Origin: Deltaproteobacteria bacterium
GTDB lineage: Bacteria; Desulfobacterota; Syntrophorhabdia; Syntrophorhabdales; Syntrophorhabdaceae
Length of the DNA: 64,000 nucleotides
Assembly (NCBI GenBank): GCA_022711595.1
Contig: JAKLET010000002.1
Span: 62,001-126,000, forward strand
Direction of reading: 5' to 3'
The position numbers and the translations under genes are program-made. The notes under the pieces were generated by a model. That model did not search any database and was not told the origin of the DNA. It saw only the letters and a program-made list of their open reading frames with translations. Below, in pieces: positions 1 through 64,000 of the stretch. Position 1 is the stretch's first letter, and each line of letters opens with the position of its first letter.

Positions 1-699
1 GAATCCCCTGTGCCCTGCCTCCTGGAGAAAGAGAGGTATCATGGGTGTGATCGTTTCGAGGCTGCGGTGCGCGGTTGTTATGCCGCCAAGGGAATGATAG
101 GTCGTGATACCGATGGCGACCATGGCAATGACCATTATGACGCCCTGGAAGGCGGATGTGTAGAGAACGCCCTTGAGGCCGCCCCATATGACGAAGCAGG
201 CGGTTATGAGCAGGAAGGCGAGAAAGGCAGTCGAAAAAGGGATGTTGAGGTAGACCTCAATAAAGCGTGAGATCCCTATGAGCACTGCCGCGGTGTAGAC
301 AGGCATGAAGATGAGCACGACAAGCCCCGAGAAGCCCTGGATGAACCTTGATTCATAGCGCCTTCCCAACAGCTCCGCGAAGGTGTGCGCGTCAAGGGCC
401 TTGCCCATCTTGCGGGTCCTTTTGCCGAAGATGATAAAGGCAATCCAGACCCCTATCATGATATTGAAAAAGGAGAGCCAGGTGAGGCCAAAGCCGTACA
501 GCGCGCTCACCCCGCCGAAACCGATGATGGCCGAGGTGCTGATGTATGTGGCGCCGTAGCTCAGGCCCATCGTGACGGGATGGACCTGCCTGCCGGCAAG
601 GAGATAGTCGGAGACCGTAACGGTCCTGCGGTAGCCGAGGTAGCTGAAATAGACCGTAATAACGAGATAGATAAGGATGAAGGTTATCAGATAGAACAT
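1..699 (-). CDS. Sodium/solute symporter (SSF family), C-terminus beyond window
   Basis: Translating the reverse strand from the ATG at 699 gives an uninterrupted hydrophobic protein that runs off the left edge (233 codons visible). It begins MFYLITFILIYLVI and carries the SSF-type segment SDYLLAGRQV near residue 30, followed by GATYISTSAIIGFGG, matching the first helices of the sodium:solute symporter family (LeuT fold, inner membrane). By family it imports a small organic substrate with Na+; the substrate cannot be told. It starts 6 bp after the stop of the small upstream membrane protein and has only a weak ribosome site, so translation is probably coupled. It resembles the second SSF gene at 2220-3791. 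I am confident of the family, not of the substrate. Confidence 0.88.
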   Translation of the reverse strand, partial: MFYLITFILIYLVITVYFSYLGYRRTVTVSDYLLAGRQVHPVTMGLSYGATYISTSAIIGFGGVSALYGFGLTWLSFFNIMIGVWIAFIIFGKRTRKMGKALDAHTFAELLGRRYESRFIQGFSGLVVLIFMPVYTAAVLIGISRFIEVYLNIPFSTAFLAFLLITACFVIWGGLKGVLYTSAFQGVIMVIAMVAIGITTYHSLGGITTAHRSLETITPMIPLFLQEAGHRGF

Positions 700-705
700 G
701 GGGTC

Positions 706-888
706 TCAGGGGAGCTTTTCGATGAGCTCGATCTCCTCGCGCTCCCACTGGATCTCTTCGCGGTAGTCGCCTTCCTTTTCGGTGGCGCCCCTGTGCCAGT
801 TGATAATTCCGTAGATGATGCAGAACACCATAGAGAGAATTGTCAGTGCGTAGCCGGAGAAAATCCAGGGATCGGAGAAACCGAGCAT
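706..888 (-). CDS. Small symporter accessory membrane protein
   Basis: A 60-aa protein beginning MLGFSDPWIFSGYAL with one clear membrane helix (about residues 8-30), then a charged acidic tail rich in Glu. Short proteins with a DPWIW/F-type start and an IINW motif commonly precede SSF symporters and are annotated as symporter small accessory proteins; here the stop lies 6 bp before the SSF start, as expected for a paired subunit. Two adjacent ATG codons (891 and 888) are possible; I chose the second because it leaves some room after the AGG at the end of the leader. A promoter (900-927) sits almost on top of the start, so the message would have almost no leader. Confidence 0.7.
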   Translation of the reverse strand: MLGFSDPWIFSGYALTILSMVFCIIYGIINWHRGATEKEGDYREEIQWEREEIELIEKLP

Positions 889-899
889 CATCCTATTTG

Positions 900-927
900 A
901 TTAGCACGGCGATTTTTTACCTGTCAA
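900..927 (-). promoter_or_regulatory. Sigma-70-type promoter for the left symporter pair
   Basis: On the minus strand TTGACA (922-927) and GCTAAT (900-905) are separated by 16 bp. The predicted start of transcription (about 893) is only a few bases before the ATG, giving a near-leaderless mRNA. It lies back to back with the plus-strand promoter at 951-978. Confidence 0.45.
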
Positions 928-950
928 GCAATTAATGTGCAAAAAAGGGG

Positions 951-978
951 TTGACAAATACGGGAACAAAAGTAAAAT
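951..978 (+). promoter_or_regulatory. Sigma-70-type promoter for the pentapeptide-repeat gene
   Basis: TTGACA (951-956), 16-bp spacer, TAAAAT (973-978). The start of transcription would be near 985, leaving a leader of about 125 nt before the ATG at 1111 that contains strong hairpins. Confidence 0.6.
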
Positions 979-1009
979 GAATATATAAATTGACTATATA
1001 ACTCGGGTT

Positions 1010-1090
1010 CAGAGATAGAAGTTGTCTCTGGAGGGTTATGCGGGATGGTCGGGCCGCCATCCGGGAAACCGGATGGCGGCCCTTTATTAT
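1010..1090 (+). promoter_or_regulatory. Structured 5' leader, terminator-like attenuator
   Basis: A perfect 14-bp stem (1051-1064 with 1069-1082) capped by a GAAA loop is followed by TTTATTAT, which looks like an intrinsic terminator lying inside the leader, 21 bp before the Shine-Dalgarno region. GGATGG at 1043-1048 can pair instead with CCATCC at 1057-1062, which belongs to the left arm of the terminator, so the two hairpins are mutually exclusive. A further small stem CAGAGA/TCTCTG lies at 1010-1030. This layout suggests attenuation, but I recognise no known riboswitch class. Confidence 0.45.
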
Positions 1091-1110
1091 ACTCATCAAA
1101 GGAGGGTTTT

Positions 1111-1476
1111 ATGAGGAAGACAGCAGTTTTATTGATGGTCCTGATCATCGGATCTTTTATGTTCTTACCGGGCGACGGGCTCTCTTTCAATCCTCAGGAT
1201 ATGCAGAAGCTCAATACTACGAACAAATGCAATAATTGCGATCTGTCAAAGGCGAACCTTGCCGGCATCGATTTATACGGCGCAAATCTTGCGGGGGCAA
1301 ACCTGAGCGGGGCGAACCTCAAGGGGACAATATTCGGGGATGCAGACCTGAACGGCGCCAACCTTCAGGGAGCTACGGCTGACAAGGAGACAAATTTTTC
1401 CGGGGCCAAACTATCCAATACTATCTGGATGGACGGGAAGAAATGCAAGGCAGGCTCAATAGGGAAGTGCAAGTAG
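1111..1476 (+). CDS. Exported pentapeptide-repeat protein
   Basis: A 121-aa protein with a hydrophobic signal peptide (about residues 4-22) and, from residue 45, tandem A(N/D)LxG units (SKANLAG, GANLAGANLSGANLKG, DLNGANLQG) that form a right-handed quadrilateral beta helix in this family. A CNNC pair at residues 40 and 43 precedes the repeats, and two further Cys lie at the C-terminus (KKCKAG, GKCK), so a disulphide clasp or metal site is possible in the periplasm. The start at 1111 has AGGAGG at 1100-1105; upstream in-frame starts are rejected because they would read through the leader hairpin. No function can be assigned. It is monocistronic, behind its own promoter and attenuator-like leader. 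Confidence 0.8.
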   Translation: MRKTAVLLMVLIIGSFMFLPGDGLSFNPQDMQKLNTTNKCNNCDLSKANLAGIDLYGANLAGANLSGANLKGTIFGDADLNGANLQGATADKETNFSGAKLSNTIWMDGKKCKAGSIGKCK

Positions 1477-1594
1477 TTTCAGGCAGTGTGTTGATCGCGG
1501 GTTGACGCTTAAAAATATAGCTTGGACTTTTTAAGGTCATTCCGTTAGAATGATGGGGCTTCCTGTATAAAAAAACAATACGATGCGAGGCCCC

Positions 1595-2023
1595 ATGAAA
1601 TATCTTGTTATTGTCTTTCTTGTGTGCGCGGTCGTTGTTTCCGCAGGCTGTTCCGGGAGTGAAAGCGATGGAATGACCGCGCAGGAATACTATAAAAAGG
1701 CCTATCAGTTCATTGACGCCGGTTATCCGGTGGAGGCCATAGAACTTCTCGACCTTGCCATCAAGAAGGACCCCGGCTACTTCGAGGCTTATTACAACCG
1801 CGGCGTCGTTTATTACCTCATGAAGAACTACAAGGCGGCGATATGGGATCTTTCAAAGGCAATATCCATAAATCCTAAAAGCTCGGAGGCATACGCGAGC
1901 CGTGGTGAGGTGTACGAGATGATGAAGGAGAGCGAAAAGGCGTACAGCGATTACAGAACGGCGGCCCGGATGGGAAACAAGGGAGCACAGAAATATCTTA
2001 AGTTAAAGAACGTTTCCTGGTAG
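1595..2023 (+). CDS. TPR-repeat lipoprotein
   Basis: A 142-aa protein with a lipoprotein signal peptide ending in the lipobox SAGC (Cys19), so probably anchored in the inner or outer membrane. Residues about 30-135 form three tetratricopeptide repeats (EYYKKAYQFIDAGY, AYYNRGVVYYLMKNYKAAI, AYASRGEVYEMMKESEKAY), a scaffold for protein-protein contacts. I use the ATG at 1595, preceded by GAGG, rather than the ATG at 1583, because it places the signal peptide at the very N-terminus. Its 3' end lies 4 bp from the end of a tiny opposite-strand gene. The partner is unknown. Confidence 0.82.
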   Translation: MKYLVIVFLVCAVVVSAGCSGSESDGMTAQEYYKKAYQFIDAGYPVEAIELLDLAIKKDPGYFEAYYNRGVVYYLMKNYKAAIWDLSKAISINPKSSEAYASRGEVYEMMKESEKAYSDYRTAARMGNKGAQKYLKLKNVSW

Positions 2024-2026
2024 CCC

Positions 2027-2110
2027 TTATTTTTTCCTGATTTTGCTATAGATGAAATATGCCAGTATCCCTATCCCTGCCGCGAGCCACGCAACGGTAT
2101 ATATCTCCAT
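2027..2110 (-). CDS. 27-aa single-pass membrane peptide
   Basis: The reverse strand from 2110 reads ATG to TAA through 27 codons, beginning MEIYTVAWLAAGIGIL: a short N-terminus, one hydrophobic helix with Gly residues, then a positive tail SKIRKK (positive-inside, so N-out/C-in). A strong ribosome site GGAGGGG lies just before the start. It sits downstream of the SSF symporter but beyond two terminator-like hairpins (2171-2202 and 2122-2147), so it may be expressed by read-through. Small helices of this kind often bind and tune larger transporters; whether this one serves the symporter is inference. The good ribosome site and membrane-protein logic argue that it is real. Confidence 0.5.
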   Translation of the reverse strand: MEIYTVAWLAAGIGILAYFIYSKIRKK

Positions 2111-2121
2111 ATCCCCTCCGT

Positions 2122-2147
2122 AATAAAAAGTGCTGCAAACGCAGTAC
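2122..2147 (-). terminator. Terminator-like hairpin before the 27-aa peptide
   Basis: On the minus strand a 7-bp stem (GTACTGC/GCAGCAC, one G-T pair, loop GTTT) is followed by TTTTTATTA. It lies directly upstream of the ribosome site of the 27-aa peptide and could act as an attenuator. Confidence 0.45.
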
Positions 2148-2170
2148 TGTAATTATTCAACGATAGAAAG

Positions 2171-2202
2171 AAAAGAGGGGCTTTTAAAAAAGCCCCTCTT
2201 TT
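2171..2202. terminator. Bidirectional intrinsic terminator
   Basis: AAAAGAGGGGC pairs with GCCCCTCTTTT around a short A/T loop; A-runs on one side and T-runs on the other allow termination in both directions. It closes the minus-strand symporter transcript 18 bp past the stop codon. Confidence 0.85.
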
Positions 2203-2219
2203 ATAAGGTCTTTGCAATA

Positions 2220-3791
2220 TCAGTTCTTTGCCGGGAAGAGCTTGTCCAGCAGTTCTTTCGAAGGCGCTTTCGTGACGGCGCTGACGAGGAAATAGAGAAC
2301 GCCGCAGCCGATGACGAGCCACCATTCGAAGGTCCCCATACCGATCTCTTTCTTCATGAGGACCTTGTAGCCTCCATAGATACTCATGCCTGTGCCGTAG
2401 ATAACACAGACAAGCGCACCCCATTTCGTGGCGCCCTTCCAGTAATAGGAAACGGCGGTGACGAAGAAGAAGATGGCGCCGAGGCCCATCGCCGCAAGGC
2501 CCATGAAGATGGAAAGCAGCGGCGGCGGGTTGACGAGCGTCCAGTAGAACGGCAGGAAGAGGAAGAGGGCGATGAGGAAGTACCCGAGGTACAGCATGGA
2601 TTTGTCCGATACCTGCGGCCACCAGAGCTTGATGACGTCGCGGGTGATGTTGGCGCTCATGATGAAGACCATGCCTGCGAGGGTGGAAAGCGCGGCTGCG
2701 AAAAGGCCCATGACATAGAGGGTCATCATGGGGATGCCGCCGACGGCAAAGGCGAGCTCAGGCGCCGCGAGGTCAGCGGCCCAGGGCTTTACCTTCAGCA
2801 GGTTCGGCCCGTAGATCATCCTGGCAACGAGGCCGTTGCTGGAGCAGTCGAGCATGATGGGGATGCCGGCAATGAGATAGACCATGATGATAAGCGTCCA
2901 GTAGCCCTTTTTGCTCAGCGTGCCCATGCCGAGGAACCGGCTGACGTTATGCGGGAAGCCGATGGCCATGGTGAAAAAGATGACCGGAGTAGCAAGGATG
3001 CCGACCCAGCTCGAGAAGAGCTGCGTCGGGCCCACCTGCGGCAACTCGGGCCTGATGAGCTTGATGAGCGCGGGGCCCACCTTTGGCTCCATGTAGAGCT
3101 TTGCCGATATTTCGTAGAAACCGCCGGCCCATATAATGGCCCAGATGCCGAGGAGTGCCCCGACAAAGCCGAGGAACGCCCCCTGGAAGGCCATGGACCA
3201 CTGGGTGCCGACATAGCCGCCAAGGACCATGTAGAGCCAGGCGATGAAGATCGACAGAAGGAGGCACCATACAGTGGGCAGGCCCGTCGTGGCGTACCAC
3301 ACACCGCCTGCCGCCTTGAGCTGGCCGACGGAGTACATGAAGAGGAAGTAGAGCATGCAGAGGGCGACGACGGTCTGGAGCATCTTGCTCTCGAACCTGC
3401 GGCCTATCGTTTCAGGCAGCGTCGCCGCGCCGAGTTTTTTCGAGAAGTCGGCTGTTTTCACGGCGGCGAGCCAGCAGCAGGGGATAAGGCCCAGAAGGCT
3501 CCAGATGCCGGCGAACCACATTCCGGAAAAACCGACGGAGTAAACGACGCCGGTGCTTCCCGCGAAGGCCCACCCGGAAAGGTATGACGCCGCCAGCGCG
3601 CAGCCCGTGACGACGGGGCCGATGTCACGCTTACCGACGAGGTACTCATCAAAGGACCCTTTCGCAACCTTTTTCTTGCTCATAAATCCCAGTATAATGG
3701 AAATGATGAGAAGGATCGCTACGCCGACCGCGCCGTATATCGCCATCTCGGTAGTTGGTTTCTGGTAATCAAGATAGGTTATCGGATTCAT
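2220..3791 (-). CDS. Sodium/solute symporter (SSF family)
   Basis: A 523-aa inner-membrane protein with about 13 hydrophobic helices. SSF hallmarks include FDEYLVGKRDIGPV near residue 45, LAASYLSGWAFAGSTG, the GRRFES motif near residue 110, and FAAALSTLAGMVFIMSAN late in the protein. By family it couples substrate uptake to Na+; pantothenate, proline, acetate or other carboxylates are all possible. The start at 3791 is preceded by GGGGGTGG and overlaps the stop of the 50-aa upstream gene by ATGA, so the two are translationally coupled; a longer reading frame to 3866 merely overlaps that small gene. A terminator follows at 2171-2202. Confidence 0.93.
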   Translation of the reverse strand: MNPITYLDYQKPTTEMAIYGAVGVAILLIISIILGFMSKKKVAKGSFDEYLVGKRDIGPVVTGCALAASYLSGWAFAGSTGVVYSVGFSGMWFAGIWSLLGLIPCCWLAAVKTADFSKKLGAATLPETIGRRFESKMLQTVVALCMLYFLFMYSVGQLKAAGGVWYATTGLPTVWCLLLSIFIAWLYMVLGGYVGTQWSMAFQGAFLGFVGALLGIWAIIWAGGFYEISAKLYMEPKVGPALIKLIRPELPQVGPTQLFSSWVGILATPVIFFTMAIGFPHNVSRFLGMGTLSKKGYWTLIIMVYLIAGIPIMLDCSSNGLVARMIYGPNLLKVKPWAADLAAPELAFAVGGIPMMTLYVMGLFAAALSTLAGMVFIMSANITRDVIKLWWPQVSDKSMLYLGYFLIALFLFLPFYWTLVNPPPLLSIFMGLAAMGLGAIFFFVTAVSYYWKGATKWGALVCVIYGTGMSIYGGYKVLMKKEIGMGTFEWWLVIGCGVLYFLVSAVTKAPSKELLDKLFPAKN

Positions 3792-3940
3792 TCTTTCCAC
3801 CCCCTTGTGATGAGCCAGGTGCCGATAAACGTCATGAGAAAGAGTCCGATGACCAAAACCCACCACACATACCAGGATGACATCAGGACGGACGCATCAG
3901 GCAATGTGACAGGTGGTAAAGCTGGTTGTACTGGCTGCAT
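3788..3940 (-). CDS. 50-aa membrane protein coupled to the symporter
   Basis: Read from the ATG at 3940, the protein has a Pro-rich N-terminus (MQPVQPALPPVTLPD), one long membrane helix (about residues 22-44, rich in Trp, Val, Leu) and a short charged end ITRGWKE. The ribosome site AAGGGGG lies 5 bp before the start, and its TGA overlaps the ATG of the symporter. It fills the same position as the 60-aa protein at 706-888 relative to its own symporter, which supports a shared role as a symporter subunit, although the sequences are not obviously alike. It is too short for usual ORF cut-offs. Confidence 0.72.
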   Translation of the reverse strand: MQPVQPALPPVTLPDASVLMSSWYVWWVLVIGLFLMTFIGTWLITRGWKE

Positions 3941-4031
3941 AATAACCCCCTTAACGTTTTTAAGTACAACGATGCCTCAAAGGTTGCCTCCACCTCCTTT
4001 CAGGTTGATTGGATTGAAAAAGGACTTGTTG

Positions 4032-4057
4032 AAAAAAAGAACCGTTATGAAAACGGT
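4032..4057 (-). terminator. Terminator-like hairpin in the symporter leader
   Basis: On the minus strand ACCGTT-TTCAT-AACGGT is followed by TC and seven T. It lies about 55 nt into the leader of the symporter transcript, so it may act as an attenuator; the 6-bp stem is weak. Confidence 0.4.
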
Positions 4058-4116
4058 ATAACTATAGTGATAAGCTTGATTTCCCAAATGCCCCCTTCCC
4101 CCTTTTACTATTCTTA

Positions 4117-4144
4117 ATCATAGTATTATGAGGAAAAATGTCAA
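4117..4144 (-). promoter_or_regulatory. Sigma-70-type promoter of the symporter operon
   Basis: On the minus strand TTGACA (4139-4144) is followed after 16 bp by TATGAT (4117-4122). The leader to the 50-aa gene would be about 170 nt long. Confidence 0.65.
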
Positions 4145-4272
4145 GAAAAAAATCCTTGCCCCCGGTCTTTGCGGAACAAGACCAGCAAAGGAACTGCGTG
4201 GCATATCAATGGTATACGGTAACATTGTAAAAAAATGCATTTGCTTGGGAGGGAGAAAAATGTCGGACGTTG

Positions 4273-7200
4273 TCAGAGCCTGACGGATACCGTTTTGGAG
4301 ATACCTTGCTCTTCCATGGTGATGCCGTATATCATGTCGGAGTACTCCATGGTGATCCTGTTGTGGGTGATGAAGATGATCTGCGATTTGAGGCTCATGC
4401 TCCGTATGATCTCAAGGAGCCCCGTCAGGTTGGCATCATCGAGGGGCGCGTCGATCTCGTCCATGAGCGCGAAGGGGCTTGGTTTCGTGTCCATGAGGGC
4501 AAGAAGGAACGCGAGCGAGATGAGCGCCTTTTCGCCGCCGGAGAGGAGTTCCATCCTGGTGACCTTTTTGCCGGGCGGCTGGACAAAGAGATCGATGCCG
4601 CCCTGTTCGGTGTTCACCGCCAGATGGCCCTTGCCTCCCTTGAACAGGAGGTCGGTAAAGCGCACGAAGGCCGCGTTGACCTTGTCGAAGGTTTCCGAGA
4701 AGAGCTCTTTTGTCAGCGCGTCGATCTTTGCGATCGTTTTTTTAAGGGAGTCCATCGCACCCCGCAGGTCCTCTTTCTGTTTGTCGAGGAACGCGATCCT
4801 CTCGTCCAGTTCGAGGTACTCCTTTTCGGCGCGGAAGTTTATCTCGCCCATCTCGGTGATCCTGCCCGTCAGGGATGTTCTTTCCTCTTCGATATCGGCG
4901 GGGAGCTGGACCGATACCTCGCCGGGATCATCTATGCTGTATGTATCTCGAAGGCGTTCGATGATGGTGAGGCGTTTTTCTTCAAGGATGGCAAGATCTT
5001 TTTCGGTGTTCTCCCGCCTGTTCCTGACCTTTTCGATCTCCCTGCCGGTGTTTTCGATGGATTCCTGCAGTGCCTGTTTTTCGCCGTGGAGGGTGCCGAG
5101 CATCGCCTTCAATTCCTCGAACCGTTCGAGATGCACGCGTGTCTCATTCTGGAGGTGTTCGTAGGAACGTTCGAGGATGATGATCTTTTCGGAGCGCGAG
5201 GCGATCTCCCGGTTTGTCACGGCGAGTTTTTCCTTGAGGCCCTCTATCGAGCCGGTGAGACTCGCGATTGCGGCCTGCGCCCGCTGCCGGTCCTCGCCGA
5301 CCGCCTTAAGCGTGTTGCGCTTTCTTTCGATGCCTATGGTCACATCGTGCCACGCGGACTGTGCGGCCTCGTGTTCTTTCTTTATAATGGTGAGCTCGTC
5401 CCTGAATGAAACCATGGATTCCTCGATGGCGGTCTTTTCATTTTCATAGAGCACACGCTGTTCGGCAAGCCGTGCGATTGAATCCGCCGCAGCTTCGTCA
5501 GGGGCCTCCGCAATTGCCTCGATCGCGGCGGCCCTGTCGGCGGCGGTCTTTAATCTTGCTTCCACGATCAGGAGCTCTTTTTCGATTGTTTTGACCTTCT
5601 CCTCACCTGCCTCACGGCCGGCCTTCGCGCCGCGGCAATCTGCGTCGCACCGTTCAAGTCTCGTGCGGACCTCCGACAGGGCTTCGCTGCGGCGCCCGAT
5701 ATCAGCGGATATCGTCTGCAGTTCCTTTTCGAGTTTCAGTTTTTCCTTGAACTGCCTCACATCGATCTTTTTCGATCCCTGCCCGCTTATGATGATGCCG
5801 CGGGAGTCGACATACACTTCATCGTTTATGAATATGCCTTCCTCTCCGGAAGAGATCCTTGTGAGTGCGTCTTCGATGCCGTTTATCCATTTGATATCTA
5901 TCTCGACATCACCTCCGCTGTCCCTGAAGATGCCCCCGGGGGAAAAGAATATGCGGTTGCCTTCGCGCGCCTTTACCGCTTCGATCACGGCGGCGGCGGA
6001 CGGGTCCCTGATGACGTCATATTCGAGCTCTTCAGAGAAGAACCTCTCAAGCGCCTTGATCCTCGACTCTTCCACCTTGATGAGATTGACGAGCCTGTCT
6101 TCCCTGGACCCCGCTTCCTGTTCGCTGATGTATCCGCCGAGCTGGGTGAGAAAATCTTCCTTGATGCGCTTTTCGCTTTTGGCGCTCTCGATAAGCCCTT
6201 TGAGCGTCTCCATTTCCTTCATGACGGTTTCCCGCTGCGAAAGCAGGGTGTTTTCCAGAGCGAGGGAGGATTCCTTTTCATTCAATGCGGCATCGAGTGA
6301 TCCCTGGAGGACCTTTCGTTTTTCTTCCAGCCCGGCCGTGAGCGCTTGGAGCTCGCCGCGTTCGGCCGCCTGCTTCTCCATGCGCCTCTGCCGTTCCACT
6401 TCCTGCCTTTCGATCTGTGCTATCCTGTTTCTTGTATCGGTGAGAGAGCTCATGGCGACGAAGAGACTTGTCCGTGATTCTTCCAGTTTCTTTTCCTGGT
6501 CTTCGATGCCGGCCCTGCAGCCATCGGCCACGGATCGGGCAGAGACCTCTTTCTCCTCCTCTTCTTTTAGCTGCAGCGCGAAGGTCTGCGCCTTTTCCGC
6601 CAGTGTGCCGATCTCGGCTTCACGCTCCGATATCTGCCGCCTCAGCGATGATTCCTGTTCGGCCAGTCCTTTCAGCTGTGCTTCGAGGCGCTTTTTTTCC
6701 TCGTTCAGGTATTCGATCTCGAGCAGGCGGCTTTCCATGTCCTTTTCCTTGCTCTTGATGTCAATCTCCATCTGCCGGATGATGTTGTCGGTAAGGGAGA
6801 ACTCACTGTCCTTCGCATCGAACTCTTCCTTGAGGGTGGCCCTCTCCGCCTCTTTCTGGAGAATTTCCTCTTCAAGGTCGATCTGGCGCTCCCTGATCCT
6901 GGCCATTCTTTTCTGGAGCTTTCCCAGGCCGTCAAGCAGGAGCTGCCTGTCGATCTCATGGAGCCTGTCGGCAAGCTCCTGGTATATTTTCCAGCGTTCC
7001 CATTCCTGTCTGGCCTTTTCGAATGAAGCAGTCACTTCTCGATAGACGTCCTCGACACGCTCGAGGTTCAATGTGACCTCTTCCATGCGGGAGATGGCGT
7101 CGCGTTTTTTTTCTTCGAATCTTGTTATGCCGCTCGCCTCTTCGATGACGATGCGCCTCTCCGGGGGTTTCATGGAGATCAGGGCCTCGATGCGCCCCTG

Positions 7201-7605
7201 TTCGATGATGGCGTAGGAGTTCGTCCCGAGCCCCGTTCCGAGGAAGGCGTCCTGGACGTCCTTGAGCCGAACGAGCTTGCCGTTGATATAATACTCGTTC
7301 GTTCCATCGCGGTAGATCCTTCTTTTTACGACGAGGTCCTGGGCCCCGTCGGTGAGATCAATGGTCACCTCGGCGATGTTGACGGGTCTTTTGCCGTTGC
7401 TGCCGTGGAAGATGACATCCCCCATGTCTTTGACGCGCAGGCTTTTCGTTCCCCTTTCGCCGAGGACCCACACTATGGCGTCGACGATATTGCTTTTTCC
7501 GCAGCCGTTGGGGCCGACGACGGAGGTGATGCCTTCCCCGAACTGGAAGACCGTCCGGTTGAGGAATGATTTGAATCCGAATATCTCGAGCCTTGCCAGC
7601 TTCAT
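4273..7605 (-). CDS. smc: Chromosome segregation ATPase SMC
   Basis: A 1110-aa protein of the SMC family, the ATPase of the bacterial condensin that loads on and loops chromosomal DNA. Walker A (GPNGCGKS) is at residues 31-38; the C-terminal head carries the signature LLSGGEKALISLA and a Walker B ending in MDEIDAPLDDAN. Between the heads lie two long Glu/Lys/Arg-rich coiled coils and a hinge around residues 480-620. The usual length is about 1150-1200 aa, so the arms or hinge are slightly short. The start at 7605 overlaps the gltX1 stop by ATGA; a longer reading frame begins inside gltX1 and is rejected. No scpA or scpB lies nearby. Assignment is firm. Confidence 0.96.
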   Translation of the reverse strand: MKLARLEIFGFKSFLNRTVFQFGEGITSVVGPNGCGKSNIVDAIVWVLGERGTKSLRVKDMGDVIFHGSNGKRPVNIAEVTIDLTDGAQDLVVKRRIYRDGTNEYYINGKLVRLKDVQDAFLGTGLGTNSYAIIEQGRIEALISMKPPERRIVIEEASGITRFEEKKRDAISRMEEVTLNLERVEDVYREVTASFEKARQEWERWKIYQELADRLHEIDRQLLLDGLGKLQKRMARIRERQIDLEEEILQKEAERATLKEEFDAKDSEFSLTDNIIRQMEIDIKSKEKDMESRLLEIEYLNEEKKRLEAQLKGLAEQESSLRRQISEREAEIGTLAEKAQTFALQLKEEEEKEVSARSVADGCRAGIEDQEKKLEESRTSLFVAMSSLTDTRNRIAQIERQEVERQRRMEKQAAERGELQALTAGLEEKRKVLQGSLDAALNEKESSLALENTLLSQRETVMKEMETLKGLIESAKSEKRIKEDFLTQLGGYISEQEAGSREDRLVNLIKVEESRIKALERFFSEELEYDVIRDPSAAAVIEAVKAREGNRIFFSPGGIFRDSGGDVEIDIKWINGIEDALTRISSGEEGIFINDEVYVDSRGIIISGQGSKKIDVRQFKEKLKLEKELQTISADIGRRSEALSEVRTRLERCDADCRGAKAGREAGEEKVKTIEKELLIVEARLKTAADRAAAIEAIAEAPDEAAADSIARLAEQRVLYENEKTAIEESMVSFRDELTIIKKEHEAAQSAWHDVTIGIERKRNTLKAVGEDRQRAQAAIASLTGSIEGLKEKLAVTNREIASRSEKIIILERSYEHLQNETRVHLERFEELKAMLGTLHGEKQALQESIENTGREIEKVRNRRENTEKDLAILEEKRLTIIERLRDTYSIDDPGEVSVQLPADIEEERTSLTGRITEMGEINFRAEKEYLELDERIAFLDKQKEDLRGAMDSLKKTIAKIDALTKELFSETFDKVNAAFVRFTDLLFKGGKGHLAVNTEQGGIDLFVQPPGKKVTRMELLSGGEKALISLAFLLALMDTKPSPFALMDEIDAPLDDANLTGLLEIIRSMSLKSQIIFITHNRITMEYSDMIYGITMEEQGISKTVSVRL

Positions 7606-9002
7606 TGGATTGACTCTATGGCCTTTGTGAGTCTTTTCCCGACCTTCTCTTTGCCAAGGATGGCTATGACCTCGAATATACCGGGGCTTACGGTCTTGCC
7701 GCAAAGGGCCACCCTTATGGGCTGGATGATATTGACGGGTTTTGCGTTGTATTTTTGAGTCAGCCCTTCGATGAGAGGCTTCTGCGCTTCCTCGTCAAGC
7801 GAAGAAAGGGCATTGAAACCTTCCAGAAAATCGACAAGTATCGGTTTTGTGGCAGACGTGAGGAACTTTGTCCGGGCAGTCTCGTCGACGGGAAAATCAT
7901 CGCGGAAGAAATATTCCGACGCCTGCGCCATCTCTTTAAGCGTCTTCGCCCGCTCGCGCTGGTTCATCACTATCCTGACAAGCTGCGCCCTGTCTGGCGC
8001 GCTTATGCCCATATGTTCCAGAAAAGGCAGGAACCTTTCGGCTATATCCTGCGCGGGCAGGGTTTTCATGTAGTGGCCGTTGAGCCAGCTTAGTTTGTCC
8101 ATGTCGAAGACGGAAGGAGATTTGCCTACATTGGGGAGATCGAATTTTTCGATCATCTCTTCCTGTGAAAAGATCTCCTGGTCCCCGTGGGCCCAGCCGA
8201 GCCTTGCAAGGTAGTTCATGAGGGCCTCCGGGAGGAAGCCTTCATTGCGGTACTCAAGAAGTGATGTGGCGCCGTGCCTTTTGCTGAGCCTCGCCTTGTC
8301 CTTGCCGTGGATGAGCGGGACGTGAGCGAACCGGGGGGCAGGGTAATTGAGCGCCTCATAGATGAGTATCTGCCGGGGCGTGTTGTTGATGTGGTCGTCG
8401 CCCCTGACGATGTGGGTGATGCCCATGAGCGCGTCGTCGATGACAACGGTGAAATTGTATGTGGGTGTGTTATCGCTGCGCAGGATGATCAGGTCATCAA
8501 GTTCTTCACAACGGAAGGTTATGGTGCCGCGGATGAGGTCGTCGAAACTTACCTCGCCGCTTAAAGGGTTCTTGAACCGGATCACGAAGGGTTTGCCTTC
8601 ATTCGATACATCGTCTGCCGGCAGGTCTCTGCATGTACGGTCATAGTGGGGTTTGCCGCCTTCCTTCAAGGCCTTTTTTCTTTTCTCTTCCAGCATTTCC
8701 GTGCTGCAGTAACATTTATAGGCGAGCCCGGCCCCAAGGAGTCTGAAGGCATGTTCACGGTAAAGGTCCACGCGGTCCTTCTGGTAGTAAGGGCCTTCAT
8801 CCCAATTGATGCCGAGCCATGAGAGGCCGCCCAGGATATCTTCCACATATTCCTGCTTCGAACGCTCCACATCGGTGTCCTCGATCCTGAGAACGAATAT
8901 GCCCTTGTGGTGCTTCGAGTAAAGATAATTGAACAGAGCGGTCCGTGCGCCGCCTATGTGGAGATTTCCCGTAGGGCTCGGCGCGAACCTTGTTTTGACC
9001 AT
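7602..9002 (-). CDS. gltX: Glutamyl-tRNA synthetase, copy 1
   Basis: A 466-aa class I synthetase that charges tRNA-Glu. The HIGH-type motif is in PSPTGNLHIGGARTALFNY near residue 10, the KMSKS-type motif is ARLSKRHGA near residue 240, and a CxC...YxxxC cluster after residue 95 resembles the zinc-binding insertion of bacterial GluRS. The start at 9002 has GGAGG 6-8 bp upstream; an upstream in-frame extension lacks a ribosome site. It is transcribed with smc, whose ATG overlaps its stop. The window contains a second GluRS (12737-14107). One of a pair of GluRS proteins often specialises for tRNA-Gln mischarging; I cannot tell which from sequence alone. Confidence 0.95.
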   Translation of the reverse strand: MVKTRFAPSPTGNLHIGGARTALFNYLYSKHHKGIFVLRIEDTDVERSKQEYVEDILGGLSWLGINWDEGPYYQKDRVDLYREHAFRLLGAGLAYKCYCSTEMLEEKRKKALKEGGKPHYDRTCRDLPADDVSNEGKPFVIRFKNPLSGEVSFDDLIRGTITFRCEELDDLIILRSDNTPTYNFTVVIDDALMGITHIVRGDDHINNTPRQILIYEALNYPAPRFAHVPLIHGKDKARLSKRHGATSLLEYRNEGFLPEALMNYLARLGWAHGDQEIFSQEEMIEKFDLPNVGKSPSVFDMDKLSWLNGHYMKTLPAQDIAERFLPFLEHMGISAPDRAQLVRIVMNQRERAKTLKEMAQASEYFFRDDFPVDETARTKFLTSATKPILVDFLEGFNALSSLDEEAQKPLIEGLTQKYNAKPVNIIQPIRVALCGKTVSPGIFEVIAILGKEKVGKRLTKAIESIQ

Positions 9003-9033
9003 CAGGGTTTCCTCCAGATAAAGATTGTAGTGA

Positions 9034-9062
9034 ATTATAAAGTAAAAAGCGGCAGGCATCAA
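9034..9062 (-). promoter_or_regulatory. Sigma-70-type promoter of gltX1-smc
   Basis: On the minus strand TTGATG (9057-9062), 17 bp, then a perfect TATAAT (9034-9039). The transcript would start near 9027 with a 25-nt leader that contains the GGAGG ribosome site. Confidence 0.65.
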
Positions 9063-9156
9063 TCCATTTTTCTTCAAACGGGCTGCTCAGTGTTCATTCA
9101 CAAGGAAACAGGACAGATAGTAAAAAAAGCTTTTTTTTTAAAAAAGGTAGTGTATA

Positions 9157-9771
9157 ATGGTTATGGTGGGGAGCCAGTATACACAACAACTGATTATGGT
9201 AGCCGAAAAGGGTGATCTGGACAGCGTGATCCAGTTCATCGGCAAGGGCGCCGAGATCGACGGGAGGGATCACAACGGTAATACCCCCCTCATGTATTCG
9301 GCAATGCACGGGTTTACCGACACGGCGCGCCTGCTTATAGATAACGGTGCCGACATCAATGCAAAGAACAGCCATGGCGTCACCCCCCTTATCTATGCCT
9401 GCCGCAATAATCAGGAAGGCATGGTCCGCTTCCTTGTTTCCCGCGGGGCCGATGCCGGCATAGCAGATCCCGAGGGCGGATCGCCCCTGACCCTGGCCTG
9501 CAAAAGCGGTCATCTGGAGATTGTCCATCTTCTCGTGGACCACGGCGCCGATGTCAACGTCCGCGACAAAGAGGGCAACACGCCGCTAATGTGCGCTATC
9601 ATAAACAAATTTGCCGGGATGATCAATTTCCTTTTGAACCGGAAGGTAGACCTCAATATAGCCAACAACCACAACAAAACAGCCCTTGATCTGGCAGCCG
9701 AAAAGGGCCTCGCCAGGGTTGTCAGCGATATCAAGATCAGGCTCGAGGAACAGAAAAGAAAAGTGTCCTGA
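9157..9771 (+). CDS. Ankyrin-repeat protein
   Basis: A 204-aa protein made almost wholly of about six ankyrin repeats, with repeated cores such as NGNTPLMYSAMHG, HGVTPLIYACRNN, GGSPLTLACKSGH, EGNTPLMCAIINK and NKTALDLAAEKG, each followed by a LLIDNGADIN-like turn. There is no signal peptide, so it is probably cytoplasmic and binds a protein partner. The start is uncertain: ATG at 9157 or 9163 and GTG at 9166 are all possible, the ribosome site is weak, and a TATAAT (9153-9158) overlaps the first ATG. It stands alone between the divergent gltX1 operon and carD; a weak GCATCC/GGATGC hairpin without a T-run follows at 9780-9796. Confidence 0.85.
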   Translation: MVMVGSQYTQQLIMVAEKGDLDSVIQFIGKGAEIDGRDHNGNTPLMYSAMHGFTDTARLLIDNGADINAKNSHGVTPLIYACRNNQEGMVRFLVSRGADAGIADPEGGSPLTLACKSGHLEIVHLLVDHGADVNVRDKEGNTPLMCAIINKFAGMINFLLNRKVDLNIANNHNKTALDLAAEKGLARVVSDIKIRLEEQKRKVS

Positions 9772-9852
9772 TCACCGCTGCATCCATGGTGGATGCGCGG
9801 GGCGATGACATCCTGATTTCATTACGAATAATCGCATAAAAACAATTACTTA

Positions 9853-9881
9853 TTTAAATTTATCAAACAATATGGTACAAT
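9853..9881 (+). promoter_or_regulatory. Likely promoter of the carD operon
   Basis: TTTAAA (9853-9858), 17 bp, TACAAT (9876-9881); start of transcription near 9888, 38 nt before the carD ATG, which has GGAGG upstream. Confidence 0.45.
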
Positions 9882-9925
9882 ATGGCAACTTAGCCGAAAA
9901 ACGATGATCGTTTATTGGAGGCGCA

Positions 9926-10450
9926 ATGTTTGATGTAGGAGAAGTTGCAGTATATCCGGGGCACGGCGTAGGCAGGATCGAATCCATTGAGGAAAAAGAG
10001 TTTTCAGGCACCAAGCAATCCTTTTATATCATCCGGATACTCGATACCGACATGACCATAATGATACCCATCGACGGCGCAAAAAATGCCGGATTGAGAT
10101 GCGTTATCGATTCATGCGAGGTAACGAAGATCTACGATATTCTCAAGGACAAGAACGTTGTTCATGACAACTCCCCCTGGAACAGAAGGTACAAGGAGTA
10201 CATGGAAAGGATCAAGAGCGGCTCCATTTATGAGGTGGCGACGGTCTTGAAAGAGCTCTATAACCTGCGGTACTGGAAAGAGCTTTCCTTTGGTGAAAAG
10301 AAAATGTTTGAAATAGCGCGCGGCCTTATCACTAAGGAACTCTCCATATCACTGGGAACGGAAGAGATGATGGTGGAACAGGAGATCGAAGAGATATTTG
10401 TGAACAACAGCAACCATAAAGGAAATACAGCTAACCACAATAAAGGTTGA
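9926..10450 (+). CDS. carD: CarD/CdnL-family transcription regulator
   Basis: A 174-aa protein. Residues about 1-65 (FDVGEVAVYPGHGVGRI, then a beta-rich stretch) match the CarD N-terminal RNA-polymerase interaction domain, a Tudor-like fold that binds the RNAP beta subunit and stabilises open complexes. The remainder is helical, with the conserved WNRRYKEYMERIKSG and LYNLRYWKELSFGEKKM stretches of the DNA-binding CdnL domain. A Ser/Asn/His-rich tail of about 15 residues is extra. A GGAGG ribosome site supports the start. It leads a cluster carD-yacL-ispD-ispF-gltX, the order known from Firmicutes and other bacteria, with only 4 bp to the next start. Confidence 0.92.
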   Translation: MFDVGEVAVYPGHGVGRIESIEEKEFSGTKQSFYIIRILDTDMTIMIPIDGAKNAGLRCVIDSCEVTKIYDILKDKNVVHDNSPWNRRYKEYMERIKSGSIYEVATVLKELYNLRYWKELSFGEKKMFEIARGLITKELSISLGTEEMMVEQEIEEIFVNNSNHKGNTANHNKG

Positions 10451-10454
10451 TTGT

Positions 10455-11501
10455 TTGGATATATTTGTTCAGATAATCCTGCTTACAGTTACAACCCTCA
10501 CCGGTTATTTTATCCTTAAAGAACTTTTATTAAGCGGGATATGGGCGCTTGTCGGAGCGACATGCGGCCTGATCCTCGGGTATGCCATTCTGAAGGTCGA
10601 ACAGAAGCTCAGGGACATATCGCTGAAGATCATCCTGGGGAGCCTCATCGGCGTGTTCGTGAGCCTCTTTGTGGCAAACCTTTTCGTCTCCCAGCTCCTT
10701 CTCGCCCTTATCAAGGATATTCCCATCACGCTTCCCATCTATATCCTTTTTTATTTCGTATTGGGGTACCTGGGTTTTGTCATAGGGAAAGAGAAGAGCA
10801 AAACCATCGATCTTTCCAAGATCCCGCTGTTCGACAAACTCGACGAGAACCAGGACGTGAAGCTCCTCGATACCAGCACCATCATAGACGGACGGATAGC
10901 CGATATATGCGAAACCGGCTTCATGCAGGGAACGTTCGTCATTCCCCAGTTCGTTCTGTATGAGATGCAGCACATCGCGGACCACCAGGATCCTGTGAGG
11001 AGGACTCGCGGCCGGCGTGGTCTTGATGTTCTCCACAGGCTGCAGAAACAGACCTTTGTGAGGGTGAAGATCGTGGATTATGATTTTCCCAAGCTCAAGG
11101 ACGTGGACACAAAGCTTATAGCCCTTGCAAAGCGGCTCGGCGGAAAGATCATAACGAACGACTACAATCTCAACAAGGTGGCCGAGCTGCAGGGCATCGA
11201 GGTGCTCAACATAAACCAGCTCGCAGCATCGATGAGGCCTGCGATGCTGCCCGGTGAGCAGATAAGCACCAAGATACTGCGCGAAGGCAAGGAATACGGC
11301 CAGGGGATAGGATACCTTGATGACGGCACCATGGTTGTTGTCGATGATGCCAAAAAGAACCTCGGCAAGAGTGTTGACGTTGTCGTCACGAGTGTTTTGC
11401 AGACCACTTCGGGACGTATGATCTTTGCAAAACTGAAAGAGCAGGCAGAGAAGGATTTCATCTTTCCCGATGAATACCAAATAGAAGAACAGGCACGATA
11501 A
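10455..11501 (+). CDS. Membrane-anchored PIN/TRAM protein (YacL-like)
   Basis: A 348-aa protein with a TTG start (AAAGG upstream), about four membrane helices in residues 5-115, a PIN-family ribonuclease fold (about 134-260) and a C-terminal TRAM RNA-binding domain (about 275-340, GQGIGYLDDGTMVVVDDAK). PIN acidic residues are visible: Asp139 in LLDTSTIIDGR, Glu in YEMQHIAD, Asp in KDVDTKLIALA and Asp in IITNDYNL. The arrangement equals Bacillus YacL and related proteins, thought to be membrane-tethered RNases or RNA-binding proteins. It lies between carD and ispD, as in Firmicutes. Enzymatic activity is inferred from the preserved acidic residues. Confidence 0.9.
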   Translation: MDIFVQIILLTVTTLTGYFILKELLLSGIWALVGATCGLILGYAILKVEQKLRDISLKIILGSLIGVFVSLFVANLFVSQLLLALIKDIPITLPIYILFYFVLGYLGFVIGKEKSKTIDLSKIPLFDKLDENQDVKLLDTSTIIDGRIADICETGFMQGTFVIPQFVLYEMQHIADHQDPVRRTRGRRGLDVLHRLQKQTFVRVKIVDYDFPKLKDVDTKLIALAKRLGGKIITNDYNLNKVAELQGIEVLNINQLAASMRPAMLPGEQISTKILREGKEYGQGIGYLDDGTMVVVDDAKKNLGKSVDVVVTSVLQTTSGRMIFAKLKEQAEKDFIFPDEYQIEEQAR

Positions 11502-11505
11502 TACC

Positions 11506-12204
11506 ATGAGGACAATCGCTATCATTCTCGCAGGCGGCGCGGGAAAGAGAATGGGTGCCGCAACCAACAAGCAGTTTCTGCTTATCGAGAACAAACCGAT
11601 CATTGTTCACACGCTGCAGATCTTTGAAGATTGCAGGGCCATTGACGGCATTTACCTTGTCGTGAACCAGAAAGACCTGCCTGTCATCCAGGAAGAGATA
11701 CTTGAGAACTATAAGTTCAGCAAGATCATGAAGCTTGTCATCGGCGGCAAGCTCAGACAGGACTCGGTCCGCAACGGACTGGAGGCCATCGAACATCCCT
11801 GCGACGTTGTCGTCATACACGACGGGGCGCGGCCTTTTGTCTCACCGGCCTTTATTGAAAAGGGCATCTTTCTTATGGAAATGTTCGATGCTGTCATCCC
11901 GGCGCTGCCCATGAAAGACACCGTCAAGGTCATTTCCAAGGAAGGGTTTGTGGTCAAGACCCTGGAGCGGGATTCGCTCTGGCATGTCCAGACCCCCCAG
12001 ACCTTCAAGCACAAGCTCATAGTCAAGGCATACCGGGAAGGGATGGCAAAGAAGCATTACGGTTACGACGACGCCACCTTTATCGAGCACATGGGCAAGA
12101 AGGTGAAGGTCATCGAAGGTTCACCTTACAACATGAAGATAACCACGCCGGAAGACCTGATAATAGCGAGGGGTTTGCTCTCTGAGCTCAAAGGCAGCCT
12201 ATGA
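11506..12204 (+). CDS. ispD: 2-C-methyl-D-erythritol 4-phosphate cytidylyltransferase
   Basis: A 232-aa enzyme of the MEP isoprenoid pathway that joins methylerythritol phosphate and CTP to give CDP-methylerythritol. The nucleotidyltransferase signature LAGGAGKRMG lies at residues 8-17, with the CTP-binding Lys in NKQFL; HDGARPFVSP near residue 105 and the C-terminal TTPEDLIIAR are further family motifs. The stop overlaps the ispF start by 4 bp. Placement next to ispF is common, and in some bacteria the two are fused. Confidence 0.95.
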   Translation: MRTIAIILAGGAGKRMGAATNKQFLLIENKPIIVHTLQIFEDCRAIDGIYLVVNQKDLPVIQEEILENYKFSKIMKLVIGGKLRQDSVRNGLEAIEHPCDVVVIHDGARPFVSPAFIEKGIFLMEMFDAVIPALPMKDTVKVISKEGFVVKTLERDSLWHVQTPQTFKHKLIVKAYREGMAKKHYGYDDATFIEHMGKKVKVIEGSPYNMKITTPEDLIIARGLLSELKGSL

Positions 12205-12674
12205 GGGTAGGGATCGGTTTCGATTTTCATCGGCTCACCCATGGGAGAAAGCTTATTCTCGGGGGTATCGGGATCCCCTTCGAGAAGGGGCTGCTCGGGC
12301 ACTCCGATGGCGATGTTCTGCTCCATGCCATCAGTGACGCCATTCTCGGCGCTTTGTCCGAAGACGACATAGGCGTCCATTTTCCTGATACCGACAAAAA
12401 TACGGAAGGTATCGACAGCGCACTGATACTCGAGCGGGTATCGCAGATTGTCCGTCAAAGGGGCTACAGGATAGTCAATATCGATTGTGTCATTGTCGCG
12501 CAGCTCCCGAAGATCGCGCCTTACAGGTCCGCAATGAAAGAAAGGATAGCCTCCATCCTTTCGATAGACCCGCAGGCGGTGGGAGTGAAGGGGAAGACCA
12601 CGGAAGGGCTCGGACCGGAGGGCTCAGGCGAGGCAGTGGCTGCCCACGCCGTGGTACTGCTTGAGAGAGCTTGA
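12201..12674 (+). CDS. ispF: 2-C-methyl-D-erythritol 2,4-cyclodiphosphate synthase
   Basis: A 157-aa trimeric enzyme that cyclises CDP-methylerythritol 2-phosphate, releasing CMP, in the MEP pathway. Zinc ligands are visible in GFDFHRL (Asp8, His10) and GHSDGDVLLHA (His near 42). The family signature around residues 35-50 is intact, as is the C-terminal KTTEGLGPEGSGEAVAAHA. Length is normal. It overlaps ispD by ATGA and is followed after 62 bp by the second gltX. The next gene has an alternative TTG start within this stop, which I consider less likely than the ATG at 12737. Confidence 0.95.
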   Translation: MRVGIGFDFHRLTHGRKLILGGIGIPFEKGLLGHSDGDVLLHAISDAILGALSEDDIGVHFPDTDKNTEGIDSALILERVSQIVRQRGYRIVNIDCVIVAQLPKIAPYRSAMKERIASILSIDPQAVGVKGKTTEGLGPEGSGEAVAAHAVVLLERA

Positions 12675-12736
12675 TAACCGGCAGCGGGATCCCGGGGAAT
12701 TCATCGTTCACTGTTCTCGGAGCCCATAGGAGTGAG

Positions 12737-14107
12737 ATGGTCAAGGTAAGATTTGCACCAAGCCCTACGGGCAATCTCCACGTGGGGAACGCCAAAACGG
12801 CACTGATCAATTATCTCTTTGCGAAAGGAAACGGGGGGACCTTTGTCCTTCGTATGGAAGACACCGACCTCACGCGCTCCGATGTTTCATACGAACGGTC
12901 CATCATGGAAGACCTCGGCTGGCTCGGCATCACCTGGGACGAAGGGCCGTATCGTCAGTCTGAGCGCACCGGCATATACAGGTCGCATGCCCAAAAACTG
13001 CTTGAGGCCGAAGATGCATACAAATGTTTTTGTACCGAAGAAGAGCTTTCCCTGGCCAGACGCAGGTCCCTTGCAAAGGGAGAGCCGCCGCGGTATAGCG
13101 GGAAGTGCCGAGGCCTTTCCGGCGAGGGGATAGCGAGGCTTGAGAGGGAGGGGAGACCCTTTGTCGTGCGCTTTCGTTCCCCCCTGAAGCCCGTTTCCTT
13201 CCATGACGGGATACGTGGAGATCTTTTCTTCCCCCGTGATCACGTGGACGATCTTGTCATCCTCAGGCAGGACGGGACGCCGACATACAATCTGGCCGTA
13301 GTTGTCGATGACATGCTCATGGGCATAACACATGTGATTCGAGGAGGAGACCACATCTCCAATACCCCGAAACAGATAGCGCTCTTTGAGGCGCTCGGGG
13401 GACAGCCCCCGCATTATGCCCATCATTCCCTGCTTATCGGGGCAGACCGCAAGCCCCTGAGCAAAAGGCACGGCGCGACCCGCGTCATCGACTTCCGTTC
13501 CATGGGGATACTGAGCGGGGCGCTGGCCAATTACCTGTGCACGATGGGCAGGAGCGTTGCTAGGGAAGTGATGGACCTGAACGAATTAATACAGACCTTT
13601 TCCCTCGATTCCCTGTCCGGTTCCGACAATATCTTTGACATGGAAAAACTGCTCTGGTTCAACAGGGAGCACCTGAAGCATATGCCCATAGAGAGGCTCC
13701 TCGGCGAGGCCGGCCTTGCCGGTTCACAGGCGCGGCCGGTCCTGGCTGTGCGTGAGAACGCCTCTACCCTGGAGGAACTGAAAGAATATATGGCGGTGTT
13801 CGATGAAGCGGTGTTGAAAGAGGACGCTCTCGCATACCTTGGGAGTATGGAGCGGGCCGGGCAGATGGGGCGCAGGGTAAAAGAGCTTCTCGGGGGCGGC
13901 AGAACACCTTCATTTGAAGATCTCGCGGGCGAATTGAAGCAACAGGAACCGCTCAAAAGAAAAGACCTTTTCATGGTGCTCAGGGCCTTCATCACCGGCA
14001 GGACCGACGGCCCGCCCCTTAAGGATATCTTTCCCCTCATACCGGCGGATATCATCAGGCGCCGTATCGATGTATATCTCGACCTCATGCATAAAAACGA
14101 GGAATAG
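12737..14107 (+). CDS. gltX: Glutamyl-tRNA synthetase, copy 2
   Basis: A 456-aa class I synthetase close to the first copy but distinct: the HIGH-type motif reads GNLHVGNAKTALINY and the KMSKS-type motif PLSKRHGA. A CxC...C cluster (YKCFC... SGKC) follows as in copy 1. The C-terminal anticodon-binding domain is divergent. The start at 12737 has AGGAG 4-8 bp upstream. Genomes lacking GlnRS often carry two GluRS enzymes, one making Glu-tRNA-Gln for the GatCAB amidotransferase; this is a candidate for that role, but it is inference. The downstream kinase starts at the very next base after its stop, so translation and transcription are linked. Confidence 0.93.
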   Translation: MVKVRFAPSPTGNLHVGNAKTALINYLFAKGNGGTFVLRMEDTDLTRSDVSYERSIMEDLGWLGITWDEGPYRQSERTGIYRSHAQKLLEAEDAYKCFCTEEELSLARRRSLAKGEPPRYSGKCRGLSGEGIARLEREGRPFVVRFRSPLKPVSFHDGIRGDLFFPRDHVDDLVILRQDGTPTYNLAVVVDDMLMGITHVIRGGDHISNTPKQIALFEALGGQPPHYAHHSLLIGADRKPLSKRHGATRVIDFRSMGILSGALANYLCTMGRSVAREVMDLNELIQTFSLDSLSGSDNIFDMEKLLWFNREHLKHMPIERLLGEAGLAGSQARPVLAVRENASTLEELKEYMAVFDEAVLKEDALAYLGSMERAGQMGRRVKELLGGGRTPSFEDLAGELKQQEPLKRKDLFMVLRAFITGRTDGPPLKDIFPLIPADIIRRRIDVYLDLMHKNEE

Positions 14108-15604
14108 ATGGGCCGCGCCGGCATACCCGCGATAAAAGAAAAGGCTGTTTCGTTCTACGCATCAGTCAAATCTATCTTCCGGAGCCTTTCCCTGAGGACG
14201 CAGCTCCTCTTGATCCTTTTTTTCCTGCTTCTCATATCCATCGGCTCGCTGACCATCATCTACACGAGGGCGGAAGAGGCCCTCCTGGATAAGGTGAGCG
14301 AGAATATCGACGACATAACCAAGGCGATAGAGATAAGCGTGGAGGAGCTCACCTACCACGGAGATTCGACCGCACGGCTGAAGAACTACGTTGACATGCT
14401 CAATAAAAAGGGGATCAAGGAGATATCCATCATCAGCGACACGGCGGAGGTCATTGCCAGTTCAGACCCGAAAAAGATCGGCACGAAGCAGAAGCTGACA
14501 GAGAAAAGGCCGGCCCGGAAAAAAGACCTCATGATCACAGCCCGCCTTGGCGATGACCACAGGACAGGCACCCAGAGGCTTTACAACATCATCATGCCGG
14601 TTTCCATACAAGGGCAGAACATCGGCTATATCCACATAAACATGGCCCTTGACGATTACCGCCTCCTTCAGAACCGCAACCAGTTGAAGAGGATATTGAG
14701 CATGATCTTTGCCTTCACCATCGGCATAATAGTCTGCCTCATCATCGCGGAAAAATACACGGAGCCCATAAAGCGGATCGCCATGGCAAGCAGGAAGATC
14801 GCCATAGGCGAGTCTGTAAGGATCAAGGAAAGCGGGAGGAAAGACGAGATAGGCGTTCTGGTGAACAGCTTCAATGAAATGGTGGGAAAGCTCGACGAAC
14901 GCAAGGAGCTTGAGGAAAAGCTCAAGAAATCGGAGAAGCTTTCGCTCATCGGCCAGCTTTCTTCGGGGATCGCCCACGAGATACGCAACCCCCTGAACTT
15001 TCTGACACTCTCCATTGGACATATAAAGGAGAGGATAAACGAGGAGAAGATCGATGACAAGAAAGAGCTTACAGACCTTCTCGACAGCCTGCTCACGGAG
15101 ATCTACCGGGTCAACGAGCTGATCCATAACTTCCTCTTTCTGGGGAAATCGATCACGCTGCGCAAGGAAAAGGTGGACCCCGCGGAACTTATCAACGAAT
15201 CCCTTTTGATCGTGAAAGACAAGATAAGAAGCGATATCGACATCGAGCTTGCCTGCGAGAACGGGGCAGGCCCCATTCTATGCGACAGGGAATATATGCG
15301 CATCTGCGTCATCAACCTTATCATAAATGCTGTGCAGGCGATTCCGGGTCCGGGCAGGGTGCGGATCGGGTGCACCGTCGAAGACGGCTTTTTCTCCATC
15401 CGCGTTACGGACAACGGCGAAGGCATTGAAAAGGATGAGCTTGACAAGGTCTTCGAACCTTATTACTCTACAAAAAAACTCGGCATCGGTCTCGGGCTCG
15501 CCATCACCAAACGTTTTGTGGAAGAACACGGCGGCAGCATATCCGCCTTGAGCGAGATCGGGAAGGGAACGGCCATGATAGTGAGGCTGCCTCGTGAAGC
15601 ATGA
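14108..15604 (+). CDS. Membrane sensor histidine kinase (NtrB-like partner)
   Basis: A 498-aa kinase: helix 1 about residues 33-52, a periplasmic sensor region about 53-188, helix 2 about 190-212, a HAMP linker (EKYTEPIKRIAMASRKIA to FNEMVGKLDER), a dimerisation domain with the H-box SSGIAHEIRNPLNFL, and an ATPase domain with N-box NLIINAVQ, G1 TDNGEGI and G2 GIGLGLAI. It starts immediately after the gltX2 stop and overlaps the downstream response regulator by 11 bp, which makes the two a cognate pair. The signal is unknown; the periplasmic part (TARLGDD, LYNIIMPVSIQG) resembles Cache/PAS-like sensor folds. Confidence 0.92.
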   Translation: MGRAGIPAIKEKAVSFYASVKSIFRSLSLRTQLLLILFFLLLISIGSLTIIYTRAEEALLDKVSENIDDITKAIEISVEELTYHGDSTARLKNYVDMLNKKGIKEISIISDTAEVIASSDPKKIGTKQKLTEKRPARKKDLMITARLGDDHRTGTQRLYNIIMPVSIQGQNIGYIHINMALDDYRLLQNRNQLKRILSMIFAFTIGIIVCLIIAEKYTEPIKRIAMASRKIAIGESVRIKESGRKDEIGVLVNSFNEMVGKLDERKELEEKLKKSEKLSLIGQLSSGIAHEIRNPLNFLTLSIGHIKERINEEKIDDKKELTDLLDSLLTEIYRVNELIHNFLFLGKSITLRKEKVDPAELINESLLIVKDKIRSDIDIELACENGAGPILCDREYMRICVINLIINAVQAIPGPGRVRIGCTVEDGFFSIRVTDNGEGIEKDELDKVFEPYYSTKKLGIGLGLAITKRFVEEHGGSISALSEIGKGTAMIVRLPREA

Positions 15605-17087
15605 CAGGGGAACCATTCTCGTTGTGGAGGACGACAGGAACCAGCGGGAGATCATTAAAACGATCCTTTCGAAGGAAGGTTTCTATGTTGAGGCCGCCGA
15701 TTGCGGAATGAAAGCCGTCGATATGCTGAAAAACGGCAATTTCGACCTGGTCTTGACGGACCTAAAGCTTCCTGATATCGACGGCACAGAAGTTCTCAGG
15801 GAGGCCAAGGCCCTCGGGAAGCCCTGCCCCGTTATTATCATGACCGCTTTCGGTTCCATACCATCGGCAGTGGAGGCCACAAAGCTCGGTGCCTTCTATT
15901 ACCTGGAAAAACCCCTTGAAAAAGACCAGCTCCTTCTTGTCATAAAGAATGCCGTGAACCAGGTGAAACTGCTCAAAGACAATATAATGCTCAAGGACCA
16001 GCTGCGTGACCGTTTTCATATCGACAACGTTGTTGGTGCCCATGGTGCCATGGAAGAGCTTTACAAGATCGTGAAAAAGGTTGCGCCGACGAGCTCCACG
16101 GTACTTATTCATGGTGAAAGCGGAACGGGTAAGGAGCTCTTCGCGAAGAGCATCCATTACAACAGTCCCCGGAAGAACAAACCTTTTTTTGCCATCAACT
16201 GTGCCGCCATACCCGAGACCCTGCTGGAAAGCGAGCTTTTCGGGTACGAGAAGGGTGCCTTTACCGGTGCCGTTTCACGTCATATCGGCCTTTTCGAGCA
16301 GGCAAACGGGAGCACGCTTTTTCTCGACGAGATAGGCGATCTTACCCAGAACATGCAGGCGAAGCTGCTTCGTGCGCTCCAGGAAAAGGAGATCAGGAGG
16401 ATCGGCGGAAAGGAAACGGTCAAGCTCGATGTCCGCATCATCGCCGCGACGAACAAAAAGCTGGAGAAGGAGATCGAAGCGGGGAAGTTCAGGGAAGACC
16501 TCTACTACCGGCTCAACGTCATTGCCTTTACACTGCCGCCGCTTCGCGAAAGGCTGACCGATATCCCGCTGCTCGTTGAACATTTCCTGAAAAAGTTCGA
16601 TGAGGTACACGGCGGCGGCAAGAGCCTGTCCAATGAAGTCCTGCAATGTCTCATGTGTTACCATTGGCCGGGGAACGTGCGGCAGCTCGAATCCGTGCTG
16701 GAGCGTTCCTATATCATGTGCGAGGGGCCCGCGATCACGATGGAGCATGTTCCCGCAGAGGTCAGGCAATACGCCGCGCCGGAAACATCCTTCGACAGGA
16801 TAAGATCAAATATCGATGAACTTATAGACGCCAAGCTGACCGCGGCGGAATACCGCCTTTATCTGTACCTTACAAAGCTCGATCCGCGCGATGACCGGTT
16901 CCACAGTCTCATGGAGCCGAAGGAGATCATCGAACGCCTGAGCATCAGCAGGGACACTTTCTTTGTCGCTATATCGAAACTCAGAGACCTCGGTCTCTAT
17001 GATTTCAAGGCGAAGGCGAGCGAGATAAAACAGGCCGCGCAGGCAAGGCCCTCCAGGAAACCGCAGTCGGATATTTCCGATTTATAG
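15594..17087 (+). CDS. Sigma-54 response regulator with atypical C-terminus
   Basis: A 497-aa NtrC-family regulator with a GTG start overlapping the kinase gene. The receiver domain (1-120) keeps the acidic pocket VEDD and phospho-acceptor Asp56 (LTDLKLPD). The AAA+ domain (about 145-375) has Walker A GESGTGKE, the sigma-54 contact loop GAFTGA and Walker B FLDEIGD. The last 110 residues do not look like the usual Fis-type helix-turn-helix; instead AAEYRLYLYLTKLD through SISRDTFFVAISKLRDLGLYDF resembles a winged helix-turn-helix. Two palindromes (17067-17113) overlap and follow the gene end and a sigma-54 promoter lies at 17178-17194, so it probably activates the next gene. Confidence 0.93.
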   Translation: MKHDRGTILVVEDDRNQREIIKTILSKEGFYVEAADCGMKAVDMLKNGNFDLVLTDLKLPDIDGTEVLREAKALGKPCPVIIMTAFGSIPSAVEATKLGAFYYLEKPLEKDQLLLVIKNAVNQVKLLKDNIMLKDQLRDRFHIDNVVGAHGAMEELYKIVKKVAPTSSTVLIHGESGTGKELFAKSIHYNSPRKNKPFFAINCAAIPETLLESELFGYEKGAFTGAVSRHIGLFEQANGSTLFLDEIGDLTQNMQAKLLRALQEKEIRRIGGKETVKLDVRIIAATNKKLEKEIEAGKFREDLYYRLNVIAFTLPPLRERLTDIPLLVEHFLKKFDEVHGGGKSLSNEVLQCLMCYHWPGNVRQLESVLERSYIMCEGPAITMEHVPAEVRQYAAPETSFDRIRSNIDELIDAKLTAAEYRLYLYLTKLDPRDDRFHSLMEPKEIIERLSISRDTFFVAISKLRDLGLYDFKAKASEIKQAAQARPSRKPQSDISDL

Positions 17088-17113
17088 AATGCTTTTAAGT
17101 CGGAATATTCCGA
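17067..17113. promoter_or_regulatory. Tandem upstream activating sites (palindromes)
   Basis: TCGGATATTTCCGA (17067-17080) and the perfect palindrome TCGGAATATTCCGA (17100-17113) share TCGGA-N4-TCCGA half-sites and are spaced 33 bp centre to centre, about three helical turns. They lie about 130 and 98 bp upstream of the predicted sigma-54 start site. The first overlaps the 3' end of the regulator gene itself. Confidence 0.7.
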
Positions 17114-17177
17114 TTATTTACGGCCCCGTTTCCACCTCATTTCATATAATCCCTTTATAGTCATGTTGTTGCAGTTA

Positions 17178-17194
17178 TGGCACGGCGAATGCAT
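17178..17194 (+). promoter_or_regulatory. Sigma-54 (RpoN) promoter
   Basis: TGGCACGGCGAATGCAT matches the consensus TGGCACG-N4-TTGCA at all but one key base; GG (17179-17180) and GC (17191-17192) are 12 bp apart as required. Transcription would start near 17204, 46 nt before the ATG at 17250. Confidence 0.8.
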
Positions 17195-17249
17195 TATGAT
17201 CCGCCATGCAAGTTAAATTAAACCGTAAAAAGGGGAGGAGGTGAAAGAT

Positions 17250-17693
17250 ATGAAGAAAGCATTAATGATCGTTCTCGCGATCCTCATCAGCGTAGCGTTC
17301 GTGACGACAGTGCTGGCACAGGAGAAGAAAGCCGAGAAACCGGCCGCAGCGACTGAGAAGCCTGCCGCAGCAACGGACAAACCGGTGAAGGAGAAAGCAG
17401 TCGACAAAGCCAAGAAGGCCGGCGCAAAGAAATTTGCCGGTGAATTCGTAAGCGCAGACGACGCAGCCAAGACAATCGTCGTAAAAGGCGAAACCGAGAT
17501 GACCTTTGACGTTTCCAAGATCAAGAAAATGGCGAAGTTCGCAGCAGGAGACAAGGTCAACGTAGTGTACGTCGAGTCAGACGGCAAGAACATTGCCAAG
17601 GCAGTGACGAAAGCCGGCGCAGCAAAAAAGGCCAAAGAGAAAGTAGAGAAGGCCAAAGAGAAGAAAGATGAGAAACCGGCAGAAAAGAAGTAA
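17250..17693 (+). CDS. Exported Lys/Ala-rich protein, sigma-54 target
   Basis: A 147-aa protein with a signal peptide ending near VLAQ (residue 24), two short Ala/Pro/Lys repeats (AEKPAAATEKPAAATDKP), a central 65-residue beta-rich domain (KKFAGEFVSADDAAKTIVVKGE ... AGDKVNVVYVESDGKNIAKAV in outline) resembling small OB-like periplasmic domains, and a Lys/Glu-rich tail (KAKEKVEKAKEKK). Calculated charge is strongly positive. AGGAGG lies 8 bp before the ATG; a GTG 9 bp upstream is less likely. It has its own sigma-54 promoter, upstream sites and terminator, which marks it as the main target of the kinase/regulator pair. Function unknown; polyanion or envelope binding is possible. Confidence 0.82.
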   Translation: MKKALMIVLAILISVAFVTTVLAQEKKAEKPAAATEKPAAATDKPVKEKAVDKAKKAGAKKFAGEFVSADDAAKTIVVKGETEMTFDVSKIKKMAKFAAGDKVNVVYVESDGKNIAKAVTKAGAAKKAKEKVEKAKEKKDEKPAEKK

Positions 17694-17720
17694 GAAGTAA
17701 GCCGGTTGTGCAGTGTGAAG

Positions 17721-17751
17721 GGGGGAGGCCCAATAAGCCTCCTCCTTTTTT
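17721..17751 (+). terminator. Intrinsic terminator
   Basis: A 9-bp stem (17721-17729 with 17737-17745, one G-T pair) is followed by TTTTTT. It closes the sigma-54-driven gene 28 bp past its stop. Confidence 0.85.
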
Positions 17752-17841
17752 CGTTTCTTTCGTTTCTTTCGTTTTTCTGGTTTCTTTAGTTAAAAACTCC
17801 CATTCATAACCAGATAAACCAAAAAAACCAGATAAACCTAA
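17750..17841. repeat. Intergenic repeat with two AACCAGATAAACC copies
   Basis: Two exact 13-mers AACCAGATAAACC (17808-17820, 17826-17838) lie 18 bp apart, preceded by T-rich CGTTTCTTT units and an inverted relative (TTTCTGGTTTCTTT). The block fills the gap between two convergent genes and recurs elsewhere in the window. Confidence 0.65.
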
Positions 17842-19823
17842 AAAGAAGGGGGATCCGCTTCCAGTTCCACGCCCGGGATGTCGTAGAGTTTTTTGAAGGC
17901 CTTATGCAATAGCTTCTCGTCGCCCTTGAGGACCACCCTCCATATATGAAATGGAGGTTTTTTAAGGGGCAGTGCGCCGAATAGGGCTGATTCGAGGCCT
18001 TCTTCAGAGATGACCTTTCTGATCTTTTTCAGTGCGGTATCGGCGCTGGATCGGGTCTTTTTTCGGACCTGGACAAGGAAGGCCCTCGTAAAAGGAGGAA
18101 AATCCGCCTCTTTTCGTTTTTGGAGTTCTTTGCTGCAGAAGGAGGAGATGCCTAAATACCCCTGCAGGTCCGGAACCTCCTTTCTGCCTGAGAGGCAGAG
18201 GACATCACCGGGGGTTAGGGCGTCTATGATGTTGGTGATTACCTGATGGACCTTTTCTTCCGACCTGTGCCCGCTCATTTTTCTCAGTTCTTCCCACCCC
18301 GCAAGGATGAGCTTGTCGACATGCACTCCGTAAAGCTTGGACAGCGATTGGGTGCCGACAAGCACAACCGTTCCGGTATCGGAGAGTTTATTGACCATGG
18401 ATATTTCTTTTTTCAGAGAATCACCGGTGATCCTGATGACCTTCAGATGGGGATACACCTTTTGAAGATGCTCTTCGATGAACTGCGCGCTTATGCGCGA
18501 GAAGCCGATCATATTGCTGCCGCAGGACGGACAGGTGCCCTCGTAGGGAAAGCGGCCCCCGCACCCCGGGCACAGCATGACGTCGTGTTCTTTGTTGTAG
18601 TTTAACGGGCCGGCGCACTCCGGACAGGTAAGCGGCTGCCTGCAAGCCTGGCACCGCAGAAAACCTCCGTGGTCCTTCCTGGGTGTGTAAACAGCGATTC
18701 GCGTGCCCCCGGAATCAGCGGCGACCTGCCGGATCTCCGATGAAAGTTCGTCGAGGAGCTCTCCCGTAGAAGGGAGCCCTTTTTTTGAGGTTCTTTCAGG
18801 GTAACACCCCGCATGGATCCACTCATTGACGTTGACCGTGAAATCCTTTGACCCGGCGAGGTGAAAGAGATCGACGGAACATGATGCGCCGCCGAGCACT
18901 ATCGATGCATCGCGAAGCCGCGCTTTTTCAATGGCCAGTCTCACGGCACTGAACTTGAAACCTTCCTCATTCCTGTATTCGTCGTCCTCATACCTCTCCG
19001 CGATAATGAGTGAAAGGTCTTTGACGGGAAGAAACACGCAGCTTTTGTTTCCCAGGATAAGGTTTCCCCCCTCCCGGCGGGCCTTGAAGAAAGCCTCCAT
19101 TTTCTGGCGAAGCGTGGTGCCGGAGGTAAACCAGAGAACATTCTCGCCGTAGAGCGCTTTCAGTTTTTTTGTAAAAAGGGCACCGGCGGCATAGTAATCA
19201 GGCAGGAGGAACATCACGTTGCGTTTGTCCTGAAGATGCTGTGATATAAGCGAGGTGTAATAATCAAAACGGTTCTCGATCGAATCGATGAACAGGATTT
19301 TTTCTCCCGGTCTGCCAAAGATGCCGGCAGGGGGGCAGGAAACTGTCCCGGGTGAGAAATCACAGCCGGTCAGTGTGTCCCGCAGAGAAAGGGACCCTTC
19401 TTTGTAGTATTGCAGGAATTTCCTCCTGCCGATCTTCCGCAGGGCCTTCCTGAACGGAAGGCCGCTTATCCCTGAAAGCGTTTCATCACCGGTTTCGATC
19501 GTGAGGAAGCGTTCCACATTTTTCAGAGGAGGGAGGGCATACTTGAAGACAAGGCCAGGGGGTGTTATATAATGGGACGAAGACCATTCGATGAGGGCGG
19601 GAAGCTCATAGACGGCAGACGGAAAGGCCTCCGCGATGTCGGTGACAGGCTTAAGCATTGGATTGTCGCCGCCACGCACATCAACGACAACCCCGACCAC
19701 CTCTTTGTTGTGAAAAGGGACCATGACGCGCAGGTGATTGACGGTGAAAGGGGAAAGCTCGCCGGGTACCGTGTATGAAAAAGACTTTCCGACGGGGATC
19801 GGGAGGGCCACGTCGGCGATCAT
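17838..19823 (-). CDS. priA: PriA-like primosomal protein lacking ATPase motifs
   Basis: A 661-aa protein alignable with primosomal helicase PriA (N') by eye: a 3' DNA-binding domain at the N-terminus (ADVALPIPVGKSFSYTVP), a helicase region and an eight-cysteine zinc region (RCQACRQPLTCPEC, LCPGC, TCPSC). Yet the expected Walker A GxTGSGKT is replaced by FIDSIENRFDYYT, and the DEEHD box by AERYEDDEYR, although the flanks (VFLPVKDLSLII, EGFKFSAVRLAI, SIVLGGASCS) still match PriA. It should therefore not hydrolyse ATP like PriA; actinobacterial PriA proteins show a comparable loss. It may act as a DNA-structure or primosome scaffold. It overlaps murI by 4 bp, so both are co-expressed. Confidence 0.88.
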   Translation of the reverse strand: MIADVALPIPVGKSFSYTVPGELSPFTVNHLRVMVPFHNKEVVGVVVDVRGGDNPMLKPVTDIAEAFPSAVYELPALIEWSSSHYITPPGLVFKYALPPLKNVERFLTIETGDETLSGISGLPFRKALRKIGRRKFLQYYKEGSLSLRDTLTGCDFSPGTVSCPPAGIFGRPGEKILFIDSIENRFDYYTSLISQHLQDKRNVMFLLPDYYAAGALFTKKLKALYGENVLWFTSGTTLRQKMEAFFKARREGGNLILGNKSCVFLPVKDLSLIIAERYEDDEYRNEEGFKFSAVRLAIEKARLRDASIVLGGASCSVDLFHLAGSKDFTVNVNEWIHAGCYPERTSKKGLPSTGELLDELSSEIRQVAADSGGTRIAVYTPRKDHGGFLRCQACRQPLTCPECAGPLNYNKEHDVMLCPGCGGRFPYEGTCPSCGSNMIGFSRISAQFIEEHLQKVYPHLKVIRITGDSLKKEISMVNKLSDTGTVVLVGTQSLSKLYGVHVDKLILAGWEELRKMSGHRSEEKVHQVITNIIDALTPGDVLCLSGRKEVPDLQGYLGISSFCSKELQKRKEADFPPFTRAFLVQVRKKTRSSADTALKKIRKVISEEGLESALFGALPLKKPPFHIWRVVLKGDEKLLHKAFKKLYDIPGVELEADPPSF

Positions 19824-20644
19824 GAAGAGAAAAGGATGTCTTTGTAATCGAGGTTGCCCGGTGACCTCACAAGCGTCAGGGGCTCCCCGAGGATCCTGCC
19901 GCCCATCTCTTTAAAAGATTCAGGCGCATCGGTAACGAAGTATTCGCATTTCCCCCGGCCCCTCTTGTTGATAAGGTCTTTTCTTCCGAGGATCTCCTGC
20001 GCTTCCTTGGCGGTTTCTTTCCCGGAATGAACGATCTCGACGCCCTTTCCCAGGGTCTCCTTGATCACATATTCAAGTACGGGGTAGTGGGTACATCCCA
20101 TGACAAGGACATCGATTCCGGACCTTTTAAGGCCCTTCAAATATTTTTCTGCCATGAGGCGGGCCACCTCGTCGTGTTCGAGCCCTTCTTCCACGATGGG
20201 GACAAAGAGCGGGCAGGCCTTTGAAAAGACCTGAATATCCGGGTCGAGCTTCTTGATCGATCTGTCGTAGGCCATGCTTTTAATAGTTGTCCTGGTACCG
20301 ATGACCCCGATCTTTTTCACCCTGGTATGCGCGACCGCTTCTTTCGAGCCCGGGCTGATGACCCCGACAACGGGTATGGGCATCTTTTTCTGCAGTATAC
20401 CGAGAGCGAATGCGGATGATGTGTTGCAGGCGATGATAAGGAGCTTTATCCCTTTTGTCAGCAGGAACAGGGCACTTTCAAGGGCATATTTTGTGACCAT
20501 CCGGGGCGACTTGTTCCCGTAGGGGACCCGGGCCGTATCGCCGAAATAGATGATGTGTTCGTGGGGGAGAAGCTTTTTGACCTCCTTGAGGACGGTAATG
20601 CCCCCGACCCCGGAGTCGAACATGCCGATCGCCAGTTTTTGCAT
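19820..20644 (-). CDS. murI: Glutamate racemase
   Basis: A 274-aa cytoplasmic enzyme that makes D-glutamate for peptidoglycan without cofactor. The two catalytic cysteines are in IIACNTSSAFAL (near residue 75) and VMGCTHYPVLE (near 185), and the N-terminus GMFDSGVGGITVLKE and FGDTARVPYG are family signatures. Length is normal. There is no ribosome site before the ATG; a promoter at 20651-20679 predicts transcription starting on the A of the ATG, so the mRNA is probably leaderless. The stop overlaps the start of the PriA-like gene. Confidence 0.95.
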   Translation of the reverse strand: MQKLAIGMFDSGVGGITVLKEVKKLLPHEHIIYFGDTARVPYGNKSPRMVTKYALESALFLLTKGIKLLIIACNTSSAFALGILQKKMPIPVVGVISPGSKEAVAHTRVKKIGVIGTRTTIKSMAYDRSIKKLDPDIQVFSKACPLFVPIVEEGLEHDEVARLMAEKYLKGLKRSGIDVLVMGCTHYPVLEYVIKETLGKGVEIVHSGKETAKEAQEILGRKDLINKRGRGKCEYFVTDAPESFKEMGGRILGEPLTLVRSPGNLDYKDILFSS

Positions 20645-20650
20645 GGGTAA

Positions 20651-20679
20651 AGATTAGGAAAGATGGGTTAAAATGTCAA
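20651..20679 (-). promoter_or_regulatory. Promoter of murI, leaderless
   Basis: On the minus strand TTGACA (20674-20679), 17 bp, TAATCT (20651-20656). The predicted +1 falls on base 20644, the first base of the murI ATG. Confidence 0.55.
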
Positions 20680-20691
20680 GGGAATAGGGAA

Positions 20692-20713
20692 GCGGCCATA
20701 GGGAAACGGCCGC
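20692..20713 (-). terminator. Hairpin after the asparaginase gene
   Basis: GCGGCC (20692-20697) pairs with GGCCGC (20708-20713) just past the asparaginase stop. There is no T-run, so it may be a weak or factor-dependent end. Confidence 0.3.
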
Positions 20714-20724
20714 AGGAAAAAGAC

Positions 20725-21822
20725 TTAGTACTCGTCGAACATCCTCTGTATCTCTTTTGGGTCATTTGTTCTTGTCAATGCGAGCATGAGGAGTATTCTT
20801 GCCTTTTGAGGGTTGAGGGTGTTCGACGCGACAAACCCGCGCCGGTCATAATCCGCGGCGCGGGTGACCATGCCGCTTCCGACCCTGGAGGCCCTGACCG
20901 TCACGACACCTTTTTGTATTCCATCGGTAAGGGCTTGTTTTTCCGCGGGAAAGATGCCCCCGTTGCCGGCGCCTGCATGGACGATCCCGCCTGCTCCGGC
21001 CCGTATGGCGGCGTCCACGAGGTCTCTGCTGCCTTGCACGTGGCCATAGATGATGTCTACCCTGGGGAGAGATTTCAGCCCGCCAAGGTCGAATTCGGAA
21101 TCTCTCGTGTGCCGTTTTGTTGTGGCCTGGTAAAAGTTTGTACGGCCATCCAGCACATATCCGAGGCACCCGAACCCCGGGGACTGGAAGGTGTCCACGT
21201 TGGTCGTGTTTGTTTTCGTAACATCCCTCGCTCCGTATATTTTTTCGTTGAGGGCCACAAGGATTCCCCGACCCCGAGATCCCTTTTGCGCCGCGAGGAT
21301 GACCGCATTATAGAGGTTGAGGGGGCCGTCCGCGCTGATGGCCGTCGCGGGTCTCATGGAACCGACGAGAACGACCGGTCTGTCGCTCTTCACGGTGAGG
21401 TTCAGGAAATATGCCGTCTCTTCGAGGGTGTCCGTGCCGTGGGTGATGACGATACCGTCAGCTTCCCCCCGTGAAAAAAGATGGTTGATCCGGTTTGCCA
21501 GTTTGATCAGCAGGTCGTTCGTCATATGGGAGCTGTCTATATTGGCCACCTGTTCGCCGGAGATGTCCGCTATCTTTTCAAGTCCGGGTACGGAACTGAT
21601 TATGGAACCGATGTCGAGCGAACCAGGTTTGTAATCCTTTGTTTCCGTCGAAGACGCCGCAGCGCCCGCTATGGTTCCCCCCATTGCAAGGATCTTCACC
21701 TTTGCCAGCCCGGCGGACCGGTTATCGGCGAACGCGCTGAGGGGGCAGGTTATCGCCGTGACCAGAACGGCGAAGGCAACCATGAACGACGTGACCGTGC
21801 TGCAGCTCTTGATATGCTTCAT
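20725..21822 (-). CDS. Periplasmic type II L-asparaginase
   Basis: A 365-aa protein with a signal peptide (cleavage probable after PLSAFA, near residue 32). The first catalytic Thr is in ILAMGGTIAGAA and the second in VITHGTDTLEETAYF, both asparaginase signatures; SSHMTNDLL and GSMRPATAISADGPLNL are further active-site loops. It hydrolyses asparagine to aspartate and ammonia in the periplasm, feeding amino-acid use. I start at 21822 because GGAGG lies 6-10 bp before this ATG and would otherwise be inside codons 2-3 of the ATG at 21834. The gene stands alone. Glutaminase side activity is possible. Confidence 0.92.
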   Translation of the reverse strand: MKHIKSCSTVTSFMVAFAVLVTAITCPLSAFADNRSAGLAKVKILAMGGTIAGAAASSTETKDYKPGSLDIGSIISSVPGLEKIADISGEQVANIDSSHMTNDLLIKLANRINHLFSRGEADGIVITHGTDTLEETAYFLNLTVKSDRPVVLVGSMRPATAISADGPLNLYNAVILAAQKGSRGRGILVALNEKIYGARDVTKTNTTNVDTFQSPGFGCLGYVLDGRTNFYQATTKRHTRDSEFDLGGLKSLPRVDIIYGHVQGSRDLVDAAIRAGAGGIVHAGAGNGGIFPAEKQALTDGIQKGVVTVRASRVGSGMVTRAADYDRRGFVASNTLNPQKARILLMLALTRTNDPKEIQRMFDEY

Positions 21823-21883
21823 GTTTTCCTCCATGGATCTTTTTCCGTTTATTCCGGCTTAAAACCGGTGGAAAAGGAGTTCT

Positions 21884-23227
21884 TCACTTCCCGGCTTTGT
21901 CCAAAATATGCATAAAACTGCCCGTGAATTTGGCCGCCCAATTGTCGCGGATGAGCGGGGCGGTGTAAGCGAAGCTGAGGAACATCGAGGAGCGTATCGT
22001 TGCCGCCGAGATGAACATCACGTGCTCCGCGCACCGGCGGCCGCCCGCAAAGCTTACACTCTCAATAATGAACGGTTCAGCCGGTGCAAGATCGATCTGC
22101 CCGAGGTCTGTCAATGTGCAGGCGGGGTTGAACTGCCCCGCGGAGCGTATCGTTTCAATGACCCTGTCAGGCTCTTGGCCGCCGTCTGCAAAGAGAGCTT
22201 CCCGATCCGATGTTATGCGGTCGAGTTCATCGTCATAATGTTTTGCCAGATGCCAGATGTCGCTGCGGGCGGTGATGCGGTCGTATTCGGGCCTGATGTC
22301 CGTGGAACCGCACCAGGGACCGACAATGACCATCCCGGGGCCGATCAGCTTTCTGATGTCGACACAGGAAACTATACGGGGGCTCACGTGCTCATCGAAA
22401 TATTTTCGCATGGTTATGAGTGCGGCCGCCGCGAGTATCCCCGTGGCCGTCGTGTTGTTCCGGCGGCAGCGCTCGAGAAGCGCCGCGAGTCCGGGGGGTT
22501 CGATGACGTGTTGATGAAAGCGCGTCTTCCGCCTGTTCATTGGCACGAATTCATGAAACGGCACCGTTGCCTCGTCATCATCGGTTCCGGGCACGGCAGC
22601 CTTTGCCTCATTTCCGTTCGGCCCGGCCTGCAGGACAGGCGCGATCAAGTCCTCGAGGGGAGGGCGCACCGGCAGGATCTCCACGTGGATCTCTTCACGG
22701 GCAAGGATCTTTGCACAATACGCGATCAATTCATGAGCGAGGAAGACCGCGGATGCAGGGTCGCTGACCGAGCGGTGCAGGGACAAGACAAGGTAGTGCC
22801 TGTTAAAGCTTGTCCTGTCGGTAATGAGCAGGGCACGCCAGAGATGCTTCGAAGTGTCGAAGGGCGTGTCAGCCTCCCGCTCAAGGAGACTGTGGATACT
22901 GGTCTTGCCAAGTTCGAAGAAGGAATGCACCGGGATGTCGGGAAAGGGCACATCGAAGACAAAACAGGGGCCGCTGTCTTTTTTGCTGATGCGTGCCCGG
23001 AGAAAAGGGTGGCGCGCGTAAAGGTGATGACAGGCGTGTTTGACCAGTTGTATCTCCAGCGGCCCGGCTATTTTCACATATACGCAGAGAACGGCAAAAC
23101 CCCCTTGCATCTCTTCGTGGACGCGATGGAAGAAGGTTTCGGTGCCGCCCAGTTCCCGATCCGGGATGATCACGCTGGAGATCATTTCAGTTATTCTTTT
23201 AGCTTCTTTTCGCCGTTGCGGTGCCAT
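21884..23227 (-). CDS. Condensation-fold acyltransferase-like protein, degenerate active site
   Basis: A 447-aa protein whose layout fits the CoA-dependent acyltransferase superfamily (NRPS condensation, PapA, alcohol acetyltransferase): an N-terminal half with LYARHPFLRARI, an active-site region LSLHRSVSDPAS near residue 150, and a C-terminal half with VSCVDIRKLI, GPWCGSTDI and a late FNPACTLTDLGQID. The usual HHxxxDG is HRSVSDP, so the catalytic second His is Arg and the Gly is Pro, which makes normal acyl transfer doubtful. The start at 23227 is chosen for lack of a ribosome site at the upstream TTG. It lies between the asparaginase and a divergent radical-SAM gene. Substrate unknown. Confidence 0.7.
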   Translation of the reverse strand: MAPQRRKEAKRITEMISSVIIPDRELGGTETFFHRVHEEMQGGFAVLCVYVKIAGPLEIQLVKHACHHLYARHPFLRARISKKDSGPCFVFDVPFPDIPVHSFFELGKTSIHSLLEREADTPFDTSKHLWRALLITDRTSFNRHYLVLSLHRSVSDPASAVFLAHELIAYCAKILAREEIHVEILPVRPPLEDLIAPVLQAGPNGNEAKAAVPGTDDDEATVPFHEFVPMNRRKTRFHQHVIEPPGLAALLERCRRNNTTATGILAAAALITMRKYFDEHVSPRIVSCVDIRKLIGPGMVIVGPWCGSTDIRPEYDRITARSDIWHLAKHYDDELDRITSDREALFADGGQEPDRVIETIRSAGQFNPACTLTDLGQIDLAPAEPFIIESVSFAGGRRCAEHVMFISAATIRSSMFLSFAYTAPLIRDNWAAKFTGSFMHILDKAGK

Positions 23228-23408
23228 GGTTTTTCCATTGTCCTGCGAAAGGATTTTTTTTGCAACCACTTTTCGATCGCATCTTTTTCGTGGCTGCAAG
23301 AAAATGGGATAAAAAAGGAAGATATATGAACTTTGGTGTCCTTGTTTTCCTGGACCGGAATATTTGCATTTTAAGAGTAAACGGTGCAGAATACAGAAGG
23401 TCTTGAAT

Positions 23409-24413
23409 ATGGTTGTTCCCGTCTTTCTTCCTCACATGGGCTGTACGCAGCGATGTATCTACTGCCATCAGGGATACATCACCGATATCCGTGAAGATGA
23501 CCTGAAAGCGAGGATCGAAATGGCCCTTCGCGGCAGGGGCACCCCTTGCGAGGTCGGTCTTTTCGGCGGGAACATCTTCGGTATCGAGCCTGCCGTCCTT
23601 GAAAGGATCTTTGCCTGCTTCGATGAACATCGCGATGTGATAAGCGGTTTTCGTCTCTCAACGAAACCGGTGCCCCTTCGCGATGAGACGATCGCCATTC
23701 TCAAAAGCAGCGGAGTCAATGTCATCGAACTCGGGGTGCCTACTTTCAACGATGGGATCCTTCATGCGATGAACAGGGGGCACACGGCGGGAGACCTTTT
23801 TCGTGCATATGAGAGGCTCGCCGGCGAGGGCTTCAGGCTCGCCCTTCAATTCATGGTAGGTCTTCCCGGCGAAGGACCGGCAGATATTGAAGAGACCATC
23901 AGGAACATGGCCGCCCTCCATCCTCTGTACATTCGTATCTATCCCCTTGTGATCCTCAGAAACACACCGCTTTACAAGCTTTACGAAGGCGGGGAATTCT
24001 CCCCGATCCCTTTCGACGACGCCCTCGACCGGGCCGTTCTCATATATCTCAACGCCTTGAAGAGAGGTATCGATGTGGTGAACGTGGGGCTTACCGACAA
24101 CGAGCTGGTAAGGGACATGGTCGCGGGCGGTTTCTACCATCCGGCCTACGGTTTTCTCGTGCAGTCGAGGGCTTTTTTCATGGCTGTCTCAGGTGCGCTT
24201 AGAAAGCTGGGAGATCCCGCCGAGGCTACCGTCATCCTCCACAGGAACGATATCCCCCTCTTTGTCGGACACAAGCGGGAGAACCTCGCACGTTTCGCGG
24301 CCATGGGCATCACGCTCCACCGTGAGGCATCGGGGCCGCTGCAAGGCAGTTTCGAGACCGTGAGCAAAGCGGGAAGCGTCAGCGGCACCATGCTGGATGG
24401 CGGCGGCCAATGA
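23409..24413 (+). CDS. Radical SAM protein (Elp3/HemN-like)
   Basis: A 334-aa radical-SAM enzyme. It begins VVPVFLPHMGCTQRCIYCHQG, giving the CxxxCxxC iron-sulphur motif at about residues 11-18, then GLFGGNIFGIE, ELGVPTFNDGIL (SAM ring) and LQFMVGLPGEGPADIEETI. These match a family of Elp3-like proteins with an N-terminal PFFIPHxGCPHxCxFCNQ-type start found in clostridia and deltaproteobacteria, whose reaction is not established. GAAGG precedes the ATG at 23409. It is divergent from the condensation-like gene, and its end faces the tandem kinase gene. The C-terminal 60 residues are not typical and lack further Cys. Confidence 0.85.
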   Translation: MVVPVFLPHMGCTQRCIYCHQGYITDIREDDLKARIEMALRGRGTPCEVGLFGGNIFGIEPAVLERIFACFDEHRDVISGFRLSTKPVPLRDETIAILKSSGVNVIELGVPTFNDGILHAMNRGHTAGDLFRAYERLAGEGFRLALQFMVGLPGEGPADIEETIRNMAALHPLYIRIYPLVILRNTPLYKLYEGGEFSPIPFDDALDRAVLIYLNALKRGIDVVNVGLTDNELVRDMVAGGFYHPAYGFLVQSRAFFMAVSGALRKLGDPAEATVILHRNDIPLFVGHKRENLARFAAMGITLHREASGPLQGSFETVSKAGSVSGTMLDGGGQ

Positions 24414-24511
24414 ACATGTCGAGCTTTTCCCTTTCCTCCGATGCGGCAGATCTGCCTGACAGGTTAAAATACAGATAAAGAGTTGTTAAAAAAGATTATG
24501 AACAGTGAACT

Positions 24512-24548
24512 GATCTCAATAATCAGGCAAACCAGATCAGGTTATTGT
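24512..24548. repeat. Variant of the AACCAGA intergenic repeat
   Basis: ATCAGGCAAACCAGATCAGG is a degenerate copy of the AACCAGATAAACC element, again between two convergent genes (radical SAM ending 24413, tandem kinase ending 24556). Confidence 0.4.
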
Positions 24549-24555
24549 TTTTTCT

Positions 24556-25962
24556 TTACCATTTATCAACGATCAGGCCCGAGACCCCTTCGTAGACGAT
24601 AGGCTCTTTGAGGGACCCGGCGAGGACTTCCCGCATGAGCCTCTTTTTATCGGTGCTGATGAGAGCGGAGAGCCGCAGGAAGAAGCGCATCCTGTCGCGC
24701 GTCGAGATCCGTTTCGGTATAGTGTTGCAAAGCTGGAGAAAAGTCCTTTTGAGCACATCCCCTGTCACTTTTTCAAAGCGTATGTCCTCTACATCCAGAA
24801 GGCGAAAGCCTCCGGAGGCGACCACGAAGATGTTGCAGGCCTTGAGATCCCTGTGCGTGATTCCCCACGTCATGGCGCCGAGAAAGAACGCGGCAAGGGA
24901 ATCGATAAAGTCCTTTTGTTCCCCTCTGCGCATCGAGTCATAATTACGGTCCAGGAAGCGGTCGAGTTCCTCGCCCTTGCCCTGCAAGTCTTCCATGGAA
25001 ATATATCCTTTGCCTTCCCCGGACGGCAGGCGGGCGTGAAAGGCCTTCGGTGCTACCGGCATGTGGAGGTATTCCAGGACAACGTGGTTCTCCCATGCCC
25101 TCTTGAGCCGGGCGCGCCCCGCGTAGGTTTTTTTTACGTGGTCGCTGAAGCGTTCCACTTTTATCTTCCTGTCTTCCTTTATCGTTGCCTCGTACCCTCC
25201 TTTCGCTCTGTTTTCCATGCCCCGGATAAAGATATCGTTCCCTTTCCTGATGACAACGGAGGTGTCCCTGAAAGCCCTTTCCATCTTTTTTATGATCCAT
25301 CTCGCACGGAGCCTTTCAACGGCGTTTTCAACCTTTTCCCTTGTTTCTGCCGTGCAGCCGTAACGGTCGAAAAAGATGTCCCTTTCGTGTTTCGTTATAT
25401 CGTTGTATATGATCCCGAGTGCGTGCGTGAGGTTCGTCACCTCGTCTTCATTGGAAAAGGACCTTTTGAGACGCACCTTGTGGAGATCGACGAGGTAGAG
25501 GCTGTCTCCCGATACGAGGATGTTATCGAGATGGAGGTCATCGTGTCGGACCTTCCTGTTCCTGAGAGAAAGCAGGAGGTCGGCAAGGCGCCCGAGCAGG
25601 TCTTCCCTGCCGGTGCCCTCCTTGATGTGCTCCAGGAGGCTTTTGCCGTCGATAAAGGACTCGGCGACGGCGGACACCAGGTCGCCGGTGCCGTATCCCA
25701 GGGCGAGGGGCGCGGGGATGCCGAGGGAGCGAAGCCCCCTGGCGATGGAGAATTCCTTTTTGCCGCGCGGGGCCACCATCTGACGGATGCGTCCGGCAAC
25801 GCCTTTTTCGCTGAATGACTTGACGAACACCTTTTTCCCGTCCACCTCAAGTATGTCGTAATGCCTTCTTTCTCCGGCGGGGTGGCGCACGGCGGCCAGG
25901 GCGTGAAGGAGCCCTTCATCTTCGGTGAACCATGTAAACTCTCTCGCGGGGTGTTTTTTCAT
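24556..25962 (-). CDS. Tandem LPS (Kdo/heptose) kinase-like protein
   Basis: A 468-aa cytoplasmic protein containing two protein-kinase-like domains in series. Domain 1 (about 35-235) has VFVKSF as the ATP-binding Lys region, catalytic loop VRHDDLHLDNILV and metal-binding YLVDLHKV. Domain 2 (about 236-440) has IKVERF, GITHRDLKACNIFV and RLLDVEDI. Both match the InaA/KdkA/WaaP group that phosphorylates Kdo or heptose in lipopolysaccharide. Most relatives have a single domain. It overlaps the upstream glycosyltransferase gene by ATGA and forms the end of the LPS cluster. Both domains keep their catalytic Asp, so both may be active, possibly on different sugars. Confidence 0.82.
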   Translation of the reverse strand: MKKHPAREFTWFTEDEGLLHALAAVRHPAGERRHYDILEVDGKKVFVKSFSEKGVAGRIRQMVAPRGKKEFSIARGLRSLGIPAPLALGYGTGDLVSAVAESFIDGKSLLEHIKEGTGREDLLGRLADLLLSLRNRKVRHDDLHLDNILVSGDSLYLVDLHKVRLKRSFSNEDEVTNLTHALGIIYNDITKHERDIFFDRYGCTAETREKVENAVERLRARWIIKKMERAFRDTSVVIRKGNDIFIRGMENRAKGGYEATIKEDRKIKVERFSDHVKKTYAGRARLKRAWENHVVLEYLHMPVAPKAFHARLPSGEGKGYISMEDLQGKGEELDRFLDRNYDSMRRGEQKDFIDSLAAFFLGAMTWGITHRDLKACNIFVVASGGFRLLDVEDIRFEKVTGDVLKRTFLQLCNTIPKRISTRDRMRFFLRLSALISTDKKRLMREVLAGSLKEPIVYEGVSGLIVDKW

Positions 25963-26942
25963 GTGTTCTTTATTATCTCCAGCAGTCTGGGGGCGCAGGC
26001 CTCGATGGTGTATCCCTCAAAAACGGTTTCCCTGCCTTTAAGTCCCATTTCTTTTCTCAGCCGGGGATCATCGATGAGCGTCGAGAGCTTTTCGAACCAC
26101 TGCTGCGGTGAATCGGCATAAAGGCCGTTAACGCCGTCGCTGACCACGTCCCTGTTCACACCCACCGGTGTACAGACAGCCGGCACGCCGACGCCGAAAT
26201 ACTGGAGGATCTTGAGGCCGCACTTGCCTTCCGACCACAGGTCGTTCATGAGAGGCATGAGCCCGATGTCCATTTCCTTGAGATCAGAGACCTCCGTTTC
26301 CTGTGACCACATCTTCTTGATGACCGGGATGTTCTCGCAGTCGATGAAGACATCGCAGACGATGCTGAGCTCGGCGTCGGGGTATTTTCTGCCCAGCTGT
26401 TCGAAAATTGGTTTCATCTTCTCCATGTAGTGGATGCTCCCGTGGTCGCCGATCCATCCCAGGGTGACACGGTCTTTAGGCAGGTCGTAATCTTTTCGGG
26501 TATAGCGGTTTCCGTCTATGGCTGTTGGAATTACAGCGACCCTGTCGGTGAATGCAAGGGTCTGCTCCATGAGGAAACGATTGCCGGCGATGACGAAGTC
26601 GGATGCACTCACCATGTCGGCGAACCGCTTCATCCTTGTTTTCGAATGGGGAGACCCCGCCTTCGAGTTACGGTACATCACAGAGTCGTCAAAATCATAG
26701 ATGATCTTCTTTGCCCGCCTGCGGAGCAGTTTAAGAAGGGGACCGCTGAAGCGCTTGCGCTGCAGGAACACACAGTCGTATTTCTGCAGGTCGCGAAAGA
26801 AACGCGTGAACTCCACCGGAGTGCGGGGATAGGCGCGGACCTCCGCCGTGATCCCCCCGGCGTTGAGATAGGGGATGAACTGAAGGACGCGGTAGCGGCT
26901 TGCCGCCACATTGAATCCCTGTATAAGAAAAAGTACCTTCAT
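25959..26942 (-). CDS. Glycosyltransferase (GT4-like)
   Basis: A 327-aa GT-B type glycosyltransferase. The N-terminus MKVLFLIQGFNVAASRYRVLQFIPYL and the C-terminal acceptor/donor half with LGWIGDHGSIHYMEKM, GLMPLMNDLWSEGKCGLKILQYFGVGVPAVCTPVG (conserved EGKCGLKxLxY) and a final YTIEACAPRLLEII place it in the group 1 transferases. By context it adds a sugar to LPS core or another surface glycan. The start at 26942 has AGGTG before it; an upstream extension is rejected. Its stop overlaps the tandem kinase start. Donor and acceptor unknown. Confidence 0.85.
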   Translation of the reverse strand: MKVLFLIQGFNVAASRYRVLQFIPYLNAGGITAEVRAYPRTPVEFTRFFRDLQKYDCVFLQRKRFSGPLLKLLRRRAKKIIYDFDDSVMYRNSKAGSPHSKTRMKRFADMVSASDFVIAGNRFLMEQTLAFTDRVAVIPTAIDGNRYTRKDYDLPKDRVTLGWIGDHGSIHYMEKMKPIFEQLGRKYPDAELSIVCDVFIDCENIPVIKKMWSQETEVSDLKEMDIGLMPLMNDLWSEGKCGLKILQYFGVGVPAVCTPVGVNRDVVSDGVNGLYADSPQQWFEKLSTLIDDPRLRKEMGLKGRETVFEGYTIEACAPRLLEIIKNT

Positions 26943-27087
26943 TTGCACCTGTCGCAACCCGGGCCATGGTTCATGCCACAAGGTTTTTGAATTGCCCTGA
27001 TGCGGTCTGCCGTGACAGTCTGATTAATATATCATGGAACAGTTGTGAAGAAAATGGAAGTTCAGTTCTTTGTCGCAAAGTATCGGG

Positions 27088-27107
27088 GCGCCCGGGTACG
27101 CGGGCGC
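27088..27107 (-). terminator. GC-rich hairpin after the TylF-like gene
   Basis: A 7-bp GC-only stem GCGCCCG/CGGGCGC with a 6-nt loop lies 18 bp beyond the TylF-like stop. No T-run follows, so termination is only suggested. Confidence 0.3.
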
Positions 27108-27124
27108 GTGCGGGTGTCGGCCGC

Positions 27125-27955
27125 CTACTGTTTCTTCCAGTAATATCCCGTCCAGTCTATTCTTTCCATCTTTTCCGTTATGCCCTGCTGCTGCCTGTAA
27201 TCATCGACAGCCTCGCGGCATGTCTCCAGGGCATAGTCGTCAATGATGCAGTAGCCGCCCTTCGACAGCTTGGGATAGAGGTTTGCGAGGGCATCCATGG
27301 TGGAACCGTACATATCGCCGTCAAGGCGCAGGACAGACAGCTTTTTTATCGGTGCCGCCGGAAGCGTGTCCTTGAACCAGCCTTTCAGAAAAACGACGTT
27401 TTCGTCAAGGAGACCGTATCTTTTAAAGTTCTTTTCCACATCTTCTCTGGAAACGGCCAGAAACGGACGTTCGTGCTGCGTGTCACCCCGGTCCGCCGGC
27501 CATTTGCCGGCATCCGGTTTCGGCAGCCCTTCGAATGAGTCCGCCACGAAGACCTTGCGGTCTTTGACACCGTGCACGGCCAGGACCGCGCGCATGAAGA
27601 TGCATGCACCGCCGCGCCACACGCCGGTTTCTATAAGGTCCCCGTCGACCCCGTCCCTGATAACGGTTTCTATGCAGTGTTGGAGGTTGTCGAGGCGCTT
27701 CATCCCTACCATGGTGTCGGCATACCCGGGCCAAACCCTGCCGTCGGCCCTGTCTTCCTCGGAGAAGTCCCTTCGGCGGACGATCTGGTATCTGGTCTTG
27801 TCAAGAATGCCTGATAAAATTGAAAGAAAGAAACGCTTCGAGGTTTTTTTTCTGAAATGGAAATCCTTCACCGGCGTGGGGGGTTCCGGCCACAGCGAGA
27901 AGGAAAGTGTTTTTTTCAGCAATTCAAGGTAAAGGTCTTCAGGTCTGCGGTCCAT
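27125..27955 (-). CDS. TylF/macrocin-type O-methyltransferase
   Basis: A 276-aa SAM-dependent methyltransferase of the TylF (macrocin O-methyltransferase) family. Motifs: GVDGDLIETGVWRGGACIFMR (SAM site, near 115), VFVADSFEGLPKPD, and the metal-binding region LRLDGDMYGSTMDAL plus GGYCIIDDYA. Family members methylate hydroxyl groups of sugars. Among glycosyltransferases, it probably methylates an LPS or surface-glycan sugar. I start at the ATG 27955 with GGGG upstream rather than the TTG 12 bp before. It is not co-transcribed with the divergent gene at 28132; no clear promoter was found. Confidence 0.88.
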   Translation of the reverse strand: MDRRPEDLYLELLKKTLSFSLWPEPPTPVKDFHFRKKTSKRFFLSILSGILDKTRYQIVRRRDFSEEDRADGRVWPGYADTMVGMKRLDNLQHCIETVIRDGVDGDLIETGVWRGGACIFMRAVLAVHGVKDRKVFVADSFEGLPKPDAGKWPADRGDTQHERPFLAVSREDVEKNFKRYGLLDENVVFLKGWFKDTLPAAPIKKLSVLRLDGDMYGSTMDALANLYPKLSKGGYCIIDDYALETCREAVDDYRQQQGITEKMERIDWTGYYWKKQ

Positions 27956-28131
27956 CGGCCCCGGCAACAGAGTTATGATTTATTTACAATGTCGTCAATA
28001 TAGCTTTTTGCGAATGAAATTGTCAATAACATAAGTATATTGAACAGGTTGTATCTCTTTACAGCGGTTGAATAATCATTTATATTTATGCTTTGGATAA
28101 AACAGGGAAAGGCGTTTATACAGGGCGGGTA

Positions 28132-28989
28132 ATGGAAAAGAACTATCTTGCTGACCTCGGCGGTACAACTTCCGGGGCCGTGTGCAGCGTGCTCGTTGCC
28201 ACGTACAACCGGCCCGAGACGCTGAAGCTGATCCTGAGGGCGCTCGACATCCAGACGGTCAGGGAATTTGAGGTGATCATCTGCGATGACGGGTCGAAGC
28301 CGGAAACCCTTGAAATGGCGAAATCCCTTTGCGGCGGCCTTGGTTACAGTGTCCGCCATGTCTGGCATGAGGACAGGGGTTTCCGCAAGTCAAGGATCCT
28401 CAACCGGGGGATAATCGCGTCGAGGACGGACTATCTTCTTTTTCTCGATGATGACTGTATTCCCCACAGCCGGTATATCGAAGGGCACCTGCGAAGGCGC
28501 CGGCCGGATACCCTTGTCTTCGGCAAGTTCATAAAGGTCAAACCGGCGCAGATCAGGCTGCTCACCGAAGAACTGGTGCAAGGAAAGGGCCTTGAAGAAA
28601 AACCCTTTTTAACATGCGGGAAAAAGATCGATCTTGCGCTGAACCGTCTTCGCTTCTATAGTCAGCTGCTGCGGAAGAAACCGCTCCGCCCCAAGCTGTA
28701 CGGCGCGAATTTTGCCGTGGACAAGGCGTCGCTTTACAGGGTGAACGGTTTCAACGAGCAGTTCGAAGGGTGGGGGTACGAGGACAACGAGCTGAGATTG
28801 CGCCTCGTCAACAGCGGCGTGGCGATGAGAGAGGCGATAACCGCCGCGATCGTCTTTCATCTCGATTTTCACGAAGAACGCAGGGATTCGCAGTATGTGA
28901 CAGGGCGGTCCAACAAGGACCTGTTCCTGAAGCTTCAGCATGAGAAATGGGCACAGCAGGGCCTGAGCGGCCACGAGGGGGCCAGGTGA
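28132..28989 (+). CDS. Glycosyltransferase family 2 with galactosyltransferase-like C-domain
   Basis: A 285-aa GT-A transferase. The N-terminal half has VLVATYNRPETLKLIL, ICDDGS and the metal-binding FLDDDCIPH; the C-terminal half carries YGANFAVDKASLYRVNGFNEQFEGWGYEDNELRLRL, the pattern of the galactosyltransferase N-terminal-domain fold that often follows in bacterial GT2 proteins. It should act on the cytoplasmic face of the inner membrane, in surface-glycan assembly. Start at 28132 (a TTG at 28093 lacks support). With the FkbM gene it forms the only plus-strand pair within the minus-strand glycan cluster. Confidence 0.85.
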   Translation: MEKNYLADLGGTTSGAVCSVLVATYNRPETLKLILRALDIQTVREFEVIICDDGSKPETLEMAKSLCGGLGYSVRHVWHEDRGFRKSRILNRGIIASRTDYLLFLDDDCIPHSRYIEGHLRRRRPDTLVFGKFIKVKPAQIRLLTEELVQGKGLEEKPFLTCGKKIDLALNRLRFYSQLLRKKPLRPKLYGANFAVDKASLYRVNGFNEQFEGWGYEDNELRLRLVNSGVAMREAITAAIVFHLDFHEERRDSQYVTGRSNKDLFLKLQHEKWAQQGLSGHEGAR

Positions 28990-29065
28990 CGGATCATATC
29001 ATGTCCAGCCGGCTTTTGCCGCAAAAGGCTCCCTGCCGCCTGACGTGAAAAGGGGACCGGGTGTA

Positions 29066-29854
29066 ATGGGAAAACATTTGATGGAGCGGATATTCAGCGG
29101 GCCCCGTTTCCAGGGTGCCTGGAGACGGCTTCACAAATTGTCGCTTCACGCGATGAACTACGGCCGCGGCGGGTTCATGGACGAGAGCGGTGAAGAGTGG
29201 GTCCTGCGGTATCTGGCAGAAGCCGGCCGCGGCAGGCGGCCCCGGGTCTTTTTCGACGTCGGCGCCCACAAGGGCGAGTATTCCGAGGGGATCATCCGGG
29301 TGTACGGCGGCGATGCGGACATATACTGTTTCGAACCTGCCGGGGCGACATATGATGCTTTGCGGGATAGACTGGAGGGGCGCTCCAATGTCAGGCTTTT
29401 CAACGTGGGGATGAGCGACGAAGAAGGGTCCGTCGATCTCTATTCGGACACGCTGGTGAGCGGACGGGCGTCCGTGTACCGGCGCGGCATATCGGAGGGG
29501 TCATATAATAAGGAAAGCATCCGGCTTGTCACGATAGACGGTTTCTGCGCAAAAGAGGGGATCGACCGCATCGACCTGCTCAAGATCGATGTCGAAGGTC
29601 ATGAACTGAGTGTGCTGAAGGGGGCGCAGGGGATGATCTCCTCAGGTTCCGTTTCTTATATCCAGTTCGAGTTCAGCGAGTTCAATATGGAATCGAGGGT
29701 CTTTTTCCGGGATTTTTTCACTATGCTGGCACCCCGTTATTCGATCTGCAGGATCCTCCGGAGGGGACTTGCACCGATAGATGAGTACAACGCCTACCAG
29801 GAGGTCTTCAAGACGACCAACTACCTCGCCGTGATCAGGGAAGAACGGCAGTGA
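29066..29854 (+). CDS. FkbM-family methyltransferase
   Basis: A 262-aa SAM-dependent methyltransferase. The SAM-binding motif is RVFFDVGAHKGEYS (near residue 70), followed by YCFEPAGATYDAL, the FkbM signature VTIDGFCAKEGIDRIDLLKIDVEGHELSVLKGA and IQFEFSEFN. FkbM proteins O-methylate sugars, polyketides or peptides; here a glycan is likely. The ATG at 29066 follows GGGGA at a loose distance, and a GTG at 29045 is an alternative. It is the second gene of the plus-strand pair and ends 90 bp from the convergent rhamnosyltransferase-like gene, in a gap filled by repeats. Confidence 0.88.
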   Translation: MGKHLMERIFSGPRFQGAWRRLHKLSLHAMNYGRGGFMDESGEEWVLRYLAEAGRGRRPRVFFDVGAHKGEYSEGIIRVYGGDADIYCFEPAGATYDALRDRLEGRSNVRLFNVGMSDEEGSVDLYSDTLVSGRASVYRRGISEGSYNKESIRLVTIDGFCAKEGIDRIDLLKIDVEGHELSVLKGAQGMISSGSVSYIQFEFSEFNMESRVFFRDFFTMLAPRYSICRILRRGLAPIDEYNAYQEVFKTTNYLAVIREERQ

Positions 29855-29859
29855 AAGAC

Positions 29860-29944
29860 GGTTTGAACCGCTTGAGCAGCTTGAACCGCTTGAACGGGAA
29901 AAACCAGAGAAACAAGAGAAACCAGATAAACCGTATAAACTGTT
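29860..29944. repeat. Intergenic repeat with AACCAGATAAACC
   Basis: TTGAACCGCTTGA occurs twice, then AACCAGAGAAAC, an exact AACCAGATAAACC (29920-29932) and GTATAAACTG. It fills the whole gap between two convergent genes. Confidence 0.65.
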
Positions 29945-30904
29945 TTAAATGAAATCCCTGTCCATGATGGATTCGAGATACTCGATGGTGACGCACCTGG
30001 TGGCCTGGACCATCTTTCTTGACCTGAGGATGGAAGGCAGGAGCAGAAATGCGCCGAAGGTGCCCCTTATGTAATAGAATGTCCTGACCTTCCAGAAGTT
30101 CTTGATGACTCTCCCCAGGAAATAGCCCGTTCTCAGCCGGAAGATCTTCCAGAAATTCTTTTTTATCAGCTCACCGGGCATGTCCTTCAAAAAGAAGATG
30201 ACCGAATTGCGGTTGTTCAGGTATGTAGGGCGGTAACGCCTGCGCTTGATGGTGGCCCCCACCATGTGATATCCGAGGGCCTTCGGTTCGTAAAGGGCCT
30301 TGAAACCTGCGAGCTGCGCCCGGAAAGCGATGTCAACATCCTCGTAGGATGCGAAAAAAAGCTCGTCAAAAAGCCCGATCCTGTCAAACATGGACTTGCG
30401 GTACATGGAAGCGCCGGCATTGACCCCGAACACATACCTGGCTTCATCATACTGGCCCCTGTCGTAGTGACCCGCGCCGATGATCTCCACACCGCTGTCG
30501 CTGTTCATCCTGATACCGAGGACGTTGATCCGTTCCCTTTCCTCCAGCCTCATCAGCTTCGGTCCGCATGAACCCGCTTCCGGATGTTTTCGGAGTGCGC
30601 CGAGGAGCTCTTCCATCCAATGCACGTCGAGTTCGATGTCGTTGTTGAGCAGGCAAACGAACTCGCCCCTGGCGGCCTCTATGCCGCGGTTGACGGGATA
30701 GGCGAAACCATAGTTCTTATCGAGTGCAATTATGTCCGCCTCGGGATATTTCTCCTTGAGGAGCTCTATGGAGCCGTCACTGGAGCCGTTGTCAACGACG
30801 ATGACCTCGAAGTCCTTAAAGGTCTGCATGCGGAGGGTGTCGAGGCACATGGGAAGGAGGCGCCTGCCGTTGAGGTTGGGGATCACGACGCTTACCGCCG
30901 GCAC
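29945..30904 (-). CDS. Glycosyltransferase family 2 (rhamnosyltransferase-like)
   Basis: A 319-aa GT-A transferase beginning VSVVIPNLNGRRLLPMCLDTL with VVDNGSSDGS, LDKNYGFAYPVNRG and the DxD-like LLNNDIELD near residue 95; FFASYEDVDIAFRAQLAGF is the conserved acceptor region. These match WsaE/rhamnosyltransferase-like GT2 proteins. The C-terminal 70 residues are hydrophobic and aromatic (FLKDMPGELIKKNFW, TFYYIRGTFGAFLLLPSIL) and may attach to the membrane. It directly follows the small methyltransferase gene with no gap. Acceptor unknown. Confidence 0.87.
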   Translation of the reverse strand: MPAVSVVIPNLNGRRLLPMCLDTLRMQTFKDFEVIVVDNGSSDGSIELLKEKYPEADIIALDKNYGFAYPVNRGIEAARGEFVCLLNNDIELDVHWMEELLGALRKHPEAGSCGPKLMRLEERERINVLGIRMNSDSGVEIIGAGHYDRGQYDEARYVFGVNAGASMYRKSMFDRIGLFDELFFASYEDVDIAFRAQLAGFKALYEPKALGYHMVGATIKRRRYRPTYLNNRNSVIFFLKDMPGELIKKNFWKIFRLRTGYFLGRVIKNFWKVRTFYYIRGTFGAFLLLPSILRSRKMVQATRCVTIEYLESIMDRDFI

Positions 30905-31555
30905 TTACATGACCTCCCTTGCCTTGCGCGCGGCGATGATGTACTGTCTCACGAGAAGGTCGATGAGACTGTTCCTGATGAGATTGTTGAGCCCTTTGAT
31001 CCACGCCGCGCCGGAGGGTTTTTTAAGTGTCGTGGTGACTTCGAACCCGGCGTCTCTTATCATGGCCAGCGCTGTGCCAAGCGTGAAGAAGCGCAGGTGC
31101 GTCCTGTCCATGATGCCGTCGTCCTGATATTCCCACTGTCCCCTGAAGGCGAGCTTTTTGATGATCCGGTAGTGGCGGACATTGGGGACACTCACGACGA
31201 TGGCGCCGCCTGGTCTTACCAGCCTGTTGTGCCTGCACAGTACGCTCCAGGGATCTTTAAGATGCTCAAGCACGTCGCCGTAAAGTATGCAGTCGAAATG
31301 ACCCGTCTCGTAAGGGAGTTCCATGGTCTCCACGTCGCCGATATGGAGGGCATCGTAATATCGTGAAGCCTCACGGGCCACATCGTCGACTATCTCTATG
31401 CCGACAACCTCTTTAATCCCTTTTGCCTTAAGTTCCCTGCCGGTCATGCCTGCCGCGCAGCCCACCTCGAGGACCCGTTTCGCGTCCGGAGGGACAAGAC
31501 CGATCATGTCATGGCGGACGTTCATATAATAAGGCGAATCAAAGGCCCCCGGCAC
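30905..31555 (-). CDS. SAM-dependent methyltransferase (type 11/12)
   Basis: A 216-aa Rossmann methyltransferase: motif I KRVLEVGCAAGMTG near residue 27, acidic GIEIVDD, HIGDVETMELPYETGHFDCILYGDVLEHL, and RPGGAIVVSVPNV. The GTG start at 31555 follows GGGGGGAAGAA and overlaps the upstream glycosyltransferase by 17 bp. In O-antigen and LPS clusters such proteins methylate glycan ends. Family is clear, target is not. Confidence 0.85.
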   Translation of the reverse strand: MPGAFDSPYYMNVRHDMIGLVPPDAKRVLEVGCAAGMTGRELKAKGIKEVVGIEIVDDVAREASRYYDALHIGDVETMELPYETGHFDCILYGDVLEHLKDPWSVLCRHNRLVRPGGAIVVSVPNVRHYRIIKKLAFRGQWEYQDDGIMDRTHLRFFTLGTALAMIRDAGFEVTTTLKKPSGAAWIKGLNNLIRNSLIDLLVRQYIIAARKAREVM

Positions 31556-32687
31556 TTCTTCCCCCCTTTTTCTTTTCTTCCGAGGCCCTCAGGAGAACCT
31601 CTTCCATTTCCGCCGCGTTCTTCTCCATGGTGAAGGATTCCATCTTTCTGCGGGCGTTCCTTCCCAGTGTTTCCCGCCTGCCTCTGTCAGTAAGGGCGCG
31701 GATGGCGCCGCTGAGGGCGTCGATGTTTTCCGCTTCGTCAATGACGAAACCCTCTTCAGGGGAAACGAAGGCCGACGCGCCGTTCCACCGGGTGGTGATG
31801 ACAGGCAGTCCCGATGCCATGCCTTCCATGGTCGTGAGCGAGCAGGCGTCGTAATAGGTCGGATGCGCAAGGACATCTGAGCGCCGGTAGATCTCCTCCG
31901 GCGCCGATGTCTCACCGATAAAGGTTATTCTGTCGGCCATCCCTGTTTCATTGATCGTTCCCTGGTAGCGTTCTTTCTTGCCCCGTCCCATTATGGTAAG
32001 GCGCACGTCCCCGCCTTCCTTGACGACACGCCCCATGGCCTTCAAGAGGGGTGCAAGCCCCTTGAGCCTGAAGTTGCCGGCGCAGAAAAGCACCGTCATC
32101 GGGCCGTCGTCCCCCTTTTTTTCCGCCGGCCTGAAGCGGTCCGTATCAACGCCGTTGTAGACCACGTCGAATGCCTCTTTCCCGATGCCGTAATATGCGG
32201 ACATATGGTCGCGGACCATGTCCGATATGGCGACTATCCTTGCGAACCTCCGGTTTTTGACCGGATGGCATTCTATCAGGCGCTGCATTGTCTGGTTAAG
32301 GCTGTTTTTTAAAAGGAAGGCCTTGAGGGCGCGTTCCCCGGGGTTGTCATAGCTCGCGATCTCCCTCTGCATCCAGATCCGCTGGACGCCGCCGTGGCTC
32401 TGATAGACATCAAGTTCGAGGACGTTGCCGAAACCGAGCATCACGTCGGGACGGACCCTGCGGAGTGCCTGCCTGTGGGCCAGGGCGAATGAAAGGTTGC
32501 GCATCCACCTGGGCCAGGCGCTCGTGTGAAGGTGGACGAGCGTGATCCCGGGGGCCTCGATGCCGCTGGCGCAGAAAACGAACACCTCGTGTCCGCGGGA
32601 GGCAAGCCTTTGCGCAAGATCAAAACCGTAGCGTTCGGCTCCGCCCTTCTTGGGGTCGAAGTTGTATATCGCAAGGCCGATCTTCAT
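31539..32687 (-). CDS. Glycosyltransferase (GT4, WaaG-like)
   Basis: A 382-aa GT-B transferase of glycosyltransferase family 4. The start MKIGLAIYNFDPKKGGAERYGFDLAQRL and the motifs VVYNGVDTDRFRP, MTVLFCAGNFRLKGLAPLL, FIGETSAPEEIYRRSDVLAHPTYYDACSLTTMEGMASGLPVI closely resemble WaaG (LPS core heptosyl-I glucosyltransferase), in which the DPCSLTTMEAMASG-like stretch binds the nucleotide sugar. That would place it at the first hexose of the outer core, but the exact donor is inference. It lies 40 bp past the end of the preceding glycosyltransferase frame. Confidence 0.86.
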   Translation of the reverse strand: MKIGLAIYNFDPKKGGAERYGFDLAQRLASRGHEVFVFCASGIEAPGITLVHLHTSAWPRWMRNLSFALAHRQALRRVRPDVMLGFGNVLELDVYQSHGGVQRIWMQREIASYDNPGERALKAFLLKNSLNQTMQRLIECHPVKNRRFARIVAISDMVRDHMSAYYGIGKEAFDVVYNGVDTDRFRPAEKKGDDGPMTVLFCAGNFRLKGLAPLLKAMGRVVKEGGDVRLTIMGRGKKERYQGTINETGMADRITFIGETSAPEEIYRRSDVLAHPTYYDACSLTTMEGMASGLPVITTRWNGASAFVSPEEGFVIDEAENIDALSGAIRALTDRGRRETLGRNARRKMESFTMEKNAAEMEEVLLRASEEKKKGGRSAGGL

Positions 32688-32727
32688 TTTCCGGCTATCC
32701 CGATGGATCCGTCACACCGCAGGTTTT

Positions 32728-33861
32728 TCATCTTCTTTTACCCTTGTGCAGAAGGGAATCGTAGAATTTTATCATCGCCTTTGCCTGCGAACGGTAGCTC
32801 CATTCGTCGACGGCCCGCTGTTTTGCATTCTCGCCGAATGTACGCCTGGCTCCGGCGTTATTGACGAGAAGCTCCATCTTTCCCGCGAGGGCATCGGCGT
32901 CCCAGGCAGTGACATATCCTGTTGCACCGTCCTCTACAAGATCGGGCAGCATGCCCCTGTCGGATACGATCGCCGGCACCCCCATGCCCAGGACCTCTCT
33001 GAGCGCCCTTGCCGTGCCATCGCTGCCGGCGCGCATCATGACGAAGAGATCGAAGGTGGATATAACGGAAAAGTAATCCTCAAAACGGTAACCGGCAAGG
33101 ACGACATCCTTTTCGATGCCAAGTTCCCTGAGGGGCTTCATGATGCTTGTTTCGATCTGGGAGCTCCTGCCGACGATGACGAGCCTGACCCGGTCCGTGT
33201 GGGCCCGCAGCATACTGAAGGCCTTCAGGACCACGTCGTAGCCGCGGTCGGGCTTGAGCCTTCCGATGACGCCGATGACCTGGTCATCGTCCGCGATCCC
33301 GAGCTCTGAACGCATATCCTTCACCGGGCCATCGTAGGGTTTGATCCCCGGGGGAATGACGCACAGGCGCTCTTCGGGCAGCCCGAAATGTTCCCTGTCG
33401 AGTTCTCCGATCTTTTTGCTGTAGGTGACAAGACCGTCCGTCCTCGACATGGCCCAGGACATAAACAGGTTCGTGGGCAGCCCGTCGCGCTTGTGGTCGC
33501 TCCTGATGATGTAAGGGCGCGTTTTGAAGAACGAAAGGGCCGTGATGGCGGTGAAATAGTCGTGGGAAAGATGGGTATGGACGATGTCGAAACCTTCTGA
33601 GTCAACATAGGGGCTAAGCGACATGAGATCGTAAGACCAGTCGATAACGGAAAAGTACCTGTTGAGCCTCAACCCCTCATAACAGCGGATACCCCTTTTG
33701 CCCGCCTCTTTCCCGACGGTCCTCTCGGGAAAATCGATAGGTGTCTTGCGGTAGGCAAGGGTGACCCCGATACCCTCGTTGCCGAGGTGTTCGCACAGGG
33801 ACAGCACCGGTTCTGCCGGCCCGGTCCACTTCCAGTCGCTGAAAAGATGTAGTATTTTCAT
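32728..33861 (-). CDS. Glycosyltransferase (GT4)
   Basis: A 377-aa GT-B transferase. N-terminal MKILHLFSDWKWTGPAEPVLSLCEHL; C-terminal GVIGRLKPDRGYDVVLKAF, VLAGYRFEDYFSVISTFDLFVMMRAGSDGTARALREVLGMGVPAIVSDRGMLPDLVEDG, the usual ALREVLGMG donor site. It overlaps the aminotransferase gene by ATGA, which implies coupled translation and a common pathway. Sugar and acceptor cannot be read from sequence. Confidence 0.87.
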   Translation of the reverse strand: MKILHLFSDWKWTGPAEPVLSLCEHLGNEGIGVTLAYRKTPIDFPERTVGKEAGKRGIRCYEGLRLNRYFSVIDWSYDLMSLSPYVDSEGFDIVHTHLSHDYFTAITALSFFKTRPYIIRSDHKRDGLPTNLFMSWAMSRTDGLVTYSKKIGELDREHFGLPEERLCVIPPGIKPYDGPVKDMRSELGIADDDQVIGVIGRLKPDRGYDVVLKAFSMLRAHTDRVRLVIVGRSSQIETSIMKPLRELGIEKDVVLAGYRFEDYFSVISTFDLFVMMRAGSDGTARALREVLGMGVPAIVSDRGMLPDLVEDGATGYVTAWDADALAGKMELLVNNAGARRTFGENAKQRAVDEWSYRSQAKAMIKFYDSLLHKGKRR

Positions 33862-34967
33862 TTTTTAAAGAACTCGCCGATGGTCCGACATACGAAGGAT
33901 ATCTCGTCTTCCCTGAGCGATGGGTAAAGGGGCAGGGAGATGATCCGTCTCGAGGCCTCTTCGGCCCGCGGGAAGGAACCTTCGCTGTAGCCGAGGTACC
34001 CATAGACCTTCTGGAGGTGGATTGGCGTGGGGTAATGAACGAGGTTCACGATGCCATGTTCACCCAGGAACTGTCTCAGTTCGTCGCGCCTGTCAGCCTC
34101 TATGACGTACAGGTGATACACATGGTGCGCGAAGGCCGCCGCGACGGGTCTTTTTACCGGAAGGCCCTCAAGGCCTTTGTCGTACAGTGAAGCGTTATGC
34201 CGCCGCCTGCCGTTCCAATCGTCAAGGTGCGGAAGTTTGACTCGAAGCAGGGCGGCCTGCATCTCGTCGAGGCGCGAGACGAAACCGTGGATATCGTGGA
34301 CGTGCCTGTCGGATTGGCCGTGATTGCGGAGCATGAGCATCTTTTTAAAGACCCCTTCATCGTCGGTGACCATCATCCCGCCGTCTCCATAGCAGCCGAG
34401 GTTCTTTGTGGGGTAGAAGCTGAAGGCGGCCGCGTCGCCCAGTGTCCCGGCGCTTTTCCCGTTGCAGCGCGAACCGTGTGCCTGGCAGGCGTCCTCCAGG
34501 ATCTTCACGCCGTAGCGGCCGCAGACCTGCCTGATCTCGTCGAACCTGCAGGTCTGGCCGTAAAGGTGCACCGGCACGCAAAGCCTTATGTCGCTTTCTT
34601 TCTTGAGAAGGCCTTCGAGCGCCGCCGGGTCCATGTTGTACGTGTCCGCCTCGATATCGCAAAAGCGGGGGATGAGCCCGTGTTCCGACAGGGCCATGGC
34701 GGTGGCGATGTATGTGTTGGGAGTTGTCACGAACTTGTCGCCCGCATTGAGTCCCAGGGCAAGGCCGCCTATCTTGATGGCGTCTGTGCCGCTTGCCACA
34801 CCGACGGCGTGGCGCGTACCTACGTATGCAGCGAATTCTTCCTCCAGGGCCTTCACTTCACCCGAGAGGATATACTCCCCTTTTGACAGGACCTTTTCGA
34901 AGGCGGCGATGAGATCGGTCTTTATGTCCGCGTGGTCCCTTTCGATGTCGAAGATCTTGATATTCAT
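33858..34967 (-). CDS. DegT/DnrJ/EryC1 sugar aminotransferase
   Basis: A 369-aa PLP enzyme. The PLP Lys is in FSFYPTKNLGCYGDGG (near residue 190), with the pocket VASGTDAIKIGGLALGL, ILEDACQAHGS and LRNHGQSDRHVHDIHGFVSRLDEMQAALL. The family transaminates nucleotide-linked ketosugars to amino sugars. With the epimerase/dehydratase-like gene upstream it would make an aminodeoxy sugar for the LPS or O-antigen; which sugar is unknown. Length is normal. Confidence 0.92.
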   Translation of the reverse strand: MNIKIFDIERDHADIKTDLIAAFEKVLSKGEYILSGEVKALEEEFAAYVGTRHAVGVASGTDAIKIGGLALGLNAGDKFVTTPNTYIATAMALSEHGLIPRFCDIEADTYNMDPAALEGLLKKESDIRLCVPVHLYGQTCRFDEIRQVCGRYGVKILEDACQAHGSRCNGKSAGTLGDAAAFSFYPTKNLGCYGDGGMMVTDDEGVFKKMLMLRNHGQSDRHVHDIHGFVSRLDEMQAALLRVKLPHLDDWNGRRRHNASLYDKGLEGLPVKRPVAAAFAHHVYHLYVIEADRRDELRQFLGEHGIVNLVHYPTPIHLQKVYGYLGYSEGSFPRAEEASRRIISLPLYPSLREDEISFVCRTIGEFFKK

Positions 34968-34998
34968 TAAGACTGTACCTTCCTTATGTATCTTTATG

Positions 34999-36009
34999 CT
35001 ATGAGGCCTTGCCCCGCTGCCAGTACTCCCTGCCGTGTTCGCGGTAGTAGTCTATGGTCCTGGCAATGCCCTCTTCAAGGGATGTTTTCGGCTGCCAGCC
35101 GGTGATCTTCTTTATGCGGGTGATGTCCGCGTAGTAATCGCCGGGTTCCACCTCTTTCCTCTCCTGCGTGAACTCGGTGAATTTTGTCCTGCCCGAGCCG
35201 GCAATGGCAACGATCTTTTCCGCCAGCTCAAAGAAGCTCACCGGGATGCCGGTGCCCACGTTGAACACGGTGCCGTACGCGCCGTCGGTGGCGGCCACGC
35301 TGAGCATGCAGTCCACGAGGTCTTGCACGTAGAGGAAGTCCCTCAGGATCCTTCCGTCCCCGAAGACCGGTATCTCTTCATCGTCAAGCGCCTTGCGTAT
35401 GAACCAGTTGAAGACCCCGTATTCATCGTGGGCCATCTGGTGGCGGGGCCCGTAGGTATTGGTTATCCTGAGGCAGCTCCCCTTTATCCTGTAGATATCG
35501 TCATAAACAAGGACCATTTTCTCCGCCGTCAGGTTCGTCACGGCATAGATACCCTTGGGGTTCGTCGGGTGGTCTTCGTCGACGGGCAGCTTCACGCTGG
35601 AGCCGTATTCCCCCCTGGTACCGGCGAAAACGATCTTCGAGTCCCTGTTGTGACGGCGAAGGGCCTCAAGGAGGACCATGGTGCCCAGGCAGTTGATCTC
35701 CAGGTCCTGGATGGGGTTTTTCATGCTGTCCACGTGGTTCACCTGCCCGGCCAGGTGGAATATGTAGTCCTTTCCCTTGACGAGATGGTCCATGGAAAGC
35801 TGGTTCCGTACATCGGAGACGTTGACCGTTACCTCGCCGGCAATATCCTTGATATTGAAAAGATTGCCGCCCTGGCGCGGGAGCATGTTGTCGACGATGG
35901 TGACCCGGGCGCCGAGCCTGACAAGCTCGATACATAGATTGCTCCCTATGAACCCCAGTCCCCCGGTGACGAGGACCTCTTTATTTTTGAACACCGTTCT
36001 TTCCTCCAT
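34999..36009 (-). CDS. NAD-dependent sugar epimerase/dehydratase with altered active site
   Basis: A 336-aa extended SDR. The dinucleotide motif VTGGLGFIGSN is at residues about 14-24 and TNTYGPRHQMAHDEYGVFNWFIRKAL, GDGRILRDFLYVQDLVD are conserved substrate-side motifs of nucleotide-sugar epimerases. The usual YxxxK is YAVTN: the Tyr is present but the catalytic Lys is Asn (codon AAC), and the expected Ser/Thr site reads FAGTRGEYG. Either a neighbouring Lys substitutes or activity is changed. The start is supported by GGAG; GTG at 35994 with GGAGG is an alternative. It overlaps the GT2 gene and precedes the aminotransferase. Confidence 0.85.
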   Translation of the reverse strand: MEERTVFKNKEVLVTGGLGFIGSNLCIELVRLGARVTIVDNMLPRQGGNLFNIKDIAGEVTVNVSDVRNQLSMDHLVKGKDYIFHLAGQVNHVDSMKNPIQDLEINCLGTMVLLEALRRHNRDSKIVFAGTRGEYGSSVKLPVDEDHPTNPKGIYAVTNLTAEKMVLVYDDIYRIKGSCLRITNTYGPRHQMAHDEYGVFNWFIRKALDDEEIPVFGDGRILRDFLYVQDLVDCMLSVAATDGAYGTVFNVGTGIPVSFFELAEKIVAIAGSGRTKFTEFTQERKEVEPGDYYADITRIKKITGWQPKTSLEEGIARTIDYYREHGREYWQRGKAS

Positions 36010-36775
36010 GTTCTTTCTCCAGTTCCCAGAGCCTGGCGTGTTTCATGAAAACGTAGTACATCGTCGAGGCCATGATGATGATGCCCGGTATGCCGTCAAG
36101 GAAGCCCATCTTGAAGATGTAGTCCCGAAAGAAGCGGAATACGGGACGAAGGATCATGTTTGCAAGGTGGAAACGGCGGCCCGCGGAAAAAAGATCCCTG
36201 GCGTAATTTTCGGAGTAGCGGTCCACGGTCCTGATCTGGTGGGCGGTATCGGCGTAGGGGGCATGGAGGTAATGGCCTTTCATGTGCCCCACCTGTCCGT
36301 CGACATGCACCTTCGCGTGTATGCCGCCGCGCCAGCCGCCCTTATCTTTCCTGTAAAGGCGGATCTCCCTGTCGGGGTACCAGCCCCCGTGCCTGATCTC
36401 CCTTCCGAGGTAGATATTGCGCCGGTCGGCGATGTACCCGTCTCTGGCCGAACCGGAACCGATGAGTGCCTCCACCTCTTTCCTGAACGCGTCGGTGAGC
36501 CATTCATCGGCATCGATGAAAAGGACCCAGCGGTTCAGGCAGTGGTCCTGAGCGAACTGGTATTTTTCCCTGAGGTCGGTAGTGTCGTAATGCAGTACCC
36601 GGTCGGTGTAGCGCGCGGCTATGTCAGCCGTGCCGTCGGGGCTATGGGAATCGACGACTATGATCTCGTCCGCCCACCCGGCTACGCTCGCGAGCGCCTT
36701 TTCAATGGTGGCGCTGTTGTTGAAAGTGATCATATACACAGACAGGGGTAATCTTTTATCCTGTTCATTGTCCAT
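35981..36775 (-). CDS. Glycosyltransferase family 2 (WaaE/KdtX-like)
   Basis: A 264-aa GT-A transferase: LSVYMITFNNSATIEKALASV, IIVVDSHSPDGTADIA and FIDADEWLTDAF (DxD) place it with LPS core beta-1,4-glucosyltransferases of the WaaE/LgtF type; RRNIYLGREIRHGGWYPDREIRLYRK is the matching acceptor region. A C-terminal segment of about 40 residues is hydrophobic. ATG at 36775 is chosen although no clear ribosome site is seen; an ATG at 36826 would add 17 residues and overlap the -35 region. It follows hldC in the same orientation. Confidence 0.84.
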   Translation of the reverse strand: MDNEQDKRLPLSVYMITFNNSATIEKALASVAGWADEIIVVDSHSPDGTADIAARYTDRVLHYDTTDLREKYQFAQDHCLNRWVLFIDADEWLTDAFRKEVEALIGSGSARDGYIADRRNIYLGREIRHGGWYPDREIRLYRKDKGGWRGGIHAKVHVDGQVGHMKGHYLHAPYADTAHQIRTVDRYSENYARDLFSAGRRFHLANMILRPVFRFFRDYIFKMGFLDGIPGIIIMASTMYYVFMKHARLWELEKEHGGKNGVQK

Positions 36776-36797
36776 ATTCGAAAGGCCCGATTGTGTT

Positions 36798-36826
36798 ACA
36801 TTACAATAAAAAGTGCTTGAAATCAA
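36798..36826 (-). promoter_or_regulatory. Possible promoter of the GT2/epimerase/aminotransferase operon
   Basis: On the minus strand TTGATT (36821-36826), 17 bp, TAATGT (36798-36803). The fit to consensus is moderate. Confidence 0.3.
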
Positions 36827-36837
36827 ATCAGAAAATC

Positions 36838-36933
36838 GGTTTATCCAGTTTCTCCGGTTTGTTCAGTTTATCTGGTTGGTTAAAAGACCAGAGAAACTGT
36901 AGAGACCATATAAACCGGATTGGCCTTATAAAC
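36838..36933. repeat. Inverted AACCAGATAAAC-type repeat
   Basis: GTTTATCTGGTT (36867-36878) is the reverse complement of the 12-base core AACCAGATAAAC; flanking variants GTTTATCCAG, CCGGTTTG, GACCAGAGAAAC and ATATAAACCGG form loose inverted arms around a central AAAA. It lies between hldC and the GT2 gene. Confidence 0.6.
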
Positions 36934-36934
36934 T

Positions 36935-37417
36935 CTATTTTTCTTTCAGGTTCTTGATGGTCTTGATGATGTCGCGGGTGGAGTGGTCCTTGGGGTCGCC
37001 GACGATGGCCACTTTTCCCCCGTATGAAAGGACCATGTCCCTCTCCGGTACGCTGTCTTCCGTGTAGTCCGTGCCCTTCGCGTGGATGTCGGGTTTCAGG
37101 GCTGAGAGGAGGCCCTCCACGGTGGGGTCGCTGAAGATGACCACGTAGTCGACGCAATCGATGGCGGAAACGATCTCGGCCCTCTCGGCGGCGGGAGTGA
37201 CGACCTCTTTGCGCTTGCCCAGACCCGTCACGGACGAATCGTCGTTGACGGCGACGATGAGGATATCGCCGAGTTCCCCGGCCCCCCTGAGATATCGCAC
37301 ATGCCCCACGTGGAGGATGTCGAAACAGCCGTTCCCGAAGACGATCTTCCTGCCCGCTTTTTTTTCTTTTTCGATGATGTTCTTTAATTCGTCAATATCC
37401 CTGAAAATCTTTCCCAT
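36935..37417 (-). CDS. hldC: D-glycero-beta-D-manno-heptose 1-phosphate adenylyltransferase
   Basis: A 160-aa nucleotidyltransferase equal to domain II of RfaE/HldE. The HxGH motif is in FGNGCFDILHVGHVRYLRGA (near residue 35), and the rest keeps the family order AVNDDSSVTGLGKRKEVVTPAAERAEI and KPDIHAKGTDYTEDSVPERDMV. It activates heptose 1-phosphate to the ADP-heptose precursor that, after epimerisation, feeds heptosyltransferases. The kinase half of HldE is a separate gene (37638-38690). GGAG precedes the ATG. No hldD, gmhA or gmhB lie in the window. Confidence 0.94.
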   Translation of the reverse strand: MGKIFRDIDELKNIIEKEKKAGRKIVFGNGCFDILHVGHVRYLRGAGELGDILIVAVNDDSSVTGLGKRKEVVTPAAERAEIVSAIDCVDYVVIFSDPTVEGLLSALKPDIHAKGTDYTEDSVPERDMVLSYGGKVAIVGDPKDHSTRDIIKTIKNLKEK

Positions 37418-37440
37418 GATAAATGTGCTCCTTTAGTGCG

Positions 37441-37635
37441 TATGGGGTAATAGGTTATGGGTTATAGGTTTTATGAAAAACAAAATCCTTAATCTGTGAA
37501 AAAAAGATCCTGTTCGTCACCCTGGATGGGACCAAGGATCCAAAACGGCTCCAACCTGAAAAATATCCTGGGTTCCGGCCTTCGCCGGAATGACAGATTG
37601 CTTGTCTCTTATCACCCATCACCCATCACCAGGGG
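37441..37635. repeat. Short tandem and palindromic repeats between hldA and hldC
   Basis: The gap carries a degenerate GGGTTATA-type tandem (37441-37470), a hairpin TTCCGGC-CTTC-GCCGGAA (37573-37590) with the GGAATGAC tail often seen in dispersed proteobacterial palindromes, and ATCACCC repeated in tandem (37611-37630). No gene is visible. The hairpin lies downstream of hldA and may end its transcript. Confidence 0.5.
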
Positions 37636-37637
37636 TG

Positions 37638-38690
37638 CTAAAGCACTCCACCATTTTCTATCGACCGTTTCAGTTCGTCGACGGTCACCGTTGCCGTTCC
37701 CCGCTTCATGACAACAATGCCGGCGGCGTAGTTCGCTATCCTCGACGCGTCGAGGAAGTCCGCGCCGCTTGCGAGGGAGAGGGCGACGGCAGCGCATACC
37801 GTGTCGCCGGCCCCGGTCACATCCGTCACATCATCCTTGCCCGATATGGGTATGTTATATGCCATGCCGTCCTTGAGAAAAAGGGTCATACCCCTGTTCC
37901 CGCGGGTGACAAGCAGTGATGCAAGGCGCATCGTCTCCATGATCCTTTCCCCCACTTCCTCGATGGGCCTGTCTTCGGCGATACCGGATAAGGCGTATGC
38001 TTCCGATTCATTGGGCGTGATGATGGTGAATCCCGCGAACCTCTTCAGATTATACCGGGAATCACCGACAACGATCTTGTCGTTGGCAAGTATTTTCATG
38101 TATTCGATCACTTTGGATCCGACGGCACCGTGGCCGTAATCGGAGACGACAACGGCGTCCATGTGGGGACAGATGGCCGCCAGTTTTTCCATGAAGAGGC
38201 CCTTTTCTTTCGCTGAGCGCCTGCCGGCCTCATCCCTGTCGATGCGGATGACCTGCTGTTTTGACACGTGGGTGTCGCCGGCGAGTATCCTTGTCTTTGT
38301 TATGGTTCCGCCGCTGTGACGTATAATGCCGCCGGTGTCGATGCCCTTTTCCCCGGAAAAGAAGTCCATGAGCTTGTTGCCGATGGAGTCGCCGCCGACG
38401 AAGCCGATGGGATAGACCCTGGCCCCGAGGGCGGCAAGATTGTTTATGGTGTTGCCGGCGCTGCCGGGGTAGACCTTTGATCCTTCGTATTTAACGACGA
38501 CGACCGGGGCTTCCCTTGACAGGCGGTAAGGTTTGCCGAGGATGAACACGTCGGCAATGATATCACCGACGACACAGATCTTTTTTCCTGCGAAGCGTTC
38601 GATGAAGCGCGGCAGGCCTTTCGTGCCGCTGACCTTTCCCGTCTTTTCCCCGGATCTTTTTCCCGTCACTTTCTTAATTGTTCTTTTCAA
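37638..38690 (-). CDS. hldA: D-glycero-beta-D-manno-heptose-7-phosphate kinase
   Basis: A 350-aa PfkB-type kinase equal to domain I of RfaE/HldE. After a basic N-terminal tail, GKKICVVGDIIADVFILGKPYRLSREAPV matches heptose kinases, and VTDVTGAGDTVCAA is the PfkB signature with the catalytic Asp. It forms heptose 1,7-bisphosphate for ADP-heptose synthesis. The start is a TTG at 38690 after GGGGG, overlapping waaF; a GTG at 38669 is possible and would remove seven residues. It ends the operon that begins near 43.8 kb. Confidence 0.93.
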   Translation of the reverse strand: MKRTIKKVTGKRSGEKTGKVSGTKGLPRFIERFAGKKICVVGDIIADVFILGKPYRLSREAPVVVVKYEGSKVYPGSAGNTINNLAALGARVYPIGFVGGDSIGNKLMDFFSGEKGIDTGGIIRHSGGTITKTRILAGDTHVSKQQVIRIDRDEAGRRSAKEKGLFMEKLAAICPHMDAVVVSDYGHGAVGSKVIEYMKILANDKIVVGDSRYNLKRFAGFTIITPNESEAYALSGIAEDRPIEEVGERIMETMRLASLLVTRGNRGMTLFLKDGMAYNIPISGKDDVTDVTGAGDTVCAAVALSLASGADFLDASRIANYAAGIVVMKRGTATVTVDELKRSIENGGVL

Positions 38691-39669
38691 GGATATCCCC
38701 CAGTGTCCGGGCGACCTCTTGAGGTGTGATCGCCCTCATGCATTCATGACCGCTGTCGCAACGTTTTTTATTGCAAGGCCGGCAGGCCATGGTCTTTGAC
38801 AGAACGCGGGTGCTTTTGTTCGGATAATCGGTATAACGTTCGTCCATGGGCCCGGCGAGGACGATGGTTGGAACGGAAAGCGCCGCGGAAATGTGCCGGG
38901 GCCCCGTGTCGTTGCTGACCACGAAAGCGGACCGGGAAAGACAGACCTTCATGTCCCGTATGTTCATCGACATCACGCCCGCGTGGTCCCTGAAGGTGAT
39001 CCCTTCATAGATCCTTTGTGCCAGATCATCCTCGTTCCTGCCGGGGAGCATATATACGTTCATGCGGTATTTGTCGATGATCATGTCCGCCAGTTCGGAA
39101 AAATACTCCGCCGGCCAGCACTTCGACGGGCCGTACTGGGCGCCGACGACCATGATACCGTAAGGCCGGGCAATACCGTCGAACTTTTCGTCGAACTTTT
39201 CCTCCTCGTCCTGGGTGACGGCAAGTGCCGGTGCCTCGATTGAGCGCGTTGCGCCAATGAAATCAATAATTTTCAGGTAATGTTCCACGGTGGATTCGAT
39301 CCCGCCGTGCTCCTCGACCTTCAGGTTGATCATGAAGCCCCTCTTGTTGCGGGGGTAGCCGATGATCTCCCTGACCCTCAGGTTGTAAAAGAAGAGGGCC
39401 GATCTGAAAGAATGGGGCAGGGCGATGGCCCTGGTGAAACCGACTTTTTTGAGCTTGTTCGTGGTATCGAAAAAGAGAGAAAGACCCGTGTTGTCTATGG
39501 GGACAAAACGGTCGAAAAGGTCGAGCCCGTTATAGAGGTGTATGGCGCTTCCTTTCCCGATTGCCCATATCTCGTCGCAGGAGTGCTTTCTGAGGGCATG
39601 GAGGAAGGGAATGGCCATCACCATGTCCCCCAGCCAGTTAGGCAGATATACTATCGTCTTCCCAGTCAC
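38674..39669 (-). CDS. waaF: LPS heptosyltransferase (GT9, WaaF-like)
   Basis: A 331-aa GT9 enzyme. MTGKTIVYLPNWLGDMVMAIPFLHAL is the WaaF start, with ALPHSFRSALFFYNLRV, VVGAQYGPSKCWPAEYFSELA (donor site) and VVSNDTGPRHISAAL. A Cys-rich C-terminal end (MACRPCNKKRCDSGHECM) matches many deltaproteobacterial GT9 proteins. It should add the second heptose to the LPS inner core on the cytoplasmic side. The start is GTG, overlapping the end of the upstream radical-SAM gene by 32 bp. Confidence 0.9.
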   Translation of the reverse strand: MTGKTIVYLPNWLGDMVMAIPFLHALRKHSCDEIWAIGKGSAIHLYNGLDLFDRFVPIDNTGLSLFFDTTNKLKKVGFTRAIALPHSFRSALFFYNLRVREIIGYPRNKRGFMINLKVEEHGGIESTVEHYLKIIDFIGATRSIEAPALAVTQDEEEKFDEKFDGIARPYGIMVVGAQYGPSKCWPAEYFSELADMIIDKYRMNVYMLPGRNEDDLAQRIYEGITFRDHAGVMSMNIRDMKVCLSRSAFVVSNDTGPRHISAALSVPTIVLAGPMDERYTDYPNKSTRVLSKTMACRPCNKKRCDSGHECMRAITPQEVARTLGDILEKNN

Positions 39670-41140
39670 TTCTCACGCCCATGAAAGGATTGTACCTAAC
39701 AGTATAGTGGAGTCCGCCCGTTTTTTCCATTTCTTCGTTGAGCTTCTCCACCTTGCCCGCGATGCTTTCCTTTTTTTCGTGCCAGGTTTTGTCGTCCATG
39801 GCCTCGATGGCGTCGACAAGGCGCCTGAAACCTTCGGTGTGTTCAAGACCGGAATTGGCATTGACGAAGGCGCACAGGAGGGTTTTGACCTTGTCGCAAT
39901 AAAGATCTGTCTCGGGCCCGAGCTTCATGCAGGTCTCATCGGTAAAGTTGTCGAGGTCTTTCATGCGGTCGAGGTCGATCTGTCCCGATGACTGGGCGAT
40001 ACTGTAGGCCTTTGTCCCGATGAAGGGGAAAAAAAGGGACCAGCGGAACCTGCCGGGTTTAATCGCGGCAAGAAGGTCCACCGTTTCGCGGATGTCCCCG
40101 ATGGTTTCATAGGGAAGACCGAGCATGACGAATGCCGAGGTATGGAGCCCGAACCTGTGTGCGGTGGAGAAGGCCTCCTCGATGTGCCTGTTGGTCATGT
40201 ACCGGCTGAGCACGCTGCGGCGTATCCTGTCGCTGCCGCTTTCAAGGCCGAACTTGACGATACGGCAGCCGGCACTTTTAAGAAGATGCGCAGTTTCCCC
40301 GTCGAAGATGCGGGCGTGGGCATTGCAGACGAAGCTGATGTCCGTCATACTTTTATACCGGTCGGTGAATTCCTTGAGCCATACCTTGTCGAAGGTGAAG
40401 ATGTCGTCGTCGAAGATGAACATCTTGATCCCGTTGTAGCGGCCAAGGAGATATTCGATCTCACCGATCATCTGGTCCACGGTATGTCTTCTGATATAGT
40501 GTTTCGGCATGTGGCCATGTTCCTTGTAGAGCCCTATGATCTTGTGATTGAGACAGTAGGTGCATCTGAAGGGGCATCCCCGCGAGGCCGTGAGTCCCAC
40601 CCAGCCGTCCTTGGCGTCGATCATCCGCTGGAAGTCGAAGATCTCATAATCCTTGAAGGGAAGAGAGGTGATGTCCGTGTAAGGGCGCAGGGGTTCGATG
40701 ACCGGAGCCCCATGGTCTTTGCGGCCTATGTTCATAACCCCCTTCGGATCGCCGGTTTCTGTAAGCTCGGCCAGCGCCAGTTCTCCCTCGCCGACGCATA
40801 TGAGATCGACCTCTTTCTGCGACAGTGTCTCAACAGGGTCCATTGTCACGTGGATGCCGCCGAAGAGTATGGGAACATCGATGTAACCCCTGATGTCCCG
40901 GGCGATATCGAGTGCGTATTTATACTGGTTGGTCAGGACCGAAAACCCGATCATATCCGGTTTGAAAGCGAGGACATCCTTTTTTATTCTGGCAAGGTCC
41001 ATCGGGTAGCCGAGCTTTTCGTTTATGTTGAGAAGCCCCGTTTCAATCCCTTTTTCTTTCAGGAGGCCCGATATGTAAGAGATGCCGTAGTTGAACCCCA
41101 CCTGTGTATTGATGTTGGGATATATGAAGAGGATGCGCAT
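39638..41140 (-). CDS. B12-binding-domain radical SAM protein
   Basis: A 500-aa class B-type radical-SAM protein: N-terminal cobalamin-binding-like Rossmann domain (MRILFIYPNINTQVGFNYGISYISGLLKEKG, MIGFSVLTNQYKYALDIA, FGGIHVTMDPVE) followed by the radical-SAM core with GLTASRGCPFRCTYCLNH (CxxxCxxC, about residue 190) and FGLESGSDRIRRSVLSRYM. Such proteins usually methylate unreactive carbon or phosphorus centres, but reactions vary widely. It is embedded between two heptosyltransferase genes (overlap with waaF, one-base contact with the other), so an LPS or lipid substrate is plausible. Confidence 0.86.
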   Translation of the reverse strand: MRILFIYPNINTQVGFNYGISYISGLLKEKGIETGLLNINEKLGYPMDLARIKKDVLAFKPDMIGFSVLTNQYKYALDIARDIRGYIDVPILFGGIHVTMDPVETLSQKEVDLICVGEGELALAELTETGDPKGVMNIGRKDHGAPVIEPLRPYTDITSLPFKDYEIFDFQRMIDAKDGWVGLTASRGCPFRCTYCLNHKIIGLYKEHGHMPKHYIRRHTVDQMIGEIEYLLGRYNGIKMFIFDDDIFTFDKVWLKEFTDRYKSMTDISFVCNAHARIFDGETAHLLKSAGCRIVKFGLESGSDRIRRSVLSRYMTNRHIEEAFSTAHRFGLHTSAFVMLGLPYETIGDIRETVDLLAAIKPGRFRWSLFFPFIGTKAYSIAQSSGQIDLDRMKDLDNFTDETCMKLGPETDLYCDKVKTLLCAFVNANSGLEHTEGFRRLVDAIEAMDDKTWHEKKESIAGKVEKLNEEMEKTGGLHYTVRYNPFMGVRSDWEDDSISA

Positions 41141-42207
41141 TATCTTGTACCCTGCCTTTCTGTGTGGATCTTTTTCAGGATTTCGAAGACCTCATCGGGA
41201 AAGATCGTCATGAGGCATTCGCGGGTCTTGCAGGCCTTGTTCTTGCAGGGGCTGCAGCTGATATCCTTCCTGACGATGACGCTGTTTTTTGAATAGGGAC
41301 GGTTGACCACGACGTCTGTGGGGCCGAAGATGCTTAAGACCGGTATGCCGGCAGCCGATGCGAGGTGGGTTGTCCCCGTGTCGCCCCCGATATACGCGTC
41401 GACACTTGCAAGAAGCGCATGGAGCTGGGCAATATCCGTCTGGCAGGCAAGCCGGGTATTGTTTCCGGCCAGGGCCGCGAGCCTTTGCGCCTCCTCGCGC
41501 TCTCCGGGCCCCCATATGATGATAACGGTGCCTCCCAGCTCTTTCTCTATGCGGCCGATGAGGTCGGCGTATCTGTCGAGGGGCCACCGTTTGAAAGAGG
41601 AATCCCTGCTGGCGAAGGGGTTTACCGCGAAGACGGGTGATCGGATATCACGTGAACGGAAAAACTCATCTATGTATGCCTTCGCGCTGTCATGGACCGC
41701 GAGGGGGACATCAGGTATGCCGTTCTCATAACCGAGACGGCGGGCGATGAGCATGTTGCGCTCGATCTTGTGGATCCTTTTTTCAGGCCCGTCCACCCGT
41801 TCTTGGTAGAAAAGATGACTGAAGTCTTTCGCGAATGTCCTGCCGAAACCTATCCGTTTCTTTCCGTGCGCGAGCAGCATAAGGGCCACGCTCTTCGCGA
41901 TGCCATGGAAATCGATGATGAGGTCGTATTCACGTTGTCGAAGAATTTTCAGAAAATCCTTGAGGATATACAGCGTGGTGGGCAGGTGTCCGCCTTTGAG
42001 ATGGCGCATGAGGGCGCTCCGGGGGAAAAAAATGACCTCGTCAATGAAACCCTGCCGGGCAATTATCCCGGAAACGGCGCCCTCTACAAGCCAGGAAATA
42101 TGGGCATCGGGAAAGCGGAGCCTGATCGCCTGTACTGCAGGCACGCTCATGAGGACGTCTCCCAGGGAACTGAGCCGGATTATGAGGATGTTACGTGGAC
42201 CGGCCAT
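41140..42207 (-). CDS. LPS heptosyltransferase (GT9, WaaC-like)
   Basis: A 355-aa GT9 enzyme: RNILIIRLSSLGDVLMSVPAVQAIRLRFPDAHISWLVE, FHGIAKSVALMLLAHGKKRIGF, FAVNPFASRDSSFKRWPLDRYADLI and YIGGDTGTTHLASAAGIPVLSIFGPT. Its opening and GGDTGTTHLA loop fit heptosyltransferase I/II; with the WaaF-like enzyme it probably builds the inner-core heptoses. A Cys-rich end (SCSPCKNKACKTRECL) is like that of the other GT9. It overlaps the upstream thioesterase by 17 bp. Confidence 0.88.
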   Translation of the reverse strand: MAGPRNILIIRLSSLGDVLMSVPAVQAIRLRFPDAHISWLVEGAVSGIIARQGFIDEVIFFPRSALMRHLKGGHLPTTLYILKDFLKILRQREYDLIIDFHGIAKSVALMLLAHGKKRIGFGRTFAKDFSHLFYQERVDGPEKRIHKIERNMLIARRLGYENGIPDVPLAVHDSAKAYIDEFFRSRDIRSPVFAVNPFASRDSSFKRWPLDRYADLIGRIEKELGGTVIIIWGPGEREEAQRLAALAGNNTRLACQTDIAQLHALLASVDAYIGGDTGTTHLASAAGIPVLSIFGPTDVVVNRPYSKNSVIVRKDISCSPCKNKACKTRECLMTIFPDEVFEILKKIHTERQGTR

Positions 42208-42628
42208 CTCGCAGTATTTCTACGATATTCTGAGGCAGGGCGACGGGTTTTCTGTTTTCGGCGTTGATGCAGATATGTTTCGTTTTTCCTTCAACAAGAA
42301 GTGTCCCGTCCAGGGTTACTTCATAGTGGAATGTCATGCCCCGTGATCTGAGTTCCGTCATCCGCGTCCTGACGGTGAGGACGTCATCGTAGGTGGCTGA
42401 ATTGTAGTACTTGGCCTCGAGGCCCACAACGACAAGGAGATAACCCATTTCCTCCAGTTCGCGGTACGTGTAACCCTTCCGCCGTATGTATTCGCTGCGC
42501 GCCACCTCGAAAAAAGCGGGGTAATTTCCGTAATATACAACGCCCATCCTGTCCGTGTCGGCGTATCGGACGCGGACGGGCACGTCGGTGTACCCTCCAT
42601 TATCATGTTCATGAGTATGCCTTTTCAT
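42191..42628 (-). CDS. Acyl-CoA thioesterase (YbgC/4-hydroxybenzoyl-CoA type)
   Basis: A 145-aa hotdog-fold thioesterase. The active-site motif RVRYADTDRMGVVYYGNYPAFFEVARSEY (YxDTDxxGxVYYGNY, catalytic Asp) is intact. YbgC proteins hydrolyse acyl-CoA and are often linked with the cell envelope; here it opens the heptosyltransferase run and follows a radical-SAM gene after 2 bp. Substrate unknown. Confidence 0.9.
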   Translation of the reverse strand: MKRHTHEHDNGGYTDVPVRVRYADTDRMGVVYYGNYPAFFEVARSEYIRRKGYTYRELEEMGYLLVVVGLEAKYYNSATYDDVLTVRTRMTELRSRGMTFHYEVTLDGTLLVEGKTKHICINAENRKPVALPQNIVEILRDGRST

Positions 42629-42630
42629 TA

Positions 42631-43506
42631 TCAGAGGGCCCTCATGAATTCCGGGCGGAGCATTGAAGGGTCCCGCCGGGCGAGGACGTGTTCGATCGCC
42701 TTTAAGGTCTTTTCCTTTTCATCGGGAAGCCACGCCTTGACGGGAAGGTAATTGGACGCGTGGTTCGACGCGAAATACATACGTTCGACGTTTATGTTCT
42801 TTATCATGATGTAGAGCTCTTCGAGGAGCATGTAGGGGTCGGGGACAACAAAGGTGCCCTCTTTGACCTGCCTGGCAAGCACTGTTCCGGGTACGACGAT
42901 GACGCTGAGCGCTCCTGCATAATCTGGCTTGATCCTGCTCAGGAACTTGCCTGTCTCCTCGGCGTGTATCCTGCTGCGCTCCACGCCGCCAAGTCCGAGA
43001 AGTACCGTCACAGAAAGGAGTATCCCGGCGTCCTTAATTCTTTTTGCGGCCTCGGCGGTCTTGTCGAGGAGCGTTCCCTTGCTGACCCTGTCAAGGACGA
43101 CCTGATCGCCGGATTCCACACCGAGATAGACGATGCCGACGCCAAGGTCTTTCAGGGTTTTCAATTCTTCAATGGACTTTTTAAGGATCGACTTCGTGTT
43201 CCCGTAAACGCCGATGCGTTCAAGTTTGGGAAATGCGCCCTTGACGAGCTCAACGATAGGCAGAAGGGTCTTCTGCGGGATGATGAGCGCGTCGCCGTCG
43301 GCAAGGAACACCTTCTTTATGTACCGGGCATACTGCTTTGCCTCGTTCACGTCTTCTTTTATCTCGTCAAGGGATCTGACGCGGAATTTCTTGTCTTTAA
43401 AAGAACCGCAAAAGGTACATTTGTTGTGAGAGCACCCGATGGTGACCTGGAGGATGAGACTGTCCGCCTCGCTTGGCGGTCTGTAAATAGTTCCTTCGTA
43501 TTTCAT
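42631..43506 (-). CDS. Radical SAM protein with CX4CX2C motif
   Basis: A 291-aa radical-SAM protein. The cluster motif reads GCSHNKCTFCGSF near residue 25, that is CX4CX2C rather than CX3CX2C, a spacing known for a family with GCSxNxCTFCxMYK-type motifs. Later motifs IGVYGNTKSIL, VYLGVESGDQVVLDRVSKG and LLGLGGVERSRIHAEET are Elp3-domain-like. Function unknown. It overlaps the ftsB-like gene by 4 bp. Confidence 0.85.
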   Translation of the reverse strand: MKYEGTIYRPPSEADSLILQVTIGCSHNKCTFCGSFKDKKFRVRSLDEIKEDVNEAKQYARYIKKVFLADGDALIIPQKTLLPIVELVKGAFPKLERIGVYGNTKSILKKSIEELKTLKDLGVGIVYLGVESGDQVVLDRVSKGTLLDKTAEAAKRIKDAGILLSVTVLLGLGGVERSRIHAEETGKFLSRIKPDYAGALSVIVVPGTVLARQVKEGTFVVPDPYMLLEELYIMIKNINVERMYFASNHASNYLPVKAWLPDEKEKTLKAIEHVLARRDPSMLRPEFMRAL

Positions 43507-43781
43507 GGTTCAACCCTGTACACCTTTTCCCCTTCTCTTACGAAACCGTGTTTCTTTCTGACCATCTCTTCCAGGTACCCGTCATCTGTCCGGATCCTGC
43601 CCAGCTCCCGCGTGAGTGTTGAGTTCTCGTCTTCGATCTGCATGATGGACAGCCTGGCGGTTCTGATCTTCAGTTTCACTTTCAATAGATCGTATATCCC
43701 GCCGTCCATGAAAATGAGGTGAAAGAAAACAGTTGAGAGAAAGATTATAAATCCGTATCTCTTTACGGGATTTTCTGTCAT
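43503..43781 (-). CDS. FtsB/DivIC-family cell-division protein
   Basis: A 92-aa protein with a short N-terminus, one membrane helix (about residues 9-28), a coiled coil (DLLKVKLKIRTARLSIMQIEDENSTLTREL) and the C-terminal EEMVRKKHGFVREGEKVYRV typical of FtsB/DivIC. Such proteins bind FtsL and FtsQ at the septum and help to activate peptidoglycan synthesis. The start lies 3 nt after the predicted +1 of the promoter at 43791-43819 and has AAGGA in front. It begins the seven-gene run ending with hldA. Confidence 0.85.
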   Translation of the reverse strand: MTENPVKRYGFIIFLSTVFFHLIFMDGGIYDLLKVKLKIRTARLSIMQIEDENSTLTRELGRIRTDDGYLEEMVRKKHGFVREGEKVYRVEP

Positions 43782-43790
43782 GCTTCCTTT

Positions 43791-43819
43791 ATATTAAAGG
43801 CACTTAACTAAAAAGTCAA
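43791..43819 (-). promoter_or_regulatory. Promoter of the ftsB-like to hldA gene run
   Basis: On the minus strand TTGACT (43814-43819), 17 bp, TAATAT (43791-43796); the predicted +1 is at about 43784, 3 nt before the ATG. Confidence 0.55.
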
Positions 43820-43851
43820 CCCGGGAACTGAAAACCTGGGCGAAAGGGTTA

Positions 43852-44832
43852 TTACGGAATATACAGACCGAGGGTCTCGCGCACCTCATCCATCGTGGTT
43901 TTTGCTATAGCGCCGCAGGCTGCGGCCCCCTTCGCGAGGACATCCTCGATGTAGCCCATGTCTTTGCCGAGGGCAAGCGCCTTTTCCCGGATGGGCGTGA
44001 GCTCATTTTTCAGGTTCCCGAAGAGCATCTTCTTGCAGTCTATGCAGCCGATGCCCGCTGTTTTGCATCCCTTGTCGATCTCAAGAAGCATGTTATTGTC
44101 CGAGAAGGCCCGGTGGATGGTGTAAATGTTGCAGACGGCAGGGTCGCCTGGATCGTTTCTTCGGACCCTGTTCACGTCCGTTACGGCGGTGCGCAGCTTT
44201 TCCCATATCTCCCCTTCTTCTTCAAGGATGCCGATGTAGTTGTTCAGGGTCTTCGACATCTTTGACTGGCCGTCGACCCCGAGGATCTTCGGTGCCATCG
44301 AGAGGATCTCCTGCGGTTCGGGGAAGATGGGTTTGAAGCGGCCGTTGAATTTCCGGGCTATCTCCCTGGAGAGCTCGATATGCTGCACCTGATCTTCGCC
44401 GACGGGCACAAAACCGGCTTTGTAGAGGAGGATGTCGGCGGCTTGAAGAACAGGGTAGCTCATGAGCCCCATGTTGATGTTCGAACGGTGCTGTTTCGCC
44501 TTGTCCTTGAACTGCGTCATCCGTTCCACCTCGCCGATGGGTGTGACGGTGTCAAAGATCCAGGCCAGTTCGGTATGCTCCCGGACGTGGGACTGGACGA
44601 AGATATTGGCATTTTCCGGCGAAAGGCCGCATGCCAGAAGGATGAGGGCGGCGTCGAGCGTCCGCCGTCTCATTTCCTCTATGGGATACTCGACGGTGAT
44701 GGCATGGTAATCGACGACACAGAATATGCAGTCGTATTCCCCGGTGAGGTAGACCCAGTTCCGGATGGCGCCGACGTAGTTGCCCAGGTGTATATCGCCT
44801 GTCGGCTGTATGCCGCTGAAGATCCTTTTCAT
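43852..44832 (-). CDS. trpS: Tryptophanyl-tRNA synthetase
   Basis: A 326-aa class I synthetase. HIGH-type motif in SGIQPTGDIHLGNYVGAIRNW, KMSKS-type motif in DGQSKMSKTLNNYIG. The normal start at 44832 has GGAGGAAAG; the longer frame begins in the promoter. A Cys-x2-Cys-like group in IGCIDCKKMLFGNL near residue 262 is common in bacterial TrpRS C-terminal parts. A promoter (44885-44913) and an overlapping inverted repeat lie upstream; the leader has no run of Trp codons. Confidence 0.96.
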   Translation of the reverse strand: MKRIFSGIQPTGDIHLGNYVGAIRNWVYLTGEYDCIFCVVDYHAITVEYPIEEMRRRTLDAALILLACGLSPENANIFVQSHVREHTELAWIFDTVTPIGEVERMTQFKDKAKQHRSNINMGLMSYPVLQAADILLYKAGFVPVGEDQVQHIELSREIARKFNGRFKPIFPEPQEILSMAPKILGVDGQSKMSKTLNNYIGILEEEGEIWEKLRTAVTDVNRVRRNDPGDPAVCNIYTIHRAFSDNNMLLEIDKGCKTAGIGCIDCKKMLFGNLKNELTPIREKALALGKDMGYIEDVLAKGAAACGAIAKTTMDEVRETLGLYIP

Positions 44833-44873
44833 CTTTCCTCCGTTATTGAACAAAAAAGGTCTTTTTTCCGATT

Positions 44874-44896
44874 TTGTTGTGTCTAATCTACAACAA
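44874..44896. promoter_or_regulatory. Inverted repeat over the trpS -10 region
   Basis: TTGTTGT (44874-44880) and ACAACAA (44890-44896) form a 7-bp inverted repeat with a 9-bp centre that contains most of the -10 box (44885-44890). It could be an operator, or chance in A/T-rich DNA. Confidence 0.35.
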
Positions 44897-44913
44897 ATGG
44901 CAGAGCAAATCAA
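44885..44913 (-). promoter_or_regulatory. Promoter of trpS
   Basis: On the minus strand TTGATT (44908-44913), 17 bp, TAGATT (44885-44890); leader about 46 nt. Confidence 0.5.
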
Positions 44914-44951
44914 TTTTTAAGGGTTCAGGGCCGGAGCCCGGGGGTCAGAGA

Positions 44952-44990
44952 AAAAAAGCAAAAGCGGATGTTATCTGCTTTTGCTTTTTT
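44952..44990. terminator. Intrinsic terminator, probably bidirectional
   Basis: AAAAAAGCAAAAGC (44952-44965) pairs with GCTTTTGCTTTTTT (44977-44990). It lies 29 bp past the stop of the response-regulator gene and its A/T arms give a U-run in either direction. Confidence 0.85.
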
Positions 44991-45018
44991 CTGGATCCTG
45001 AGCCCTGTTTTTCGGTCT

Positions 45019-45507
45019 CTATTTAGTCCATTCCCTCCAGGTGAGCCCTGTTTTCTTTTCCCAGTCGGATTCGAATCTCTCCGTGAAGAAGGTGTGCAGT
45101 TTTTCGAACAGCCTTGTCCAGCCTGTCTGGAAGTCGTTCGCAAGGACGTCTTCGAGAAATGGAACGACCTCGCCCAGCTTGTCCTTCGGCAGGTATGCAC
45201 GCGCTTTCATCTCGTAAGACCTTTTCAGTGCATCGGCACTCAGGGCATGTGCCGTCAGCATGGCGACCTTCATGTTCTTTTTGACCGCCATATCAAGGAG
45301 GTCGAAGCCACGCACACCCATAATGTCAAGAACAACGATATCGTAATCCTTCGATTCGAGGAGTTTGGAAGCGGTCTCGAAACTGGTTGCCGTATCCAGG
45401 GTGCATTTCGGACAGGCATCCATGATCTCTTCTTCAAGTACCTTGAGAACATCAGGCTCATCGTCGACTGCCAGGATCTTCTTGCCGTTAAGAATTGATT
45501 CAGCCAT
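45019..45507 (-). CDS. Single-domain response regulator
   Basis: A 162-aa protein: a CheY-like receiver (10-125) with VDDE, phospho-acceptor Asp61 (VVLDIMGVRG), Thr in AMLTAHA and Lys in AYLPKDKLG, then a 40-residue tail rich in aromatic residues (WTRLFEKLHTFFTERFESDWEKKTGLTW) with no DNA-binding domain. GGAGG lies 5 bp before the start. It follows a soluble kinase gene (30-bp gap) and, upstream, a GAF kinase; the three probably form one phosphorelay. The output is unknown, possibly protein binding. Confidence 0.9.
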   Translation of the reverse strand: MAESILNGKKILAVDDEPDVLKVLEEEIMDACPKCTLDTATSFETASKLLESKDYDIVVLDIMGVRGFDLLDMAVKKNMKVAMLTAHALSADALKRSYEMKARAYLPKDKLGEVVPFLEDVLANDFQTGWTRLFEKLHTFFTERFESDWEKKTGLTWREWTK

Positions 45508-45536
45508 TATAACCTCCTTTTTGTTTTAAGGTAATA

Positions 45537-46274
45537 TCACAGGGGAGGAATACGTACAGTGAAACAGGAACCTGCCCCTTCACCGCTTTTCAATGAGATC
45601 TCCCCCCTCATTGTTTCGACAAGGCTTTTCACGCAGGAAAGGCCGAAGCCAAGCCCCTCCGGTCCGCCTTTTTTCTCCTTGATATTGAAAAAACGCTTGA
45701 ATATATAATTCTGTTTTTCTTTCGGGATCCCCTGGCCGTCGTCCTCCACAGAGACCATCAGGTCGACATCTCCCGAGATATTGAGCTTCATCATTTCTTT
45801 TCTGTATTTCAGGGCATTAGAGATGAGGTTCCGCAGTATCTGGCGTATCTTTTTCTGGTCATGGTTAAAGGGTGCAAGGCCGTATTTCCCTGAAATATCG
45901 ATAAAGATGCCGTTTTTTGCGAGGACATCGCTGAATGAGGCGTCATCACAGACTCTTGCCAGTTCTTCCCCGACAGCGGGGGCAACGACCTCAACGGCGT
46001 CCATCAGTGCATCCTTGAGGATGTCGGCGATGAGAAACTGTTCTTTCCTGAAAAGCCCTTCTTCGGACCGGTATACCTCGATGATCTCCTGGAGAAGCGC
46101 CTTTGCCTTGTCGGTGTTGCGCAATATCCGCTTGAAGACATCTTTCTGGTATTCATTATACGGACCGTACTTGTCTTCCTTGTTGATAAGGTTGCTGACG
46201 CTTGTCGATACGATTGACAGAGGACCGGTGAGATCGTGTATCAACAGATCGATTAACTGGTCTTTAGTGGCCAT
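45537..46274 (-). CDS. Soluble histidine kinase without sensor domain
   Basis: A 245-aa kinase core only: His13 in LLIHDLTGPLSIVS, a helical dimerisation part, then an ATPase domain with QILRNLISNALKYR (N-box), VEDDGQGIP (G1), GPEGLGFGLSC (G2). There is no membrane helix or sensor region, so it must receive a signal from a partner, perhaps the GAF kinase 36 bp upstream. HDLTGPL rather than HEI/LRTPL is the variant of HisKA_2/HDL-type kinases. Its gene lies between the GAF kinase and the single-domain regulator. Confidence 0.87.
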   Translation of the reverse strand: MATKDQLIDLLIHDLTGPLSIVSTSVSNLINKEDKYGPYNEYQKDVFKRILRNTDKAKALLQEIIEVYRSEEGLFRKEQFLIADILKDALMDAVEVVAPAVGEELARVCDDASFSDVLAKNGIFIDISGKYGLAPFNHDQKKIRQILRNLISNALKYRKEMMKLNISGDVDLMVSVEDDGQGIPKEKQNYIFKRFFNIKEKKGGPEGLGFGLSCVKSLVETMRGEISLKSGEGAGSCFTVRIPPL

Positions 46275-46309
46275 ATAACGAACCCTTTAATGCGCTGGAA
46301 TAGTCATTC

Positions 46310-47872
46310 CTAACTGTTTGTAAGATATTCTGCCGCAGCGGGAAAAGTCAAATAAAAAGTACTTCCTCCCGATGCGAGGCAGCCTTCCCGGTCCACTATG
46401 TGAGGGCATTCGGAGATCCTGCCCGGGCAGAGGTCTCTGTCGGTGGGGATGTGGATGCACCGGGAGCTCTCCATGGTGATCGAAAAACCGAAACGCCGGC
46501 CGTAGATCTTCATCTGAAGAAGGTCGAGCCCTTTTCCTCCGGCGCCGAACTCGTAGGCCTTTTTTGAGCCGTACAGGTCGGTGTCCTGCGTATGGAAAAG
46601 GCCCTCGAATATATTTTTTTTGTTCTCCTCGGTAATGCCTACACCGCGGTCCCGGACGGCTATCGCCGTGCCGTTGTCTTTTCGTTCCAGGGACATTTCC
46701 ACGAGGCCGCCGTCGGGCGTATTTTCAACGGCATTCTTGAGAAGCCCCGCGACCATATCCTGAATAATGACGCTGTCCATGAAAACGGTCAGATCCTTTT
46801 CCCCGCGGAGGCGAAGCTCGATGTCGCGGTGCGGTGCGGTATGGCGGATTTCGGAAAGGGCCCTTTCGGCCGTGGCATACAGGTCTACCAGACTGAGCGA
46901 ATCGTTGCCCGGCGGAACATACCCGGCGATCCATTCCTTCAGGGTCTGACGCAGTTCCATTGTATTTGGAGGCAGCCCGCTTCCAGAGGTTTCCAGTTTT
47001 TTCCAGAGGCGCTCGAACTCGTCGACTATGTTCTCGTTCTCGATCTCTCGATAGGTTCTTATGATCTTTTCCGATTCCTCCTGCACCTCGAAAAGCCTTT
47101 TCATATAGTGCTTCAGGACGGGGAAGTACTTTTCCACCGACGGGTCGTTGAACTGTTTTTCGACTTTTCTCTTGAGGATGCGCAAATATCCCTGGATGAG
47201 GGCAAGGGGCGTTTTTAATTCATGGGAGAGATGGTCAAGGGCCTTACCTTTTGCCCTGTTGAGGCGTTCCAGTTCTTTTCTGGATTCTTCAAGGGTGTCC
47301 ATACGGGCCTTCTGGAGCTGGGCGATCTCGATGAACACGGCCGCATGGTTGTTGAAGATCCTGAGGATCTCTTCATCTTCACCGGTAAAGGTCCCTTCAC
47401 GCTTGTTGATGATCTGGATGACCCCCAGCGGCGGACCGGACCTGCCAAAAAAAGGCATACAAAGCAAGCTTTTTGTCCGGTAGCCGGTCATCTCGTCAAT
47501 GTACCGGAAGAAGCGGGGGTCCTCGTAGGCATCCTCGACATTGATGGTTTCGCCGGTATGGAAACAGTGTCCTGCTATTCCCACCCTGGATGGTGTGCGC
47601 AGCACTTTTCCCTCAACCTCAAGGGGCATTTTCGTCCACAACTCATCGGTTTTGGGATCGTAAAGAAGGATCGTGAACCTGTCGGCATCCATTACCGTTT
47701 TTGCCTTTGACGCTATCTGGAGGAGCATTTCATCGAGTTGAAGATCCAGGCCGATGAGCTGGCCGAGTTCCAGCATGGACCTGAGCCTGCGCTCCGATGC
47801 CGTAAGCGCGCTTTCGCAGACCAAAAGGGCCCCTTGATTGTCGATCTTGTTGTTCATGTTCATTTCCGACAT
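46310..47872 (-). CDS. GAF-domain histidine kinase with cysteine-rich insertion
   Basis: A 520-aa soluble kinase: GAF domain (about 30-185, MDADRFTILLYDPKTDEL, LLCMPFFG), dimerisation domain with His217 in LDHLSHELKTPLALI, long helical part, ATPase domain (N-box LLKNAVENTP, G1 RDRGVGI, G2 FGAGGKGLDLLQ). Before the end lies an insertion with four Cys (RCIHIPTDRDLCPGRISECPHIVDREGC), which may bind metal or sense redox state. GAF domains bind small ligands or cyclic nucleotides. It is the first gene of the 47.9-45.0 kb kinase run, behind the promoter 47902-47930. Confidence 0.87.
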   Translation of the reverse strand: MSEMNMNNKIDNQGALLVCESALTASERRLRSMLELGQLIGLDLQLDEMLLQIASKAKTVMDADRFTILLYDPKTDELWTKMPLEVEGKVLRTPSRVGIAGHCFHTGETINVEDAYEDPRFFRYIDEMTGYRTKSLLCMPFFGRSGPPLGVIQIINKREGTFTGEDEEILRIFNNHAAVFIEIAQLQKARMDTLEESRKELERLNRAKGKALDHLSHELKTPLALIQGYLRILKRKVEKQFNDPSVEKYFPVLKHYMKRLFEVQEESEKIIRTYREIENENIVDEFERLWKKLETSGSGLPPNTMELRQTLKEWIAGYVPPGNDSLSLVDLYATAERALSEIRHTAPHRDIELRLRGEKDLTVFMDSVIIQDMVAGLLKNAVENTPDGGLVEMSLERKDNGTAIAVRDRGVGITEENKKNIFEGLFHTQDTDLYGSKKAYEFGAGGKGLDLLQMKIYGRRFGFSITMESSRCIHIPTDRDLCPGRISECPHIVDREGCLASGGSTFYLTFPAAAEYLTNS

Positions 47873-47901
47873 AAGATCTTCCAGCTATTGCGGATGCTCA
47901 T

Positions 47902-47930
47902 AATATTCGACAGGCATGACGGTCTGTCAA
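47902..47930 (-). promoter_or_regulatory. Promoter of the GAF-kinase operon
   Basis: On the minus strand TTGACA (47925-47930), 17 bp, AATATT (47902-47907). Leader about 23 nt with GGAAG as ribosome site. Confidence 0.5.
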
Positions 47931-47946
47931 GGAGCCTTTAAGCCTT

Positions 47947-48597
47947 TCATTTGCCCGCCCTGTCCTTGAGGGCGGTGCGAATGTCGCCTATGATCTGTCC
48001 GGAGAGCTTTTTCATTGCCTCGCTGAGTCCGGCCGCCAGCCCGTCGGGAGAATGCTCCCCTGTGGGGACCGAATGGGTGTATTGTTTCTGGAAGACGACC
48101 TGTTCGACGGGGTTTTTCTGGGCCGTATCGAGAAGGGTCACGCGCACGCTCAGGAGCGCCTTGTCGGGAGAGGTTTCCGTGGATTCGCAAAACTCGTCGA
48201 TGTGACCGTCCAGGATGTACCGCGACAGGTCGCTGTCATAGGAAGAGTATGTGCCTTTGAACAGCCCGGCCTCGGTGATGTCGCGAAGGATGAAACCGCT
48301 CACCATATCGGCAGGGTTCACGCGCCACCGGCTGTAATTGTATGTGTCATAGCGGTACGGCCGCGTCTTGATCACCATCGCGGTGGTATTGAAAGCGGGC
48401 GCCACGGAAAAACGCTCGACGCGGATGAGTTCGTCGAATTGCGCCGGTCCTTTAGCAGTCACCGCGGATGTGTAATCAAGGGTGTACTGGTCGATCACGT
48501 AAGGCGGTTTGGTCCTGCCGAAACAGCCCGTGATCAGCGTCAGGCAGAGAGTGGAGAAAAAGAAAAGCGCGAAGATGCGTTTTGCGGATAGTCTCAT
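47947..48597 (-). CDS. ABC-type transport auxiliary lipoprotein (PqiC-like)
   Basis: A 216-aa lipoprotein with lipobox LITGCFG (Cys near 24). YVIDQYTLDYTS and a beta-rich body (IRVERFSVAPAFNTTAMVIKTRPYRYDTYNYSRW), and SDLSRYILDGHIDEF are features of the ABC-type transport auxiliary component family (PqiC/YmbA-like), the outer-membrane-linked partners of MCE systems. The start at 48597 follows GAGGTG. It is the last gene of the Mla operon, 4 bp after mlaD, and probably links the periplasmic transporter to the outer membrane. Confidence 0.86.
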   Translation of the reverse strand: MRLSAKRIFALFFFSTLCLTLITGCFGRTKPPYVIDQYTLDYTSAVTAKGPAQFDELIRVERFSVAPAFNTTAMVIKTRPYRYDTYNYSRWRVNPADMVSGFILRDITEAGLFKGTYSSYDSDLSRYILDGHIDEFCESTETSPDKALLSVRVTLLDTAQKNPVEQVVFQKQYTHSVPTGEHSPDGLAAGLSEAMKKLSGQIIGDIRTALKDRAGK

Positions 48598-48601
48598 GTT
48601 T

Positions 48602-49525
48602 TCACCTCTTCTTGGGGGGTGGATCACTGAACAGGATGTCAGACGGGTCCGCCTTGAGCCTGTCTATGAGCAGGTCGAGGTTTTCCGATGCCCTGCGCAG
48701 GTTCTCGCTGGTTATCTGGACCTCCGTAGTGATGACCTTCGATCTGCGTGAGAGATCGTCGATGAGCCTGTTTGTCTTTGCCGTGGTCTCGGCGAGCTTC
48801 ATGTTGTTCAATTCTTCCTTGATCTTCTTTATCGTCGCTTTTGCTTCGCGTATCGTATCGCGAGCATCGGTTATGATCTCGTCAGCCCTGCCGTCGCCTA
48901 TCATCCTGGACAGCTTATTGGCTGAATCAGCGAGCGTGTCCGTCATGTTCTCGAGGTTGGTGATTATTTTGGTCATTTTCTGACCGCTGAAGAACTTGTT
49001 TATACTGGATGTCGCCGACACAAGCTCGTCCGAGATGGCCTTGAAATCCACTTTGTTAAGTTTTTTCACCACGTCGTCCACGCCGGAAACGATCTCCTGG
49101 ATCTCGGACGGGTTGGAAGGGATCAGCGGGTAATCGGGTTCGAAGTTGATCTGGGGCGTCCGTTCCACGTCCCCCTTTTTTCTGTGGTCGAGTTCAACGT
49201 AAACGATGCCCGTAATACCCGCCATCTTCAGTTTGGCGATCGTCTTGTTTGCCGCGTCGCCGGTGAAGTTGATCTTCATGACCACTTCAATGAGACGGTA
49301 ATCGGGGGCGACATTGATCTTTTCCACCATGCCGATGTCCACACCTCTGTATTTCACGCTGGAGTCGACCTGGAGGCCCTGGACGGATTCGTCGAAATAA
49401 GTGACAAAACGGTCACCTTTCTTTAAATATTGTGAAGCGCCGAGCCAGACAATGGTGCCCACCGCTATCAGGGTCCCCGCGAGCACGAAGAACCCCACCA
49501 GGAAATAGGTCTTCTTTTTTATCAT
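48602..49525 (-). CDS. mlaD: MCE-domain protein MlaD
   Basis: A 307-aa protein: an N-terminal membrane helix (about 6-27), an MCE domain (about 38-115, GLQVDSSVKYRGVDIGMVEKI, VVMKINFTGDAANKT, LKMAGITGIVYVELD) and a long helical, Lys/Asp-rich C-terminal part (ITNLENMTDTLADSANKLSRMI, DDLSRRSKVITTEVQ). MlaD forms the hexameric periplasmic ring of the Mla phospholipid transporter. The tail is longer than in E. coli MlaD (183 aa) and could build a tunnel as in other MCE proteins. It overlaps mlaF by ATGA. Confidence 0.92.
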   Translation of the reverse strand: MIKKKTYFLVGFFVLAGTLIAVGTIVWLGASQYLKKGDRFVTYFDESVQGLQVDSSVKYRGVDIGMVEKINVAPDYRLIEVVMKINFTGDAANKTIAKLKMAGITGIVYVELDHRKKGDVERTPQINFEPDYPLIPSNPSEIQEIVSGVDDVVKKLNKVDFKAISDELVSATSSINKFFSGQKMTKIITNLENMTDTLADSANKLSRMIGDGRADEIITDARDTIREAKATIKKIKEELNNMKLAETTAKTNRLIDDLSRRSKVITTEVQITSENLRRASENLDLLIDRLKADPSDILFSDPPPKKR

Positions 49526-50304
49526 GTCGTCATTCCTTCGTTCTTTTTCTCCGTCACGCGCCTGTTAAAGAAATCAGTCACCCTCGGATCGTCCGAATCT
49601 GTCCTGAGCTTGCGGGGGTCGCCCTCGGCGATGATGCCCCTGGCCTCCCTGTCGAGCATGATGATGCGGTGCGATATATTGAAGATGGTTTCCAGTTCGT
49701 GGGTGACGATGACCATGGTTGTACCGATGCCCTCGTTGAGCTTTTTTATGAGAACGTCAAGCTCGGCGGACGTCACCGGATCGAGCCCGGCCGAGGGTTC
49801 GTCAAGGAAGAGCATGGCAGGGTCGAGCGCCATCGCCCTTGCTATGCCGGCCCTTTTCTTCATGCCGCCGGAGAGCTCCGACGGGAAGTGATTGTCGTAT
49901 CCGGCAAGCTCTACCATGCCGAGCTTCATTTTCACGATCGATTCGATATCATCCGCGGGCAGTCCGGTGAATTCCGCCAGGGGAAGGGAAACGTTCTCGC
50001 CGATCGTCATGGAGCCGAAGAGGGCGCTTGACTGGAAAAGCATGCCGATGCCCATGTGGATCTTTCTGAGTTCCATGTCATCGAGCTCAGTCGTGTCTGT
50101 TCCGTTGATCCATATCCTTCCTTCAGCCGGGGTTTCGATGCCTATGATCTGCTTGAGGAGCGTCGATTTCCCGCACCCGCTGCCGCCCATGATGACAAAT
50201 ATCTCCCCTGCCCGTACCTCGAAGCTCACGTTGTCGAGGACGGTGTTGTCCCCGTATCTTACGGTGAGACCCTCAACCTTTATAACCGGCCCTTCAGTGT
50301 TCAC
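49522..50304 (-). CDS. mlaF: Mla transporter ATP-binding protein
   Basis: A 260-aa ABC ATPase. Walker A GGSGCGKST (40-48), signature LSGGMKKRAGIARAM, Walker B MLFLDEPSAGLDPV, H-loop VTHEL. It energises lipid movement by MlaFEDB. The GTG start follows GGGAGAG. It lies between mlaE and mlaD as in other genomes. Confidence 0.94.
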   Translation of the reverse strand: MNTEGPVIKVEGLTVRYGDNTVLDNVSFEVRAGEIFVIMGGSGCGKSTLLKQIIGIETPAEGRIWINGTDTTELDDMELRKIHMGIGMLFQSSALFGSMTIGENVSLPLAEFTGLPADDIESIVKMKLGMVELAGYDNHFPSELSGGMKKRAGIARAMALDPAMLFLDEPSAGLDPVTSAELDVLIKKLNEGIGTTMVIVTHELETIFNISHRIIMLDREARGIIAEGDPRKLRTDSDDPRVTDFFNRRVTEKKNEGMTT

Positions 50305-50329
50305 TGGTGTGTTCTCTCCCTGGAAGCCA

Positions 50330-51457
50330 TCATATATAATGCAGTATTATAGCAAAGGTCGAATCAATTACAATAATGAGAAATATGGAGGCAACAACGG
50401 CGGATGTCGTGGCGTTGCCGACGGCATCGGCCCCGCCGCGCACCTTGAAGCCCCGTTGACATCCGATCGCCGAAATGGCCATGGCGAATACGAAAGACTT
50501 TATAAGCCCCGATGTGATATCGAAGATCTCTATGGCCTTCATCGTTTGCTGGATATAGGTATATATGGTAAGGTCCAGTCCGAGGACCCCCACAATGAGC
50601 CCGCCCATGATCGCGAATATGCTGGAAAAGACGGTCAGGACAGGTACGACAAGGAGGGAGGCTATGACCTTGGGGATCGCCAGGAACTGCATGGGGCTGA
50701 ACCCCATTGTGGTCAGCGCGTCTACCTCTTCGTTCACCTTCATTGTGCCGATCTCCGCGGCAAAAGCGCTGCCGGAACGCCCGGCGACAATGATGGCGGT
50801 CATGATGGGGCCAAGTTCCCGAACCATTGCAACGGCCACAAGGGAGGCGACATAAATATTGGCGCCGAACTGTTTCAACTGCAGCGAAGACATGAAAGCC
50901 ATGATAAGGCCAAGCAGGAAACTGATGAGCCCCACGATGGGGAGGCCGTCGACGCCGACCTTTTTCATGTATGAAACTACATCGTTCCAGCGCACCTTTT
51001 TCAGGTGCGCCGCCGAATATACAAGGTCATAGAAGAGTTCGCCGGAGAAGGACACCACTTCATAGATGTCCTGAAGGGCCGACACTGTGCCGGCTCCCAG
51101 CTGTTCGACGATGCTCATGGGGCGTTCTTTTGTCGCCAGGCTGGGAGCGGAAAGGGACTGCCTGTCAATGAGACTCAGGATCCCCATTTTTTCTTTAGAC
51201 ATACCCGAGAGATTGAAGGGCACGGACCTTCTTTGCGCCTCGTCCTCGAGCCTGACAAGGAAAAGGGCCCCGCTGCTGTCCAGGTAGTCAACGCCCGCCA
51301 GGTCGACGGTCAGCTTTGCCGGGGTATGGGAATCGAAAATGGAGTCTATGCGGGAGGAGAGGTCGCCAAAGATATCGAGGCTTATCCTGCCTGACAGGAC
51401 AAGGGTAACATCTCCGCCGTTCGTACCTTCAATAGTGTACGGAGTTTCAGCAGACAT
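50330..51457 (-). CDS. mlaE: STAS-MlaE fusion permease
   Basis: A 375-aa protein: an N-terminal STAS domain (about 10-105, LVLSGRISLDIFGDLSSRID, VDLAGVDYLDSSGALFLV), i.e. an MlaB-like module, fused to an MlaE permease (about 125-375; SVLxxxF-like FSGELFYD, GLPIVGLISFLLGLIMAFMSS, RELGPIMTAIIVAGRSGSAFAAEIGTMKVNEEVDALTTMG). The fusion joins two subunits that are separate in E. coli. It has no ribosome site; the promoter at 51464-51492 places +1 on the ATG, suggesting a leaderless message for the operon mlaE-mlaF-mlaD-lipoprotein. Confidence 0.93.
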   Translation of the reverse strand: MSAETPYTIEGTNGGDVTLVLSGRISLDIFGDLSSRIDSIFDSHTPAKLTVDLAGVDYLDSSGALFLVRLEDEAQRRSVPFNLSGMSKEKMGILSLIDRQSLSAPSLATKERPMSIVEQLGAGTVSALQDIYEVVSFSGELFYDLVYSAAHLKKVRWNDVVSYMKKVGVDGLPIVGLISFLLGLIMAFMSSLQLKQFGANIYVASLVAVAMVRELGPIMTAIIVAGRSGSAFAAEIGTMKVNEEVDALTTMGFSPMQFLAIPKVIASLLVVPVLTVFSSIFAIMGGLIVGVLGLDLTIYTYIQQTMKAIEIFDITSGLIKSFVFAMAISAIGCQRGFKVRGGADAVGNATTSAVVASIFLIIVIDSTFAIILHYI

Positions 51458-51463
51458 GTGTTA

Positions 51464-51492
51464 TCTATAACATACCGGAAAGAAAATATGAA
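51464..51492 (-). promoter_or_regulatory. Promoter of the mla operon, leaderless
   Basis: On the minus strand TTCATA (51487-51492), 17 bp, TATAGA (51464-51469); the predicted +1 coincides with the A of the mlaE ATG at 51457. Confidence 0.45.
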
Positions 51493-51515
51493 CACCGGAA
51501 AGCCCATGATCTATT

Positions 51516-51583
51516 CGGTTTCTCTTGTTTCTTCGGATTTTTTCAGTTTCTTTGGTTAGTTGCAGACCAGACAAACCGATCCA
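51516..51583. repeat. Variant AACCAGA repeat region
   Basis: TCGGTTTCTCTTGTTTC, CAGTTTCTTTGGTTAGTT and GACCAGACAAACC are related to the dispersed 13-mer but with changes; it lies between mlaE and the sigma-54 regulator gene. Confidence 0.4.
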
Positions 51584-51598
51584 TGGGGTTCGGGCAGG

Positions 51599-52963
51599 TC
51601 AGCCTTCCGAGCGGCTCCCCTTTGTAATTTTGTATTTCTTGATCTTATACCGGAGCATGCGCTCGCTGAGGCCCAAAGACGCAGCGGCTTTTGTCTGTAC
51701 CCAGTCGGCGTTGACGAGGGCCTCGATGATCATCGTTTTTTCGATGGATTCGACGGTCCCGCGGATGCTCCCGTCGCTTCCGGCCATTGCCTGCTCGGCG
51801 AGGTTGGGCAGGTCCTCGCTCGTTATATGGTCGCCGCGGGTCAGGACTATGGCCCGCTCGATGATGTTCTCCAGCTCTCTCACGTTGCCGGGGTAATCGT
51901 ATTTGACCAGCACATCACGCGCTTCCCTTGTGAGGCCCTTGACGTTCTTTTTATGTTTGGAGTTGTATTTTTTCAGGAAAAAGTCGATGAGCAGGGGAAC
52001 GTCCTCCTTGCGCTCCCGAAGCGGCGGAATGAGTATGTTGACCACGTTGAGGCGGTAGAAGAGATCTTCTCTGAAGGTGCCTTTTTTTACCTCTTCATCG
52101 AGGTTTCTGTTCGTCGCCGCAATGATCCTCACATCGACCTTGACGGGCTGGACGCCGCCCAGGCGCTCGATCTCTTTCTCCTGAATGACCCTGAGGAGCT
52201 TCGATTGGAGGACAACGGGAATATCTCCTATCTCGTCAAGGAAGATGGTACCCTTGTTGGCAAGCTCGAACTTGCCCGCCTTTCTCTGGTAGGCTCCCGT
52301 GAATGCTCCCTTTTCGTATCCGAAAAGCTCGCTTTCCAAAAGGGTCTCGGGAATGGCCGCGCAGTTGACCTTGACAAGGGGAAAGGACTTGCGTTCGCTC
52401 AGGGCGTGGATCATATTGACGATTACCTCTTTGCCGACACCGCTCTCGCCGCTTATGATGCACGTCGAATCGGTCCTGGCGATACGCACCACAAGGCTTG
52501 ATACCTCGTGCATTTTTTCGCTGTGATAAACAAAATCTTCCGATTTGAACCGGTCTTTGAGGGTTTCGCGCAGGATCATATTCTCGCGGATGAGATATGT
52601 TTTTTCCTCGATCTTGCGGAGCTTGAAGAAAAGATCGTCAAGGTCGACGGGTTTCGTGAGGTATTCGGAGGCGCCGGCCTTCAGGGCGCCAACCGCGTTC
52701 TCGATGCTCCCGAAAGCGGTGATCATGACAACCTCGGTCGCCGGGTTTACCTCCTTTATCTTTTTAAGGAGAGTAAGGCCGTCCGTATCGGGCAGCTTGT
52801 AGTCGAGAAGGACGATCTCGAAGATCTCCTTTTGAAAAAGCGCGGCGGCGCTTTCCCCATCGGCCGCTTCACCCACGGTGTATCCTTCTTTCCTCAGAAG
52901 CCCGCCGAGAAGGGACCTCTGGGTTTCCTCGTCTTCCACTATCAATATGCTCACCCTGTCCAT
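51599..52963 (-). CDS. Sigma-54 response regulator (ZraR/NtrC type)
   Basis: A 454-aa regulator: receiver with VEDEE and Asp54 (LLDYKLPDTDG), AAA+ domain with GESGVGKE, GAFTGA and FLDEIGD, and a typical Fis-type end (TKAAASLGLSERMLRYKIKKYKI). It is last in the operon and follows its kinase. With the ZraP-like periplasmic genes upstream and a sigma-54 promoter at 55941-55956, it closely parallels the E. coli ZraPSR metal/envelope-stress system. It is probably an activator of its own operon. Confidence 0.94.
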   Translation of the reverse strand: MDRVSILIVEDEETQRSLLGGLLRKEGYTVGEAADGESAAALFQKEIFEIVLLDYKLPDTDGLTLLKKIKEVNPATEVVMITAFGSIENAVGALKAGASEYLTKPVDLDDLFFKLRKIEEKTYLIRENMILRETLKDRFKSEDFVYHSEKMHEVSSLVVRIARTDSTCIISGESGVGKEVIVNMIHALSERKSFPLVKVNCAAIPETLLESELFGYEKGAFTGAYQRKAGKFELANKGTIFLDEIGDIPVVLQSKLLRVIQEKEIERLGGVQPVKVDVRIIAATNRNLDEEVKKGTFREDLFYRLNVVNILIPPLRERKEDVPLLIDFFLKKYNSKHKKNVKGLTREARDVLVKYDYPGNVRELENIIERAIVLTRGDHITSEDLPNLAEQAMAGSDGSIRGTVESIEKTMIIEALVNADWVQTKAAASLGLSERMLRYKIKKYKITKGSRSEG

Positions 52964-52983
52964 AACGGTAACCCCTGTGTTTT

Positions 52984-54573
52984 TTACTTTTTCGCTGTTT
53001 TGATCTCGTCTTGTTTCAACGGCAGAACGATGGTGAAGGTGGTTCCCTGTCCGATCGTGCTGTTTGCCTTTATATCGCCCCCGTGGTCCTTGATTATCAT
53101 ATAGGATATGGGCAGCCCCAGGCCCATACCCTTATCTTTTGTTGTATAATAATATTCGAATATCCTGGAAAGGGACTTTTCATCGATGCCGGTGCCGGAG
53201 TCCCTGATCAATATTTCCAGAGAGGCGTCTTTTTTTCTTGTTGTCATGTCGATCTTTCCGCCGTCTTTCATAGACTCTATTCCGTTGATTATGATATTGT
53301 AAAAGGCCTGTTTGAGTCTGTCCCTCTGGCATTCGACGAAGATATCCGGATCCGCGGTGTTCTCGATGAATATACCCTTGGATGCGGCCTTCTCCCCCAC
53401 GATGATGATAACCTCTTCAATGATGTCGCGCAGACCTTCCCTGCTGAAAGGCGCCTGCGCCCTTGTTGATTGAAGGAATTCCTCGACGATCCTGTTGACC
53501 CTCGTGAGTTCTTTTTTGATTATATCAAGAAAGGTGGCATATTCATCTTTCTTTTCCTCTACCGGCTGGAATTCGCGCTTGAGGCGCTGCACGGAGAGGC
53601 TGATGGCGTTTAAGGGATTGCGGATCTCGTGGGCCATGCCGGAGGCCAGCTTGCCCAGCGAAACGAGGCGTTCCTTCACCTCCATCTCGCGCTCCATCTC
53701 TTTGACCTTCCTGGTATGTTTCCGCTCCATGATGAAAATGGCAAAGACGCTTCCCGCACCCGAAAAGAACAGGACTGACAGTATCAGGATAAAACTGATG
53801 GCAGTCCTCCGTATGGTGTCGCGCACGAGGTTCTGTGAGACATAGACTTCCATGCGATAGCCTGGAAGGAACCTGGAATCGAGAGAGCGTGAAACAACAA
53901 AGGTCCCAGCCCCGGCGTTGCTCGTTCCCACGAAGGGCCCTCCTTTTGCGTCAAATACTTTAATTGCGTTGATATTGAACCTTTTTTCCTCCCGTTCGAC
54001 GATGTCCTTGAGGATGACCTTTTTCCGGAGCGTGTCCAGCTCCCCGGGGTCGATGACAAAGAAAACGATGCGATCATGGAGCCGTCTGCCGAACAAAAGA
54101 CCCTTGTTTTTGCGGGAGGGCATCCTGATGACTGTCCGCTGTCCGCCTGAAAGGAGCTTGCCGAGGTCATCCGCGGGTACGGTCCCGTTGCCTTTTTTCG
54201 CCGTGATCCGTCCTGCAAGATCATATTCGATAATATTGTTGAAAGAAGGCTTGCCGGAGTCGGCATCCCAGGTTTTGCCCTCTGTGTATCCGATGGTGTT
54301 GTCGATATCGTCGACTATCCCCTCGTCGAAGACCATTATGTTGAAAAAGTAGGGCGTGATGATCGCGGGGGACCTGTCGAGAAGGCTCAGATATTCAAGG
54401 TTGATGTCTATCTCCCTCTTGACATGGGAAAAGACGATCTCGGCTTCGCCGGAGAGCTGCTGTTCGATATTATTTTTAATTATCCTGATCTGGAAAAAGC
54501 CTGTCAGGGTGATAAGGATCAGGAAGATTACGAAAAGCAGTGATGGAAAGACAAGCGTCCGTTTATCTCCCAT
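52984..54573 (-). CDS. Membrane sensor histidine kinase (ZraS-like)
   Basis: A 529-aa kinase: helix 1 (about 8-27), a large periplasmic sensor region (about 28-240), helix 2 (about 250-270), coiled linker, H-box LASGMAHEIRNPLNAIS, N-box FYNIIINGIES, G1 RDSGTGID, G2 GMGLGLPI. The start at 54573 overlaps the end of the Spy/CpxP-like gene by 11 bp. In the family the periplasmic ZraP partner represses the kinase until the envelope is stressed. Its gene precedes the sigma-54 regulator by 20 bp. Confidence 0.92.
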   Translation of the reverse strand: MGDKRTLVFPSLLFVIFLILITLTGFFQIRIIKNNIEQQLSGEAEIVFSHVKREIDINLEYLSLLDRSPAIITPYFFNIMVFDEGIVDDIDNTIGYTEGKTWDADSGKPSFNNIIEYDLAGRITAKKGNGTVPADDLGKLLSGGQRTVIRMPSRKNKGLLFGRRLHDRIVFFVIDPGELDTLRKKVILKDIVEREEKRFNINAIKVFDAKGGPFVGTSNAGAGTFVVSRSLDSRFLPGYRMEVYVSQNLVRDTIRRTAISFILILSVLFFSGAGSVFAIFIMERKHTRKVKEMEREMEVKERLVSLGKLASGMAHEIRNPLNAISLSVQRLKREFQPVEEKKDEYATFLDIIKKELTRVNRIVEEFLQSTRAQAPFSREGLRDIIEEVIIIVGEKAASKGIFIENTADPDIFVECQRDRLKQAFYNIIINGIESMKDGGKIDMTTRKKDASLEILIRDSGTGIDEKSLSRIFEYYYTTKDKGMGLGLPISYMIIKDHGGDIKANSTIGQGTTFTIVLPLKQDEIKTAKK

Positions 54574-54979
54574 ATCGTCTCGGGTTGAAGCGATTGGGGT
54601 TTTTCCTGCGCTCCTGATCACAGAAGCTGTTGTAATGCTCCCGCTGCCTGTCGTTGAGAGTTCGTGAAACCTCGCCGCGGTATTGCTGGTAGAGATTGTG
54701 CTTTGCCGTATCCAGTTCCTGTATCTCCCCCTGGACCCTCCCCATCCTTTCTGTGTTGGCCCGGGGGTTTCTGCTGAGTTCCCTCAGTTCCAGCCGCTTT
54801 TTCATGGATTCCTGCCGGAGGGATTGAAATTCGTTTGTATACCTGTTCCTGATGCCCTCGATCTGTGTCCTTTGGGGATTTGAAAGGCCGAGCCCCCTCT
54901 CGAACTCGGAATAAGAATTCTGAGCATAAAGAGGGGGCGCGATCAAAAAACACAGAATGAAGAAGGCCGGAAGTTTCAT
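54563..54979 (-). CDS. Spy/CpxP-like periplasmic protein
   Basis: A 138-aa exported protein with signal peptide (about 1-20), then a helical part (LGLSNPQRTQIEGIRNRYTNEFQSLRQESMKKRLELREL, EIQELDTAKHNLYQQYRGEVSRTLNDRQREHYNSF), the usual two long helices of LTXXQ-motif chaperones. The C-terminus is Arg/Asn-rich (RRKNPNRFNPRRYGR). Start at 54979, because this ATG overlaps the TAA of the upstream gene by one base. It is the third gene of the ZraP-like operon; it may chaperone or bind metal. Confidence 0.8.
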   Translation of the reverse strand: MKLPAFFILCFLIAPPLYAQNSYSEFERGLGLSNPQRTQIEGIRNRYTNEFQSLRQESMKKRLELRELSRNPRANTERMGRVQGEIQELDTAKHNLYQQYRGEVSRTLNDRQREHYNSFCDQERRKNPNRFNPRRYGR

Positions 54980-55362
54980 TAAGGATTGACAGGTACCCAT
55001 ACCTTATGAGCGGGGACCCATTTCCCTCCTATCCACTGGCCCGGCACCTGTACCCATTGTCCCGGAGGAGCTTCCTGCTGATCCGGCGGCGTGGTGGCAG
55101 TCATGCCGGGCTGAGTGCCCACTGCCTTCTGCTGATTTGTCACGTGCTGGTCAACAGCGTTGCCGGCCACTCCTCCTACAAGGGTTCCCACTGCTGCTCC
55201 AATAAGGGTTGATGCCGTATCGTGCCCGATCACCTGCCCTGCGATGGCGCCGAGGCCGGCACCAATAGCGGCACCTTTCTGCATATTATATCCTTCCGAG
55301 GCGCAGGAAATAAGAAAAAAACCTGCCAAAATCACAAGTAATGTTAAAAAGGCCCTTTTCAT
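54979..55362 (-). CDS. Glycine-zipper lipoprotein
   Basis: A 127-aa lipoprotein: lipobox LISC (Cys near 20), then GAAIGAGLGAIAGQVIGHDTASTLIGAAVGTLVGGVAGNAVD, a glycine-zipper hairpin, and a Pro/Trp-rich C-terminal end (PPGQWVQVPGQWIGGKWVPAHKVWVPVNP, in outline a YXWxP-like repeat). Glycine-zipper lipoproteins sit in the outer membrane and affect its integrity. It is the second gene of the stress operon, whose spacing is 65 bp from the first. Confidence 0.85.
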   Translation of the reverse strand: MKRAFLTLLVILAGFFLISCASEGYNMQKGAAIGAGLGAIAGQVIGHDTASTLIGAAVGTLVGGVAGNAVDQHVTNQQKAVGTQPGMTATTPPDQQEAPPGQWVQVPGQWIGGKWVPAHKVWVPVNP

Positions 55363-55427
55363 CTACTCCCTCCCTTTTCTTTTTATTGCGGCGGGCCTTG
55401 CCGGCGCCCGCCGCAACTGTTTGTTGA

Positions 55428-55895
55428 TCAGAACCTGCCGCAAGGGCCGCCGCGTGAACCGCGGTGGTAGCCGCCGCCAAAGCCTTTACCGTAACCTTTG
55501 TCAGCAAGCGTCTTGAGCTGATCGGGTGTATACACCTTTCTCTGTTCCAGCTTGAACTGGACCATCCTGTCGTGCATCTTCTGTCTTAATGTATTGACCT
55601 CTTTCTCCTTTGCCAGGATCGCACCGTCGGTTGCTTTCGGGTCCGCGTAGAGTGCCCTTAGCTCACCCCGCTTCTGAAAAAGCTCATAACGCAGGGATGA
55701 AGTTTCGTTATTGAACTTTTCCTTGAGCTGCCACATTTTGTCCATCTGTTCCTTGGAAAGATTCACGCCTGCACCGGGTCCGTACCCTTTCGGTCCGCCC
55801 CCGAAGCCTCCGCCTGTTCCCGGCCCGATAGCTAACGCGGCCGTGGCAACCGCCAGGAACATGATCACCGTAATGATACCCAAAACCTTCTTCAT
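55428..55895 (-). CDS. ZraP-like periplasmic zinc/stress chaperone
   Basis: A 155-aa exported protein: signal peptide ending near ALA (residue 23), a Gly-rich stretch (GTGGGFGGGPKGYGPG), two helices (LSKEQMDKMWQLKEKFNNETSSLRYELFQKRGELRAL and ILAKEKEVNTLRQKMHDRMVQFKLEQRKVYTPDQLKTL) and a His/Gly/Cys-rich end (GGYHRGSRGGPCGRF), the ZraP layout. E. coli ZraP binds zinc and represses the ZraSR pair. GGAGG precedes the ATG at 55895. It is the promoter-proximal gene, behind the sigma-54 promoter at 55941-55956. Confidence 0.88.
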   Translation of the reverse strand: MKKVLGIITVIMFLAVATAALAIGPGTGGGFGGGPKGYGPGAGVNLSKEQMDKMWQLKEKFNNETSSLRYELFQKRGELRALYADPKATDGAILAKEKEVNTLRQKMHDRMVQFKLEQRKVYTPDQLKTLADKGYGKGFGGGYHRGSRGGPCGRF

Positions 55896-55940
55896 TGTAA
55901 CCTCCTCGTATGGTTTTTTGCAAATCATGGCTGTGATTAA

Positions 55941-55956
55941 GGCAATAACCGTGCCA
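55941..55956 (-). promoter_or_regulatory. Sigma-54 promoter of the ZraP-like operon
   Basis: On the minus strand TGGCACG-GTTA-TTGCC matches TGGCACG-N4-TTGC at every conserved base; GG and GC are 12 bp apart. Transcription would start near 55930. Confidence 0.88.
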
Positions 55957-56027
55957 TTTACAATGTGCGTCTATAACAAGCTGTTATTATTGATTTAATA
56001 AAAAAGAAAGGTCTTGAGGCAGCAATG

Positions 56028-56079
56028 TGTCGAGGAAATAAATGTCGATGGGTTGGGTGTATGTCGACAATAATGTCGC
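56028..56079. promoter_or_regulatory. Cluster of TGTCG repeats, candidate upstream activating sites
   Basis: TGTCGA at 56028-56033, 56043-56048 and 56062-56067 and TGTCGC at 56074-56079; the third forms the palindrome TGTCGACA. They lie about 100-150 bp upstream of the sigma-54 start. Confidence 0.5.
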
Positions 56080-56187
56080 TCAAGATAACACAGCTATATT
56101 TATATAGCCCTCCAACGGCAGATATGGTATAGTTTCCAGTTACTTAACAACAATATCGCGTGAATGCGCGCATGGTTGAGAAAGATT

Positions 56188-57516
56188 ATGAGAAACCTTC
56201 TGTCCATAGCCGGTTTTGATCCCTCTTCGGGTGCGGGTATCGTAAGGGATGCCGATACGTTCTTTTCTCTCGGTTTTCACGGAATTACCGCGCCCACCTG
56301 TACAGTAGTGCAGGGCCCTGGCGGGGTCAGGCGCGTCCATCCCTCACCGGAAGAGCTTTTCCGTGAAACCCTCGATGCCGCGACGGGGGGTGTCACGCTC
56401 GACGGTGTGAAGATAGGCGCCCTCTGCAGTGAGCTCCATGTAAAAGAAACGCTGCGCTTTCTCGAGTCACGCAAAAACGTGCCTGTTGTCCTTGACCCGG
56501 TATTTACAGCAAAAAACGGCACCTTCCTGCTTTCTGAAAGGGGCAGGCAGATCTGCGTGAAATCACTTTTCAAAAAAGCGAAGGTCGTGACGCCGAACGC
56601 CGAAGAGGCATCTTTTATAACCGGCAAAAAAGTGCGGGGTGTGGACACCGCGAAAAAGGCCGCAGAGGCTATCTATGCAATGGGACCGAAGGCGGTTGTC
56701 ATAAAGGGAGGACATTTTGAGGGAGATCCCGTTGACGTGCTTTTCGACGGCCGGGATTTTGTTCTCTATAAAAAGAAAAGGATCGCGAGATCGATACACG
56801 GTACAGGGTGTTCTTTTTCTTCCGCACTGATTTGTTTTCTCGCCAGGGGTTGCAGTCTGCAGGAGGCTTTCATGGCCTCGGAGTTTTACCTGGAAAAATT
56901 TTTACGTTCCAGCTACCGCATCGACAGAAACGGCCATTTCTATCTCTCATCAGCCGCAGTGACATCGCTCGATGCGGAGCGGTGGATGGTTGTGAACAGG
57001 CTTTTGCAGGCGAAGCAGCTCCTTGGCCGCCTCAATCCCGTCGAGCTCATACCTGATATCCAGATGAATATCTGTTACGCCCTGCCGGACGCAAAGACCG
57101 TTGAGAATATAGCGGCCTTTCCGGGAAGTATCGGCTGGCATGAGAAAGCGATGCTCTTTCGCGGCGACCCTCAGTTCGGTGCATCGTCCCATGTCGCAAG
57201 ACTTGTTCTCACCTATATGCGCTATCACCCTCATGTACGCTGTGCCGCCAGCATCCGTTATGACGAAACGATCATTAAAAAAGCAACGGCAAAGAGACTC
57301 GCAATAGAATTTTTCGACCGTATGAAAGAATCGAAAAAAATAAAAGGGGCCGGGGGAGAGAACCTCGACTATCTCGTGGACAGTGTCTTGAAAAAGGCCA
57401 AAAAGCCGCCTGACATCATCTACGATCGAGGCGCTATCGGGAAGGAGCCGGTTATCAGGCTCTTCGCGAAAGACCCCCTTGAGCTCGTTCAAAAGATGGA
57501 GATGATAAGACCATGA
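56188..57516 (+). CDS. thiD: ThiD-ThiN fusion: HMP-P kinase and thiamine-phosphate synthase
   Basis: A 442-aa protein. The N-terminal ThiD domain (1-255) starts LLSIAGFDPSSGAGIVRDADTF, with VVLDPVFTAKNG and HGTGCSFSSALICFL as kinase/substrate motifs; it phosphorylates HMP-phosphate. The C-terminal ThiN-type domain (about 265-440, NICYALPDAKTVENIAAFPG, RLVLTYMRYHPHVRCAASIRYD, PPDIIYDRGAIGKEPVIRLFAKDPLELV) replaces ThiE in thiamine-phosphate synthesis. The ATG at 56188 is chosen; no TPP riboswitch pattern was found upstream. It overlaps thiC by 4 bp. Confidence 0.92.
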   Translation: MRNLLSIAGFDPSSGAGIVRDADTFFSLGFHGITAPTCTVVQGPGGVRRVHPSPEELFRETLDAATGGVTLDGVKIGALCSELHVKETLRFLESRKNVPVVLDPVFTAKNGTFLLSERGRQICVKSLFKKAKVVTPNAEEASFITGKKVRGVDTAKKAAEAIYAMGPKAVVIKGGHFEGDPVDVLFDGRDFVLYKKKRIARSIHGTGCSFSSALICFLARGCSLQEAFMASEFYLEKFLRSSYRIDRNGHFYLSSAAVTSLDAERWMVVNRLLQAKQLLGRLNPVELIPDIQMNICYALPDAKTVENIAAFPGSIGWHEKAMLFRGDPQFGASSHVARLVLTYMRYHPHVRCAASIRYDETIIKKATAKRLAIEFFDRMKESKKIKGAGGENLDYLVDSVLKKAKKPPDIIYDRGAIGKEPVIRLFAKDPLELVQKMEMIRP

Positions 57517-58799
57517 AAAACCAGCTTATTGCAGCACGCGAGGGAAAGATCACGAAGGTGATGGAACGCGTTGCCCGGGACGAGGGGGTCGATAAGGAAG
57601 ACCTTCGGAGACTTGTGGCTGAGGGGAAAGTAGCCCTCCTCGCGAACAACAGGCACAAGAAATTTATCCCAAAGGGAGTCGGAAAAGGCCTCAGCGTGAA
57701 AGTGAACGCTAACATCGGGACATCTCCTGAACGGGTCAATGTCAAAGAGGAATTGAAGAAATTGGCGGTTGCCCGCGAGGCCGGGGCAGATGCGGTCATG
57801 GACCTCAGCACCGGCGGGGACATCGACAAGATCAGGAAGATCATCGTCGACGCGGCCATGATACCCGTGGGTACCGTACCGATCTACCAGGCGGCGGTCG
57901 AAACGGTAAAAAAGAGAAAGACCATCACGAAGATGGAGGCCGACGACATCTTTGAGGTCATCGAAAAACATGGTATCGATGGGGTTGATTTCATAACCGT
58001 TCACTGCGGTGTCACGAAGAGTTCCATTGAACGCCTGAGAAAACAGGGAAGGGTAACGGACATTGTGAGCCGCGGCGGTGCTTTCCTGGCAGAGTGGGTC
58101 ATTGTCAACGGGAAGGAGAACCCGCTCTATGAGAATTTTGACCGCCTTGTCGCAATTGCAAGGAAATACGATATGACCTTGAGCCTCGGTGATGCCATGA
58201 GGCCGGGCTGTATCGCCGACGCGACGGACCGCGGGCAGATCGAAGAGCTTATCATACTTGGCGAGCTCTGCGCTGAGGCCATCGATAAGGGTGTGCAGGT
58301 CATGATAGAGGGTCCGGGTCACGTGCCCATCAACCAGATAGAGACGAACATCGTCCTCCAGAAAAGACTTTGCAATGATGCTCCTTTCTATGTTCTCGGG
58401 CCGATCGTCACCGACATAGCGCCGGGCTATGACCACATCACATCCGCCATCGGTGGAGCAATCGCCGGCTACCACGGCGCCGATTTCCTGTGCTATGTAA
58501 CGCCGTCGGAGCACCTTGGTCTTCCCATGCCGCAGGATGTCCGTGACGGGGTCATCGTCACAAAGATCGCGGCGCACGCCGCAGACCTTGCAAGGGGAAA
58601 CCGCAGGGCTTTCGAAATGGACAAGGCGATGTCCACCTATCGCAAGGCCCTTGACTGGAAGGGACAGATAGAATGCGCCATCGACCCTGAAAAGATAAAG
58701 GCCTTCCGCAAGGAGCGCAACCTTAAGAACGATGTGTGCAGTATGTGCGGCGAATTCTGTTCCATGAAACTGATAAAGGACCACCTGAAGAAAAAATAA
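57513..58799 (+). CDS. thiC: Phosphomethylpyrimidine synthase
   Basis: A 428-aa radical-SAM enzyme converting AIR into HMP-phosphate for thiamine. The C-terminal cluster motif is CSMCGEFCSMK (CX2CX4C), characteristic of ThiC; VNANIGTSP, MDLSTGGDID, TVHCGV and GPGHVPINQIETN are core motifs. It is the short form without the N-terminal extension of the E. coli enzyme. The stop is directly followed by the xseA start. Confidence 0.96.
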   Translation: MKNQLIAAREGKITKVMERVARDEGVDKEDLRRLVAEGKVALLANNRHKKFIPKGVGKGLSVKVNANIGTSPERVNVKEELKKLAVAREAGADAVMDLSTGGDIDKIRKIIVDAAMIPVGTVPIYQAAVETVKKRKTITKMEADDIFEVIEKHGIDGVDFITVHCGVTKSSIERLRKQGRVTDIVSRGGAFLAEWVIVNGKENPLYENFDRLVAIARKYDMTLSLGDAMRPGCIADATDRGQIEELIILGELCAEAIDKGVQVMIEGPGHVPINQIETNIVLQKRLCNDAPFYVLGPIVTDIAPGYDHITSAIGGAIAGYHGADFLCYVTPSEHLGLPMPQDVRDGVIVTKIAAHAADLARGNRRAFEMDKAMSTYRKALDWKGQIECAIDPEKIKAFRKERNLKNDVCSMCGEFCSMKLIKDHLKKK

Positions 58800-60014
58800 A
58801 TGCCCCTCTACCCTGAACACGATACAGGGCTCTTGACGGTATCGCAGTTGACGGCCGAACTGAAGAGGTTTGTCAGCGGGCGGTTCCGTGATGTACGTGT
58901 CGGGGGAGAGGTTTCCAACGCCAAGCTCTATCCATCGGGACATTTCTACTTCACCCTGAAGGACGATCTTTCCATGGTCCGGGGGGTTGTTTTCAATTAT
59001 GCTGCACGGACAGGCGGCGGCAGGACCGTGAAGGACGGCGACAGGGTCATCTGTGCCGGCAGGATAGATATCTATGAAAAGCGGGGCGAGTACCAGCTCA
59101 TCGTCAGTGATATCATCACGAGAGGAGACCAGGGCCTTCTCTATACCCGTTTTCTCGAACTTAAAGAGAAACTGTTCAAGGAGGGGCTCTTTGATGAGGC
59201 GATCAAGAAACCCCTTCCTGTCCTTCCGGGGTGCATAGGGATAGTGACTTCACCCGCAGGCGCAGCGATAAGGGACATGCTCAGGATCATCCACGAAAGA
59301 TACTCCAATATGCCGGTGCAGATCTACCCTTCTGCGGTCCAGGGTGAGGAGGCGCCTTTTGAGATAACGGCAGGGATCGAACACTTCAACAGGGCTGGCG
59401 AGGTAGATGTGATAATCATCGGCAGGGGAGGGGGATCATACGAAGACCTGGCGCCGTTCAATGAAGAGATGGTGGCCAGGGCCGTCTTTGCGTCGGTCAT
59501 ACCCGTTGTCTCGGCAGTGGGACACGAGGTTGATTTCACCATAGCTGATTTTGCGGCGGATGTCCGCGCTCCCACACCGACGGCCGCTGCGGCCATCGTT
59601 GTGCCTGACAAGGAAGAGATATCGGGATACATCTCGGACATGAAAGATTCACTCATTCAGGCGATGGAAAGCAAACTGGAGAGAGCGAAATATCTCCTTG
59701 TCCGCGAGGTTATGGAGTTCAGGGAAAGGAAGGATTTTTTCACCCCCCAGAGGTTCTATCTCGATGACCTGGCGAACAGTCTTTCGCACAATCTCGAACT
59801 TTACATGAAAAGTGTCCGCGCAAAATGCGACGGCCTTACGCAGAGGATGGAAGACTTGAACCCAAGGACCATCCTGAAAAGGGGATACAGCATCACTGCC
59901 AGGGGCGATAACGGGACGGTCGTCACCGATGCCGCGTCGGTCACCTCAGGCGAGACGCTCTCCATCACGCTCCACAAGGGTCTACTCGACGTTTCGGTAA
60001 CGAACAAGAAATAA
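58800..60014 (+). CDS. xseA: Exodeoxyribonuclease VII large subunit
   Basis: A 404-aa protein: N-terminal OB-fold (LTVSQLTAELKRFVSGRFRDVRVGGEVSNAKLYPSGHFYFTLKD) and the catalytic part (IGIVTSPAGAAIRDMLRIIHERY, DVIIIGRGGGSYEDLAPFNEE, SAVGHEVDFTIADFAADVRAPTPTAAA). It degrades single-stranded DNA with the small XseB subunit, which is absent in the window. The ATG follows the thiC stop with no spacer. The C-terminal coiled coil is shorter than in E. coli (456 aa). Confidence 0.95.
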   Translation: MPLYPEHDTGLLTVSQLTAELKRFVSGRFRDVRVGGEVSNAKLYPSGHFYFTLKDDLSMVRGVVFNYAARTGGGRTVKDGDRVICAGRIDIYEKRGEYQLIVSDIITRGDQGLLYTRFLELKEKLFKEGLFDEAIKKPLPVLPGCIGIVTSPAGAAIRDMLRIIHERYSNMPVQIYPSAVQGEEAPFEITAGIEHFNRAGEVDVIIIGRGGGSYEDLAPFNEEMVARAVFASVIPVVSAVGHEVDFTIADFAADVRAPTPTAAAAIVVPDKEEISGYISDMKDSLIQAMESKLERAKYLLVREVMEFRERKDFFTPQRFYLDDLANSLSHNLELYMKSVRAKCDGLTQRMEDLNPRTILKRGYSITARGDNGTVVTDAASVTSGETLSITLHKGLLDVSVTNKK

Positions 60015-60046
60015 ACCAGGTCAGACCAACCAGATAACCGTCACCT
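60010..60046. repeat. Variant AACCAGATAACC repeat
   Basis: ATAAACCAGG and CAACCAGATAACCG follow the xseA stop, between convergent genes; one base short of the main 13-mer. Confidence 0.45.
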
Positions 60047-60092
60047 GTCGCTTGCACAGGACATGTTCTTTGTACCGGCGGTCTCGAGCGCT

Positions 60093-61343
60093 TTACTGCC
60101 CGAACAGTGATTCATCGGTGTCTTTAAGGCGGCCGGCCATTTCCCGGAGGATTGAAAGAACGATGGACGCGTTTTCCCTGAGGATTATGTCGAAATTCTC
60201 CCGTGAGATCCCGATCAGTTCCGTGTCCGAAGAAGCGGCAAAGGCACTGGCCGATCTTGGTGCGCCAAGGAGCATTGACATCTCACCGAAATATTCCCCC
60301 TTTGTCATGGTCCTGATGCGTTTCCCCTCGCGGGTTATATCGACCCGCCCGGAGATGACGTAGAACATGTTGCCGCCGTCCTCTCCCTCGCTGAAAATGA
60401 CTTCGCCTTCATTGAAATGCGTCGTGAATCTCTTGAAGAGGGTTGCCGAGAAAGGCTGGTCCATCTGCGTGGTGAAGAGTCTTTTAAGCAGAAGGGCGTT
60501 GCGTTTATCGGCATTGACCGTTATCTCGGCACCGAAGAGGATGACGAGAAAACAGTAATAAACCCATACGATCATCACGAATAGGATCTTCAGGGAACCG
60601 AAGGTTTCTCCGTATCCGGGGTTCGTCCTGATGACGAACGCGAACACCTCCCGCATGAAAATTATGAGAACGGCGGAGATTGCCGCAGCGCCGATCAATC
60701 TGGCGAGAGTGAACCTTACCGGGAGGAAGACGGCGTAAAAGACGATCACGCAAAGAGTTGCCACACAGAGGGAAATGAGAACGTCACCGGCCTTTATCAG
60801 TATGATGTGGTTCGGGTTAAGTGCATGCAGTACCCTGGAAAAGACCACTTCTGCCACAATGAGGATCACGAAAAGAAGAAGCATGATCAATGCCGCCCGT
60901 GCGTTCTTGAGTTGTGACACTATAAAAGACGCCGGAAGGTCCTTTCTGAATATTTTGTGAAAGGCAGTTCTCAGCGAATCCATAAGAGACATGACGGCTA
61001 TGAAGACAAAAACCATTATCGCAGCGCCGAGGGTGAACCGGTGCTTCGTAATGGTGGTGAATTCAATGCTCATCCAGTCGCGTATGCGGGGAAAGAGGTG
61101 GTCGATAAGGCCCTCAATGCCCGGAATAAGGGCGGATGCCAGGCTGCCGTGGCCTCCGGTGATGTTCACGATGAAGAAAAGAAGCGGTACGATGGCGAAG
61201 AAGCTGTATGTCGCAAGGGCGGCGGACATCTCGAAATCGTTGTTGTTGAGGAATGACCTCAGGGACTCGCGAATAATGATGCCGCCGACGCGCACGTACG
61301 CGGCGATCTTTTCCGTCAGAGATGTCCTTGCCGGGGGATCCAT
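60093..61343 (-). CDS. YihY/BrkB membrane protein fused to a cyclic-nucleotide-binding domain
   Basis: A 416-aa protein: N-terminal YihY/UPF0761 domain (about 15-285; MSAALATYSFFAIVPLLFFI, the family ALxYxxLxSLxPLL-like region, six helices) followed by a cNMP-binding domain (about 300-405; HFNEGEVIFSEGEDGGNMFYVISGRVDI, KGEYFGEMSMLLGAPRSASAFA). GEMSMLLGAPRSASA is the phosphate-binding cassette pattern (GE...RSAS). YihY proteins have an unclear transport or membrane role; the fusion suggests gating by cAMP or cGMP. It stands alone. Confidence 0.9.
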   Translation of the reverse strand: MDPPARTSLTEKIAAYVRVGGIIIRESLRSFLNNNDFEMSAALATYSFFAIVPLLFFIVNITGGHGSLASALIPGIEGLIDHLFPRIRDWMSIEFTTITKHRFTLGAAIMVFVFIAVMSLMDSLRTAFHKIFRKDLPASFIVSQLKNARAALIMLLLFVILIVAEVVFSRVLHALNPNHIILIKAGDVLISLCVATLCVIVFYAVFLPVRFTLARLIGAAAISAVLIIFMREVFAFVIRTNPGYGETFGSLKILFVMIVWVYYCFLVILFGAEITVNADKRNALLLKRLFTTQMDQPFSATLFKRFTTHFNEGEVIFSEGEDGGNMFYVISGRVDITREGKRIRTMTKGEYFGEMSMLLGAPRSASAFAASSDTELIGISRENFDIILRENASIVLSILREMAGRLKDTDESLFGQ

Positions 61344-61540
61344 TGATGAACAATTATAACAGAAAGCTGGAAAAGATAATAACCAATAAACGGCGACGAC
61401 ACTAATGACCGGATCTCAATTGCCAAACATAAAGATCGACTCCAATATTTAAATAATTATGGACAGTTGAAAATTTCCAGGTCCTGTCTCTATTTATCGT
61501 TTGGTTATCAGCGCCTGATTACCGGCCACTAATTTATTGG

Positions 61541-62902
61541 CTATTTCTTTCCCCCGTCTTCCTCTTTCTTCAATTTGTTCAAAAGCCTTGCTGCAAGACC
61601 GATGATGCTTTTTGATCGAGGCCTGATAGTGATATCGCGGGAGGGTTCCATATCCTTGAAGCGCTCTATCTTGATCGAAGGCGATTTGCCGACTGCAAGA
61701 ACCTGGCTCGGGTAGACGCTTCTGTGTCCCGTCATCAGGAAACTGATGACACAGGAGATAGCGGCATAAGGCCCGATCGACGGCCCGAATAATTCGATGG
61801 CAAGGACGCTCGCGGCAATAGGCGTGTTTGCCGCGCCCGCGAGGAGGCTCACCATGCCTATCGCCGGAAAAACGGACTTTTCAAAGCCAAACATGTCCGC
61901 AAAGAAATATCCCGATGTTGCACCTACAAAAAATATTGGTGTTACGATACCGCCGCTTCCACCGAAACCGAGAGTGATGGAGGTAAAGACGATCTTGAGA
62001 AAAAAAGCGGCAAAGGGAACATCCCGGCCTTCAAGGGCCGATTTGATGGTGTCAAGTCCCAGCCCAAGATATTTTGTTGAAAATACGAAGGCGAGCGCTA
62101 CTATGGCACTGCCGCCGATGAGACTTTTGAATGGTTCCCAGATGGTGATCTTTTTGTTCAATTTTTCGAAATAACGGAGCACTTCGATGAAGACAAAGGA
62201 ACAGAGGCCGAAGAAGATCCCGCCGAAACAAACCTTTGCGAACATGATCCCTGAAAAGACAGGAACAAAAGAGAGGGTTTCGTGAAAATACGTCACGCCG
62301 AGATAGGACGATACCTGGTAGGCGACGAGGCCCGATATGAATGAGGGCAGTAGCACATCGTAGAGCACGCCGCCCACAAAGAGCACTTCCAGTCCGAAGA
62401 GCGCGCCCGCAATGGGAGTGCCGAACACCGCGGCGAAACCCCCGCTGATCCCGCATATGACCAGTTTGCGCCTGTCTTTGTTTCCGAATTTGAGGATGCC
62501 CGCAACGATCGATGAGAGGCCCGCGCCGATCTGGGCGCATGGGCCCTCTTTTCCGGCAGACCCGCCAAGGGCGAGGGTGATGATCGTTGCCAGGAGCTTT
62601 ACGGGAACCACGGCAGGCTTGATCTTGCCGAACCTTTTATGGATCGCCTCGATGACCTTTTCTGTTCCATGCCCTTTGGCCTCGGGGGCCAGGTATCTCA
62701 CGAGTATCGTACTTGCAAAGAGCGCCAGGGGAAGAAGGAGGAAGTAGTATTTGAAACCCGACGCATAGGACGTGCTGAGGTCAAGGAGCCTCAGGAACCC
62801 CGCCGTGGCGGCGCCCACTATGATCCCTATGATGGTGGAGAGAAGCGACCACTTGACGATGCTCACAAAGAGAACCGATTCTTCGAGGAAACGTTTATTC
62901 AT
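61541..62902 (-). CDS. ClC-family chloride channel/transporter
   Basis: A 453-aa membrane protein. The ClC selectivity motifs GHGTEKVIEAI, GGSAGKEGPCAQIGAG (GxEGP, with the gating Glu) and GGSGGIVTPIFFVGATSG (GxFxP equivalent) are intact; LLAGAANTPIAASVLAIELFG follows. After residue 400 a short basic tail (KSPSIKIERFKDMEP) replaces the CBS domains of larger ClC. It moves Cl- or exchanges Cl-/H+ (or fluoride). There is no ribosome site and the promoter leaves an 8-nt leader. Confidence 0.92.
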   Translation of the reverse strand: MNKRFLEESVLFVSIVKWSLLSTIIGIIVGAATAGFLRLLDLSTSYASGFKYYFLLLPLALFASTILVRYLAPEAKGHGTEKVIEAIHKRFGKIKPAVVPVKLLATIITLALGGSAGKEGPCAQIGAGLSSIVAGILKFGNKDRRKLVICGISGGFAAVFGTPIAGALFGLEVLFVGGVLYDVLLPSFISGLVAYQVSSYLGVTYFHETLSFVPVFSGIMFAKVCFGGIFFGLCSFVFIEVLRYFEKLNKKITIWEPFKSLIGGSAIVALAFVFSTKYLGLGLDTIKSALEGRDVPFAAFFLKIVFTSITLGFGGSGGIVTPIFFVGATSGYFFADMFGFEKSVFPAIGMVSLLAGAANTPIAASVLAIELFGPSIGPYAAISCVISFLMTGHRSVYPSQVLAVGKSPSIKIERFKDMEPSRDITIRPRSKSIIGLAARLLNKLKKEEDGGKK

Positions 62903-62916
62903 GGTTCAGAAGAAAG

Positions 62917-62945
62917 AGTATAAACGACCGAACTGCGGGTGTCAA
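62917..62945 (-). promoter_or_regulatory. Sigma-70 promoter of the ClC gene
   Basis: On the minus strand TTGACA (62940-62945), 17 bp, TATACT (62917-62922): one of the best promoter matches in the window. The leader to the ATG at 62902 is only about 8 nt. Confidence 0.7.
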
Positions 62946-63107
62946 AAAAAACCGGGCCGCACGCGGCAGGTGGCAGGTGAAAGAGCATAGAGACGGTTTT
63001 ATTGTTTGAGTGTTTGCGAACAGTTCCAGGGGAAGGGGTTAGTTTTTCTGTATCGATTCATGAACTTTCAAACTTTCAAACTCTGAAACTGTTTTTCCTG
63101 TCACCCA

Positions 63108-64000
63108 TTACCTGACGTTGTAAGCCGGTCCTGTTATTTCCAGTGACCCTTGTTTTTTCCTGTGATTAAGGAAGAATATGGAGTCAAGGTCAATGTAGTC
63201 GAAGGCCCCCGTCCCGAGAGCGAGATTTATTCCTGCGGAAAGACCGGTCATGGTTTCCGTCATGCAGCCGATCATGAGCTTGAAACCATGCTTTTTTGCG
63301 AGGTCAAGGATAACGAGGGATTCTCCCACCCCGCTCTTTGCAGTTTTGATGTTCACACCGTGGCCGAGGCCCTCTTCGACGGCAAGCTCCATGTCGTGTA
63401 CCGTGAAGACCGTCTCATCGAGAATGACGGGTATGTGTGAGCGCCTGGAAACCTCCCGCAGACCTTGGTGATCGTCCTTTTTCAGCGGCTGCTCAAAAAG
63501 CTCTACGGGATACCCCTTCTTTTTGATATGATCGGTGAAGGCAAGAAAGGCAGGCGCCGAAAAGCCCTGGTTCCCGTCGAGGCGCAGGGTGAAGGCCCCT
63601 GGTTGCCTCGCGAGCATGGATACAACGGATGAGATGATCCATTCATCATCTGCCGCGTTGCCGCTCACTTTTATCTTGTAGGTCGTGAAACCCTGTTTGG
63701 CCGTGTAGGCCGTCCATGCGCCAAGGACGCCCCTGTCTGTGGTGAAAGGTACGGTAATATCCGTGGTGATCTGACGCAGGGCCCCGCCGAACCAGGTGCG
63801 TTCCTCTTTGCCGGCGCTTTGAAGCCAGGCTCGAAAAAGGGCGATCTCCAGACCGGATATGGTCATCGGATAGCGCGGATATTTTTTTCGAAGCGCCTGG
63901 ATGATAAAAGAGAAGTCCCCGATCTTTCTGCCCGTCAGGCGCGGTCTTTCTTCATTGAGTATGCTTTTAATGGCATCTGCCGATTCATGAGGAAGGACAA
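63108..64000 (-). CDS. Dipeptide (L-Ala-D/L-Glu) epimerase-like enolase-superfamily enzyme, N-terminus beyond window
   Basis: The frame stays open to the right edge, so the true start is outside; an internal ATG at 63866 is not the start. The visible 296 residues include the catalytic KxK lysines in TTYKIKVSG, metal ligands in TLRLDGNQGF, FEQPLKKDD and ILDETVFTV, and the second Lys in VNIKTAKSGVG: the muconate lactonizing/mandelate racemase barrel. It probably isomerises peptidoglycan-derived dipeptides, though o-succinylbenzoate or muconate relatives are possible. Confidence 0.85.
   Translation of the reverse strand, partial: VLPHESADAIKSILNEERPRLTGRKIGDFSFIIQALRKKYPRYPMTISGLEIALFRAWLQSAGKEERTWFGGALRQITTDITVPFTTDRGVLGAWTAYTAKQGFTTYKIKVSGNAADDEWIISSVVSMLARQPGAFTLRLDGNQGFSAPAFLAFTDHIKKKGYPVELFEQPLKKDDHQGLREVSRRSHIPVILDETVFTVHDMELAVEEGLGHGVNIKTAKSGVGESLVILDLAKKHGFKLMIGCMTETMTGLSAGINLALGTGAFDYIDLDSIFFLNHRKKQGSLEITGPAYNVR

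What the first reader, a model, noticed from the sequence alone, without database searches (positions are those of the whole stretch)
55428..56079. ZraPSR-like stress operon rearranged as five co-directional genes behind a perfect sigma-54 promoter
In E. coli zraP is divergent from zraSR. Here ZraP-like, glycine-zipper lipoprotein, Spy/CpxP-like, kinase and regulator form one run, with TGGCACGGTTATTGCC upstream and four TGTCG repeats (56028-56079) beyond it as candidate sites for the regulator. The mla operon follows directly, tying envelope stress to lipid transport by position.
Basis: partly seen in the sequence, partly recalled or inferred. Interest (0 to 1): 0.55.

Follow-up and report, generated by a model that had tools for sequence, protein, structure and literature searches.

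The report
Envelope-stress regulon with enhancer-driven small RNA
The window holds a self-regulating bacterial stress-sensing operon whose switch, a pair of probable regulator binding sites in front of a sigma-54 promoter, is conserved among related anaerobic bacteria and also sits in front of several other envelope genes and a probable small regulatory RNA.

Summary
Five genes (ZraP-like, glycine-zipper lipoprotein, Spy-like, sensor kinase, NtrC-type regulator) follow a sigma-54 promoter (55942-55956, minus strand). The conserved sites are not four direct TGTCG repeats. They are one palindrome, CGACA-N4-TGTCG (56065-56078), plus a half-palindrome 31 bp nearer the promoter (56034-56047). Both, with the sigma-54 site, are in all 29 upstream regions examined (own plus 28 relatives). 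The same double site plus promoter precedes four other loci in this genome (one with small deviations) and many in relatives, with almost no control hits: small envelope proteins, a FecR/DUF6600 protein and a probable non-coding RNA beside der. That RNA ends in a hairpin with an invariant C-rich loop and may have replaced a decayed exported-protein gene. I read it as a sigma-54 envelope-stress system that works like ZraPSR, QseEGF-GlmY and Cpx/CpxQ without meeting the ZraPSR or QseEGF tests. The mla link is weak: 12 of 18 evaluable relatives. The organism is close to Syntrophorhabdus. No expression data exist here.

The parts
56065..56078 (-). UAS1: palindromic upstream activating site CGACA-N4-TGTCG (here CGACATTATTGTCG)
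   Evidence: Single palindrome in the window. GAC and TGTC invariant in 29 of 29 upstream regions, own included.
56034..56047 (-). UAS2: degenerate half-palindromic site CGACATTTATTTCC, 31 bp downstream of UAS1
   Evidence: TCGACA in 29 of 29, CC in 29 and 27 of 29; UAS1-UAS2 distance 29-32 bp in all 29.
55942..55956 (-). sigma-54 promoter TGGCACGGTTATTGC (-24/-12)
   Evidence: Only exact match in the window. TGGCA and TGC in 29 of 29 upstream regions. One Sigma54_DBD match in the genome.
55428..55892 (-). ZraP-like periplasmic protein (Metal_resist), 154 aa
   Evidence: Pfam PF13801 3.9e-11. NCBIfam ZraP model 39.1 bits against cut-off 200. PDB 3lay ZraP 1.3e-10.
54979..55362 (-). glycine-zipper lipoprotein with conserved tail PPGQWV-x-PGQW-xGGKWVPAHKVWVPVNP
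   Evidence: Pfam Gly-zipper_YMGG 5.8e-10; alignment with 20 orthologs.
54563..55000 (-). Spy/CpxP-like small periplasmic protein, overlapping its neighbours (translational coupling likely)
   Evidence: Pfam Metal_resist 1.1e-6 (29.3 bits, cut-off 29.2); LTXXQ 1.2e-4, below its cut-off. No PDB sequence match.
52984..54573 (-). sensor histidine kinase with a periplasmic, double-Cache-like sensor
   Evidence: HisKA + HATPase. Model of residues 1-270, pLDDT 80.3; best PDB match is the KinD sensor, E 7.4e-7 but TM about 0.3.
51599..52963 (-). NtrC-type response regulator (receiver, sigma-54 AAA+, Fis-type HTH)
   Evidence: Pfam. NCBIfam AtoC 475.8 bits (cut-off 714), ZraR 419.3 (cut-off 760). SERMLRYK in the HTH invariant in the 10 aligned.
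47947..51457 (-). mlaE(STAS)-mlaF-mlaD-ABC auxiliary lipoprotein: neighbour in this genus, not a constant part of the system
   Evidence: Pfam; directly downstream in 12 of 18 evaluable relatives; 141-bp gap.

Best explanation
This is an autoregulated, sigma-54-dependent envelope-stress system. The kinase senses a periplasmic signal through a double-Cache-like domain, probably modulated by the ZraP-like and Spy-like proteins. It phosphorylates the NtrC-type regulator, which binds a palindrome (UAS1) and a half-palindrome (UAS2), about 31 bp or three helical turns apart, starting 108-134 and 77-103 bp upstream of the -24 element, and activates sigma-54 polymerase. Targets are its own operon and a regulon of small envelope proteins, a FecR/DUF6600 protein and a probable non-coding RNA. 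Shown from sequence: gene order, sites, spacing, their conservation, and their recurrence at other loci. Inferred: that this regulator binds these sites, that the signal is envelope damage, and that the RNA is made and acts on mRNAs.
For: Sites and promoter in 29 of 29 upstream regions, own plus 28 relatives. UAS1 + sigma-54 pattern: 54 hits in 32 of 60 genomes, reversed control 0. UAS2 + sigma-54 pattern: 65 hits in 27 of 60, reversed control 1. Phylum sample: 9 of 10 genomes of the family (own included) and 4 of 287 others have a hit, control 0. In 62 distinct full sites the UAS spacer is 9-13 bp (43 of 62 are 11) and the UAS2-promoter gap falls in two classes, 61-65 (12) and 71-77 (50), none at 66-70: one helical turn. 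By my reading the targets are mostly exported or envelope proteins. Regulator HTH conserved; rpoN present.
Against: No binding, expression or mutant data. Other NtrC-type regulators of the genome were not looked for or tested for the same site. The palindrome alone with up to 2 mismatches is hardly enriched genome-wide (28 sites against 20 in control), so the claim rests on the combination. Orthologs share spacing, so the spacing classes are not independent. Of ten more distant loci looked at, five lack a UAS1-type palindrome upstream or could not be placed, among them L238, which has kinase, regulator and sigma-54 site. The signal is inferred from gene content only.
Confidence: 0.82

Rival explanations
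1. One reading: a rearranged ZraPSR with four direct TGTCG sites, functionally coupled to the mla lipid-transport operon by read-through.
For: The four TGTCG exist. mla follows after 141 bp here and directly in 12 of 18 evaluable relatives. No terminator-like site was found between regulator and mlaE in the window. In G021 a second mlaE gene and what reads as an mlaF lie about 0.7 kb behind one such promoter.
Against: The copies at 56062 and 56028 are in 2 and 1 of 29 upstream regions. 6 of 18 evaluable relatives lack mla there while keeping the rest. A GTTATAGATA stretch sits just before mlaE in 9 of 12 relatives, and GC-rich hairpins follow the regulator in several.
Confidence: 0.15
2. The conserved sites bind a different regulator of the family, and the operon's own regulator acts elsewhere.
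For: No binding data. The regulator scores better against the AtoC than the ZraR model, so similarity names no site. L239, outside the order, has the palindrome before a ZraP-like gene but no kinase or regulator match in the 5.5 kb taken.
Against: The sites precede the regulator's own operon in all 29 upstream regions and also operons of the same kind without zraP (L096, L097, L122, L125), and are nearly confined to the family.
Confidence: 0.1
3. The promoter beside der drives no functional RNA; the hairpin is only a terminator, possibly shared with der.
For: No transcript data. Pair changes are few: 2 pairs, one sequence each, reached by 24 of 500 shuffles. T runs after the hairpin are poor in four of eight sequences (L078, L079, L081, L084). 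No Hfq match in this genome. No Rfam match in the seven loci scanned. No enrichment of loop-complementary sites: 146 against 172 in control.
Against: The full UAS1-sigma-54 promoter stands there in 8 of 12 genus genomes including this one, with no shared reading frame behind it. The 12-base loop, which termination does not need, is invariant in all 8 aligned.
Confidence: 0.3

Closest known systems
ZraPSR (E. coli/Salmonella)
   Same: ZraP-family periplasmic protein, kinase and sigma-54-activating regulator; sigma-54 promoter before zraP; envelope stress.
   Different: In Salmonella zraP and zraSR have divergent promoters (PMC4987338, passages); here one operon with two extra genes. ZraP, ZraS and ZraR models fall far below cut-off. 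C-terminal histidines are not conserved (their role as zinc ligands is recalled). The kinase sensor models as double-Cache-like.
QseE/QseF-QseG with GlmY sRNA (E. coli)
   Same: Kinase + lipoprotein + NtrC-type regulator in one operon; sigma-54 activation of a small RNA and of envelope homeostasis (PMC6075780, passages including the abstract).
   Different: The GlrR(QseF) site is listed as TGTC(N)10GACA (PMC4987338, table passage); here the polarity is opposite, GACA-N4-TGTC. QseE has a helical periplasmic domain (PMC6075780, passage). No Rfam family matches the RNA locus.
Cpx response with CpxP and CpxQ
   Same: CpxP-like protein under its own stress system; an sRNA from the 3' end of a stress-induced periplasmic-protein transcript (PMC4817254, abstract and section list seen).
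   Different: Cpx does not use sigma-54 (recalled). Here the RNA stands without an intact frame in 11 of the 12 such promoters, by my reading.
Desulfovibrio vulgaris DVU1419 and DVU3381 regulons
   Same: sigma-54-dependent response regulators filed under envelope stress; DVU1419 also targets an ncRNA (PMC4641369, table passages; PMC3333781, passages). Same phylum (recalled).
   Different: Their motifs were not in the text seen (figures not held), so sites and orthology were not compared; no ZraP-Spy-kinase-regulator operon is described in the passages seen.

Membership tests
ZraPSR | ZraP, ZraS, ZraR equivalog scores | tested here: not met
   39.1/200, 192.2/479 and 419.3/760 bits against cut-offs
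ZraPSR | zraP divergent from zraSR | tested here: not met
   Co-directional in the window and in 20 of 20 relatives
ZraPSR | sigma-54 promoter with activator-type sites upstream of zraP | tested here: met
   binding itself not testable
ZraPSR | conserved zinc ligands in ZraP | tested here: inconclusive
   C-terminal Cys in 16 of 21 aligned rows, His there in few, by my reading; which residues bind zinc is recalled, binding not testable
QseEGF-GlmY | TGTC-N10-GACA sites and a glmY-type RNA | tested here: not met
   Sites are GACA-N4-TGTC; no Rfam match at the RNA locus
NtrC-type sigma-54 activation | AAA+ domain with Fis-type HTH, tandem upstream sites, -24/-12 promoter, rpoN | tested here: met
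trans-acting sRNA | expressed, no conserved ORF, acts on mRNA | tested here: inconclusive
   No shared ORF; no enrichment of complementary sites, weak duplex signal; expression not testable

The most novel reading that the evidence does not exclude
A family-wide sigma-54 envelope-stress regulon includes a small RNA caught in the act of being born: a regulon member encoding a small exported protein lost its reading frame, in this genome leaving a 55-codon remnant, while its enhancer-driven promoter and 3' C-rich hairpin were kept and fixed as a stand-alone RNA whose invariant loop can pair with Shine-Dalgarno sequences of co-regulated envelope genes.
Probability: 0.35. Interest if true: 0.72.

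Novelty: new variant of a known kind. Interest (0 to 1): 0.55.

Why it matters
It gives a little-studied syntrophic branch of Thermodesulfobacteriota a concrete, testable envelope-stress response that runs through sigma-54. A 2016 review lists the ZraR binding site of Salmonella as not known (PMC4987338, table passage); here a ZraP-containing system has a sharply defined site, a spacing rule and a predicted regulon. The locus beside der offers a comparative series from protein-coding transcript to stand-alone small RNA under one conserved promoter.

Tried and rejected
Palindrome alone, up to 2 mismatches, own genome: 28 sites against 20 in the reversed control, so not informative by itself; the window's own site is not in that list because its outer bases deviate.

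Exact TGGCAC-N5-TTGC sites in the own genome: 11 against 9 in control. Of the eight whose upstream DNA I printed, only C12, C24 and C34 show the double site by eye; the other three were not inspected.

Targets of the C-rich loop: GGAGGAAGGGGTA with up to 1 mismatch in 12 genus genomes gave 146 matches, nine of them the RNA locus itself, against 172 in control. Seven perfect hits lie elsewhere, apparently not orthologous; four are at starts of apparently exported proteins by my reading. Duplex energies put the ten YVYPY-family starts of the genus in the best 4-15% of 234 background starts, the own gene at 7%; the operon's own zraP start is unremarkable (26%). Suggestive only.

Hfq: no match in this genome. 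Rfam: no match in the seven loci scanned. Promoter and terminator scans at 51400-51700 found nothing, so the promoter-like stretch before mlaE rests on conservation alone. No shared reading frame at the RNA locus.

Full report
What is in the window. On the minus strand five genes follow one another: ZraP-like (55428-55892), glycine-zipper lipoprotein (54979-55362), Spy-like (54563-55000), histidine kinase (52984-54573) and NtrC-type regulator (51599-52963), with gaps of 65, -22, -11 and 20 bp. mlaE starts after 141 bp and is followed by mlaF, mlaD and an ABC auxiliary lipoprotein. Divergently lie a thiD-thiN fusion and, by recalled likeness, thiC. The window is G000:C12:62001-126000 of a 3.5-Mb genome.

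The promoter and the repeats. Across relatives something else is conserved. ZraP-like genes were found in 47 of 60 genomes, own included. Thirty loci were kept; one (L031) begins at a contig end and was dropped, leaving 29 upstream regions, the window's own and 28 relatives'. All 29 carry the sigma-54 site, a palindrome (UAS1, core CGAC-R-N4-TGTCG with rare deviations) and a half-palindrome (UAS2, TCGACATTTNTTNCC). In the window UAS1 is 56065-56078 and UAS2 56034-56047. The UAS1-UAS2 distance is 29-32 bp in all 29.

A regulon, with controls. UAS1 followed at 88-118 bp by a sigma-54 site gave 54 hits in 32 of 60 genomes and none for the reversed pattern. UAS2 followed at 60-89 bp gave 65 hits in 27 of 60, reversed control 1. 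In 297 genomes of the phylum, 9 of 10 members of the family (own included) had a hit and 4 of 287 others, control 0. Among 62 distinct full sites in the loci held, the gap from UAS2 to the promoter is 61-65 in 12 and 71-77 in 50, with none at 66-70 (its pattern allowed 40-110, while the searches that fetched most loci allowed about 58-87), as expected if the activator must lie on one face of the helix. Orthologs share spacing, so these are not 62 independent events; the short class is eight FecR-type promoters and four zraP/Spy-type ones.

Targets. By my reading the 54 hits are: 23 in front of zraP- or Spy-kinase-type operons, 12 at the locus beside der, and 19 elsewhere. Among the 19 are small glycine-zipper or other exported proteins, four of which (L090, L092, L093, L115) share the PPG-W...WVPVNP tail of the operon's lipoprotein; a small zinc-ribbon-like protein (three genomes); membrane-fusion, outer-membrane-efflux and ABC genes (L117, L118, L128); a trypsin-like, HtrA-type protease as second gene (L121); and a second mlaE (L119). 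Some of the 19 may be chance. In the window's own genome five promoters carry the architecture: the operon; C24:36218-36355 (RNA locus); C23:55500 (about 108-aa glycine-zipper YVYPY protein, no Pfam match); C45:75300 (760-aa FecR/DUF6600 protein); and, with small deviations, C34:47794 (96-aa glycine-zipper-like protein, no Pfam match).

The RNA locus. In the genus the promoter beside der is followed by no shared reading frame but by a module of two hairpins; the second has a 12-base loop UUACCCCUUCCU invariant in the eight aligned. A covariance model from those eight finds the locus in 9 of 12 genus genomes at E below 1e-20; the only strong hit not used to build it is G009. Four further hits, G007 in the genus and three outside it, are weak (E 0.008-0.05). 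Covariation is slight: two pairs, one sequence each, 24 of 500 shuffles as high. The gene on the far side of the hairpin is der and the one behind the promoter is a XerC-like recombinase (below the XerC cut-off), followed by hslV in the own genome; der and the recombinase are also seen in L079, L151 and, in genus g8, L131. In g8, L131 carries a 112-aa exported-protein frame followed by a C-rich hairpin, while three other genomes have the hairpin directly behind the promoter. In the window's genome the stretch between promoter and hairpin contains a 55-codon remnant resembling that protein: local score 51 in the best of three frames, none of 500 shuffles as high (maximum 48); the other two frames show nothing. 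This fits a protein-coding regulon member turning into a non-coding RNA, but the margin is narrow, expression is unproved, T runs are poor in four of eight, and Hfq was not found.

mla. mlaE directly follows the regulator in 12 of 20 relatives' loci and is absent in 6; in L049 only a fragment is seen at the contig end, and L056 cannot be judged. A GTTATAGATA stretch lies just before mlaE in the window and in 9 of the 12. No terminator or consensus sigma-70 promoter was called there. Read-through is possible but the tie is lineage-specific.

Comparison with the known. The regulator scores higher with AtoC than with ZraR and reaches neither cut-off; ZraP and ZraS models are missed by a wide margin. 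ZraP structure 3lay is nonetheless the best solved relative of the first protein. The kinase's periplasmic part models as a long helix with two alpha/beta modules and matches the KinD sensor best, at TM-scores of about 0.3 over the whole chain; that KinD is a double Cache is recalled. The five-gene order holds in 20 of 20 relatives. Of ten more distant loci, five have a UAS1-type palindrome upstream of the ZraP-like gene: L236, L237, L241, L242, of two other families of the order, with Spy, kinase and regulator behind (L236 also the lipoprotein; L241 only a near sigma-54 match), and L239, of another family of the phylum, without kinase or regulator match; L238, L240, L243 and L245 lack it, and L244 gave no ZraP match. 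In print, D. vulgaris DVU1419 is a sigma-54-dependent regulator assigned to envelope stress with an ncRNA target (PMC4641369 table passages; PMC3333781 passages), so this kind of circuit has a mapped precedent; sites and orthology were not compared. Searches for Syntrophorhabd with RpoN and with envelope stress (listings only) gave three papers, none of which by title and abstract start describes this.

Verdict. The value lies in the regulon and in the probable RNA.

Noticed in passing
55386-55416 (minus strand): A GC-rich hairpin (11-bp stem by eye) just after the ZraP-like stop codon, without a T run: a candidate for setting zraP mRNA levels above those of the downstream genes.
   Followed up: no
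1005-1062: Rfam nhaA-I RNA motif, 53 bits against gathering score 37.
   Followed up: no
L119 (G021:C171): A second mlaE (and an mlaF-like gene) lies about 0.7 kb behind the same type of enhancer and sigma-54 promoter, with a stretch between that resembles the decayed small frame.
   Followed up: partly
51457-51490: mlaE shows no obvious Shine-Dalgarno sequence; a GTTATAGATA stretch ends within about 10 bases of its start in the window and several relatives, which could mean a leaderless transcript.
   Followed up: partly
L114:5592-6737: A Beta-lactamase-family (PF00144) gene sits between der and the RNA locus in the window's own genome, not in L079, L151 or L131.
   Followed up: partly
L239 (G052, another family of the phylum): A CGACA-N4-TGTCG palindrome lies upstream of a ZraP-like gene there, with a near-match sigma-54 site, hinting that the architecture extends beyond the order.
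   Followed up: no
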